Assembly: GCF_024713945.1 (NCBI RefSeq)
Contig: NC_134677.1
Span: 3,537,001-3,601,000 of the forward strand
Source: Dermatophagoides farinae
Taxonomy: Eukaryota > Arthropoda > Arachnida > Sarcoptiformes > Pyroglyphidae
DNA: 64,000 nucleotides
Direction: 5' to 3'
In this document: positions 1 through 64,000 of the stretch, in pieces
Numbering within the stretch: position 1 is the first letter of the stretch
How the letters are laid out: each line of letters opens with the position of its first letter
Position numbers and translations under genes: made by a program
Notes under the pieces: model-generated
The model's input: only the letters and a program-made list of their open reading frames with translations
What the model was told of the DNA's origin: nothing
Database searches by the model: none

Positions 1-316
1 TGAATGAATTTGAATTATAAATCACATCCGAATCATTCCCAGCTAATCTTTTTGGGAATAGATTTAATCTTTTAACACTTGAATACAATGATGATCTTGA
101 ATAGCCTGGACCAGTATTGATACTCCTTTCGGCACCTGATGATGACGATGAAGTTGGTGGCGGTGGTTTCGTCCAATACGACTTTGATGTTGTTGTTTCA
201 GAAATATTCGATTCCTCTGATTGCTTTTGTTGTTCAGACAAACTTGATAAAGTTGGTCGTTCATTATGAATTTTATCATATATAGTTCCTCTGGATTCAT
301 TATCATTTTTCGACAT
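1..316 (-). CDS. N-terminal part of an unrecognised Ser/Pro-rich protein (cut by window edge)
   Basis: An open frame runs from an ATG at 314-316 on the minus strand to the window edge, giving 105 codons with no stop and no obvious splice site. The peptide begins MSKNDNESRG and is hydrophilic, with Ser/Thr/Gln-rich stretches, a run of four prolines after Trp-Thr-Lys and then five serines. There is no signal peptide or membrane segment. I do not recognise the family. It faces the phosphatase gene head-to-head across about 790 bp, so the two could share a promoter region. The start is the first ATG of this frame; the rest of the gene lies to the left of the window. Confidence 0.55.
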   Translation of the reverse strand, partial: MSKNDNESRGTIYDKIHNERPTLSSLSEQQKQSEESNISETTTSKSYWTKPPPPTSSSSSGAERSINTGPGYSRSSLYSSVKRLNLFPKRLAGNDSDVIYNSNSF

Positions 317-1103
317 TTTTTCCAGACTCTCAACAAACACACAAGCACAAAGTTACGACCTGAATCAATGAGGAAAAAATGCACGTCTATATGATGATGA
401 TGAGTAGAAGTGATGAGAATAGCAATTTTTCAAAACTTGGCAACAAAATTTTTTGTTTCAGTTCAAAAAATCAAATAAAAACGTTAATTTCTTGAATATG
501 GTTGGTTGAGTTAGACACCTGATCTTTTTTTTGTAGAAAAGAAACAAAACTCTTTTACCGAATAATAATAAATCGGTTAGTAGCAATTAAAGCAAATATT
601 ATACATACTGAATAGGGATCGAATTATTATTTGAATTCAAAAGTTCTTCAATGGATTGATTAATAGAAATTACGGATAATTTCGATACTTGTTTGGACTA
701 AATAAACAAAAATAATGAGACCATGCATATAGGCCAAAAAAGATTCACATTTGTATTCAGTCATGGCGAAAGCTATACACAGCCAACAACGAGACAGTGA
801 AATTTGAGAGCACACACACACACACAATCACAACAGCCAAAAAAATACCGCGTACATATACAATGTATTCGATGATGAACGACTTTTTACGATGTTATCG
901 ATTCTATCTTTAGAATAATTTTTGTTCTTATCCACCGGAATAAGAATTTAATTATCGAACAAAAAAACAAATTATTAATTTGTTTTCCAATGTTATGTTA
1001 TTCAACAACAATTAAATAATTTTTTCATGAATTTATAAAAGAAATGTGGATCGATTTATTCTTAAAATTGTTCGTTTTTACTTTTTTTTGACTGTCGAAA
1101 TAA
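317..1103. other. Divergent intergenic region
   Basis: This AT-rich spacer lies between two head-to-head start codons. It contains a short CA repeat near 811-826 and A/T homopolymer runs. I see no further coding exon. It should hold both promoters and 5' UTRs, but I could not identify a core promoter element with confidence. Confidence 0.5.
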
Positions 1104-4041
1104 ATGGATACCAACAACAAAGATGTCGACCGTGGTGAAGACCAAAACCAAAACCAAGATAACCGAGATGAAGTGACAGGAATTTCTAAAACCTCAAATG
1201 TATCTAAAATATCTTCGCCTAAAAGTACAATCGAAATTGATGCGGATAAATCGACTTTTTTTACTGCTACCAAACACGATTCATCATTTCTCATGGTAGA
1301 TGGTAATGATGCGAAATCTACAATGCCAGCTTCTCAACCAAGCGAAGTGTTGAGCTGTGGATTAATGTCTTGGAAAGAGGAAATACCATCAAAGATCGAT
1401 TTTGAATCTAAAACAAATACGAATCAACGATCACTGCTTGCGCAGAATGTTACCGACAGGCTTGATTCCATTGGAAGCGAAATGAGCTTAGGTTTCGAAG
1501 TACCGACCGATTTGGACGCTACAAATCCCCAATCGTTGGTCATACGTGATGGTCCCGATTTATATCAAACTATTCTACGCACAGTTTGCGCTTATGCAAT
1601 ACGTTGTTCTCATGGTCGAATGCCAGTTCAAAAATTAAAAAATCATTCTGGTTACTGGTTACCTTTTGCCTATGCTAATGAAGATGAAAAATATTCTAAA
1701 ACAATTGATATGATTATCGAATATTTCTTGAACGAAACAAAGCCTACTCCGACATCCAAAGATAGCAACAAAGCAGCTAAACCAAAAGATTCATCGGCAA
1801 AATTTTTGACCAACTTTCAACTGTACAATATACATCGAGCTCAAATACCGGATGGACAATTTGTTTCTCGCTATATTTTCCTTGCCCAATGGAATGGTTC
1901 AGATTCAAAATTCACATGTTGCAAAGATAATGCCAGTATTCGATGGTTGTCCTTAGCAGAAGTCATGGGTTCAAAGAAAATCTCTGACACATTTTGGGGC
2001 AATGAGATTCAAATGACAGCTAGCGTTCTCAACGAACTCCATTTGAACAAAATACCATCGGCAAAATTTCCAAACATATCAGAATTCACATCCTCAGAAG
2101 TGTTGAAATATACGACCAATACGTCGGCCGTTTCAGCTCCAAACAGACCGACAACTGCCAATCAAACAATGATTATGTTGTGCGATGCTAAATTCAACGA
2201 AAAAGATGTGATTAAAGTGTATTGTGAATATGTGCAACACTGTTATCCATCAGCCAATATGACCTATTGTGCGTTCACCGAGTATATCAACAAGATGGAT
2301 TTTCTGCCCAATGATGAAAATATTATTCGATCAGTATATCGAGCAATGTCACCCTCTTGGCGTAATCGCAATTTCATGTTCTTCAATGAATTTTTATTGG
2401 GATTGGCAGCACTTGATTCGTCAAACAATTCTCAATTACGTTGTGGCTATATATTCCGTTACTATGATCGGAATTCGGACAACTTTCTAGATGAAGAGGA
2501 TTTCAAACGAATCGTTTACGATATACGTGATGCATCAATGATGTCAACCGATCCAGCAGCGGTACAAAAAGATTGTCAGACACGTTTGTCTCAATTAAAT
2601 CTGATGGATGATAAGAAACGTATCACTTACCAGAATTTTATTCGAGAAGCAACTAGTAGTCGGCTAGCTGGAATCGGGCAATTATTCAGGGCAAATCGTC
2701 CCGTAATCGAAACGATACATTCCAGACACTTGTACGAATATATTTTCAATAAAAATGGCAAACCTTTTGCTCCTAAATTGTTGGGCACTTGTCCAAAATG
2801 TCGTCCAAAATCGTATTCATTGGCATATAATGCTGTCAAACTTAGTAATCAAGGTCGCATTGAAGAATCAAGACCCCTGGTCCAAATGAATTGTGGTGAA
2901 ATCGATGTAGAACTTCAATTTAAAAAGAAAACCAACGAAATTCGTGTCAAACATTCAACAGAAGTTGTATTCAATGAAAACTCTGCAGCAAATCAAGTGC
3001 TGTCGATTATAAGGCGAATGGTTGATTTCAACAAGTTGCCTCATGAACGAAAAACAGAAGTGGCACAATACGTCATCAACAAGCTAACGGTGGATCTGAT
3101 CATACAGTTGTGTAAAGAAGTAACGGAAATTTTGTTGATCGAACCGCGTGTTGTCAAAGTGAATTCACCATGTATCGTTCTTGGCGATCTACATGGTAAT
3201 ATCAACGATCTTCTCACATATGAAAGGCAATTATGGCCATTAGCACCTACTGCTAATGCACCAAACATATTGTTCCTTGGTGATTACGTTGATCGTGGTG
3301 ATTATAGCATCGAAGTCATTAGCTATTTGTTTGCCATGAAAATTCTTGCACCAACCAAATTTTTTTTACTACGCGGTAATCACGAAATTCGTTCCATACA
3401 GCGAAATTTCACATTTGCACGTGAATGTATGGTCAAGTGAGTAAACGCGTTATGATTAATATGGATTGTTTCTTATTAATTTTTTTTTTGGAATAATCAG
3501 ATACCTCTATCAAAACGGACAACGTGTACTGGAAGAATTCAACCAGGCATTCGATCATCTACCATTGGTTGGTATTATTGATGAATCAATATTTTGTGCA
3601 CATGGCGGTATTCCATATTCGGTATCAAAAATAGAAGATTTGTACAAAATACCATTACCGTTACCTGAACCAGAAATCCAATCGAAAGTGGCTTGGGAAA
3701 TCCTATGGTCCGACCCGGTTACTGACGAGGAGTTCAACCAAGTTTGTCAATTTAAAAATCAATCGACTGATAGTGGATTTGTAGACAATCTTCGTCGATC
3801 GACCGGATATTATTTTGCAGAGAAAGCATCGCGTAACTTTTTGAAAGCTAACAATCTATCACACATAATTCGCGCCCATGAACTTGAAACCGATGGGTAT
3901 CGATTTCGTCATTCTGGCTTATTGATAACAGTATTCTCAAGTTCACGTTATTGTAATACGAATAACAAATCGGCTGCCGTTTTTGTAAATAGTCATTCAA
4001 ACAATGAAGGATTTATCAAAGTGATTGCGTTGGAAACTTAA
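1104..4041 (+). CDS. PPP-family serine/threonine phosphatase with an EF-hand N-terminal to the catalytic domain
   Basis: Two exons, 1104-3436 and 3501-4041, joined by a 64-bp GT-AG intron, encode 957 aa. The C-terminal third is a PPP metallophosphatase: GDLHGN at about 694, GDYVDRG at about 726 and RGNHE at about 757, then CAHGG and RAHE in exon 2. These supply the usual two-metal ligands and the general acid. The usual SAPNYC motif reads SSSRYC here. Around residues 454-465 is one EF-hand loop (D-x-N-x-D-x-F-x-D-x-x-D) in a helical context, suggesting calcium control. The first 350 residues hold a conserved-looking globular segment I cannot assign. The order EF-hand then phosphatase is the reverse of rdgC/PPEF, whose EF-hands are C-terminal, so I do not use that name. 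Enzyme class is secure; substrate is unknown. Confidence 0.9.
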
Positions 4042-4125
4042 ATTTTTGTTCTCTACATATGAGAATTGATTTATTTTAATTTTTACAATACAACAACAAC
4101 AAATCACAAGATGATAAAATTGATT

Positions 4126-4170
4126 TTATAATAAAGGAATAGGATTTTTTTCATTCACTTTTTATTTAAC
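4126..4170. terminator. Crossed poly(A) signals of the phosphatase and ECH1 genes
   Basis: Only 132 bp separate the two convergent stop codons. A plus-strand AATAAA lies near 4131-4136. A minus-strand AATAAA (TTTATT on the plus strand, 4161-4166) sits 8 bp past the ECH1 stop. The transcripts should therefore end close to each other or overlap at their 3' ends. Confidence 0.5.
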
Positions 4171-4173
4171 GAT

Positions 4174-5292
4174 TTAGAAATCGGCAAACGGTGGTGGTTC
4201 ATCAGATTTAGATACTTGTGATGAACTAGCAATAATGAAATCTTCCGATTGAAGCATACACATGTTCCATATTTGCATGAATTCTAGGCCATCCTTTTCT
4301 GAATGATCACGAGAATAATTCAATGAAACTTTCGTACCTTGCACAGCAACAGGTGATCGTGATGCAATGGTACGAGCTAAATCAATGGCGCCCTGTATGC
4401 AGCTATTCGAATCATTGAAAACTTTGCCCAATAGACCAATCTATTAAATTTTAAATTGGAAAAAATTAAATCAAAGGTTGCAGAAATATTTAAAGTAAAA
4501 ACTGCTTACCTCTTTGGCTTCATCGGCTTGCATATCTCGGGCAGTGTAGGCCAATTCACGCATAACACTATCGTTACCAACCAATTTTGGCATACGTTGT
4601 AATGTGCCAAGATCAGCAGCTAAACCGACTGCAACTTCACGTATGGAGAAATAAGCATCTTTTGATCCATATCGAATATCCGTTGCGCTAATCAAATCGA
4701 CACCGGCTCCAATACAGCCAGAATGGATAGCTGCAATCACCGGTTTTGGGCACTTGACGATACTGTTGAATGAATTTTGTAGCAAAATGATTGTCTTACG
4801 AATGTATTTTGCACGTGCAGCAACATCTTCACGACCACCAGCATCACTTCCGGAATTCATTGATGTCATCTGTTCCACCATGTCAATATAATCGATACCA
4901 GAACAGAACATTTTACCAGTACCAGAAATGACTACTGCACGACATTGTTGATCAGCGGCAATATCAGAGAAACATTCAGATATCTCACGAAACATATCCC
5001 GATTGATGGCATTACGTCTGTCCGGTCGATTAAGTTCAACATGCAATATATGATCATGTGGTGCAGTCACTTGTATATGTTCATAATCGGCATAACGACT
5101 TGTATAAGCAGCCGATGAATAATTTCGTATTTTTATCAACAAACTTGGCCTGATGCTTCGAAAATCTTTGGCTATTCGAGAATTCTGCAAAATGACATTA
5201 CCTGAAAGATATTTTGGAAAACAACTTTTATTCATCCTATAACAAACATATGACCTACCGATTAGAGTTGAAAATATTCTTTTAGATGTCAT
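4174..5292 (-). CDS. ECH1: Delta(3,5)-delta(2,4)-dienoyl-CoA isomerase, mitochondrial
   Basis: Exon 1 is 5292-4510 and exon 2 is 4440-4174; the intron is 69 bp and phase 0; the product is 349 aa. It is a crotonase-fold enzyme that shifts double bonds of dienoyl-CoA during beta-oxidation of unsaturated fatty acids. The oxyanion-hole region reads GKMFCSGIDYIDM. The long segment GCIGAGVDLISATDIRY and the downstream REVAVGLAADLGTLQR match vertebrate ECH1, including the Asp of GVDL, the Glu of REV and the Asp of LAAD, which correspond to the three catalytic acids known from rat ECH1. The basic, Ser/Arg-rich first 55 residues fit a mitochondrial presequence. The protein ends PPPFADF rather than the SKL-type peroxisomal signal of mammalian ECH1, so a mitochondrial-only location is likely. 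It is tail-to-tail with the phosphatase gene. Confidence 0.95.
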
Positions 5293-6312
5293 TATGATGA
5301 ATACTTTTTGAAACGATTTTTTGTCAAGTACAAAAAGAAGTTAGGATCTGATTTTCATTCAATTTACAATCGAGTTGGTGAGTGAAAGATACACATTCAC
5401 AAAATGAGCTAGTCAAATTCTCAATGAACAGTGTGATTGAATCGTATTTATTGTGTACCCAAACATTGAGAGCACATAATTATCACGTTATTGATGTACT
5501 TGTATGATATGATGCCTAAATGTGATTTATGAACTGTTTAAATACATGCTTCTACTTCATGATGTCATTTTATCGTAATACATTGGATTACCCATTAATT
5601 TCTGTCTGTTTTTCAATGTTTTTCCAATTTAAATCTATATAATAATATAAAAAAAATAACAAATTGCAGCAAAATTAAATTAATCAATCATTGGTCTAAA
5701 GTTTTGGACTTTAGACATCGATCATGATGATTGTAATGTGAATAGGGCAAAGATCATCTTATTCACATTATTTCCAATAACATCGATTTGATAGTTATAA
5801 TCTCAATGTATTATAAATCTTCCGCATATAATTATTAAAGGAAAAAAAATGGAAAAAGTCCTCTTTTATCTGGCTTGTACCTTTTTAAAGGCTGATGATG
5901 AAAGGGATAGGCATGCAAACTTATTATTAACAAACCAGTTGTTTGCAACAAACGAGACAAAAAATCAAGGTTATTGAATGAAATGATGATCATCACAAGA
6001 TGTATATTTTGGATTAATATAGTGTAACAACAATAACCACATACAGATTTGTATACAAACATATGAATGGATGTTTGCTGACATATTTTTTTTATCAAAT
6101 CATCGATTTGTTGATAATCATTTCATTTGATCATTTTTTTATTGTCGCTTCTTCTTGATACCCCCACATGTAATGCAAAGTCCATGAATTGAATCTATGG
6201 CTACGTATATAATTTATTTATCGTTTAAAAAAAAATTAAAATTTTTTCCATCGAAAACAAAGCACACAACAAATGAGGGAATAGAAAAATACAGTGGTAA
6301 AATAAATATTAA
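5293..6312. other. Intergenic region upstream of ECH1
   Basis: About 1 kb of AT-rich sequence lies between the ECH1 start and the SDHAF2 stop, both on the minus strand. It contains no open frame with coding character and no RNA gene I can recognise. It should include the ECH1 promoter and the SDHAF2 3' UTR. Confidence 0.5.
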
Positions 6313-6833
6313 TCAAAGATCGGGTTGCCTTAGGCGTTTTTCACGATTCGTATTTCTGACATGTTCACTGAATTTTTCCATGATTGGATTTCGATATTCT
6401 TCAGGAATTTCTTTTGAACCTATTGCCCAATAGTATAGATCCCAATCATTAGAAACGGTATTGATTAAGCAATCGTACAGTTCCAATTCTTCATGAGACA
6501 TTGAATCGAGATATTTTTTGGCAAATGTAGACAACAATAAATCGTTTTCAAGCATACCTAAACAGCATTAATCATTTGTCAAATAATCATTAAACAACAG
6601 ACAATATAATCAAGATCTCATTGTTTTACATTACCTCTCTTTCGGCTTTGATAAAGTAAACGAGCACGTTTCTGTGAAATCGGTTCATTCTTCATTCGAT
6701 TGGCAAAGTGTTTTTTCTCAAAATTTCCTTCACTTGTGTCAGTGGGATAGACATAACATGATCGTATGATTGACTGAAATAAAGGAGTAATAATTGACTT
6801 TTGCCGATTGCTAAACAGATATTTGACAGACAT
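6313..6833 (-). CDS. SDHAF2: Succinate dehydrogenase assembly factor 2 (SdhE/Sdh5 family)
   Basis: Exon 1 is 6833-6635 and exon 2 is 6557-6313; a 77-bp intron splits the Gly codon of RKRG; the product is 147 aa. The diagnostic block [12 protein letters not shown] followed by [16 protein letters not shown] is the conserved SdhE surface that binds the flavoprotein SDHA and promotes covalent FAD attachment in mitochondria. Downstream, [20 protein letters not shown] matches the family core. The first 25-30 residues are basic and Ser-rich, as expected for a matrix-targeting peptide. Length is slightly below the roughly 166 aa of the human protein. The gene faces the SDR gene head-to-head with 183 bp between start codons. 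Confidence 0.95.
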
Positions 6834-6902
6834 ATTAATCGTTGAAAAAAGTGGTAACTTTACAAATTATTTTAAAGCAATTTATTCAGACCAAAACATA
6901 AT

Positions 6903-6908
6903 CACGTG
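6903..6908. promoter_or_regulatory. CACGTG E-box in the SDHAF2/SDR bidirectional promoter
   Basis: A perfect CACGTG in the context TCACGTGT lies 70 bp upstream of the SDHAF2 start and 109 bp upstream of the SDR start. It is the canonical site of Myc/Max, USF and MITF-type bHLH-zip factors. Use in vivo is inference. Confidence 0.4.
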
Positions 6909-7016
6909 TTTAACAGTAGCTAAAATGATGCTGTCCATAAACACGATACTCTATTAGCTGCGGATCATAAGATCCAGTTTAAATTTTTTTTTTTTTTTTT
7001 TGATCGAATTATAAAA

Positions 7017-8140
7017 ATGCTATCTTTTATTTTAACAGCCGGATTCGTTTCTTTGACTTCTGTGATAATCGGTAAGAAAGTTTTTCACATTCCGAATATC
7101 TGATTGTTTTTGTTTTGTTTTTACATAATAAAGGAGTCCGCCTATACAATGTCTATTATTGTTGGGGTAATTACGAACAAATGCTAAAACGCTATGGAAG
7201 AAAATCGATTAAAAATTTGACCATAGTTATTACTGGTTGTAATACGGGAATCGGTAAAGAAACGGCCCGCGAATTGTATAGACATGGTGCTCGTGTTATT
7301 ATGGCCAACCGAAATCGATCACAAACCGAACAGGTGATACAGGAATTCCAGAGACTATATCCATTTGCTGATGGGCAATTGGTATACAAACATTTGGATC
7401 TTACCTCTATGGATTCGGTGAAACGCTTTTCACAAGATATCATTAGCAATGAGCCAAGATTAGACATTCTAATAAGCAATGCAGCCGTATTTGGTGCTCC
7501 AGTCGGCCTAACAGATGATCATTTTGAAACAAATATGCAAGTTAATCATCTGGCTCCAGCTTTGCTAACTCATCTCTTGTTACCAAAACTACAACAGCCA
7601 AGAATCGGCGATCATGCAATGAAAAAATCACCACCACCACCACCGCGAATCATTACGGTCACATCGACACTGACCAATCGTGGAACAATTCAACAAGAGT
7701 TTTTATCGAGAATTACTAATGAACAACAACTGAAGACCATAATGAACAAACGTGGACGTGAAATTTATGCATCAACTAAATTGGCAAACTTACATTTTAT
7801 GCGTTCATTATCAACACGTAAAAACTTGATCAAAAATGTAGAAATCTGTTTGGCTAGTCCGGGTTTCTGTTATACTCGTTTACATCGATACAGTAGCCGT
7901 TCTAGTCTCATTTGGATGAGTTTGTTTGCTCCGTTGTTTTTTATGATTGTCAAATCATCCAAACAAGGCGCACAAACTATAATTGGCTGTTCGATGATTC
8001 CTCATCTTCGTTCTGATGTACTATATCATCATTGTAAAGAAGATGAACTTTTCTTCCAAAAAGGACCACCATCGTTTGTTTCAAATTCACATCATTTGTT
8101 TGAAATTACAATGAAATCGATTGAACCATTTTCAGGATGA
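7017..8140 (+). CDS. Membrane-anchored short-chain dehydrogenase, retinol dehydrogenase 11-14-like
   Basis: Exon 1 (7017-7071) encodes a hydrophobic N-terminal anchor and is joined through a 62-bp intron to exon 2 (7134-8140); the product is 353 aa. The ATG at 7017 is the only ATG-started first exon that joins in phase. The NAD(P) loop TGCNTGIG is at 52-59, an LDL(T) acidic-turn segment follows, and the catalytic Tyr-x-x-x-Lys is YASTK at 230-234 with an upstream Ser in VTSTLT. The usual NNAG motif reads SNAA. The architecture (N-terminal membrane helix plus classical SDR fold) is that of retinol/retinal reductases and related DHRS proteins of the ER or lipid droplets. Substrate cannot be told from sequence. 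A short proline run (PPPPP) precedes the catalytic strand. Confidence 0.88.
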
Positions 8141-8325
8141 AAAATGCTGTCTCTTCTCTTTTGAATGGTCGTATTGAAAGCATTCATAATCAATGAAAAT
8201 GAAAGTGAATGTCAATTTTTCCCAAAAAAAGTCTCCGAAAAATATTTGATTTATTAAAAAGTAGAACCCTGACACCATCTATTATTTTCAGTAAACACTA
8301 TTTCAAAATTTAATCAAAATTTAAT

Positions 8326-8886
8326 TTATTGATGTCGATACGATTTTGGTTTCTGTATTGTGTACGACCTTTTCTGTTTTGAAATAAATTTATCGATTAT
8401 TTGAATAATAGATTGTGGAAGTATTTCTTGCTGTTGAGTATAATGCTCCCGTTGTTGTCGCTGATTAGATGTTTTTGGACGTTCTTGTTGACGTCGTATC
8501 CGTTGTTGACTTTCTCTTTTTTTGGAATCATCCGGTCGTATGTTCTTTTTTGTTTTATCCTCTTTTTTCAAGGTAGGGTCACAATAGATATGTTGAAAAT
8601 CCGATGGTGCAATCAATATTGTTGGAGTTTCGGAGGCAATCTTTCGAAGTTGAGCTGTTTTACTTTCGGTTGTGACGGGTGTTCCTTTAAAAATGTGTTC
8701 ATAATCTGACGGTGCGATCATAATCGTTGGTTGATCGGATGATACCTTTTTTGCTTTACTCACCTCTTCATTTATTTTTTGTGCTGTACGATTCGTATCT
8801 GGATCACCTTTGAAAATATGCTCATAATCCGAAGGTGCAATTAGCACTGTTGGTTGATCACTTTTAACAACTTTTACAGGCATCAT
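8326..8886 (-). CDS. Orphan protein with three copies of a PT-(V/I)-x-IAPSD-(Y/F)-x-HI motif
   Basis: A single-exon frame from the ATG pair at 8881-8886 encodes 186 aa. I start here because the upstream open frame has no ATG and reads like AT-rich UTR. Three near-identical motifs lie at about residues 9-29, 50-70 and 85-104. Each reads (S)(D/E)-x-P-T-(V/I)-(L/M)-I-A-P-S-D-(Y/F)-(E/Q)-H-I-(F/Y), about 35-41 residues apart, joined by Lys/Thr/Ser-rich linkers. The C-terminal half is highly basic and Gln/Arg-rich, ending in a Lys-Ser-Tyr-Arg-His-Gln tail. There is no signal peptide or recognised domain. The repeats look like tandem short linear binding motifs. The stop codon overlaps an AATAAA. 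I do not recognise the family; expression is not proven, but motif conservation argues for selection. Confidence 0.7.
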   Translation of the reverse strand: MMPVKVVKSDQPTVLIAPSDYEHIFKGDPDTNRTAQKINEEVSKAKKVSSDQPTIMIAPSDYEHIFKGTPVTTESKTAQLRKIASETPTILIAPSDFQHIYCDPTLKKEDKTKKNIRPDDSKKRESQQRIRRQQERPKTSNQRQQREHYTQQQEILPQSIIQIIDKFISKQKRSYTIQKPKSYRHQ

Positions 8887-9098
8887 AAATGTTAGAAAAA
8901 ATAATAATTCGAAATTATAAATAAAAGTTTTGGTAATTTTAATCAAATAAAAAACAAATTGCAATTCAATTAATTCATGAATAAATATTTATCAATTTAT
9001 TATTTATATCGAAAATCATCAACTAGGTTTAGGTTTTTAATTGAAAATTTGTACAAAAAAAGAATTCCATATTTTTTGGCACTTGCCCGGAACATGAC

Positions 9099-12000
9099 TT
9101 AAACATGATCGCTATCGTTTGCATGTCGAATCAATGGTCTGGGCTTTCGTTGTTGTTGCTGTAACATTTGGTATTGGATTTGTTGTTGGTTCTGGTACAA
9201 TTGTTGTTGCTGTTGTTGTTGAATATACATCTGAGTATCATAGGTTGCTTGTTGTTGTTGAGCCATCAATGATCGACGAGGTTGGGGTATGGGATTCAAT
9301 GCTGCACTAAAAGCAACACTTTTCGGATGATTCTTATCTGCTGCTGACATGTTTCGTAATGCTAGATCAAATTCAACTGATTTTCTACGCCCAGTGCTAC
9401 CGGTCGTATTCGAAGCGTTCGATATTGATGATGTCTGGGATGACATTACTAATGATCCGTTTCGATTCAATGGGCCGCCGCCGCCATTGACTGCCATACG
9501 ATTCGAATTAGCATTCATTACTGCTGATGTATAGTCTCGCAATAATTGTGATATTTGTAATGCCTAAAAGTTTTATTAAAATGAATTGAATCGTTGTGGA
9601 CATTGAAAATACAAACCTGGTGAGTAATAAACATGTATTTAATTGTTTTGGTTATTGCTGTGGCCACATTGGCCACAATCATTAATGAATTCGATGTTGC
9701 AGTATAATCGACCAAATTCCGATATTCACAACTGCAGAGAACATTCTATTTTGGAAAAATAATTGGTTATTAATAATTATTGGTATAATGTATTGTATTA
9801 AATATGCTTACCCTAGTTCTAGGCTGCAGTAGATGCATACCACTTTGATCAATGGCAAGCCATAGTGTTTTTGGCCAAGAACTAGTATATGTCTGTAACA
9901 CTTCAAATACGGTGGCTCGATGTAATGGCCACGATTGAATAAGATTAAAGAATGCTGCTTTGGCTTGTTGTTGATCCATTCCACTTTGAATTTGATGTTG
10001 TGTTCGCACATCTTTTACCAATATGCGGCAGGCTAGTCGTTCTGGCAATGTTTTACCGATTAATTGGTTATAGGACATATCATCCAAACCACCACTGTTT
10101 GCTTCGATCATCGTTGATAATGAATTGTTGACCATCATGTTGTTTGAATGGCTATCACCAAATTCTAATTGAGCTCGAATAGCAACTAATAGTATGGCTT
10201 CTTGATCGGTCAATGGAAAACGATCGTTGCGAACATTGTGCAATGTTTGATGATATAATAATTCTCGTTCAACAGGATCATTAAAATCGACATAATTATC
10301 GATTTGTAGATGTTTCTGTAAAAAAAATTGATGGTTAAATTTACAATGAGACACAATGATCAATTCTATTAAGTACATACCTTGAAGATAAAATAATGAA
10401 TCGGTTCTTGAGTTCCCCCATTACGAACGACACCGGCAGCAGCAGTGGAACCATTTTGAACTTGACCCAGATGTTCATCATGCCATCGTTCCCAAAATGC
10501 AATGGCGTCTCCCACCTTATCTTCTGGTTGTAATGCTTGTTCAGCACCGTTTTGTCCCAGCACTTGATACAATGCATAACCAGGTGCATGTGTTCGTAGT
10601 TCGATTTTTAGCTGAATTTGTTCCAAAACTTCGGCAATGACAGCACAAGCATCAAATTCAACGGCTTGAAAATGACCATCAAGAAAATGTACACGGGCAT
10701 ACACACGGCGACATTGAATTGTGGCAGCAATTTCAGGACGTGAAGGCGCCAATCGACGACCACGTGTTTCCAATGTTCCTTGAAGATTTCGTAATGCGAA
10801 TTGAGCATATTGACCTTCACGTGTAATTTGATCCAAGGCACAGCGACGCAGATGAGCATGCAAATAGGCCAATACTCGACGATCGGATGGCTGTGTGAGC
10901 GAACAAGCGAGTGCCAACAATTGCCAATGTTTAATATTTACACGAGAATTCGGTATTGGATGATCGGTGGTCTGACGGATCAACTGTAGAAAAAATTCAT
11001 TACGTAGTATATCAGCATCACCACCAAGACACTTTTCCAGAATTGCTTGTGCTTGTCGGATTTGATTTTGTTCAGATTGTGTAGCACGCATACACCATTC
11101 AACTTCATTCGATGATGATGATCCATTTGTCGTAGTAGAAGAATTATCCGATTGGCTTGCATCATTTCGTAAGCCTGAATAAGAAAGTATTTGTTCGAAC
11201 ATTGTAACAGCAGCTGCTTCTAGATCTGGATCTGAAATGACTAATAAGCTCGAGACAAGTGGTTCTTTAATATATGCCCAGAATGGTCTGGGATAATTCC
11301 GTAATATTTCATCATGACTATAGTCATCGTCATCCAAATTAATTTGATTGTTTTTTGAATTTGATTTACTACTGCGACCTAGTCGCCGTAAAGTAGTACG
11401 CCACTTAGTTTGATGTTCTGCTGCTGGTTTTCGCATGATGTTTGCCGTGACTAGTGCCCGTCGGCAATTGATCACTTCGGTATGCAATCGGAGGCGATCT
11501 TCGAGTGTCATTTTAAGTAGTCGACGGGGTCGTTGATTAGCAACTGGTGTGCTCAATACATCAACCATAGCATTGGCCATGCCGAAAGTAAATCCGGCTG
11601 CATGTTGTGGTGAATAGGCGGCAACTAATGATGCAATCTCTTCTTTTTGTAATGTTTCAAATGTTAAACATTTATTTGAACCATCGGGTGTTTCCTTGAA
11701 CATTTTCAGCGTAAGTAATGATTCTGTCGGATATATGGTCAATGTTTCAATATCTGAATATCGATAGGTGGCAAGGACACGTTTATCTGCCGCTGCAACT
11801 ACTAATATGGCGGCAGAATGAACGCCCAATAATAGTGGCATATTACCGAATATAGCCAATACACCTTTATATTGAACGGGAAATAATGCAGCACCGTATA
11901 ATGGATATTGCATAACCAATGAAAGATACCAGACTTTAGCTACTAATGAACTCTTTCCATAGCCATGTAGACGATGAGCATCAGCAATTTTCACAGCCCA

Positions 12001-15000
12001 TTCCATTGAGCTATGGCCAGCTGCACGACGTACCCGAGCACTTATATAGTTTTCAACATCTTCATAGCTTCGAATACGACCTTCAACAAAATCTCCCATC
12101 AACACTTGAGCTTGAAGACCGGCCAATTGTAGAGCAATACGTTCGCTGACAGGAAATTCATCCAATCGGACGACGCTATGTACAGCTTGTGCATACAATA
12201 AGCTTACTTCGACTGTATCGCGTGGAATTTCATTCGCATTACGGAATAAACGTTTTTTAAATACGAATCGACAATTAGTAGCAATCGAATCAACTGATGG
12301 TGAATTCGGTATGGTGGTCGATTGATGATGATTTGACGAAGCAGAAGAGGATGATGAAGTTGATTTGCTTTCAGAACGGGCCCGTAATTCCCATAAAGTC
12401 AATACATCAGCCACATAATCATGGCTTCGTAATACACGTTCACCTTCGGGCGCCACTTCGAATAATGCCCAACCATCAATATTACGAAGACCAAGTTTGG
12501 CGGCCAATGAAAGAACAGCATCAGAAGCTGTATCGGCCGGATGGAGATCAAGGGCTTTGGTTCGGCCATCCAACAAATGAAATCGACATACCAAGGACCG
12601 AAGTGCGGTAACGGCTTTTACTTCTGCAATCGATGGTGGAAATCGTCGAGCAGACAATCGGCCAACATGTAAATTGTCCAAACAGAATTGTGCATAACAA
12701 GCTATTGATGTATTATTTGCTCGCAGATGCCGCCGTAGATAAGTCAACAAATAGCGAGATAATTGTTTATTAGGCATGAATGCAGCCGTGGCCAAGGCAA
12801 GCAATGACCAACATCTAATCGTTTGTTCTTTAGATGGATTATCATTCGATTGTCGTACTAATTGAATGAATATTTCATCACGCAATTCTTCACGTTCAAT
12901 ACCATGGCCAATCATTGATTGAATAAAGCGAATTTCTGTCTCAAGTTTTTTCTCACCTGCTAGATATTTATTCAATTCTTTGAATATTGAACAGGCTAGA
13001 TTTATATTTTGCGGAATGGCTAGATGTACGTGTGCAGTTGGTATGGTTGAACTTGATGTCCATGTGATCATTTCGATTGGTGTGAGAAAAAGTTCGGCAC
13101 TATTTACATCAAGACCTTTCCGTTTGTTTCGATTCAATGTTCTTACGATCTGACCACTAGATCCAGATAATGCACCCGAATAATCATCACGTTTATGGCG
13201 ATTCAAATGTTTGCTTGCATATTCAGATAATTCAAAATCTTTTTCCCATTCTGTTGGTGGTTCGCCATTCAATGATGATACAGCACCATTGGTGGTCATT
13301 GGCATTTGTGATCGTTGTTGTTGATGGACAATCTGTTTTGTGATGAATTTAGAATTTGTAATTGCTTGTATTTGTTGCGGTGTTAATTGATGTAGCTGTT
13401 GATTAGGTTGGGCTGCAATCGTGGTCGTTGTCACCGGAATCATTGTCATTTGATTTTGACCATTATAGATGGGCTGCTGCTGTTGGCTCAATACTTGGGG
13501 TTGAATCAACTTTTTCTGTTGTTGTTGTGTATATATTTGCTGATGATGTACCTGTGCAATGGCTGCAGCTGTGGCCATTGGAACCATTGTGGGTGCTGGT
13601 ACTGCCGTTGCAATTGTTAATGGAACATGAACCTGTTGCTGTTGATGGAATGTAGCAGAGCCAGGAAGTGGAGATGAATTTTCAAAATCCGATGTACTAT
13701 TAGATGTAGCAGCACCATCACTCATAACACTCATAACATCATCGCGTTGAGATGTATTCGTTCCGGTATGTTCGGATGATGATATCGATCCACGATTATC
13801 AAGAATTGAACTCGATGCAGTAGATGATCGATCATCATTTGATTGAGAGATACCACCATCAACACCGTTACTATGAACAATTTGATCATTATTAGCTACC
13901 ATCATCAATGTATCCGATGTTGATGTGGCAGGAGAATCGGATACGGCAGAATCTACCGAACAAATTGATGGGGATGGTTGATGATGGTGCATCTTTCCTT
14001 GCTGTTGATCATCGGATTGTTGTTGCTGTGTTTCATCGACGATTAATATGGCTTTCAATTTTTCAGCCAACGATGACTGGTGCTGCTGTTGTTGTTGTTG
14101 ATGATGATGATATGCTGACATATTTGGTTTTGGTTTCGGTTTTGGGGGATTCATTTTTTGTATTTTATCCAATGAATCAACAGCCAATTCCGTTTTTTGT
14201 ATCAACTGATCAAACTGGTCACTAATTGATCGATTCGGTTGATTACCAATTTTCTGACCAATTAATGGCATTGGTGGTGGTGGTGGCAATGATGACATTG
14301 ATTCTAAAGCCGAATCCTCATCCACCGATGATTCTTTCAATGATTTCAAATGCAATTCATCATCAGTATGATTATCCACTTGATTATTGTTGGTATCACA
14401 CGTATTATTTACTTGTTCCGTTTCTTCGACTAAAATCTCTTCATAATTGCTATTATTATTATTATTATTATTATTACGACAATATAATCGTTCGACGTCG
14501 GCCCGTAGTTGACGCTCTAATTCATCCAGTTCGTCTGGTGTAGATGATCTACTATGTATTTCAGGTCAGAATGAAAATGAAATTAAATCGAAATGAAAAT
14601 ATAATAAAAATAAAGAGAAATGTTATCAAGTTTCATTTTTTGTTTTGAAACTCGTTTTCATGTGTCTGTGTGTGTGTCTTACCGTTTTCCTAAGAAATGT
14701 CCGTTAATCTGTTCAACTGCCATTCGATCTTGTTCCTGTTGTTGATCCGTTCCATCGTTTTCTTCAGACGATTGTTGTCTTTCCATCCGTTCTCGTTGAA
14801 GTTTTTCCGCGGCTTCAATTGCTCTCATATGACATAATGCACGGGCAACCTCACGGGCAAACATTCCACGTACAAATGCCTGTATGGTGATCGCTGCACG
14901 ACGTTGTCTTTGATATAGTAAACGTGTTCTCATCGCTCGAAATGCTCGTTGAATTATAATTGCACTTGAACGTTGACAACGATAAAGTCGCATACATATT

Positions 15001-17337
15001 AATCGTCGCCATGCCGATTGTATTCTAATGACCATTCGTTCACGAAGCAATGTTCGTCGTTCTTCCAATTCATCGGCTGCACCGGCTTTAAGGAATACTT
15101 TCGAATGACCAATTTGCCATTGTATTGGTTCGATACGAATTCGATTCAATAGTTCACGAGTCGATGCTGAATTGGGTTTCAGATGAGGAACATGATGACT
15201 CTGGTGATGATGATGATGATGAGATGATTTGACTAGTAGTAGACATCTGAATCTTGCAATAAATACATCGAATTTATAATGTGCAGGAAATCCTTCACGC
15301 CTGATGCGAATAATGTCCAACATGCCAAGATATCGTAGTTGAGTATGGACTTGTGCAACATCATATGCTCGTGAAGATTTCGTCAGATTTGGCTTGATAC
15401 AACGAACATACCACGGGCAGGTAGCGGATAAAAGATCAACCAACGCGGATAGTTGTTGTCGAAAGGCATCTGCCACTAATGGCCTTCCTTTTGACCCTTT
15501 ACCATCTTGAGCACGACCAATGGTACCATAGATTGATTCGGTCGTATCTTGTAAGGTAGCGATTGACTTGATAAAATCATTGTTCGAATCGAGCATTATT
15601 TCAAAAAATTGATCTTGTTGAGCATCTTTGTTTTTGGCTAGAAAATCAGCTACTTGATACATTACATCACCGGCATAATGTTTAATGCCGAATTGAGCAT
15701 TCCAATGGCGACGATCATCACCACGGACATAGTATTGATGATTTTGATGAAATTCTGAATGTAATTTTTGGACAAAAGATGAATCTGTACCTCGTGGAAT
15801 TTTACATTCTTCAGACAATAACCGTAGCACACATTTGGGCGGCTTTTCCAATAGTTCCACACAGGGAGTATTATCAGTGAAATTGATATGTTCAAAACTG
15901 ATACCTTCATCGTGATACTATAGAATTCGAATAAAGTGAAATTAGAAAATTGTATGCAAAGTTTAATGGTGAATACGATTCTCACTTACGATTTGTTGTT
16001 CCAAGGCAAACACATAATGATTGAAGAATCGTTGCAATTTTTCATTCGCATAATTTATGCATAATTGTTCAAAGCTATTGTACTGGAAATTTTCAAAGCC
16101 AAAAATGTCGAGCACGCCAATGAATCGCTTTGCACATTGATCCGGTAATGTACAGGCATTAATATGTCGAACGAGCCATGCAAACGTACGTGAATAAATG
16201 GCCATGGCCATCGCATGGCGATTTTCTCTTGCCTCACGTAAACTTAACGGTATATCCGTGACCGTACCTCGAACACTAATCTGTCGTCGTAGAGTAATCA
16301 ACGTTAATCGATAAGCATCGACACCGAGTAACGTGGCCACTGTCGATATGACCAGTTCATCATTTTCGGTTAGCCTACATCGTTCCGTTTCGGCTTGTTC
16401 TTCAAATTCCAGATTTCCTAACCACAATATGGCTGATAAAGCAGCGAAAAGACCATCGGACATTGTTTCGGGTACTCTAAGTACGGACATAGCCAATCGT
16501 AGAGAATCGAAATTGGCAGCATCATCAACGCCTTCGATACTTGTACAGCCTGATTGATTCAGATATACAAATTCTATGGCAGGATCATCTAATTGCAATT
16601 GTTTGGCTAGCTCTTGATCACGTCGTGCAGCCGATACGAGCTGATAGAACACATGATAATTACGTTCGGCAGCCGATTGTAATGCTATCCGAGATCGTTC
16701 GAGAAGGTAATCACGTACAACACAACCACCGATTTGGCCTCGTTCATCAAAGCAAACTTGAATGAATTTCCCGAACCGAGAACTATTATCATTGCGGGCT
16801 GTTTTAGCATTTCCAAATGCTTCGAGTATAGTATTGGCTTCAAGAATCTGATGTTCAACCCACGATGATTGACTAGATGTGACCGAACAAAGATACTGTA
16901 GTATGAATTTTGTTGATTCTGTTTTGCCGGCTCCAGATTCTCCGCTAATCACAATCGATTGATCGGCATCATCAGAACACAGGTGTCTGTACGATGATTC
17001 AGCAATGGCAAAAACATGTGGTTCAAGATCGCCCAAACGTTTTCCACAATACATCTGTTGCCATTCGGATTCATATATGTCAAGCTCTTCATACGGATTT
17101 ACAGCAATCAATATTGATCCAGCATAAGTCTATTATCATTTTTCAAGTTAAAAAACAAAATCAGAAACACGAAAGCAAACAAAATCTGATGTCTCAACTT
17201 ACATAGATCTGTTGACGATTATAGCGAACATGAAGATTTTCATTGATACCAATCTCATCGATATTCGATATCAGCGTCAAATCTGGTACGCCATCCATAG
17301 ATCGATTACCCACTGGTTCATCGTTTTCGCAGACCAT
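9099..17337 (-). CDS. Unconventional myosin with two MyTH4-FERM units (class XXII/XV/VII-like)
   Basis: Seven exons (17337-17203, 17129-15990, 15917-14683, 14551-10381, 10315-9812, 9745-9617, 9563-9099) join in phase to give 2592 aa. The motor begins almost at the start: P-loop GESGAGKT at 108-115, switch I NDNSSRFG at 158-165, switch [10 protein letters not shown] at 386-393, and an actin-binding segment ending about 700. Three IQ-like motifs and a short charged helix follow. Residues about 890-1320 are a low-complexity Gln/Ser/His/Pro linker. Then come MyTH4 (about 1325-1480), FERM (1485-1820), MyTH4 (1925-2110) and FERM (2115-2440), and a Gln-rich tail. I find no SH3 domain between the units, unlike myosin VII and XV. 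Such motors carry cargo to tips of actin protrusions. A run of six histidines interrupts the late motor domain. Confidence 0.92.
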
Positions 17338-18521
17338 TTTTAGAAAAAAAATATTCTAATTTGTTCTCTTTTCGATGAAAGATAAAGGTTGAATTGAATA
17401 AATTATATCACAATGAGAATGTTGACAAAAAAATCACCCAAAAAACATTGGATACTAATTATTTTGATTTGAATTGATTAGAGGGAGTTGAGTTTCTTGA
17501 AAACTTGAAAAGATGTTGATTATTAAACCAGCACACAAGAATAAGCACAAATCTAATAAAATGGATACATTTTCCTAGATTATTTTTTCTTTGAGATATT
17601 TTATATTTTGTGTTTATTGCGGTTTTCTCCTTTTTTCGGAAATCGGAAAAACGAGCCGCCAATTATTGGAAGTGTTTTTTTCGTTGAACTCGATTTATAA
17701 ATATTAAGTGAATGATAAATTGAGGCTAGTGTTTGACATAGTGAAGTCGTAATCATGATGATATCTATGCGACAAAGTTATCATAATATCATTATTTCGG
17801 GTTTATTATAATGGCTTAGGGGACTTTGAATTCAATACTGATTTCTTCATTAATTTCATCATCCTCTATTCGAAATCCCGAATGAATCATCTAATGATTG
17901 TGATGATAATGGTGATGTTGAGGGTGGATGCGGCCAACTATTAATGTTGAAATTGTCAACTACAACAATTCGGCGCGATAATCACATTAAAAAAAACTAA
18001 CCCACACAAAGAAATATATACAATTCAATTGATGGAATCGATGAAGAATGGGTTATTGATTCAATATTCGAATTGATTATTCAATCACAAGTTAAATGAA
18101 AAAAAAACAGACGACGAATGAAAAAATTGCAATGTTTTTTTTTATTAAACATCAACGATGTTGAAGAAAATTTAGTTGCCAAGTTTAAAAATTATCACCA
18201 CCATCAACTACTACGAATGATGGTTAATCATGGCAATGATCAAGTGATGACGAACTTGATTGCAACAACAGCAGTGTATGATTTCGTAATCGTTTCACAT
18301 ATCAACCATTGAATTTAGCTTTAATGGTTGGTTGGCATTGGTTTGGTTAGGTGGATGTTCAACTTTTCAATTCAAAAAAGGAACAGGTTTTCTTCTATCA
18401 TTTGCCTATAGGCAATGTTCATAAGATGGTAAAATTTGAATTATACAAGTGGAGATTTATTATAAAGATCACCATGATGACAATATTGAAAAATTCAAAA
18501 ATGAAAAATTAGGCAATTTCA

Positions 18522-18542
18522 ATTTGTGTGTGTGTGTGTGTG
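18522..18542. repeat. GT microsatellite
   Basis: A run of about ten GT dinucleotides in non-coding DNA upstream of the myosin gene. Confidence 0.85.
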
Positions 18543-21500
18543 TTACAACCACACATGTGCTTATGTTTCAAACCTTTGAAGCCATGTGAATTGTACAAGG
18601 CTTCTATGTATTTGTGCGTTTATGTGTATGTATTCTAGCCAAAGTGAGCTTTGTTTGTTTGTTTGCTATATGTTGTGTGCCATATGATCATAATCGGGTT
18701 GTAAATACGACCCCATAAACACAATATCGATAATCATTGATGATCGAATGAAGAAGAGTTAACGTTGAAGCTTGATAAGACGATTTATTGTTACCATGCC
18801 TTTTTTTGATGATCATCAACAAAACAAAACAGTATGTCGTTTGCATTGACTATTATTCTCACAACGAATGATTATTGATGATCATACGGGCAGCATTGAA
18901 TTTTCAGTTTCGGTTGGTTGCAGGAAAAAAATTAAACATTATTGTTCCAAACAATCGTAGAGACAACAAAAAAAAAAATTATTATATCGATGCATACACA
19001 TTGTGGACAGTTACACAGTTAAAAATGATTACGATGTGGATCATTATCAAGTCACTTGAACGAAATAATAATTTTTCATTGCATCAATCCAATCACTCAA
19101 TTTTATATGTACGAATGAATAAAAATGAATTTACTAAGTACAATTTTGGGAGAGGATTGCATTCGATGGGCCAATTGGGCGCGTCAAAAACAAAAAGAAA
19201 AATATCCACTTAAATTGCACAAACACAACATATAAAACACGATCTAATAAAAATGATTCACGATTTATGAATTGCAAGTTTGTTACCGTAATCCGAATTT
19301 TTGATTCCAAAGCGAAGCAAAAAAAACGACAATAAAACATCACCGGGTTTAATGTTCCACATACACATCAAAGTTCAAAAAAATGAAAATTTTGGTCGCT
19401 AATGATCAAATTTAATGTATGAGATAAAATAATCAAAAGTTGGACTCCAGTTTGGATTCGTTCCAGACACAGATATGTATATGTAAAACCCAAACAGACG
19501 TCATCGTTTCAATTCTTGAGCATACACTCTGTAGAATATGTTTCACCACTACTACCAGGATAGAATCCAAAACGGATCGAACAATAAGGGCGCGACACAA
19601 TTGCGTTATGGGTCAGAAGTATCAAAAACCATTCATTCATTCAGGATAATAGAGAGAGAGGTTCGAGTTGGTTGAACCAGAACCAAAGCAAATGAACATA
19701 ACGGCATAAGGGTACCCTACTATACCGTACCCTATACCAAAGAGAGAACCCATCAGCATCATGAACTAAGTGATATACCGCATAGTGATATGTGGTCATG
19801 AATAAAATCGCGAATGCGCATTGTAAAATTAACCAGATAGTATAACTAGAATTCTGGATTCGTGTCTTAGATTTTCTGGATCGTTTATGTTTGATATGAT
19901 TTGGGGTGCGGCAAACCTACATATTTATGTATGTTCGTAGATTCTGTTTGGATTTATTCAGCTTTGTTGTTTAGTAAACTTAGTTTGGATATATGAAACC
20001 CAAAATTGATTGTTAAAAGAAGCAAAATGTAATCCAATCATAACAATGCATCAATACATGAAACGATAAGAATGGGTATAAATGACCGAGTTATGGTCGA
20101 TAGAATCGAAAACTTTAATCTTAAATTATGTATATATGTTTGAAACTAAAATTTTTCACACACACATAATTTGAATGATAATGAAATAAGTTATCACATG
20201 ACATTCAAGATGATTATGGTGATAGTTGACATTAATCAAAATGAAAATTCATTCATTCAAAAATAATGGTGCAGAAAAAATGACCGTATCATATGTAAAT
20301 TATTTTTTTTATAAATCTCAAAGCTATCATAACCAATAACAAAGCATCCAACTAGTACATTGGTTATTGTGTTGGTTAATATTAATCAAATAATAAAGCT
20401 ATAGCGTTTGAACAGATTTTTTTATCGTATATTAGCAGAGTGGGCTGAATCATTTTGCTAAAAATGAACAAATATACAAATGTGACAACTAGTGTCATAT
20501 GTTTATTCAGACACCAATCTTTTTATGATTATATCCTACAGAAAAAAGGTTTAGTCTAAATAATTTGATTATTATAGCAATGTGTATAGATAGATATGAA
20601 TGGTTCGTGAGAGAGAGGGAAAGCGAAAAAATGGCTCGACCAAAACATAGTCAATGATGATACAGTCCAGTAACAGGAAAGAAACATCTGGCCAAAGATG
20701 TGTTTGATATTCGTGTGTGTGTGTGTTTGTATGCTAACCATCTGTAACACACTGTAGAGAAAAACAAGCTAGTAACAACATTGTAAGTATGTAAATTAAA
20801 AAAATGTCAACTATTAGAATATATACCATTTGACAAGATATATACAGAATATGATTGTTTGAAAATATCATTTATTTTTTTTTGGATATCTAAGATTATG
20901 AATTAAGAAAAAAAATAGATGTTGTAAGGTCATTGAAATCAATTGTGCTGGTTCATTCAACCTTACGGGATATAGAAAAAGGATAAATATAGATTATAGA
21001 TGATCAATAAGGATTGTTGGCATTTTATTTTGTTATAATTTCATGCTATATTGAATATTATTTAGAAATACAGTAATAAATTTTTTAAAAAAAACAAACT
21101 CACAGTACAATTCATTATATATGATGATAATAATTGTCGTAGTTATTTTTCAATCAACCATACCATAGAAAAAATGGATCCTAATTATAAACTAAAGATT
21201 AACTTAACACTAATGTTAAATGATGTTTTCTATTTTTTGTCATTCACCATAGAATTTGAACGAATTTACCAGAGTTGAATAGTAGTTATATATAGAGAGA
21301 GGAAGAGAATACATTAACCCTATTGATCAATCCGAATTCAATTCAAACAAAAAAAGTTTTATTATTCATTCAGGATAAGCCAATTTCAAATAGTTCCGGT
21401 TGTCTGATCAAAAAGATTGATTTATTTAGGGAACAATCGAAAATTGATTCACCCGACAATCAATCAAATATACCTGCATATTGGCCATTTCCGATCAAAT

Positions 21501-22988
21501 AATTGAATCAAAAGTAAGAAGAAAAAATGACCAATCAAACTTGAACCAAAATTTTCAATATAATTGTAATAGACAAATACAGAAGAAACAAATTTGAACA
21601 AACTAACTGGAAAAACTTCTATTTGTTTGTTTATTTGATGTCAACGCATTTAGGCACATCGATGATTCATAACGAATGGTTGACGAACTTTCTTTCTCAT
21701 CCGAATCTTCTTGTTGCCAACCAACTATTCCTTAACGAGGATTCATTCACGCTCTTCGTCTTATGTGTATATTATAATGTGAATGTCTTTTTTTTTGTTC
21801 GTCTTAATTGTAAAGAAAACATTTTTAAAAACCAGAGAAACTGACAAATAAAGAATAGACCTAAATACAAACGATAAGGCGAGAACCATAATTGATAATT
21901 TATCTATCTTTGACATGACAAAATAAAAGCACAGATGTCTTGTCAAAGAAATAGAAAAAAACAACGAAATTCATGGAAATCAAGTTTTTTCATGTTTTGT
22001 TCAAAATTGAAGAAAAAAAAACCTGGCCACTTGTTATAATTATTTGTGTATACAGAGAACATTGAGTTGATAGATATGCACCAGATAAAAAAAAACAGGA
22101 AAAAAAGAACCCATCATGACTACAGTACGGCAGTGGGTGGAGGAATTATTTTTCGTTATTGTTGTTCTCATCACAATTTATACCTGTTCATATAATGAAA
22201 AGTTGATAATAATAGAAAGAAAAGAGAGAGAGAGTTACCCCTTTTTTCGTGATAAACAAACCCCTATATCCAATATATGAGTCATACAATCAGAATAAAA
22301 ACACATTCTTGATACACAAACACAGCTATCATACAAATGATTGATGGATGACATGAAAAATGAACATTCATGACTGATAGATTACATTTCGATCTATAGG
22401 TGTGTGTGTGTTAGTCTGTATTGCAAACGTATTGTGCAATGTTATTAAAGATTAATAAATGAAAAAAAACTGGATTAAACATCCATGTGCCAGTGTGTGT
22501 GTGTGTGTAGGAATTTAATTGATCATCATCAAATATGATTGTCATTGTATTACAAAATATCACCCCCTATCAATAAATACTTTGACCTCGATACTGATTT
22601 TTATTTGTGATTTTATTAAAACGTATCAAACGGATATGATTTATTCTAGTGTTTATCACATCGTTAATTATTGTTCAAACAGAATTAAAAATTTATTATT
22701 ATATATCTTGGAACCAACCTAGTTATGAGCAAAGAAAATTTAAAAAAAAAATTTTGTTGAATAAACTAGAATCAAAATTCAAAATTGGTCAAAATTCAAC
22801 TCTTAATACTTTAATCATTCTATATATTTTTACGACTTATACACGCCTAATATTACAATATCATATCATCACACAATTAATATATTTTGAATAGTGAAAT
22901 TCTTGGCAATGATAAACATAATGATGATTAATTAAATCGGATTGAAAAAAAATAATCAAGTTGTAATAGAAATAAAAAGGACAATTAT

Positions 22989-23014
22989 TATCATCATCAT
23001 CATCATCATCATCA
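22989..23014. repeat. TCA trinucleotide repeat
   Basis: About eight to nine uninterrupted ATC/TCA units in non-coding DNA, flanked by A/T-rich sequence. Confidence 0.85.
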
Positions 23015-23895
23015 TAGTCAATGAAACGATTTAGGAATGAAAGAAAAAAAAATTTTTTTCAATATGGATTCAAATCCGATTCCAATTAGTCGAAGGAATA
23101 ATAAATGATTATAATCACTGTAATCCAATGATTTATGTTTTGTATATAATAATAATGACATTACCATCAAGCATGATAATGGAATCGGAAATTTTTAGAC
23201 AACAAAAAAAATAATGATTTTGAAAAAAAGAGATTTTAAGAAAGTCATAAAATTTTATATTCACCACAACAAGATTTGACGAGTTGATAACAAAACGTAT
23301 GTTTTTGACCATTATTGAATGAATGATCATAGCAACAAATAAAGACGACGACGATGATGATGGTCACAAGACAAGAAATGACAAAATTCAATGCATTGTA
23401 TTGAATGTTTTTGCAAGGTCGCAAGTTCGTCACTGACAGGACAAGCGGCATCATTTAACCATCTAAAAAAGATGCCTGAAATATTTTCCAGATTAATAAC
23501 CATATAAAAAAACATTTGTGACCGACCGACCAATTCACATAAAATCGTATCGACCTTGTTTATCTTACCATCTTGTTTGACATACACGCATTGTTAGATC
23601 AATGATAAAACTTTAAATGTAAAAAAAAGCGAAGACCCTATTTGAATGGTCCAGATGGCTAACGAAATAAAATTTTATATATTATAAATACCTTGAATCA
23701 ACATGGATTATCAATAAACACTGGTTATGATAAAAACATTCAGCCAGGTGTTTCCTCATCATTTATATGCTATGATTACATTCGTCGTAGGGTATTTGAC
23801 CCGGTTGATTATATTCCGTTTATAAACTTTATATCAATAGAGGATTCCAACGCATTTCTTAATCAAATAAATGATTAACTTTATTCGATATCATT

Positions 23896-23905
23896 GCGCC
23901 ATCTA
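23896..23905 (-). promoter_or_regulatory. TAGATGGCGC element (CTCF/YY1-like) upstream of RPL35
   Basis: On the minus strand the sequence reads TAGATGGCGC. It matches the core of the CTCF consensus (YAGRKGGCRS) and also resembles YY1 (ATGGCG). It lies about 100 bp upstream of the inferred RPL35 start site. Related elements recur upstream of RRP36, HDAC3 and the HTH gene in this window. Confidence 0.4.
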
Positions 23906-23979
23906 TTTACTTGATTTGATACTTTTTTCTATTTGAACTCAGTAGTGTTTACAACGGTGTCAATAGACGATATAGCTCA

Positions 23980-23985
23980 CACGTG
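23980..23985. promoter_or_regulatory. CACGTG E-box in the RPL35 promoter
   Basis: A perfect E-box in the context TCACACGTGTA lies about 20 bp upstream of the inferred TCT-type start site. Ribosomal protein genes are known Myc targets in animals; binding here is inference. Confidence 0.4.
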
Positions 23986-24005
23986 TATTTGAAAACGAGA
24001 AAAAA

Positions 24006-24020
24006 TCTTTCCTTTTTCCT
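24006..24020 (+). promoter_or_regulatory. TCT-type initiator / 5' TOP tract of RPL35
   Basis: The sequence TCTTTCCTTTTTCC fits the YC(+1)TTTYY initiator known for ribosomal protein genes of flies and mammals, and would give the mRNA a 5' terminal oligopyrimidine tract for mTOR/LARP1-type translation control. The predicted start is the C at 24007. A 5' UTR intron at 24101-24220 follows. Confidence 0.55.
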
Positions 24021-24239
24021 GTTAATTTCACTAGACAGTGTTTTTTTGCTGTGTGTGTTGTGATTAATTTGTTATTTTGGCTACATTTTCGGAATATTCG
24101 GTAAGTTTTGAGCGATTTTTTTTATCATTTCATAAATGATTTCATTTTATCACTCTTTTTCATTGTTACCGATAAAATATTTAACATTTTATTCTTTTTT
24201 TTGATACTACTGTCAAACAGGAAAAAATTTTATCCAAAT

Positions 24240-24611
24240 ATGACCAAACTCAAGACGAAAGATTTGCGTGGCAAACGCAAAGATGAATTGATGAAACAAT
24301 TAGATGAATTGAAACAAGAACTTTCAAATCTACGTGTGGCCAAAGTAACGGGTGGAACAGCATCGAAATTATCGAAAATTCGTGTATTCCGTAAAAACAT
24401 TGCCCGTGTGTTGACCGTCATCAATCAAACACAAAAGGAAAATCTTCGTCGTGTATATCGTGGCAAAAAATACAAACCATTAGATTTGCGCCCGAAATTA
24501 ACACGTGCTAAACGTCGAGAATTGACACCAAACGAGAAAGCTATCAAAACGCGAAAACAAATGCGTCGTGAACGATTGTGGCCGCAAAGAAAATATGCTT
24601 TGAAAGTTTAA
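24240..24611 (+). CDS. RPL35: 60S ribosomal protein L35 (uL29)
   Basis: A 123-aa protein, the same length as human RPL35, encoded in one coding exon. Conserved blocks include [13 protein letters not shown] at the start, [29 protein letters not shown], the segment [20 protein letters not shown] and the basic tail [15 protein letters not shown]. uL29 lies near the polypeptide exit tunnel of the large subunit and contributes to the docking site for nascent-chain factors. The start at 24240 follows a 5' UTR intron (donor at 24101, acceptor ending 24220), a common arrangement in ribosomal protein genes. A TCT initiator and an E-box lie upstream. An AATAAA occurs about 40 bp past the stop. Confidence 0.98.
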
Positions 24612-24769
24612 TATAATGAAATAATTTTTTTTTGGACAAACAAGAAAAGAGTGAATAAATTTTTTTCTCGTGTATTTTTTATTGGAATATCTTTGTTATA
24701 ATGGGCTTTGATATAAATAATTTGAAACGGATAAATCGAGAAAAAAATCACATTTTCTTTTACATATAA

Positions 24770-27027
24770 TTATTTCAACGGTAAATGAGCATTGACTATT
24801 GGATTGTGATCAACTACTGTTGCTGATGGTTCCTGACCGATCATTGTGGATGAATCTCGCGAAAATTCTTTCATTCGAATTGTTTTCGACAGAGGATGTT
24901 TATTTGCCAATGATGATGATTTAGTCTGCATGCTGGTTGAAGGACTGAATTCCCATGATTGACGTTTTCGCTGTCGATCCGTTTTTGATTCATCAGTATG
25001 ATCCATTTGTATTTCGGTAGTTTGTATATTCATACGATAAGTTTTCGTATTTACAACACGATGATGATTATTATTATTGCGATTATGTTGATTATTGTGA
25101 TACCGATGCCTATGGTGATGATGATGATGATCGATACAATGACCAGTGGTGAGCAATGACCAGAATTGCATGAATATTAATCGAAAATAAAGGCGAAAAT
25201 TTTTAGACATAAAACCATAGATTATTGGATTGATTACAGAATTTAGATATGATAATAGAAATGTAACTGTACAATTGGAATAAATAGAAAAAAATGAAAT
25301 TTTTTTTCCAATTTCATTTGAATTACGATTGATAATTACCGGTAATAATTTCTTTCAGAATTCCTTCATTAGTTTCAGCAATCATGTTGAATGCACGAAG
25401 TAACCCGATAACTAATGTTGGTGCCCAACAAAGTACGAATAGAACCACAACGGCGACTAACATCTTGATTACCTATAATTGCAAAAAAAAAATTCATTTT
25501 ATTCTGATTTGGTAAAGCCGTTGGTCAACCTGTTTGACTGTTTGATTGTCTTCATCACTGGTTTTAAAGTGATGTGAACATTGTTGACAATATGAATGTC
25601 GTGAATTTCTTAGTGATTGTGTTGATGATGGTATGGATATATTATAATGTGATTGTATTGATGATGCAACCGATGTAGGTGTTGGTGGCGGAAATATATT
25701 ACCATTTCCCGGCTCACCAGTATCGACTGATTTTGTACTGTTTCGATTGAGGTAATGAGCTGCTGCCGCAGTCGATGTTGTCGAATCCGATGACAATGAT
25801 GCTGTGAATGCAGTCATATTACTGGGAAACGATGATCTCGATGATAAACAAACAGTAGCCGCTGTAGAAGTAGTCTCTGGACAATTCGAATGGCCATTAT
25901 TGTCTGACATACTGTCAATAAATTAATTGTTATAATAAAATTTCGATTAGTATAATGTACACTTACAAATAACAAGCATGTCCAAATCTCATTGCTGTGC
26001 GACGATGAAAAACGATCCATAAATGTGTACAAATTCTGGTATAAGTAAATATCATGACCAATGTCGGTAGAATCAATATGGTACAGATCTGATATACTTC
26101 ATAAACAATCCGTGCTTCATGCCATTTTTGATTCATATCCGATTCATCAGCCGCCCAATCCGAAGCAATACGTACACACCAGAAATGATCAGAATCATAT
26201 TCATCACCAATTCGAACCAACATCTTCCATAAATGAATAGGATTGGATTATATCCACTTGGAAAATCACATTATCACAGTAAATATTGCTTACATAGACG
26301 CCCACGGATGGAGATGCTAATATGGCCGATAAAAGCCATGTAAGACAGATCATCTTACGAATATGTCGCATGGAAAATGTAGCTCGACATTTTACAGGAT
26401 GTATGATGGCATAGTATCGTTCCACACTGATTATGGTCAATGTAAGCACTGAACAATAGGCGCTCAATGATTGAACATAATGGATGGCTTTACACATGAA
26501 TAGACCGAATGTCCATGTATAGGTTATGAGTTGAATAAACTATATTTGCGTTTGTGTTTATCACATTAATACAGTAATCAAGACATTTTGGAAATTATCA
26601 TCGTTTATAAGCCTACCTTGATTGGAATGCAAACACAAACCAATAATAGATCTGCAGTGGCTAATGATGCCAAAAATACATTGGATAATGTACGCATTCG
26701 AGGATAATGCGCAACAATATAAATGATAAGTCCATTGCCTATTGTGCCCAATACAAATGCCGACCCTGATAAGAATAATCATTATTTCAGCCATTTGAAT
26801 ATTCAACTAACGTCTACCAAGTGTTATCAACCAGTATCAAATTTATAAGACTTACCATAAAATAAAGCCGTCAATGTTGTTGTCAAATCAAATAAATTAA
26901 AATTTGGATATGATGAAGACGATGAGAATGGATCGTCAGAATTATTACCAATAAATTCATCCACATCAGCAATATTACTCATTCGATGATGATCATTATA
27001 ATCATTGTCAGTCATAAACGGATTCAT
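24770..27027 (-). CDS. Class A (rhodopsin-like) GPCR, probable neuropeptide receptor
   Basis: Seven exons (27027-26856, 26765-26617, 26539-26294, 26223-25967, 25911-25530, 25472-25340, 25266-24770) join in phase to 611 aa. The start is ATG 27025-27027; the open frame upstream of it has no ATG. TM1 contains GTIGN, TM2 LASLATADLLL, TM3 begins after Cys123 and ends ERY (147-149), ECL2 has FWCVRI for the disulfide, TM6 has FVLCWAPTL after KQVIK, and TM7 has NSVINPIIY. The extracellular N-terminus is acidic, with a possible N-glycosylation site NNS. Intracellular loop 3 is very long (about 125 residues, Ser/Thr-rich) and the C-tail is His/Asn-rich. Peptide-receptor features are clear; a trissin- or allatotropin/orexin-type receptor is possible, but the ligand cannot be assigned by eye. 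Confidence 0.88.
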
Positions 27028-30000
27028 GTTGTTGTCATTTATTATTCGTGAAACCAAAAAATTCGTGTTGTAGAATCATCGACAAACAGCAGTAGGATGT
27101 ATAAAAAAATTAAAATAATAATTCAAAATAGATAGCAGGCGATAAAAGAAACTAAATTAATGGACTTTAAAACAACGCAGTAGCAGTTTATTTGAAGATT
27201 GGTCAATCAGAAGACCAGGCAATGAAACCAGATAAAATATATTAATCGGAAAAAATTTTCGATTCAACCGAAAATTAGTTTTTTTTTATCAATGATATAT
27301 ATCGATGAGAATAGGTTGATTGGCCCAATAATGGTATCAATGAAAAAAAGAATTCAAGCATTAAATGATAAAATTGAATCAAATTGAGATTCAAAAGACA
27401 GAAGAAAAAAAAAAGAAAAATTATTCCGAACATACACACATCGAAACAAACTTTTTGTTTGTTGCCAAAGCAAACAATAATTTACGAATCGACAAATTGG
27501 AAAAAAAAGCGAAAAAAATGAAAAAATCACTTAGGCAAATTGTGATCATTGAATAGAAAAAAAAACATCAACACAAAACGACAAACACACATCTATCGAG
27601 AGTATTAATGAAAGAAAAAATCGTTGATGCCGAATATAATTCGGTAACAGCGAACATAAAAAATCATCAGCAATAGAAACAAAAAAAAAGGATTTGATCA
27701 TCCCGTTTTTGGGTGAAAAAAAGTTATCAATGTTGAATTTGGATTTGTTTTGAAAATAATCATTCAATCGAACTGTTGTTTTGTCATCAAACAGAACAAC
27801 GGATCAAAAAGCAAAATAAATTTTTTTTTTTTCGTTCGTTCATTATTGTTGTCGAAATAACATTCTTGCCATGATTTGATGATCATCATCATCATTATGA
27901 TTATGATGACAAACAAGTTTACAAGTTTATAACCAGATGTGAATTTTCAGATGCATTACAAACGATTTTAATCCCAAATTAGAATGAAATTGATAATCCT
28001 TTAGTTTCTATGAAATACATACACATACACACACATATGCACAACAGAATTAGAATAGACAATTCATAATAATCATTTGTTTGTCATTTCGAACTGGCGC
28101 CAATAATTTTGATTCATAGTTTCGTCAAAGATTTTTATTATTATCATTACACATTGAAAATAATGATATATAGACAATGAATACAATGAAAGACCAAATG
28201 GTCGAATAACAGATTTGGAATAAAGAAAATGAAAGAAGCAGAAATGATGGAAACTTTTTCAACTAGTGGTGCGGATATAGAAAAATAGGCATTTTCGCGC
28301 ATCCACAAAACAGCCAACTCTCAATCTATAATGACGATGATGATGATAACGGTATTAAATGTAACAAATGAAATAACCGAAAAAAAATATTGAAAGAAAA
28401 AAAATTTCTAGCAACGGAAAATGAAAATAACGACGATTGATGTGATAAAGAAACAAAATATTCCGGTGCTATCAAAAGCGGCACAAAATAAATAATCATT
28501 TCTTCTAATTATGATTTACGTTTTGCTTCAATGAACGAATTCAATAGATAGTGTTTAAGAATGAATTGGAAATGAAATTGGTTGATTTAAATATATAATT
28601 GTGAGACAGATAAAAAGCAAATAAAAGTATCGAACCATAAAAAGTGAGATATTTTTTTTTACTAAGAACACAACCGTTTTACACACCAACATAATAGAAA
28701 AAATGATAATGTTTCGGCTCAAGATTCTACACAAACATGAGACCAGCCGGTTTTTCGCGCTTGGATACATATGGATTAATCTTATGTAAGAATTTCTACA
28801 TAATCAAAAGATAACAGAATCTTTTTTTGCATGTTTCAACAGTCAAATAGACACTAAATTCAAGAGTTTAGGTCAATGCCATCATTGAATTCTCAAGAAA
28901 GAATCGAGTGAACATAAAAAAGGGTAGAAAAATAAAATTTATTGCCGAACAACAAATGACAAAAAACGATCGATGACGATCTCAGTTTGTTTGTTTGAAT
29001 ATCTCGCCAATTCACTTTTGGTTTTCATGAAATATTCTACACATTTATACGAACAATTAGGCAGAAGATGTTGAAAAAATGGGATATCATCACCATTAAC
29101 CATCATCATCGATCTCGATTTATAATGCTTAACTTTAATATTCAAACTTGAAATGCCGATGGGCGATTTAACTTGATTTGAAGCTTGTTTCATAAAATGA
29201 TCATCACATTGTGAACATCATCACTTGAAAAAAATGAAAATATTCAATTCAATGATAATTGTGATGAGAGCATAGCCAACTTCTTTAAAAAGTAAGAATT
29301 CAGCCAAAATACGGGTAAGTGAATAAAAAAGAATATGAAATGAATATAACCTCTTGGTGATGGTGATGATGATAAAACAAATTAAATAAATGAAAGATAA
29401 AATATACCAATTCATTCAAGCGGAAAGATTTCCATTTTCAATGGAATCTATCATCATTTTCAAAATAACCACATGAATGAGAAAAGAAATGAAATTAATT
29501 TAATTTGTTATTCGAAATATAATAGATTTATTTATAATGTTTCTTTTTTTTTGTTGAATTTATCAATCAAACATTAAATCAAAATTGAAGATGGAATCGT
29601 AAACAACAATTATAATTTAATGGTAATTAGATAGCGAATTCATTAAACAAATATAATGGATCAGAGTTATTAGAGTCAGCAGAAAATTTTAGAATTGGCT
29701 TGAACATAGATGCATACAATAAATCGATTCGTAATTTCATACAAAATCGATCCATTTATCATTCAATGCAACCCGGACCCTTTTACCATTCATTATTACA
29801 AGAATCTCAATCTTTTTGATTAGCAAATAGAATTTTATTTCTTCTATCTATCTGGTTTTGACAGAAATGTTGACTGTAGTGATGGTGGCAAATCATCAAA
29901 AAAATTTTCATACTGTATCAAATTTCAATGAATTAACTTTTAGCAATGAATAATTTTTATCTCTTCATCTAGATTTATATTCATCAAGAATTATAGGCAA

Positions 30001-32723
30001 TAAATTGATTGCCTAATAATAATCACACATCAGCTTTGGAATTTTTTTCTCCATTCTCTTCATGAACAACAACCAATAAAAAAAGGTCAGAAAATTTGTC
30101 TTTAGCATTGTTTTCTTTTTCTTTTGAAGAAAACTGGCCCAAATAATCATGATTTCTCTCAAATGTTGTTTGTTTCTATTTCCCAATCATTTTACCGTAG
30201 GCAAAATATAACGACAAAAACAACAGCAACGAAAAAAATCTACTTTCCACTTGGGAAAATTTTCAATTTAAAATGACAATGAAAGTCATTTCATTAGAAT
30301 TTATTTTAATCGGACAAAACAGAAATGAAAAATAAAATAAACAACAAACCAACTGACTGAAAGGTGAACAGAATGAAAATTTTTTTCATCGGAAAAGAAT
30401 GAAAAAACAAACGGTACAAACAAACAAATAAATAGAATGAAGCAAAACGGTTTTTTCCGAAAATTAGGCATCACTTCACTCCGAACCAGAATTATCATAT
30501 TCACAATGATTGAATATATACACACAGAGTAGAAAAAGATAAAAAACGAAGGAAATCAATTCAACTTTTTTTATGAAAAAAAACTTTATCCACGTCATCA
30601 TCATCATCATCATCATCCAATGTGGTTATCGGTGAATTCTACATTTAGTGAGATTTTTTCATTTTTATTATTACTTTTTGTTCCGAAATAATCAATAAGT
30701 TCAACAAACTTGATGTAGCCAAATAGGTAATTCCTCATTAAATTCTCAAGCCTTAGACATTCAAATTCTTACCATGGAAAAAGAAAAAAAGGCAAAATGA
30801 ACAATTCGAATTCTCATCGCACTTTTATAAAATTTAATTTTCGTTCAAAAAGAAAAGAAAAAAATCAACATAACCTAAATAAAAAAAAACAATCGATTTG
30901 GTAAAACAGAAACACCCGAAATGATAAATTTATTTAAAATTCAAAACGGAAATCTGAATTGTTGAAAAATAGAGAAACAAAAAATACAGATAGACGGTTT
31001 CACAATCGTCATCATCATCATCATGCATTGAATTGTGAATCAATTAATGTGTTAGCTGTGAATGTAAGCGTTTGGATCACCGGCCAACGAACGGATAATG
31101 ATGTTGGTTCAAGTAGCCAATATAGTTAATTTAATTAATGATCAATGACTTATTCTCATTACTCATAGTTATCATCATCACAGCAGAATATTCCTTTATC
31201 ATCCACTATAGATAATTATCGAGTCAAGTTCTGGCTTTTCGGTAATGCAATAATAATGATATGGAAACGGGTAAACATAAGTGTGTGTAACTGATCAATC
31301 GATAGTTGCGTGTATCGATCATATCATATTGAACGGAATTCCGATGAATGATCTTTTTTTTTGGTATACTTCCCACTCCCACACTTTGACAGAATAGATG
31401 ACCAAACAAAAAAAAAAATAGAGAAAAAAATTATGCGATTTGCCACACACCATTTCAAATTTCTTGTATTCGAAGCCCGCGGTTTTGTTCCACGAATTCA
31501 TTTCTCGAGATTTTGTGGAAGGTCACTCTCATTGTATTATTTTCATTTGCCCATATGTTGGTTGTCTTCATCACTTTCACTATTGAATTATTTTTAAGTT
31601 AAAGCTCATCCTGTTTACAGATTCTAGATTCTATAGCACACACACACATATATATATAAACAGATAGAAATGTGTAGGCGTTAGGTACCATATTCTAATT
31701 TTGATGATCTCTTAGTGTAGGAACTTTTTTTCGGGATAAATGAACTTCTCAATCTAAATAAAAAATAATTTCACGTTATGTTGGTGCCTACCAAAGCGAT
31801 TACTTTCCATTGGGGGTACTGTTTTTTTGGCTGTTGTTTGAATTCGTCTTTTATTTATCTTGGAATTTTTTGTTCTTTTATTATTGTTAGCTGTTTGTCT
31901 TTTCTGGCCTTTCGAAATATGTTAGAAATAGGCTAAAGGTATGAGAGATAGTGAATAATTCATAGTGAATATATATGAATAAAAGCCCCAAAGATATGGA
32001 AACTGTCGGATGTTATTTTGTTTGATGGGGAATATAAGAATGATTTCGAAAACAAATTTCTCCTCTGACAATCCAATATCAATCAATCAATCAATAGAAT
32101 CGTGATCAGTTTACACAGTAAGTAGTCTATTGTCTCGAACAAAACATATACATTTAGTTTAGCTTGAGGAATAAAAATCGATCATTGAAAATCTATAAAC
32201 ACATAAAGAATATAATCAGACAATGGGATCAACATATAGCACGATAAATAATTATTAATTCATTCACCCGAATTCAAATGAATTATTGGCCATTCTATCT
32301 TTAAATTGGCTGAAAGGATACAATATTCGTATGCAATTCTGGTACATCAATTCGATTTATAATAAAAACAATAAATCATAAATTCACATCATCCATTTTT
32401 ATTCTTTACATCAATAATAATAACAATAATATTCTTGATGGCAATGATCCGTACTTTCATCATGAAAAATTCGAAAATCTAAATAATGGTCCACGAAGGA
32501 TCAATTTTTTTTGAATAGTTAATTAATTGATTAATTGACAAGATTCTGGATAATAAAGCATTCAAAATTGGACAGACGTCTGTCAGTAACTGAAAAATTA
32601 AATTCTTAACAAGTGAATATAAAGTGTTAGGAAAAAATATTTGATTCGTAAACGAAATTAATTTGATTTAGTTCGATCCAAGAAATAGAAAAACAATCAA
32701 AAAAGGAAAATGAAATATGTCGT
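27028..32723. other. Long non-coding block upstream of the GPCR
   Basis: About 5.7 kb, very AT-rich, with many A and T homopolymers and TCA/ATC tracts (30595-30617 and near 31008-31024). No open frame shows coding character and I found no RNA gene. It lies upstream of the GPCR start and downstream of the ANCHR-like gene, so it may hold GPCR 5' UTR exons and tissue-specific enhancers. Confidence 0.5.
30595..30617. repeat. TCA trinucleotide repeat
   Basis: About seven to eight uninterrupted TCA units in the non-coding block upstream of the GPCR. Confidence 0.85.
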
Positions 32724-33478
32724 TCAACAACGCTGAGACTGTGATGATTGATAAGGTTGCGTTCGATGGCCACGCATATCGCGATCACGATGAAGTTCCC
32801 TAATTTGAATGATTGTCAATCATTATCATAAAATTATTATGAAATTAAAAAAATGTTATGCTAAACTAACCGAAAACAATCGAGACAATAAATGTCCATA
32901 TCACAATCGATACAACGTACGACACCATCCTCATTACAGGTGGTACACCAATCTACATCATCGTTGATTACTTCATTCAGTTGTTCGTCATCGTCGGCTA
33001 TTACATCGGGAATTTCATCATCATTACCATCATCAAGACTACGCTCACGGATTTCAAGGCTTCGACGCATCACAAGTTGATGTATAAGATTACCTGTTTG
33101 TTTGAATTTTTTCAGCATTGGGTTCTTTCGATTCTTGTTAATGCTTAATTCTGCCTGTTCTGTGGCCAATTTTTCCAGTCGTTGTTCCAATTCTTTATCG
33201 GCAACAATCAATGATTCGTTCTTCTTCTCATCAAGCGAAACTTCTTGCATGAATTGTTGTAATAAATCATCGGCTTCTTCCACGGCTGTTCGATGTTTTT
33301 TTATCGACAACAGCTTAACAGGGGGCTCTTGTGCTGAATAGAAATTGGGATCACGTTCATTAAGTTTAGCCAAACGTAATTCGATTTCTTTTTGCAATTC
33401 TTTGGATTTATTTTTTCGAGCCAGTTCATTTACTGTTTCATCAAGGCCACGAAGACGTTGTTCAATTTCTTCGTCCAT
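32724..33478 (-). CDS. ZFYVE19: ANCHR/ZFYVE19-like abscission checkpoint protein, short form
   Basis: Exon 1 is 33478-32871 and exon 2 is 32799-32724; a 71-bp intron; 227 aa. An in-frame TAA directly precedes the ATG, fixing the start unless an upstream exon exists. The N-terminal 150 residues are charged and helical with two LxxRLxxL-type repeats and a DDLLQQFMQEVSLDE segment resembling the helical region of human ANCHR. The C-terminus is a B-box-like zinc finger: Cys-x2-Cys, Cys-x2-Cys, Cys-x2-Cys and then a His pair in HRDRDMRGHRTQPY. Human ANCHR binds VPS4 and delays cytokinetic abscission. The N-terminal FYVE-like finger of the human protein is absent here. The gene is head-to-head with RRP36. 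Confidence 0.75.
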
Positions 33479-33810
33479 TTATGTGGTGAAAGCAATCACA
33501 CCAATGAGCTGATTAAATTCGAAAATCCAAGTTTACTTTGTTTGGATCAGAAAAAAATCAAATTAAAAAGTTTTGTAGAAAACATTAATTATCGAATAGA
33601 CAATAGATAATCACAATATTCTGCTTACCTAATGTATTCTGTTGAGATTGGGCGATGTATATATTATTTTATTCTTCAAGTAAACAATTGCTGAATTATG
33701 CACGAATATATACAGACACCCACATACAGAAAACGTAATGTGTAACAAAAATCGAGAAAAGAAAAATGAGAAACAAAACAAATGCAACAATAACATTATC
33801 GTTGTATCGC

Positions 33811-33819
33811 TAGATGGCG
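33811..33819 (+). promoter_or_regulatory. TAGATGGCG element (CTCF/YY1-like) upstream of RRP36
   Basis: A second copy of the element seen upstream of RPL35, in the context GCTAGATGGCGT, 144 bp before the RRP36 ATG. Confidence 0.4.
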
Positions 33820-33911
33820 TTCATATCAATCAAATGAACTCAAATCAAATCATCAACAATTATAAAAATAATAATAAAAAGAATCAAATAATTTTTTTTT
33901 TACTAGCATAA

Positions 33912-33917
33912 CACGTG
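33912..33917. promoter_or_regulatory. CACGTG E-box in the RRP36 promoter
   Basis: A perfect E-box, followed directly by ATTGG (CCAAT complement), 46 bp upstream of the RRP36 ATG. Ribosome-biogenesis genes are frequent Myc targets; binding here is inferred. Confidence 0.4.
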
Positions 33918-33962
33918 ATTGGATGGACATATATGTAAACCGATTCTTGTGAAAACCTGAAA

Positions 33963-34751
33963 ATGGATAATGATATTAGTGAAGGTTTGAAATTTTTATT
34001 ATTCTCTAATGTATTTCTTATGTTTTAATTTTTTTCAGATCTATCACATGTTCCATTCGAAGAGTTGCTCAACATAAAGGAAAAATTGGGTACCAAAGTT
34101 TATCGACAAACTGTATTGAAACCACTGAAAATCATTCACTCTTCGGGTATTGATGATAAAAATGAAAATAATCAACAACCTAAGACAAAAATAACGATTA
34201 AAAAGCGAAAAAATAACCTGTCGGAACCTATCGAAGTTTCATCAAAGAGATTGGATTATCGATTCTACTCCAATAATGACAAGCAAATAAAGACATTTCG
34301 TGATCCTCGATTTGATGAACAATGTGGCCAATTTCGTTCGGATAAATTTGAACAAAACTATAATTTTCTCACTGATATGAAACGCAAAGAATTGGATGAT
34401 TTACGACGACGCTTGAAAAAGGCAAAAAATGTGGAAATTAAAGAAAAAATAAGATTCCTGATGCAACGTATAACCAATCAAATACATGCGGATGAAGAAC
34501 GTGAACGAACCAAACGTATACGACAAAAATTGGCTCGAACCAAACAATTTGATGTTACTGAACAAACAAATGAATCCAATAACGACCGTTCATTAAAACG
34601 GAAATTCGTTAATAAAAGTCAAATTAAACGAACAAAATTGCTGGAAAAATACAAACTACTTAAAGAATCGGGTAGACTACAAAAATACATGGAAAGAAAA
34701 CGGAAAAAATTGGCCGCTAAAGATCGGAAACGAATGCCTACAATTGTTTGA
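33963..34751 (+). CDS. RRP36: Ribosomal RNA processing protein 36
   Basis: A tiny first exon (33963-33984, 22 bp) joins through a 54-bp intron to exon 2 (34039-34751), giving 244 aa. The family signature is present: the N-terminal VPFEELLNIKEKLGTKVY, the central RDPRFDEQCGQF followed by NYNFLTDMKRKELDDLRRRL, a long Lys/Arg/Glu-rich helix, and the C-terminal MERKRKKLAAKDRKRMP. RRP36 is a nucleolar component of the 90S/SSU processome needed for early cleavages of pre-rRNA that release 18S. The protein is strongly basic. It lies tail-to-tail with HDAC3, the stops only 79 bp apart. The first exon encodes only MDNDISE, so the splice is needed to supply the start. Confidence 0.92.
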
Positions 34752-34806
34752 TATGTACAAATTGATTTAATTTAACCCTTATCCAAATGAAATAATTTGT
34801 TTACAA

Positions 34807-34812
34807 AATAAA
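34807..34812 (+). terminator. Poly(A) signal of RRP36
   Basis: AATAAA 55 bp past the RRP36 stop and about 20 bp before the HDAC3 stop. Cleavage 10-30 bp downstream would extend RRP36 mRNA to or into the end of the HDAC3 coding region on the other strand. Confidence 0.5.
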
Positions 34813-34830
34813 TTCCAAAAATAATGAGAA

Positions 34831-36138
34831 TCATTCATGCATTGTATCATCAGATTGTTGTTGTTGCTGATCCGAATGATCATAGAATTCATTAATGGCT
34901 TCCTCTTTGGTCAATGGTTTCATGGCCAGATCATCAGCCGAAACCCAAGGCGGTGGTACATGGTGCATCTGTACGGATGGTGCACCTTCCAACATACGTA
35001 GATTTTCCTGTACAAATTTAACAATACTTTCCAGATAGGATTTTGTGTTATGATTATGTTGATGTGTTTCATTATTTCGAATGGATTTTTGATCAGAACC
35101 AGGAGGTTGTACGAGATCATCGAGTAAAGTAAAATTTGGTGCAAAATATTCAATATATTCCATTAATGGTATATCGTTGGGAACTTCTTTTTCCACCAGC
35201 AAACTTGTTTCATATGTCCAACATCTTGCTACATTACGTAAGGTGTATCCGCCACCGCCCAAAACCAATAATGGTATGCCCAAATTTTTGACATATTTAA
35301 CACATTCACCATGGCCACGAAATGATAGATTAAAACAGCCAAGACGATCAGCGTGAAGTGAATCGGCGCCACATTGTAATACGATGGCAGTCGGTTGATA
35401 TATTGAGACAACATCATTTATAATCGGTTTGAACACGCTAAAATAGCCGGCATCATCGATACCATCTTTTAATGGAACATTCACAGCATAATGACGTCCA
35501 GATTCATAACCGATTTCATACATATCACCGGTACCAGGAAAAAAGGCACCATATTTATGGAACGAAACAGTCATTACACGATCAGTTAGATAGAATGCTT
35601 CCTGTACACCATCCCCATGATGGATATCTATATCGATGTACAGAACACGTGGATTATATTTAAGAAGCTCGAGTATTGCTATGACAATATCGTTCACATA
35701 GCAAAATCCGGATGCTTCAAATTTCTTTGCGTGATGGAGGCCACCCGACCAATTGATGGCAATATCGGCAACTTTATCATTTAATTGACAAGCACCATGT
35801 AAACTGGCTCCAGTATATCGTGTACAGAATTCATAAAGGCCTTCGAATACGGGACAATCATCACCGACACCAAACTGTGAGATCACCTTCTGGAATTGAG
35901 GTTGATTTGATGGTGTCACATGGTATAGAAAATCAACATATTCTTCTGAATGAAATCGACACATATCATGATAGGTTGCACGATATGGCCGATAAACATT
36001 CATGTATTTATGAAGACCGTAGTTAAGAACTAAACAATTTGTCACTGCCAATCGTTGTGGTTTCATCGGATGATTGGTTCCATAATGAAAATTACCAACT
36101 TCAGGATCATAAAAATATGTTACACGTTTTTTGCTCAT
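34831..36138 (-). CDS. HDAC3: Histone deacetylase 3
   Basis: An intronless 435-aa class I deacetylase that aligns with human HDAC3 along its length. Seen directly: [13 protein letters not shown] and HPMKPQRL at the start, [20 protein letters not shown] with the catalytic His pair, [17 protein letters not shown] with the zinc-binding Asp and His, [16 protein letters not shown] with the third zinc ligand, and the tyrosine-bearing [17 protein letters not shown]. The pattern [12 protein letters not shown] and the Arg residues of DRLG and RNVARCW fit the inositol-phosphate-contacting site of the HDAC3-NCoR/SMRT complex. The C-terminal tail is His/Asn/Gln-rich and ends acidic, more divergent than the core. 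It is head-to-head with the SR protein gene and tail-to-tail with RRP36. Confidence 0.97.
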
Positions 36139-36289
36139 ATTAGTAACAAGTGAATATTATAATAATTATTTAAAATGTCAATGATCGATAAAGCTTTGGT
36201 CTCTTTTGACAAATAATTTATATTTTGAGATTCAACACTTGAATAAAACAGATGGAAACAAAAGTATCTTAAATTTTAATATTCGCTTA

Positions 36290-36298
36290 TAGATGGCG
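36290..36298 (+). promoter_or_regulatory. TAGATGGCG element (CTCF/YY1-like) upstream of HDAC3
   Basis: Third copy of the recurring element, context TTATAGATGGCGATA, 152 bp upstream of the HDAC3 ATG and on the strand opposite to that gene. Confidence 0.4.
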
Positions 36299-36572
36299 AT
36301 ACACGATAACTAATCAAATTTATGGTTTTTAAAGTTTTTTTATTAATCTTTATGAAATATTCGATCATTTAATTTTTAAATCAATATGAAATTGCTCTCT
36401 AAATTGAGATTCTGATAGAATAATTGATTTTTAAATAAAATTAATGAATGAAATTTGAAAAAATTAAATAAAAATCGAAAAATATAAAACATTGTATATG
36501 AATGGTAGCAATGATATGAGCAAAATTTCATTATTGCTTCAACTTTTACCATTGTAACATTGAGCCCCACTT

Positions 36573-36586
36573 TCACTTGCAAGTGA
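36573..36586. promoter_or_regulatory. Perfect 14-bp palindrome TCACTTGCAAGTGA
   Basis: A perfect inverted repeat about 165 bp upstream of the SR-protein ATG. Each half contains CACTT/AAGTG, the core recognised by NK-2 class homeodomain factors. A dimeric factor site is an inference; chance cannot be excluded. Confidence 0.4.
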
Positions 36587-36749
36587 GCATTTGTTCGGTG
36601 TGCTTTCTACCATTATATTCTCTCACTTTCACTCGATTCTTATTTTGATCAATTTTTTTTCTATTTGTGAATTTTTGATTTCGAATTTTTTCGATTTGAC
36701 TTGCTTTTTCTTTTGGGACAAAAATTACAGATTATTGAAAACGTAAGAA

Positions 36750-39700
36750 ATGACCGGTACTCGAGTCTATGTTGGTCGTATATCTTATGATGTACGTGAA
36801 CGTGACATTGAAAAATTTTTCAAAGGCTATGGTCGTATTCGTGAAATTCTTTTGAAAGATGGATTTGCATTTGTCGTAAGTTTTTTTTTATATTTTCTTC
36901 ATGATCTTGATAAACAATTCATTTTATCTTGATTTTCAGGAATTCGATGACCATCGTGATGCAGAAGATGCTGTTTATGAATTGAATGGCAAAGATATGC
37001 TTGGTGAACGGTAATTATTTAATAATAATTGCACCTATATGAACTAATCTGGTTTTATCTACACATAGTGTTAATGTTGAATTTGCCCGTGGTAATGGCC
37101 GCGGCCGTGGTGGAAGATTTGGTGGTCGATCTTTTTATGGCAGCCGATATTCATCCCGTAATGGATCATCTTATAATGAAAAGTAAGTCTAGACAATTTT
37201 GAAATGTTTTTACAAGTTTGTTAGGTGTTAGTGATGAACGTTGACTATGATCAATTCGTATATACCATCTTTCGGGGCATAATTGTTACCTTGATGATAG
37301 AAAGTTATCTGATTATAGAATAAAAATGAATCAGTCCTGTTGCATTGGCTATGATCTAATTAATTTTTGTTTTTTTATTTTCATCCACAAAATAGTCGCT
37401 ATGGACCACCACGAAATACAGAATATCGCGTGATTGTCGAAAATCTTAGCAGCCGTGTAAGCTGGCAGGTAAGAGTTAACTTTTTTTAATTTCCCTTTTC
37501 ATTTTTATGTCATTGCCGCTTATTAATTTCCGAACCCATTCAATTTGATAAGATATCAGATTAGAGAAAAGGTTATATAATGTCATTGAAATGTCCATAT
37601 CGTTGTTTTGTTTACTGATCTTTGTTTATTATTACTCCTTGTTGTTCTTTCCCACCTCGTATCTTAATCATGGTGATTGATGGTGCTCACTACACGCCCA
37701 CCAAATCGATGTCTATCTTTATCACTCTCTTTATCTGGTCTGGATGTGTCTTTATTCCATTTACAAACACACACCACACCCATCTATCATATCCAAAGCA
37801 ATCCAAATGCCAAATGGTTATCTGTGTTGGATGATGAGGACGCGAATAAGGAATTAAAGATGAGGCAATATTAGAAGTTGCAGCAGCAGACAGAAACCGC
37901 TGTTAATCCTAGCGTAAACAATGGATTCGATCGTATAATCAATCATTTGGGCGCTATGTTTGATGTCAAATGGTTTTGGTCATTCGTGTGATGCTTTCGA
38001 CTTAATTTTAAAAACGCGTCTCTGGTTCACTAAATTGTTGGTTTGGACGCCCAAAGCAATAATGAAGAGATATAAGTCTTCCCGACGAATGTGTAAATCC
38101 AGTGGAGAGAGAAATGCCGTTTTGTGATTTTATATTTATATATATAGATGACCAATCTGACTATAGTTTAAAGAGGGCCATTAGATGGTTGGACGTCAGC
38201 AAAACAGTTATATTCGATCACATCTCATCATCCATGTATATAGAGAGAGGAATGGTGGTGACCAGTGGTGGTTTTTTTCACTTGCTTTGCAATGCGATCA
38301 TTTAATCCGTATTTTTATTTGGTGGCCAATGCCCAATGACAATTCTGATGATTTACGCTATATGGTGGTCATATCTGTCATCAGTTGTGGCCATGACATA
38401 AACACACATTTGGCGAATGGTGGTTTTCGATCCTTATCTGGTCATATGGTGTTGGTGTCGCTTGGACCGATTATCATTACCGCCGCTGCTGCATTAGCCT
38501 GTGGTATATCATCCATTTTTTATTTTACCGCATGACACTTGTTAGAGTTATATATGGATAGGTGAAATATGTCCATGCATATATTTCTAAACTATTTCTC
38601 TCATGTTTTCGAATTTTTCGAATTCAAATGGACCAGATTAATTAGTCACACAAACAGATTAGGCTATTTATACAATTTGAAGATGAAAAAAGCCGTATCC
38701 AATTTCTACAATCACACCACATACAAAATACACCCGTTTCAACCGCTGCCAAGGCCGAATGATGATGATGTTGATTATGATATGGATCAATCATGTATTA
38801 CCTCGGGAATATTTCTGCTTCCATTTTATATGAAAAAAACAACGTAATCCAGCTATGTATTTTTTTGTGTTTGGTGATGAAGAAAAATCTTGGATAATTT
38901 GTTGGAACGTTTTGTGATACTTTAAAAATGCGCGATTTTTGATGACCGATTGTTTGGTGGTGAGATTCCCCCACAACCAAAAAATGCCAATTCGTGTTTT
39001 CGTTTTTGGGAATATGTATGGATAACTTTCACCTAGCCTAACTGGTTCTGATCATTTTTTGCCATATTTAAAACTCATTACAACAATGGTGTAATTCAGG
39101 TATGAAATGTAATTAGCCATTCAGCAATACTTAAACATACACATAGACATCTTTCTCCTTACTATCATTAATTGATTTTTTCATCAATCATCCATATTTG
39201 TGTTTTTCTTTGTACATCATGATTTCTGTTCACAGATCGTTTTAATCTTTTTTTTCACATAATATCAATATTCATTTAGGATCTTAAAGATTTTATGCGA
39301 CAAGCTGGTGAAGTAACTTATGCTGATGCCCATAAACGAGAGAAGAATATGGGGTAAGTTTTTTTCTATCATTAAAATTAAAAAAAAATACAACATTCAT
39401 CATCCCCAATAGGATTGTCGATTTTGCTACCTATTCGGATATGAAAACAGCTATCGAAAAATTGGATGGACAAGATTTGCATGGACGACGTATTCGTTTG
39501 CATGAAGATAAATCACGTCGCCGTCGTTCACGTTCACGATCACATTCTCCACGACGTGGACGTTCACGTAGTCGTTCGCGATCACGATCACCACGAAGTC
39601 GATCACGATCCAAATCAGATTCTGATCGTTCAAAATCTCGATCCAAATCACCAGCAGCAAGAGGTGGCCGTTCAGGTGGCGATGATCGAGATCGTTCAAA

Positions 39701-39965
39701 ATCAGTTGATTCTCGACGATCAGACTCCAGTAGATCACGTTCATGTTCACGATCCAAATCACCAGTTGGACGACGTTCTGATGCAAATGGCAGTGGTGGC
39801 AAAAATGGATCTGCTTCACGTTCGCGTTCACGATCAGAATCACCAGTCCGTGATGGCGGTGATCATCGTTCCCCAGGAAGTCGAGATGATTCCCGTTCAC
39901 GATCACCATCGGTTGATGGTAAAGATCATTCGGACAATAGCCGTAATTCAATGGATGCTGATTAG
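36750..39965 (+). CDS. SR splicing factor of the SRSF4/5/6 (Drosophila B52) type
   Basis: Six exons (36750-36875, 36940-37010, 37069-37182, 37396-37468, 39280-39353, 39413-39965) join in phase to 336 aa. RRM1 (about 3-73) has RNP2 [10 protein letters not shown] and RNP1-like DGFAFVEF; a Gly/Arg-rich linker follows; the pseudo-RRM2 (about 115-185) carries the hallmark [15 protein letters not shown], the signature heptapeptide of two-RRM SR proteins; the rest is an RS domain with dozens of Arg-Ser dipeptides. These proteins bind exonic enhancers, recruit U1/U2 and regulate constitutive and alternative splicing in nuclear speckles. Five introns include one 1.8-kb intron placed exactly before DLKD, the others being 58-213 bp. 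That outsize intron may hold a regulatory exon. Confidence 0.95.
37469..39279 (+). other. Long fourth intron of the SR protein gene
   Basis: 1811 bp, at least eight times the size of the other introns of this gene. It contains a purine-rich stretch at about 37829-37895, bounded by a possible acceptor ending 37798 and a possible donor at 37914, with an early in-frame stop if included. Several open frames up to 116 codons occur but lack recognisable domains. SR genes commonly carry a poison cassette exon in a long intron; whether this is one is inference. Confidence 0.45.
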
Positions 39966-40497
39966 ACTAACGCCTTGGCCCATTTTGTTCAACATCTTTC
40001 AAAACAACATGCCCATTCACACACATAAATATATCAATAATATTATTCTTTTTTTTGATAACCAAACCTATTGCTAATTTCTCTTAACCTACAAATAATG
40101 AGTATTTGTAAGTAAATTCCAAATATGACCACCAATGGTCATGGGCTCGGCTTTTTCAGACCAAATGTTACGTATTAAATAAGGTAGATTCATCCATTCA
40201 TCGATTATTATAACATTCAATAATTCATATCTTTAAATACTGAAAATTATTGTTTCATTTATATCATTTTTTTCTCATTGTTTGATTGGTTTTTATTTGC
40301 ATTATTAGTAAACACACACACACACAACCATTATCTTCATACCCACATCATAACTGATCATCATCTTTTTCTTTTTTTTCTTTTTTGATGAATTAAATTG
40401 ATAATAATAAATTCGATTTTTAAATAAATTTTAAATATATTATTTGTGACCGGAGCTAAATTTAATAATTTTACGATTGCTACATAATTTCCTTTTC

Positions 40498-40542
<45 letters not shown>

Positions 40543-41308
40543 CATCTTGATCAATTTACTTTGAACGAGCGATGCTTATCTGGCCGTTTTAGTCGATTAG
40601 ATTTCTGTAATCAGAGCAGACAGATTTTTAACAGACACTTTTGAAAAGTGATTCTGGCATATGTATGTTTGTGTGTATGTATGTTATGTAACCAGAATTT
40701 GGAATATATAAAAAAAAAGAAAGCAGCATTCGCGAATCTCATTCTGTGTTTGTCTGTGTGCGTGTGTGTGAGATTTGGATCTTTGTACTGTGGTGTGGTG
40801 TACACCACCTACATCAATGTTCCGTTCCATCGACCAACCAACGTACGAATGAACAAACCATCGTACGCAACATCAAGTGCTGGATATATACGAACCATCA
40901 TGCATCCTGCAAACCATGGATCCGGGTATGTATATACAGTTCGTCTATGTATGTGTGTGTGTGTTCGTGTGATGTTGGTGTTTAACGAATGTACTTTCCA
41001 GGCGTTCCAAATGCTTTATTCTTTGTATGTGTGAGTATAATATGGACTCTTTAAAGCTAAAGCTTTCACATAGTTCCCCATGGATAGATATGGTTTTGTG
41101 CCTACATTGCCTTAATTCTGGTGCCAACACACAAAATATAAGGGTTTTTGTTGTATATGGTGATGGTGGTGAGCAGGAATCCTTATCCTGTATATGCACC
41201 TATTACCTTACCAATTGATTTTATTTAGCTTTCATTGTCATACAACGTAGCATCATTATCATTCGACAAACTTATTAAACTTGGTGGATATAGCCAAAAC
41301 ATTTTAAA
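39966..41308. other. Intergenic region between SR protein and zinc-finger genes
   Basis: Holds the SR-gene 3' UTR with AATAAA-like signals near 40385-40430, a long GT repeat, and GT/CA-rich sequence to about 40980. No coding exon is supported. The last few hundred bases should contain the zinc-finger gene promoter. Confidence 0.5.
40501..40540. repeat. GT microsatellite, 20 units
   Basis: Twenty uninterrupted GT dinucleotides, the longest perfect microsatellite in the window, between the SR-protein and zinc-finger genes. Confidence 0.95.
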
Positions 41309-44300
41309 ATGAATCATTCAAAATCAACAGTAAATCTAATTTGTAGCCTATTGCAATTAAATCTAAAGCTATTCCAAGATCTTTTCCGTTATAAACATGC
41401 ATTCAATTCATTTCAAGCTGATCTAAATAGCCATCTTACAACGATCGCAAATGTTCAACAACATCAACAACAATCGGCTGAACAAAACGATAAGAAAGAA
41501 TCATTTGTCAACGATAATGGTTGTCTTCATAATGAAGAATCGGAACGAAAATCTCGTGATTTATGTGAAACGAAACAAAAAATTTCAGATATGATTTGTG
41601 AAAAATTTCTACAAACATGTCAGGATCTTGGTCAACCATCCACTGGACAATTGGGTGATGATTATGAAAGTTCTATCTATTCGATTCTTGGTAAGTATAA
41701 CAATAGATTAAACAATAGTGTTTTTCTAACAAATGTTCTCAATAGCTATTGTCGATGATTTCAATAATCAAAATATCGATGATGGTAATGATTTCACATT
41801 GATTGGTGACAATTCGTTTACAAATGATGATGATTCGGAAATGAAATGTCTTAGCAAACAGATTGGTTCATTCTTATCACGATTAAATCGTGATCATCAA
41901 TTTCGTCGAAAGTTAATGGATCAATTGTTCAGAAAATTACTTGATCAAGATAATGTTGCTGATGATTGTAAAGAAATTGACAATTTAATTCATGATAATG
42001 ATGTTGAAGATAATTCATCATTATTAAATAAAAATCTTCAGGTGGAATACTTTGAACAAGATGTCGATATTCAAGGAGAAAATCAAATCCAAAAGGAACA
42101 ACAAAAACGATTGCCACAATATCAATGTAAATTCTGCTTGCAAGAATTCCATCAGGTATCGTTATTGATACAACATCAACGTAATCTACATCAATCGCGA
42201 TTTTGTTGTGCTCGTTGTAATCAAACTTTTCGTAATGAATATGTATTACGTATTCATTTGCATAAGGATTCTTGTTCGAAATTGATTTTTGATCCACCAG
42301 CATCAATACGTTCGCCTCCGGCATCATCATCATCATCATCATCACCATCACCGACACAAGTGGCCGAAACAGTCATTTTGCAGACAATTCCATTGCAACA
42401 GGTTAAACAAGACGACAAACAACCAGCACGGAATCATATTTGTCGTTGGCCTGGCTGTGGTAAAACATTCACTCGTACTAGTTACTTATCGAATCATATG
42501 ATGACACATTCCAATGATCGTAATTATGTCTGTACGGTAGCCGGATGTCCCAAACGTTATAAAACTCAGGCTCATCTATTGAATCATATGAGTGTACACC
42601 GTAAACAGGAACAAGAACAACAACAACATCAATCATCTTCGGGTTCATTGCATTCGCAACAACAGGGTATACTAATAAAATTGAAACCGGAGCCAGAATC
42701 ACCGATAGTTAGTGATGATATTCATGGTTGTCAACATTCGGGCTGCGATTTTCAAGCGACAAATATGGTACAACTTCAACAACATATATCAACTAATCAT
42801 CCAATCACAATAAACACATCAACATCAACAATCGAGACTCCATTCAAATGTCCACATTGTGGGACATCATTCCGAAAGAAATCTTCCCTATCGAATCATG
42901 TGAAATCGCACTCCGGACAATTTACATGCGCATGGAATGGATGTACGTTTCGAAGTCATTCGAATGTTGTTTTATCTCGACATATGATGTTACATAAAGA
43001 TGGTTTAAACATTTCAATTTCAGATCAAGGGAATGGCCAACGACCTCAAGAAATTGATATGGACCGAATAAAAACCGAACCGGAAAATGGCGAACAAAAT
43101 CGTCCGGAAACCTTTACCTGTAAATTATGTGGTAAACAATTCACTAAACGATCGTCGATCATCAATCATGTTCGATCACATTCGGGACAATATTCATGTC
43201 AATGGCCTGGGTGTTATTTTGCCTCACAATCAAAGATGCTTTTACGTCGTCATGTTATCACTGCTAATCATCATGGTAATGTCAACCAACAAGAACAGGC
43301 AGATCTAGTGAATGATAATGACAATAGCAGCAATGATGCTCATGTAACATCCGTCGAAGACAATGATTCGGGAAGGTCCGAAAAACAACCGATACGAATA
43401 TTTCATTGTCGTTATCCTGATTGCTCATATCAGACACATAAACGACCACTCTATCGAGTACATATGTTGAAACATTCGGAAATTCGTAAACATCGTTGTT
43501 CTTGGCCACATTGTGGAAAATCTTTCAAAGCTAAATCCACGTTGAATCGCCATTTAGTTCGCCATCGACAAGTTTCTTATCAACAACAATATCGAAATCA
43601 ATCAACTATACTTGAAGATCAGGAACAGGAAGATTATGATGATGCTGATGATTATCAACCAATTGAACCAATGGTTATCATCGATAGCCAACAACAACAA
43701 CAAGATGATCAAATTAATGAATCGACACCAACGGAAACAGAAAATAACGTTACATTATTTCGATGTGAACATTGTCCATCAACATTCCGTACAAAATCAT
43801 CGCTATCAAATCATCAGATTTCACATCGTAAACCACAATTTAGATGTGAACAACCAGGATGTTTTTATGAAACATTTCGATCAACCATACTTGAACGTCA
43901 TGTACGAGATGTGCATGGCATCATTCAAGAACCGCAACAACAAATTCCAAAATGTTCAACTACCATTTATCAGTGTAATCGTCTTGATTGCCGTCAACGA
44001 CAATTTACCACATTGGAAGCATTGCAACGTCATTTACAAACTGTTCATCAACAACAGATGGAACAATCAACTGCGCGGACATACACTTGTTTTTGGCCCG
44101 ATTGTCGAATGATTTTCTCGAATCGAATTACATTTCAACAACATCTCGAATCACATCAAAACCGCACTCGTCGACGTTACGGATGTATTGGATGGAAAGA
44201 TTGTTCACGAACGTTTCAAACTAAACGAGGCCTACTTGCACATTATATAGAACATCGACAACAACAACAACGGAATGGTGAACAGGAAACATCCAAACCA

Positions 44301-44555
44301 CAACGTTGGTTACGATGCATATGGAAAGGATGTTCATACACAACAACAATTGCCGAACAATTGAAAAAGCATTTAAATCGACATAAGAAATTTCAGCAAC
44401 GAACAATTTCGACTACAAGTAATTCTAGCCAAGATCGGCCAAAATCATCATCATCAACAATAACAACGACGACAACAACACAGAAATTCATCGCAATGCC
44501 ATTTGTGGCCAGTATTACCTCTACGTCACTGCCACCAGTTTCAACAGCCACATAA
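41309..44555 (+). CDS. Multi-C2H2 zinc-finger protein with 17 fingers
   Basis: Exon 1 (41309-41690) and exon 2 (41746-44555), with a 55-bp intron, encode 1063 aa. The first 250 residues are acidic, Asn/Asp/Gln-rich and largely unstructured. From about residue 252 to 1010 I count 17 C2H2 fingers. Many have the C-x4-C spacing of TFIIIA/ZXD/Aebp2-type fingers (for example HICRWPGCGKTF), interleaved with C-x2-C fingers of the pattern RTKSSLSNH. Finger 2 ends His-x5-Cys. Gln/Asp/Asn-rich linkers separate small finger clusters. Two sites, LKPE and IKTE, fit the SUMO-acceptor pattern. A Ser run and a Thr/Ser-rich tail are present. It is probably a nuclear DNA- or RNA-binding regulator; I cannot name an orthologue. 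Alternation of long and short fingers suggests finger-pair duplication. Confidence 0.9.
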
Positions 44556-44912
44556 CGATGAATTTTTTTCCCTACAATTATATATCTATTATACTTTGAA
44601 AATTCATAATTATTTCATCCATTAAAGTAACCTAACATACATAAAAAGTGAGAGAATGGAGGCCAAAAGATGAACTATAGCAAATCAATCATGATTTTGG
44701 TTTGATTAATATCAAAAAATGTCAAATATATAAATTGATGTATGTGTAATATATGTCATCATGTTATTTGTGACAAAGAATGGAATTATAATGGAAGAAA
44801 GTAACGAAGATTAAGATACATAGGCCTAAATAATTTCTTCAATTTATCCACAAATAATCGAGCTATAATGAAATATATCGATAAAATTTGTTGTTCATTA
44901 AAATGGATAAAT
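44556..44912. other. Convergent 3' intergenic region
   Basis: 357 bp between the zinc-finger stop and the otubain stop. It is A/T-rich with short repeats and a TATCGATA octamer near 44875. It should hold both 3' UTRs; nothing else is visible. Confidence 0.5.
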
Positions 44913-45938
44913 TCATTTCTTTTTGTAGAGAATATCATAATGTCCAGGCCGATATAGAAGATGAATACGAGGATCAGATTCTTGCTGTGATTGATTATCA
45001 TTATCATCATTGGAATCATTATTCTTATATATGGGAATGAAATCATGTTCATTCACTTTACCTCCAGCACCACGATCCATGTATACGACACGTACATTAA
45101 CATTCAACACTGAACAAATGGCAATTATATGAATATGATCCGATTCCTTATACATTGGTTCAACTTCTCGTTTACAGAATTCGGCCATCTGTCCAGATCC
45201 TTCAATGAAATTAGCAAAAAATTCCGATTTTTTTTGCAGATAGTATGATGTCAGTAGACGCAAATAGACGACAATATTATCAGATACGGACGGTTTATCT
45301 AATTCGGCCAATAATTCCTCAGAGGTTTTAACCTTACCATCCTGGATGAGTGTGACGATTTCATAAAACTAACAAGAAAAAGTTTTATTAAAATCAATAT
45401 CAATAAAAATTATTTGTTTTGATACTTCAACTTACGTAATCATAGAATTCATCAACAGTAAAATCTGGAAAACCAAGACTGGTGATATCTTTACGGGTTT
45501 CATGACAAACCTGTATGAAACGTTTCAATTCATTTGGATCACCGAACAATGATTCAAAATAGGCAAATATAAATGCACGATAAAAACAATTGCCATCTGG
45601 TCGAGTTTTACGCAGGGCAACATATTTTTCTTCTAGATCCTTCATTTATTGAATCCATAAGATAATTTATTCAATTTATAGCATGGAAAACTTACAGCGA
45701 CTTTTTGCTGATAAACTTGATCATCATTCGAATACTCATTATGCAATTTGTTTATGTCATAAGATTCAGATACCAAGGGAAATAGTTCGGCAATTTCATG
45801 ATCGATTTTTGCTTGACTTTCACGTATTAATTCTAACAAAAACAGATATTTTAGATCAAGAATTTTTATTTTCAATTCTATTCGTATAAATTTACCATCA
45901 ACATTGTAATTGTCATCACTGGCAACCAAATCAGCCAT
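44913..45938 (-). CDS. OTUB1: Otubain, OTU-family deubiquitinase (OTUB1/2 type)
   Basis: Four exons (45938-45896, 45832-45696, 45639-45436, 45368-44913) give 279 aa, close to the 271 aa of human OTUB1. The N-terminal helix region (ELIRESQAKIDHEIAELFPL) leads into the OTU fold. The catalytic Asp and Cys lie in RKTRPDGNCFYRAF (about Asp75 and Cys78), and the catalytic His in YRPGHYDILY (His271). Further conserved blocks are VVYLRLLTS, FIEG, FCKREVEPM and KESDHIHIIAI. Otubain cleaves Lys48-linked ubiquitin chains, and also inhibits certain E2 enzymes without catalysis. An insertion rich in Asn/Asp/Gln (about residues 240-256) precedes the last strand. It is head-to-head with FCF1 across 740 bp. 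Confidence 0.96.
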
Positions 45939-46678
45939 GATCTATAATTCGATTCGAATTTAATGAAAAAGAAACAGATGAATTATTTCAGGTGAGATTT
46001 TGATGAAAATTTTTTCTCTGTTTAGTATACAAAAGCAATTCACATGCAATGGAATGGGGGGGGACAACAGTCAAAAAAAAAACCCGTCGTCGGCCGTCGT
46101 TGTTTCGGGACAATTCATTTCATCATTCGAATTCTATTCATAAATGGGGTATACGAATAAAGTGATTCGAATTTCTTTTCAACTTTTTTTCCTCTTTTTC
46201 TAATGTTCAATCCTTATAAGTAAATTTAATGAGTTTTATTAAATTTTTTGAGTGTATACAGAAAAAAAATCAGCAGAAAAAAGCTTTGAAATTTTAATTT
46301 TTTCCTTGCCAAGCAACCAACAGCTTTAGCATTCATATATGAAGCTGACATGATCGATAATTGTCGTCAGTCTATGCCATTAGAGCCTTATTTATCGTTG
46401 AATTCGAAATTATACGCGCATTCGTATTTTAATCGACTATTTTTAGTTCAATGGATTGTTCAATAAATTTTCCGAATTTTTTTTACGAATCAAAAACAAC
46501 ACAAAAAATGTCAATATACAGTGATAACTTGGTTATAACAATGACAATTTTTAGTAATTTTTAATTTTTTTTCCGTCCTATATGAATATCTTTTACGTTC
46601 ACATGTGCACGTTTGTTTTTGAACCAATTTTTTGATGTTGATATTCTCGAAATTCTCATTGATTATCAGTATTGCAAA
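45939..46678. other. Divergent region between otubain and FCF1
   Basis: 740 bp between opposed ATGs. It is mostly AT-rich but contains a run of eight G (near 46055-46062) and a short GC patch with CGTCGTCGGCCGTCG near 46085-46100, unusual for this genome and close to the otubain start. The remainder has A/T homopolymers only. Confidence 0.5.
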
Positions 46679-47272
46679 ATGGCCAAAACACGAACACCAA
46701 AATTGTTATCGATGAAAGATTCACGTGTGAAAAATCAACTCGAAATGAAACCACGGCCTTTGAAAAAAAAGGAACGTGAAAAAGTAAAAAAGGCAGCAAA
46801 ACGTGCCGAACGTCAGAACCAACCAGCCATCGTATCAACAACAATGTTTTTTCATTACAATTTACAATTAGGACCACCATTTCGTATAATATGCGATACA
46901 AATTTTGTAAATTTTTCCATAAAAAATAAGCTTGATATAATGCAATCAATGATGAATTGTTTATTGGCTAAATGCATACCAATGGTCACCGATTGTATCG
47001 TTGCGGAATTACAGAAATTAGGACAAAAATATCGTCTTGCATTGAAAATTGTTAAAGAACAATTTGAACGGCTACCATGTTCACATAAAGGAACATATGC
47101 CGATGATTGTATTGTTAATCGTGTCACGCAACATAAATGCTATATTGTTGGCACTTGTGATAAGGCATTGAAACGGCGTATTCGTAAAATTCCTGGTATA
47201 CCGATCATGTTTCTTGTTGGCCATCAATATACAATCGAACGAATGCCCGACGCTTATGGTATACGTACCTGA
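46679..47272 (+). CDS. FCF1: rRNA-processing endonuclease FCF1 (UTP24 family)
   Basis: An uninterrupted 197-aa frame starting [14 protein letters not shown]; human FCF1 is 198 aa. I use this ATG rather than the longer upstream open frame because the family begins here. A basic N-terminus is followed by [35 protein letters not shown], the segment [27 protein letters not shown]-like [21 protein letters not shown] and [13 protein letters not shown], ending IERMPDAYG. This is a PIN domain; Asp73 and the Asp pair of YADDC are the expected metal-binding acids. FCF1 cleaves pre-rRNA at sites A1/A2 in the SSU processome, the same machine that RRP36 serves. The gene is tail-to-tail with the HTH gene (109 bp between stops). 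Confidence 0.96.
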
Positions 47273-47381
47273 GATGTTTATGGTAATCGTTGACATCTTA
47301 GTAATGTGATTATATCTCTATATATTTTAAACTTTCACTTATAATTTTATTTTATATAACAATCTAATTAAAATAATGAAA

Positions 47382-47942
47382 TCAAGTATTTGTTTCCGAT
47401 GTTTGTCTTTGTTCTTGATATGGCATTGTTTTGACAATTGTCGATGATTGATCTTCTTGTGGTTCAGCTTTACAATTTTCATCAATAACGAATTGACCAC
47501 CAGTATCGTCAGCTAAATCCGTCTCTTGTGATTGCTCCAATTGTAGCTGATTTTGATTTTTAGATTTCTTTTTATAATTTTTTGATACGTATTTTCGTCG
47601 TACAGTACAGCATTTATAGCCCAAACGATGAAGATAATTTTGAATCGAACGTGGACTTATCTGAAATAAATCGGCCAATTCATAAGCTTTAAGACGTGGA
47701 TTCGTATCGATAGCTGATTTGATTGCTTGTAAAAGACATTCTGGTGGTCCTGGACGTCCCGGTCTCGGATCAGTAGATGTTTTTCCTCTGGTTTTGAATT
47801 CGACAATAATTTTATTTACAGTCGACAAAGGTATATCTAAGTCGGCCGATATTTCTCGTTGTGATTGGCCACCTTCGGATTGACCCACGATTCGGCCACG
47901 TTGAAAATCGGACATCTCTTTCGATTTGAAACGTTTAGGCAT
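47382..47942 (-). CDS. Tc1/mariner-type helix-turn-helix protein without catalytic domain
   Basis: A single intact frame of 186 aa from ATG 47942. Residues about 8-62 form a paired-like helix-turn-helix ([18 protein letters not shown], then [18 protein letters not shown]), followed by the GRP motif RPGRPGPP, and a second HTH (about 70-118: [31 protein letters not shown]). This is the bipartite DNA-binding region of Tc1-like transposases, with the GRPR-type AT-hook between the two HTHs. The DDE/D catalytic domain is absent; instead there is an acidic, Gln-rich tail to the TGA. I saw no terminal inverted repeats. An intact frame with clean codons suggests a domesticated DNA-binding protein rather than decay, but a truncated transposon remains possible. 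Confidence 0.75.
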
Positions 47943-50034
47943 TTCAGGAAGAAAAAATCGAATAAGAATATCGTATTCAAACAATCAAAAGTAGCTGGTA
48001 AAATTCAATAATGGATTGATTGCCGCGAAATTTCTACTTCCAAATTTTATCAACACAAAAATTTTCAATCAAAATATGAGTGAAGTATATAGAGTGTTTG
48101 TCTACTTATTTCTTGTTTTGCTCATACATGGAAGGACATCGCCACCTATTGAGAAACATTCTTGTTATTTTATTCTTGCATGATGATTATATTCATACTG
48201 TTGCTGCTATGGCCAATATGCGGTTATTTCAATGGAGTAGCGGCGATTACCCAAATTATGTTACCCTTATTTCACATTTATATGATTATTTTTTTGTTTG
48301 AATCGTTCAATATTATCAATGTAGAAGGTTCGTCATTTATTGATAAGAGAAGCATCGAATTTTATTAATTTGATATGCATCCGTAATCGACTGTGATAAA
48401 GAGGTAATAGTGTGTTTCATTGAATGCTTCTTGGCAGAAGCAACAATCGACATTAAACAACGACGCGTGTAATCATCGTTTTAATATTATTCATCATCTT
48501 TGATCATCGAATTTTTGACAACGTCAGATTTTGACAATTTTTCAATATTGTCGTTTTGCATAAACACATCATCAGGCAACATAAAAATTTCCACTAATCC
48601 GGAGTGACTATCGTTGAATTTAATCAAAACATCCCAAACATATCCACGGCAAACATAATATCTGTACGTATACCTTGTATTCGAATTCGTAATTTTTAAT
48701 CAATGTATTAAATTTTTCATTTCAAATTATCTAATGGATAATGGTAATTAATGGACAACACATAAAACAGTTTGTGATTCACAATTTATTTGAAGTATTA
48801 ACATCAATCAATCAATCAATAAATTGATCCAACAATTTTTTTTTCATTTTTAATCACCAACATTTAATCAAACAAAAGAAAAATTATCCAGAACGCCCCT
48901 CATTTACAAAAGTAACATTTTTTTAATTTGCTAAAATTTATTTATTGTCAAAAAAATCATACACCCTTTTCGATATCAAATTTTTGTCATTTTTTCCCTT
49001 TTTAGTAATCATATAATTTGATTCTCTGATTGCAATATCATTTTCCAACAACAAGTCGTTGCCGAAAAAGTTTGGTTTCATTTTTTTTTTATTTCCTGTT
49101 GAAAATTGCCATTAGATTTGGTCTATTTGATTTACTTCCACGTGGTAAGCATCTGAATACAATTTTTTTTTCATTGCTGTTTGATATGAATGTTTATGTA
49201 GCATGCTCATTCAAAAATATTAGTTTGAATTATAATTTTGATAACAATCCGATCTTTCTTTATGCATATCTTTTTTTTAATAGCGGTTGATTAATCATGA
49301 AATTGACTATGATAATAAAATTGAAAAAAAAGATTCTAGATGAAAGTTTTTTTTAATAACCACAATTGTGATTAATGACGTGAATATATTTTACATATGA
49401 GTTGTTATGAAGAAATGAAATTTTCAAATTTCGAAATCTGCTCGTTTTTTTCTCGATCAGATTTTTTTTCCACACTTTGAATACTAATCAATCGATAGAA
49501 CAGATAGGGTTTTTTTTATCAATACCAACCAGCCAAAATTTAGTTTTTTTTTCTTTGATATTTGATGAATGGCGAAGACAAAGTTTGCTTTGTCATTACA
49601 GCAAACAATTTTTTCCCAAGACAGACAGACAGACAATTTTAGATAGAAGCAAGTGTAATGGTAAATTAAAGGTGAATTGATCGTGATCTTTTCATATAGT
49701 TTCTGCCTTAATTCTTTGCCTGACTTTTAAAAAAACATTCTAATTCGAATACCAAATTTTTTTATATTTTTCTCTTTTTGTTTTTAGTGTTGATTTCGAT
49801 CTCGATTCGACCCGATTGTCTTTGATTTGATTGATCGATTCGTGCTCATTCACGATTGTCATTTTCGATATCAGTACATCGTGTATTCGCGTCACAAAGG
49901 GTTATACTCATTGTCACTAGTTTTTTCACTATTTGTTTGTGTTTGTCTGGAGACCAAATCAACATCAGCATCATCATCGTCATCACTACCATTATCATCT
50001 GTGAAAAAAAGGAGAAATAGGAATAGAAGTAAAA
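47943..50034. other. Intergenic region upstream of the HTH gene and EHD
   Basis: About 2.1 kb between opposed start codons, AT-rich with long T runs. Apart from a TAGGTGGCG element (48140-48148) and a CCACGTGG E-box near 49138-49145, I see no coding exon or RNA gene. The final 250 bp before 50035 should contain the EHD 5' UTR. Confidence 0.5.
48140..48148 (-). promoter_or_regulatory. TAGGTGGCG element (CTCF-like) upstream of the HTH gene
   Basis: On the minus strand the sequence reads AATAGGTGGCGATG. It matches the AGGTGGCG core of insect CTCF sites and is the fourth related element in this window, 198 bp upstream of the HTH-gene ATG. Confidence 0.4.
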
Positions 50035-51754
50035 ATGTTCTCGTGGATCAATTCAAATTCGAATCGAAAAAAAAATTCCGAACTCTATGAATCAGTTGTT
50101 GAAGGCCTTAAACGAATATACAAGACCAAAATTTTACCATTGGAAGAACAATATTTATTTCATGAATTTCATTCACCACCATTTGAAGATGCCGATTTTG
50201 ATGCCAAACCAATGGTACTATTGGTGGGTCAATATTCAACTGGTAAAACCACATTTATCCGATATCTATTGGAACGTGATTTCCCCGGTATCCGTATCGG
50301 ACCCGAACCAACTACTGATCGTTTCATTGCCGTAATGTATGGTGAACAAGAAGGAATCATTCCTGGGAATGCATTGGTTGTTGATCCTAAAAAACAATTC
50401 CGTCCATTAGCCAAATTTGGCAATGCTTTCCTCAATCGTCTTCAATGTTCCAACGTCACTTCACCGATACTGCAACAGATTACTATTGTTGATACGCCAG
50501 GTATTCTTTCCGGAGAAAAACAACGTGTTGATCGTGGTTATGAATTTACCGGTGTACTTGAATGGTTTGCCGAACGTGTAGATCGAATTATCCTATTGTT
50601 CGATGCACATAAATTGGATATTTCCGATGAGTTTCGACGCAGTATTGAAGCCCTACGCGGACACGATGACAAAATTCGAATCGTTTTGAATAAAGCTGAT
50701 ATGATTGATCAACAACAATTGATGCGTGTCTATGGAGCTTTGATGTGGTCTTTGGGAAAAGTTTTGAACACTCCCGAAGTTGCACGTGTCTATATTGGGT
50801 CATTCTGGGATCAACCTCTTCAATTCTCACAGAATCGAAAATTGTTCGAAGCAGAAGAACAGGATCTATTCAGTGATATTACATCGTTGCCAAGGAATGC
50901 AGCGTTACGTAAATTAAATGATTTAATTAAACGAGCTCGTTTGGCTAAGGCAAGCAAGTAATAGAAACAATTTCATATGACTAATTTTTCGTTGATTTTA
51001 TTTCAGGTCCATGCTTACATTATCAGTGCTCTGAAAAAAGAAATGCCCAGTATGTTTGGAAAAGAAAGTAAGAAGAAAGAATTGATCAAGAATTTGGGCA
51101 ACATTTACCTTGATATTGAACGTGAATATGGTGTGCCATCAGGTGATTTTCCTGATCTACAGGAAATGCAGGAAAAATTGTTGCATCATGATTTTATCAA
51201 ATTTCCGCCTTTGAAAAAACCATTATTGGATTCAGTCGATAAAATGTTGGCTGAAGATATTGCGAAATTGATGTCTCTTATACCACAGGTATTTTCATTT
51301 ATTTAAACAATTTAATCGACTAATTTTTTTTGATAAAAAATAGGAACAATTGGACCATAAGGAAGAAACTCAAGTAAAAGGTGGTGCCTTTGATAGTGTT
51401 GTTGAATCCCCATTCGGATATAAACGTGGTGAAGGCGTTGATGCTGGTTCAATGGAACCGAGTCATGTTTGGATTGTCGATAAAGATAAACCGAAATATG
51501 ATGAAATCTTCCAATCATTGAGTCCGATCGATAATAAGATAACTGGCGCAGCAGCCAAAACTGAACTGATCAAATCGAATCTACCAAATACAATATTGAG
51601 CCGAATATGGAAACTATCCGATTTGGACAAAGATGGAATGTTGGATTCAGAAGAATTTGCCTTGGCCATGCATTTGATGCAAATCAAATTGAATGGTCAT
51701 GATTTACCACAAGAACTGCCTAGACATTTGATTCCACCAAATCGTCGTAAATGA
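50035..51754 (+). CDS. EHD1: EH-domain-containing ATPase (EHD1/Past1)
   Basis: Three exons (50035-50949, 51007-51288, 51344-51754) give 535 aa; human EHD1 is 534. The dynamin-like ATPase has P-loop GQYSTGKT at 65-72, a switch-region PEPTTDRF, DTPGILSG and NKAD. A helical middle region follows (SLPRNAALRKLNDLIKRARL), then a C-terminal EH domain (about 440-535) with EF-hand loop DLDKDGMLDSEEF and IWKLSDL for binding Asn-Pro-Phe motifs. EHDs oligomerise on membranes and shape recycling endosome tubules and caveolae. The first intron (57 bp) is GC-AG: AAG|GCAAGC to TTTCAG|GTC; only this junction keeps the conserved ARLAKVHAYI in frame. The next gene, sarcalumenin, belongs to the same superfamily. 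Confidence 0.97.
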
Positions 51755-54700
51755 TTTTTTTCTGCAAAATCAAATCAACAGTTTAATCAAAGTTTTTCCA
51801 CACGAATTAGCCCACATCCAAGTTTATTATAACGTCAATTTACCCCCAATCTGCAATAACATCTTAATATGGTATTCACACAAACAATAATCATTAATAA
51901 CAATTATTGTCCATGTTGGTCGACTCATTTAGTCGTAGCATAAATTTGTTTCAATTTTTTTTCGGTGCAAAATTTTATGTCATATTTAATGTCAATATTG
52001 AAGGAATTTTTACATAGGAGAAAAAAATTTAAATGTTTTCTTGCTTATGGTATATATTTATTTTATGATCAATATAATAATTTTATTTAAAAAAAAATAT
52101 ATTTGAAAATCATTCTTTTTTTCCCTTTATTGGTTAAATGGGTAATTTTCGATTAAATTTCAAATGATCATCTACTTCATTCTCAAAACTAGAAATGTTA
52201 TGTTATTTATAGAAAAAGTGTCAAATAAAAACGATTTCATCAGGAACAATTCAAAAGTGGATTGTGAAAATTCTTTTTATTTGAATATATTATAGCTTTC
52301 ATACACGAATACACACATACAATGACTTATTCAGTTTTGGAAAAAATTCTTTTTTTTTGAAAACGAAGCACATCCGATGGGAAAAGTGTTCGTGATATGC
52401 AATAGTTTGAGAGTTTTTTATATATCGGCAACATTGTCGAAATGATTACTATCACAATGTTAAATATGTGTTGTTGGTCACAAATGTATCTTCTATTGTG
52501 ATTCCAAATGAATCTGATTTTATTTTTGACACAAAAACAATACACACCAAAAGTGTTCCTATAGGATTCAGTTTTCGTTTCGATTCTATTCACATTTGCA
52601 TTCGCGTCATTTCGTTTATTTTTGTTTTTGTTAATTCTGTTTTTTCTAGAGAATATATTCATATAGTTAGAATCGAGAGTCTATTTGTTTGGAATACAGA
52701 ATTCAAATTTTCGTTTTCAATTGAATGATCAAATACAATAAACATAACGACAACAACTTTATCATCACTCGGTTAATGGTTTCAAAAATTTATTTCAGGT
52801 TAGCACTTTTTTTTCATCATTTATATGTATCGAACACGATTCTCAGTCATCAACCAAATATAGATGGAATATGTGAATGATACTGGAACTGGAAATTTAT
52901 GTAAAAGGCAGACAATACAAGATAGATCATCATCAATAACATAATAAACCCGTACCTAATGGCCATGATGATGATTTCTCAATTGGAATAAAAATTCTAT
53001 TTTTAAAAATTATTCTTTATGTGAGTTGGTTGGTTGGTTGGTTGACTGTCTGTATATAGGGAAAGAGAGATGCCGTTAGCTTGAAGGATGAATGAATAAT
53101 TATGCATTTTTGAAAACGATGACAAAACTAAAAAATATCAATGAAAAGAATATTATTTACAGAATGTAAATGTTTTTTATATTTCTCTTCTTCTTCTTCT
53201 TCTTCACAAACACAATCTTTTGAAAACTTACACAGTCATTGAAAAAAAAATTGAATAAAGAATTTATTCGAATACCACGGGAATCAGATTGGACGATGAC
53301 AATGTTGATATGATATGATGGGATGTTTTGTTCAAATTTATAGACATACGAATCCATTGGATCCATTCGTTCATAAATTCTATAGGTTTGTTTGTCGTCC
53401 ATGTATCGTCGCCGGGTTTCTCTTTTTCATTATGATCTAAAATCTCGAATATTCAAAAGAATCACTATATCATGATCATTATTTGACAAATGAAAATGAA
53501 TTCATCACAAATTTCAAAACATTCGAATAAAATTGTAGTCAAATTTTCAATAAATTAGATATATAGCAAATTATTTAGGAAAAAAGTTGCAAAATCAATC
53601 TGTCAACTATTTTCATTAACCAAATTTGTGTATGTATTTAGATACCAATTATACTTGGATTAAATTTTCACTTCAGATAATAATAGGACTATATATGCTA
53701 CTACAGATCATATGCTGAGTCATAATGAAAAGTAATAAAGGTGTTATAAGTTTTCGAATAAAACTTGCACTCGTCCAAAATTATAAAATGAATCTGAATT
53801 TAATAAAAATTTTTTTTTTCTTCATGCACTTGAATGTTAACTTGTCAAGTCCATTTTAAACGTTATCATCGAATGAATGTATTGCCAAAACTACATATTC
53901 AAAACCAAAATAATGAAAATCATCGTTTTCCTCATCGATACAACATACACAAACATAAGAATAATCGGATAATTAACTAGCCTAAACATTCTATGGCCAA
54001 CTGGTGAATCTATATCAATGTGCCAAGAAGCAAAAAATGCCTTTATCATTCCTAATGAAGAATGAATGTGCAGCTGCAGCCACTGCAACTAAGAATCGTC
54101 TGATCTTCATGGTGGATTACCAGGCTATGAATAAGTCTGCTGCTGCTACTGCCGCTTCTGCTGTTATTGATTGCAATGATGAGTATGACAAAAATTTTAC
54201 CATGAATGAACATCGATAAAAATGACAAAAAGACGACAACAGTAAATCTCGGTGTTTGAATGAGAAAAAACAATTCTTATTTGAATGACAAATTATCATA
54301 TTCGAAGTTAACCTGTAGAATGTCTTTCTTTAAGATTGTTCCACTTGTCCGCCGTTTTTTTATATCACACATCGTTTCTATTTTGACATACGATAAATGA
54401 TGAATGAAGAAAGAAAAACAGTGTTCTTGAAAAAATCCTATCCGTATCGAATAAAATACTTCTACTACGATGAATAAAAGAAAAAGAATAAGAAGAATCC
54501 CGTTAGAATAATGAATAAGAATTTTTTCTTCATAACACACACATATACACCAAGTGCAAGAAGCATTTTGTATTGCGACCCACGCCGAAAGAAAAAAAAG
54601 GTGAAAACAGCCCTGATTTTTGTTTGTATGAACAGTGAAGAATTCTGAATGTTCGTACAAATCCATTGCCAGATTGACCTTGCCGCTTCCTCGCTTACAG

Positions 54701-55194
54701 TCATACAATTGACCTTTTAATTTTTGTCATCAAAATTACGAACACGACATCTTAGCCTCATTAGCTTTATATTCATAGTGGGTGTGTGCCTGTGGTTGAT
54801 CTATTGTTCATGCAACCTTTGTTCAACCTTCAGGTGTGTCGAAGTGTATGTGTTTATCCGTGCATATTATACGGCCCACAGAAAGAATTGATTGTGGTTT
54901 AACCCTTTTATCAATCGTTGGTTGGTTGGTTGGAATTTTACGGTTTTGAGTGTCGTCTTTAAATCATCATCTTTATCGAAAGAATTTTTGGACCACCAAT
55001 CCATACGATCGAAATCATTTTCGAATAAATTTATTTCAATTTATCATTATTTATTTTTAATCGTCTTTCATATTTAATTCAAGTTATCAAATTATCATAT
55101 ACCATCATCATCATTATTGTCATCGTTCATCAATTGTTTAATCAGTTCTAATCTGTTCATTTCATTTCGACTACAACTTTTACGAAGATCCAAA
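51755..55194. other. Intergenic region between EHD and sarcalumenin
   Basis: About 3.4 kb of AT-rich DNA with EHD 3' UTR at the left and sarcalumenin 5' sequence at the right. Simple repeats include GGTT units (53025-53044) and a TTC tract (53186-53205). An alanine-rich open frame near 54004-54219 arises from GCT/GCA repeats and has no support as a gene. Confidence 0.5.
53186..53205. repeat. TTC trinucleotide repeat
   Basis: About six to seven CTT/TTC units in non-coding DNA between EHD and sarcalumenin. Confidence 0.8.
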
Positions 55195-58100
55195 ATGAAA
55201 ATATTACATTCATTGGCAACATTATTATTCGTATTGATTTTATTGATACAATTGGATTTAAGTAAGTTTTTATTCAACATCATGATCATCACCTTTTTTC
55301 ATCCGACGAATTTGATCATTTGATAGATCCAATTGTAGAGGCAACGGATGGATCATCAAAATCTGTGTCGAAAGCAACCAAAGGTCTTCAAAAAGTGAAA
55401 TGTAAAGAAAAAGTCGATGAAGCATTGCGACAATATTTTAAAGGTTTGTTATTTATCTGAATTCTTTTGATTTAGATTAATGTCTTATTTTTATTCATTT
55501 CTCTTGATTATGTTCAGATGAGGATGATGATGATAATGATGACAACGACGACGTCGACGATGATGATGCCGATGATGGGAATGAAAGTGATGAAGATGCA
55601 TTGGAAAATGATCGAACTGATAATCAAGACTACGGCGACGATGATAATGACGAAGACAATGATGATGATGATGATGATGACCAATCTGGTGAAAAAGCTT
55701 CAGATAACGATAGTAATGACGATGATGATGATGATGATTCAAAAGAATCGGCTCATGAAAACGAAGATGATGATGACGAGGAGAAAAATCAAGTGAAAAA
55801 GGTAAAGATCACAACTATTTATTAAAAATAAATTCATTTTAATCATCTTCTAAGAGTGTCCAGTCAGTGGAAAAAAATTCAGCCCATGATGATGAAGACG
55901 ATGACGACGACGACAATGATGATGATGAACCAACGCCGATTCCTGCCAAGAAAAAAAAGGAATCTGGTAAAAAGAATAAAAATAATCCAAGCAATAAAAA
56001 GGCATGTATGATGTTCAATTCAAAATCTATGATTTTATTTTTCAAATTTTCAAATATATTAAGGCATCTGTGAATAAAAAATCTTCCCAAAATGATCATG
56101 ATGATGATGAAGACGATGATGAAAATAGTGATCAACCAAGACGTTCTCGGGCCCATATTGATGATATATTAAAAGTCTATGAAATTGGATCACAGGATGT
56201 AAGTGTGTTCAATTTTGAGAATCAGCCTAAAATCGCGACTATAACACGCGTCTTATATAAAAAATGTTGATAAATAGTCTTATTTTTAATAGTTACTTTA
56301 TGGAAAAAAATATCTGTGTTTCGGTAGTTGCGTCTTAGAGTCGCGATTTTAGGGTATTTGAATTCGATATTGGTAATACTTGAAAATTAATTTCATAAAT
56401 ACGATAGGATAATGCCGAACAGAATCTAATACAATCGATATTTCGAGATGTAAAAAGGGTTTATGAATCAACAGTAAAACCATTGGAAACTATTTATAAA
56501 TATCGTCAGATTACGACCAGATTAATCACGTAAGTTTTTGTAAATTTTGAAATTTTTTCTCCTTTTATTTTCTCTGATTTTATATTTTTCTATGCAGTGA
56601 TTCTGAAATTTTTTCAAAACCAATGATACTCTTTCTTGGTGGAAAATCTACTGGGAAATCTTCATTAGTCAATTATTTACTCGGTATTGATGGTACATCT
56701 TGGCAAATACCTACAGGTAAATCATTCAATTGGATGAAAATTTTGATGTCATTTCTCAATTTTGTTTACTATGAAACAAGTTGATTATCAAGTCATATGT
56801 AAATTTTTCCAAATATCATTGAATCATATGCAAATTATGATATATTATTAGTCAAAAAAGAATGAAAAAGGGATTCAAAACATGTTTCTATGTTTTTCAT
56901 CCAAACTGATCATGATGTTGGTGTGTGTGTGTGTGTGTATGTCTAGATTTTTCTCTCGTCTTTTGGTTTTAACAATCCCAAAGAAAACTTTGAATGATGT
57001 TTGCATCTATAATTTATATTTTACATATAGTAGTCGATGGTTGAGCTTTATATATGTGATTCGTATTTCCATTAACAATTTATCTTTCGATTTTAGCTTA
57101 GCTGAGGTTTCTTGTTTCTTTTTTTTTGTTTTTGTTTTTTTTTTGTTTGCCGATATAACAGTGTAACTGAACCAAAAGAATTTTTTTTCTGTTGAAAAAG
57201 ATGGAAAAAATTAATTCTCTGCATGTGTTTGTTACAAAGTGTAATAGATCGATTAATCGATAAATTTCACTTAAGACATACGGTTCCAGGTATTATTACA
57301 ACCGCCGTGAGATGAGTGAAAAACAGTTTTTTCTTCATTATTCAGTGCCGTTCCCGGCGGGCGTGTAATTGATTTTGCGATTCGAGTCAACAATGCTATA
57401 TGTGTGTGTGCTTGTTTCTATAGATATCAATATCCGGAGAAATTGAACATTATAACTCACAAATAAAAAAAGTTTTTGTTTTTTTTGCTATTTTCAATAC
57501 TATTTTTTGTTGTTAATGTTTTAATTAACTTGTTTATTCATTTCATTCATTTATTTGCTTTGTCCTATGCTTCGACATTCCATTGATGGATACCCGAATG
57601 GATTGAATGATTATCTTCATGATATGTTATACATGATGATCGATATGTCGACATCCGGATCATCAGGTAACAATAGATTTGTTGTGGATCGATTATATAT
57701 TGAATTAATTTGTAAAAAACAACAATAGGAGCCGCATCGCAAACAAAATTTTCGATACTTACTTATGGCGATAATTATACACATCTAAGTCCAATAGAAT
57801 TGGCTGCAGATTTTACATTTTCTAGTCTACAACGGTTTGGTGAACAATTCATTGCCGATTATATCGACGCTCGACGATTGCCCATCAATATATTGCAGAA
57901 GGTATATTTGCTCTTTTTCCATTTTATATTTATATATATGTGTGTGTGTGTGTGTATTGTTTGTCCAAGACAACAACCGGGAATCCTTTTGAGAATTCCT
58001 GTGGACATGGTGCAATATAACAGAATTTTCATTCTAGTTGATCAAATTTAATAAGACGAACAAACTTTTTTGTTGTCTTTGTATAAAGCAGATTCCAGGT

Positions 58101-61100
58101 GTAATGACCAATTACTGTGTAAAAATCACAAAGCACAATCCTTGTTAGGCTAAAAACCATAGCGAGAAAAAGATAATTCTATTTAGGTTTGAATTAAGAG
58201 TGAATGGAAAACTTTTTTTTTGACAAGGAATTCATTTCTAATAGCATCCAATAGATTGACAAATTTTATTTCTACAATAATCCTTAGTTATTTCTTCTAT
58301 ATGGATATTTATTCTTTTATTTTAGTCTTGTTCAACAAACAAAAAAAAAACAATCATCATTTTTACAACATCGACCGGATGGAATAACTTGAAATACATT
58401 TTTTTTCTATAAAAGTATAGTTTGGCACCATTTTTTTGATTCGATTGTTGTTATGTAAGAAAAAATCCTTTCGTTCATCACAGGAAATTTAAAAAAAAAT
58501 ACAAATATGACAAAAAAAATTTCATCATCATCATTTTCTGGTTCACAGCTATGAAAAGCAAATCCTTCATAGTATTTTTTTTTATTATTAATATCACAAT
58601 AATCCTTTTTGACAGGTTTTAGATTATATTCAGACATCACAACAGCTTTTAAATTGATTGTATTCACACATCTTATATCGTTTATGATTTTTTTTTGATG
58701 AAATCGAATCCGTTGATGCCAAAAATGAAATGATAAAATTGTTTTTTTCCATTTCAGTTCGTTGAAAAGATTTTCTTTTCTTTTTTTTTGCTCTTTGATT
58801 CCAATAGATTTTGTTTTCCGTAGAAAATTTTTTTGTGGGCCAAATAGAATCAAATTTCATGTAATAAACCTTGTCATTGATTAATTTGATTTCACACAAT
58901 TATAATTTCGAAAACAGTATTATCATCATTAGATGAAATGAATTTCATTCTTCAATTTATTTAGAATTTTGATGCCGATAAGAGACATATCTTTGTACAT
59001 GATTATTCTTATTACTCTATTAGCCCAATTTTTATTTATTATATTCAATTACTTCAATAACCCATGATAACAACATACACATCAATCAATGTGAAATAAG
59101 ATGAGATCGACAGAATTTTATTTTCTTTTTCAATTTTATATAGTTTGTATGGAAAGAGAATGAGAAAAAAAAATCTGCTGTTTCATCATCATAAGCATTT
59201 TTTCTTAAGAATTTTATTTGGCTTCATTCAGTCATTTAGTTTAAATGAAGCAGTCGATTGTTTCAAGATATCATCTTTATTCACATACTAGTACAATAAA
59301 TTAGTGTTCAATGAATTCTATTTGTTACTAGTTTAATTTCGCTTCATTAATGTGTGTGTGTGTGTGAGTGTGTGTATGTATGCATGTATGTATAGTGTAC
59401 TTTGATTATTAGTAAATCATTGACGATCAATCTTCATTTTGAGTTGTGTTAGTTGGTTGAATGCGAAACCAAAACCAAAATTTCATATTATAAACATACA
59501 CATTGTGTCTATTCGGATCTCGTATTATAACTATACGCATTACTTAAAGAAATGACAAATCAAACCTCATTTAATAATTTGTGTCATGCACCTATGACAA
59601 TGAATGGTTTACATGCAACCCATTCTTTTTTCATTGAATTATACTTTGTTGGCCAAAAAAAACAAGCATACAAATATGAAAATAGATATAGAAATAGACA
59701 TGTAGTTTCCTGATTAAATCCCAATTTAGGACATGATCATATCATATAATAATAATCGAAAGAATGAAGGAAAAAAAATCATGCACACACGAAACATCAT
59801 GACCATATATAGAAAACATCGAATTGTATTTGCTTTGATTGTATCGACATGTCACCAGTTCGAAAATTCTTTGTGAATTTTGTCATTACCTTTGTTTACT
59901 CGATATCTTAATATTTTTATTTTATTTTTCTGTTAGATGGTGATTGTCGATAGTCCCGGTTTGATTGATATGGTACCAACGGCAATGGCCAAGCAAACCA
60001 TCGATAATGATGTCTATCAATGGTTTATCGATCGTTCGGATGTCATATATATTGTCATCGATGTTAGCCAATTACATTTGTCCACTTCGCTGCGTGCTCT
60101 ATTAGATCAACTTAAAGGTAATCAAGCTGATTATTTAGAATGCTAAATTTTCATTTTTGATAAGTAGCAAACCAAGTTACAGCAAACGATCCTATTACCA
60201 TATGTCTATCATTGTTTCTATGCCATTTGTCGTTCTCAGACTCGAACGAGATCACTATTTTTTGTGAAAGATTTTTTTGTTTTTGTTTTGTTTCTGCAAT
60301 GTTTGCGTGATGTAATTATCATTTATCAACATTTAATCGTTGTCGATAACAATTAACGATACAGGCAGGCCTAATTTCTACAGAATTTCACCCGCATTCA
60401 ATATACAGAAATGATTGTCAAAATTTCATTCTAAACATAATGTCTGGACCATTCATTGTATCCAATCGTTATAAGTATTGGTTGTTGATAAACAGTAACC
60501 TGATTATCCATCATCCATGTTATGAATCTGAATTCGATTCATAACTATCAATTTATTCATTTAATCTAACTTGGATTGGATTATTAATTATCATCATCCT
60601 TATTATTATTATTATTATTGTTTTCTGTGATGATTTATCATTAATTATTCGAATATATTGTCATAATTTGTATGTATCGTTCTATTCATCCATCATATAT
60701 TACAGGCCGTGAAGTACGATTCATAATTGCAAAAGCTGATATGGCATCACATTCTCAAATAATTTCAATGTTTGGACAATTATTATGGGTATTGTCGCCC
60801 ATCATGTCACATGAACGTCCACCGATGGTTTATGCCCTTTCAAGTAAGATGACAATACACACACACACACACACACTTGATTTTATAATGCAAATGAAAT
60901 GAAATAATATTTCGGTTACCGTAGCATTACCACAGGATAATTTCGACGAATTCGTTGATAGCCAAGAGACGTCCTGGCTCAAAGATTTATCCCAACAATT
61001 GAGTGGAATTTCACGCATCGAATCACATATTGCCGAAGTTCGTCGTCATGCTGTTCGCGTTCGTAATCATGCCAAGCTGATAGATTGTTATCTTTCAACA

Positions 61101-61487
61101 TTCTATAAGAATAAAGGATTATTCACGTTCGGTTCGAGCTCAAGACAATTGGCAGCTGATATTGCCGAAAATCCACATCAATATCGTATCTATTCCGGTG
61201 CATTTATGGGTCAATTACAAAATGTATCCCGATATGATCTTCCCGATCCAGGAGTGTATCGAGAATTTTTCCGGTCAGTTTCATAACTATTAGAATATGG
61301 CATAAATTAATTTTGTGTTTCTCATTATAGATCGAATCCTCTGATTGATTTCAAGCCATTAACATCTACATGTTCATATTTCCGTGGTTGTCCTATCGAT
61401 AGACTTGATGTAGCCATCGCCTATGATCTGCCTGAATTGGTTGGCAAATATAAAAAATTGACTAAAACCAAATTTGAACAAAACTAG
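55195..61487 (+). CDS. SRL: Sarcalumenin-like luminal SR/ER protein
   Basis: Twelve exons (55195-55261, 55327-55443, 55518-55801, 55855-56001, 56064-56198, 56408-56529, 56598-56716, 57729-57901, 59937-60117, 60706-60843, 60925-61273, 61331-61487) join in phase to 662 aa. A signal peptide (MKILHSLATLLFVLILL) precedes a very acidic region (about 60-225; Asp/Glu runs, then Lys patches) suited to low-affinity Ca2+ binding. The EHD-like GTPase follows: VKPLETIYKYRQ, KPMILFLGGKSTGKSS (P-loop 305-312), DSPG at 393-396 and AKAD at 457-460, then VFQWF-like VYQWFIDRSDVIYIV and the C-terminal block. Vertebrate sarcalumenin stores Ca2+ and stabilises SERCA in muscle. The G4 motif begins Ala instead of Asn. 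The fourth intron is GC-AG. Introns 7, 8 and 9 are unusually long. Confidence 0.9.
56717..57728 (+). other. Sarcalumenin intron 7 with a possible internal first exon
   Basis: A 1012-bp intron. It includes a GT repeat (56921-56938), a GC-rich patch (about 57340-57370) and a 100-nt open segment 57567-57666 that starts with ATG, encodes 33 codons and ends TCATCAG|GTAACA in phase 1, the phase required to splice to exon 8. No AG acceptor precedes this segment for over 60 bp, so it could act only as a first exon. Confidence 0.35.
57902..59936 (+). other. Sarcalumenin intron 8
   Basis: A 2035-bp intron, AT-rich, with GT tracts near 57940-57955 and 59350-59370. I find no additional exon that fits the reading phase and no embedded gene. 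Confidence 0.6.
60118..60705 (+). other. Sarcalumenin intron 9
   Basis: A 588-bp AT-rich intron ending in a clear TATATTACAG acceptor. It has a TTA repeat near 60600-60618 and nothing else I can identify. Confidence 0.6.
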
Positions 61488-62242
61488 TTGACAATTATTA
61501 TCCATACATAAATATATATAAAAAAAATAATACAAGTCAAATGAAATATTATCTATGATTATAGGTGCTCGTTTGTATTGATAATGATTAACCTGTCCTT
61601 TACACACACGCACGAACACGTTGTCTATTATATATTATATATGTTGTTGTTATTGTTGATATAACTATCCAAGGAAATCCCATTATCTATTCAGAAGAAT
61701 TTGTTCAATTAAAACTTCTCAATTGGCCATATATTCATATAATATTTTCAAATTAGAGTTGATTTTTTATTACATTAATTTTTTTTTTACTAAGACAAAG
61801 AAATGAAAGGAATGAAAAAGAATTCGCCGAAAAAAAAATACAAATGAATCGGAATAATTCGGTGATTAGTGATAAAAAAATTACAATCAATCAAAAATAA
61901 CAATAATTTAACAGGAAGTAATTTCTCTTTTAAAAATTAATAAATAGAGTAATTGTAGTCATAAATAGATAAATAAATAAATAAATAAATAATAATTCGT
62001 CACTAATAGTGTTTTTTGTTTGTTTGTGTGTTTTTACATGGTTTTTTTTTGTTGTTTTCAATTGTTTTGAAATATATAAAAAAACTATATGTAAACAAAT
62101 AAATAGTTGCATGGTGTAGGTGTGTAAATTTTTTTTTTCGTTTTGGACAATTTAATTCTGTTATAGATATTGTATTGTATTGGCGGTTGAAACATCAAGT
62201 GATGAAAAGGACATGAATGGCATTTAAAAATAGAATTTTTTT
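61488..62242. other. Convergent region between sarcalumenin and the tail-anchored protein
   Basis: 755 bp between opposed stops, with a TAAA repeat at 61970-61994. It should contain both 3' UTRs. No coding exon is visible. Confidence 0.5.
61970..61994. repeat. TAAA tetranucleotide repeat
   Basis: About six AAAT/TAAA units in the 3' intergenic region after sarcalumenin. Confidence 0.85.
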
Positions 62243-62998
62243 TTAACGATCGCCTTTCAATGCTTTTATAACCAATATGAATGTAGCCAACAATACAAGA
62301 ATGGTTATCAATTTGGCAGCATTATTTAAATTGAATTCAAAACAATCACAATTTTCAACAGCCTCGGTGAATTTTTTGAATGAATCCTCTTTTTCTACTT
62401 CAGGATTGAGAATCTTTCTTAGATCTGATACACGTGCACCAGTTGCAGAAGGAATTCCACTCATATAATATGGTGTGGATGTTAACGTGGTTGCTGATGA
62501 CGTTTGCGTGATTGTCGATGGACGATGTAGATTTGATGATTGTCCGGCAATGGTTGCTGCTGGTTGTGATGATCTTGGTAAACTAAAACGGCCCCAACCG
62601 GTCGCTCTAGGTCTTCGTGGCTGTTGTGTTGGTGGAAGCACGTTTGTTGGTAACGATTGTTGTTGTTGATTCGTTTGGCTTGTTGGCATTGATGGCACGG
62701 TCGTTATATCTGATGTTGTCTCAGTGGATTGTTGTTGCGTTTTCATGGACAATATTGGTGAGGTTGAAGGTAATGATGATGAAGATAATGGTACTACAGC
62801 TGATGGCTGTAATACAGATGATGGCACTTGTAGATAGTTGACGGACAACTGTAAAGGATTTTTATCCTTATAAACATCAATGGAATCGGTTTGCGATTGA
62901 TTGAGCTTATCATTGGCCAAATTCAGCTTTGTTTGTTGATCTATCGTCTGGCCCATCGATTCCATCAATGCGATCGAATTGGAGGAGATTTGATCCTT
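62243..62998 (-). CDS. Last exon of an unrecognised tail-anchored membrane protein
   Basis: The frame opens at an acceptor (ATACAG|AAG at 62998) and runs 251 codons to a TAA at 62243. The first 160 residues are Gln/Ser/Thr/Pro-rich and probably disordered. A conserved-looking part begins at RRPRATGWGRFSLPR, followed by a Ser/Thr stretch and then SDLRKILNPEVEKEDSFKKF, an acidic Cys pair (NCDCFEF), one hydrophobic helix (AAKLITILVLLATFILVIKAL) and KGDR at the C-terminus. One terminal helix with a short basic tail implies a tail-anchored topology, N-terminus in the cytosol. The 5' exons must lie beyond the splice acceptor; I find none with confidence in the last kilobase, so the gene probably extends past the window. 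Family unknown. Confidence 0.7.
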   Translation of the reverse strand, partial: KDQISSNSIALMESMGQTIDQQTKLNLANDKLNQSQTDSIDVYKDKNPLQLSVNYLQVPSSVLQPSAVVPLSSSSLPSTSPILSMKTQQQSTETTSDITTVPSMPTSQTNQQQQSLPTNVLPPTQQPRRPRATGWGRFSLPRSSQPAATIAGQSSNLHRPSTITQTSSATTLTSTPYYMSGIPSATGARVSDLRKILNPEVEKEDSFKKFTEAVENCDCFEFNLNNAAKLITILVLLATFILVIKALKGDR

Positions 62999-64000
62999 CT
63001 GTATGATAAAAAAAAGTAATAGATAAAAAAAATTGTTGAAATTTTATTGATAATTGAAAATGCATAGAGTTATGGCTGTTCATATCGGAAATGTGTGTGT
63101 GTGTGTGCGTGCTGAATGAATTTTCAATGAGCTCAACATTTGATTTTCTTTTGTCAAATTTAATTTGCCATTAAACCACATTTACACGCACACACAAACA
63201 AATGAACTAGATATAAATTTATGGCAAAACTTAAAATTGGATGACAAATTTAAATTTGAAACTGAAAATTTCAATCTTGTATCACAACAAAGATTTTTTC
63301 TTTTTATTTTATATTCTTGAGTACACAATCTCCATTCATCTAGGTTCATCTAAACAATGATTGTTTATAATAAATAAAAAGAAAAATAAAAGAAAAGGAA
63401 AGGAAAAAAGTTCAATATTAATCAACTGCCAACAGAAAAAAGAACAAGTTTCTTCATAATATTCTTGTTGTTCTTAGTGCTGGTGTGCGGTTGACATTAG
63501 ATTATTGAAGCGAACAACAATTGACAGTTTATATACAAAGCCTTAGTTATGTCGTTGAATAACTTGTTCATAGAATTCATTTACCATCATTATTTATGAA
63601 ATTTGTCTATGTGTGATATGTGATTAATAGATTTAGTGATTCTCTGTATGCACTTAAATCATTATTGCCATATTATCTATATGGTATATTGAGAGAGAGA
63701 GAAAGAATGAATGATGTTCAGAATTTCATCCTTCTCACATACAAGAATCTATGATGGCCACCATACCAAGCAGGATAATGATGATGATGATGATGCTGTT
63801 GGTTTTCATTTTTTTCTTTTTTATTCTAATACTGGAACAATAAATTCAATTGAATTGTATATATGTTAAACGTTTTATATGACTATAAAAAGTGCTTTTG
63901 TTAAAAAAAAAAACTTTTGTGGCATTCAAGCAAAACTCTTGAATTACACATTCACACTTTCGTTTTTCCCTCATTTATTATTATTATTATTTCTTTTCTC
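62999..64000 (-). other. Probable intron of the tail-anchored protein gene
   Basis: About 1 kb of AT-rich DNA upstream of the last exon, with GT (63092-63108), GA (63691-63703) and ATG (63777-63795) repeats. I see no clear upstream exon. It is most likely intronic, or 5' sequence of that gene. Confidence 0.45.

Follow-up and report, generated by a model that had tools for sequence, protein, structure and literature searches.

A 186-residue open reading frame (ORF) on the minus strand of a 64,000-nucleotide stretch of Dermatophagoides farinae DNA, here called the window, is one member of a motif-defined gene family. The motif that defines the family occurs at a minimum of seven loci of the same genome, the window and six others, in 21 copies that range from one to eight per locus. 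An earlier note, made from the letters of the window, had called the protein an orphan, which these six further loci show to be wrong. Judging from the sequences, we consider it somewhat better than an even chance that the family members are basic, probably disordered scaffolds carrying one to eight copies of a 14-residue docking peptide for one common partner.

Three motif copies in a short reading frame

The features of the window that bear on the 186-residue protein are as follows.

8326-8886, minus strand: ORF of 186 aa with no visible intron; ATG at 8886, TAA at 8326-8328
8812-8853, minus strand: core of motif copy 1, PTVLIAPSDYEHIF
8689-8730, minus strand: core of motif copy 2, PTIMIAPSDYEHIF
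8584-8625, minus strand: core of motif copy 3, PTILIAPSDFQHIY
8371-8421, minus strand: C-terminal stretch LPQSIIQIIDKFISKQK, partly a low-confidence predicted helix, with weak likeness to the C-terminus of the C9 member
8250-8255, minus strand: AATAAA some 70 bases past the stop, which by consensus match only may be a poly(A) signal

Each motif copy follows the pattern S-[DE]-x-PT-x-x-IAPSD-[YF]-[EQ]-HI-[FY], with PT at residues 12, 53 and 88. The earlier note had described a protein of 186 residues with three copies of a motif, invariant PT, IAPSD and HI positions and an otherwise low-complexity, basic make-up, and the observation is borne out: the minus-strand frame is open from ATG to TAA, PT, IAPSD and HI are identical in 3/3 copies, and the protein has a pI of 9.7 with 19% K+R and 11% Q. 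The third copy has F in place of Y at motif position 10, a replacement found in this copy only (1/21 across the family). Comparison of the 14-codon cores, summed over the three pairs of window copies, counts 21.5 synonymous and 11.5 non-synonymous changes (pS 0.71, pN 0.12); the copies are thus not a recent DNA repeat.

The longest ATG-started ORF in a simulation of 20 dinucleotide-Markov windows, each of 64 kb, had 159 aa; none reached 186 aa. Upstream of the ATG, the frame stays open for 34 more codons with no second ATG. This stretch (8887-8988, minus strand) reads hydrophobic and could come from an unseen exon or arise by chance where the DNA is AT-rich; a longer, TTG-started version of the ORF is a mechanical extension only. 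Two ATTAAA hexamers lie near the stop, at 8309-8314 and 8320-8325.

AlphaFold2, run on the single window sequence, returned no confident fold (mean pLDDT 41.7, 0 residues above 70), the best-modelled part being a helix at residues 158-171 with a block pLDDT of 62. Such low confidence fits a disordered scaffold, a single-sequence model of one member being weak evidence on the matter. A C-terminal helix common to the window and C9 proteins was considered and set aside, as the likeness (41% over 17 aa, E 2.1) is not significant.

The neighbourhood holds other coding sequence. A short-chain dehydrogenase ORF (PF00106) at 7115-8140 on the plus strand is convergent with the 186-residue ORF. Further upstream, on the same strand as the latter, lies a MyTH4-FERM ORF (10369-14379, minus strand) in which a FERM central domain goes with two stretches of MyTH4 and two of RA-like type; in this it resembles a MyTH4-FERM myosin tail. 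The Q-rich ORF at 9099-9542 is a candidate for its last exon.

The motif recurs at seven loci

The genome comprises 62.4 Mb in 22 contigs. In one of its group-2 allergen exons 107/108 residues agree with PDB Der f 2, and this exon scores lower with Der p 2, which makes D. farinae the most likely host; a second group-2-like exon is more distant. The genome was searched with protein queries, and motif copies were counted by regular expression over the stretches of the seven loci. That number of loci is a lower bound, the protein search having scored the best candidates only.

C1:2443092-2444429: 8 motif copies
Window locus: 3 motif copies
C8:751923-752967: 3 motif copies, split over two frames
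C9:1769921-1770886: 3 motif copies
C2:8153657-8154511: 2 motif copies
C3:1121418-1122749: 1 motif copy, plus two degenerate-looking ones judged by eye
C6:3092310-3093164: 1 motif copy

Queried with the 20-residue motif, the genome gave 19 matches, 19/19 of them inside these loci, and 2 of the 21 known copies were missed. Weak genome matches outside the seven loci numbered 35; the core motif was present in 0 of the 15 that were read (C9:2149460 included), and in the remaining 20 the matched query positions do not overlap any motif copy.

The individual members show several further features. The two degenerate-looking copies of the C3 member (L014:1419-2750) read RSDDATILLPVVEEF and IPSDTPSLLVEIMV, and the same protein ends in CCSCQII, which we take to resemble a lipidated CaaX tail. 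Upstream of the C8 locus lies an ORF for a CAF1-family ribonuclease (PF04857; L011:1-921). At C8 (L011:2344-2520) and C6 (L015:1800-1880), the open frame shifts at a CAA repeat, and at C8 intact motif copies lie on either side of the change. A short intron or other splicing, a broken gene, or a wrong length in the assembly could underlie these shifts. Counted from the first Met, the proteins of five loci out of seven have a pI of 9.3-9.7; the value is 6.8 for C2, and 9.2 and 5.7 for the first and second ORFs of C8. The predicted N-termini of C2 and C6 are provisional, because their open frames begin with 126 and 129 Met-free residues, respectively.

These N-terminal regions bear on whether the proteins might be multi-copy secreted peptide precursors, with repeats freed by cleavage at basic residues. 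A conserved, repeated peptide with K or R close by has the look of such a precursor, and an unseen exon could supply a signal peptide, given the hydrophobic, ATG-less stretches in the upstream frame of the window and before the first ATG of C2 (FILSLFLI). Against this, there is no in-frame ATG ahead of those stretches, dibasic flanks are not constant, and the 9-residue hydropathy counted from the first Met exceeds 0.71 in no member except the out-of-frame second C8 ORF. We regard secretion and processing of this kind as very unlikely.

A protein motif is kept while linkers diverge

Aligned, the 21 copies give a 14-residue core of PT-x-Φ-IAP-x-D-Y-x-HI-[FY]. T, I, A, P, D, H and I, seven columns in all, do not vary in any of the 21; the initial P is retained in 20/21, as is the Y. 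Upstream of the core, S stands at position -3 in 15/21 copies and [DE] at -2 in 12/21, so the S-[DE]-x extension is a tendency only.

The codons of the invariant columns vary synonymously. Over the seven invariant columns of the 21 copies, pS is 0.594 and pN 0.000; pN/pS is 0.289 over the whole core and 0.641 in its four free columns. What is conserved is the protein motif and not the DNA. The linkers, in which K, R and Q abound, do not align. Compared by fixed offset rather than by alignment, they gave pN/pS ratios of 1.17 and 1.10, values near 1 that are expected of unrelated sequence as well as of relaxed constraint; since the positions are not truly aligned, the ratio shows just an absence of visible constraint. 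With motifs masked, blastp among the eight ORFs of the family found no significant similarity (best E 1.6). The proposal that the motif is conserved while the linkers diverge therefore holds well beyond the window, in 21 copies at seven loci with seven residues unchanged despite codon variation.

Short repeats common to several proteins, joined by Q-rich linkers, could also be homotypic assembly segments that glue family members together in the manner of amyloid-type signalling. The core itself speaks against this, as it holds two prolines (in 20/21 and 21/21 copies) together with an invariant D and H, residues that are unusual in stacked beta-strands. We find assembly of this type very unlikely.

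Searches for described relatives

We looked for the family in collections of protein domains, structures and phage sequences. All Pfam matches of the window protein and the seven paralogue ORFs fell below the cut-offs, and a PDB search at E up to 10, run with the window protein and with the motif profile, found no match. PHROGs and NCBIfam were compared with two ORFs of the eight. The best PHROGs match (phrog_27846, of unknown function, E 9.2e-4) had no stretch passing alone, the best NCBIfam match (NF001987, E 0.0023) reached 17.2 of 295 bits, and neither was accepted. In viral and bacterial contigs, 10 and 6 stretches, respectively, fit the peptide pattern, and tblastn confirmed none of them; phage records searched to a limit of E 1 with the eight-copy paralogue as sole query yielded nothing.

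The best of the Pfam matches came from PBECR3 (PF18812), a phage-type nuclease domain. Its likeness to the family is a partial profile match of the C1 paralogue at C1:2443092-2444429 (L010:2093-3430), which covers profile positions 8-54 of 115 over 46 residues (27.7 bits, E 2.8e-6) and leaves the remainder of the domain unmatched. Ten single-copy segments, eight from the C1 paralogue and one each from C6 and the window, were scanned against the same profile, and 2/10 matched (E 0.027 and 0.030). A nuclease identity was rejected: the score lies below the 30-bit Pfam cut-off, two segments of ten match, and PBECR3 is not listed for the other seven ORFs, that of the window included.

A literature search for the motif strings found no paper. 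Dermatophagoides combined with short linear motifs likewise gave none, and in a broader search none among the matches listed names Dermatophagoides. The statement in the earlier note that no family with this motif was known stands within Pfam (eight ORFs), the PDB, and PHROGs and NCBIfam (two ORFs), and the motif-defined gene family is described nowhere within the collections and literature searched.

Comparison with known short motifs

Sixteen short-motif patterns were tested anywhere in 28-residue stretches. The core of the LIR pattern, [DEST][WFY]xx[ILV], was checked against PMC7615515, and the FIR consensus, [DEST][DEST][FWYILV]xx[ILV], was added from it. All were picked after the motif was known, and chance may account for the fit of a loose one. 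No pattern tried is accepted as the identity of the motif, because none covers both of its halves, PT-x-Φ-IAP and DY-x-HI-[FY].

Several patterns were rejected. PAM2, SIM, PIP-box, RVxF, LxVP, TRAF2 and LxxLL each matched 0/21 copies, HP1 PxVx[LMIV] matched 5/21, and the HCF-1 binding motif [DE]-H-x-Y matched 7/21 and 0/3 in the window. Two loose patterns matched widely. The YxxΦ sorting signal, with Tyr in first place, was found in 20/21 copies, the third window copy having Phe, and in 31% of shuffles. The T-x-x-[ILV] sequence of FHA ligands, in which the T is phosphorylated, was found in 21/21 copies and in 35% of shuffles.

Peptides of the LIR/AIM and FIR types, the ligands of the Atg8 family and FIP200, share with the mite motif an acidic residue followed by aromatic-x-x-aliphatic. 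As multivalent autophagy adaptors, the mite proteins would bind Atg8/GABARAP or the FIP200 claw, the aromatic residue filling pocket 1 and the isoleucine pocket 2, which would be a special case of docking. The LIR core (aromatic at 0, aliphatic at +3) is present in 21/21 copies, compared with 11% of shuffled 28-mers and 2/55 linker 28-mers, and both patterns permit the F of the third window copy. The FIR pattern, in the form given in PMC7615515, occurs in 19/21 28-mers, 18/21 in register, compared with 9% of shuffles. However, the stricter xLIR pattern fits 15/21 copies, and the mite unit spans 14 residues rather than about 6, with PT-x-Φ-IAP and H also kept. The LIR and FIR consensus of PMC7615515 does not demand the invariant PT, IAP and H. 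On sequence grounds, we judge it unlikely that the motif is a LIR or FIR peptide.

The start of the motif (PTVLIA, PTIMIA and PTILIA in the window) recalls the PxIxIT peptides that dock on calcineurin. Here the likeness is P-x-hydrophobic-x-hydrophobic, and the relaxed form, P-x-[IVLF]-x-[IVLF], fits 3/3 window copies and 11/21 in the family. The strict form, P-x-I-x-[IV], fits 2/3 and 6/21; at position 3, I stands in 6/21 copies and A in 10/21, and PxIxIT with its polar last residue occurs in 0/21. The mite motif instead continues with Ala-Pro in 21/21 copies and has a conserved downstream half that PxIxIT leaves unexplained. Calcineurin docking would thus seem to have next to no claim on the motif.

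A proposed docking model

The reading that we favour is that of repeated docking peptides, inferred from a peptide that stays fixed, linkers that are free to vary, a copy number that differs between loci and the absence of a common domain. The earlier note had proposed such peptides for the window protein, and the proposal has gained from the wider family, in which seven residues stay invariant, codons vary and linkers diverge at seven loci. Each motif would bind, as an extended peptide, along the surface of one common partner, with avidity raised by the presence of several copies. The basic linkers, which might contact nucleic acid or membranes, would tether the assembly inside the cell. An intracellular location is presumed here, and the hydrophobic, ATG-less in-frame stretches upstream of the window ORF and in C2 count against it. 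The motif is also longer and stricter than most docking peptides, and a small folded unit, or one that self-assembles, is a possible alternative.

Of the binding sites known, a groove with two pockets, aromatic and aliphatic, as in Atg8 or FIP200, would suit the motif best. It would read D-[YF]-x-H-I, and would have to be extended to take in PT-x-Φ-IAP as well. More tentatively, and with a doubtful rather than an even chance of being right, the sequences suggest a mite hub whose groove reads the whole of PT-x-Φ-IAP-x-DY-x-HI-[FY], the ligand copies being carried by at least seven fast-evolving, disordered scaffolds; such a docking code would be a new one.

Disordered proteins that carry repeated docking peptides are a familiar type; this motif is long and strict and has no accepted match in the collections searched. 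As this case shows, a seeming orphan can be one of several dispersed paralogues, recognisable by their motif alone. If the model is true, a hub-protein docking code would exist in house dust mites and perhaps more widely among astigmatic mites. The family would be an undescribed one in a major allergen source, and a peptide of about 17 residues would offer a simple handle for finding its partner.
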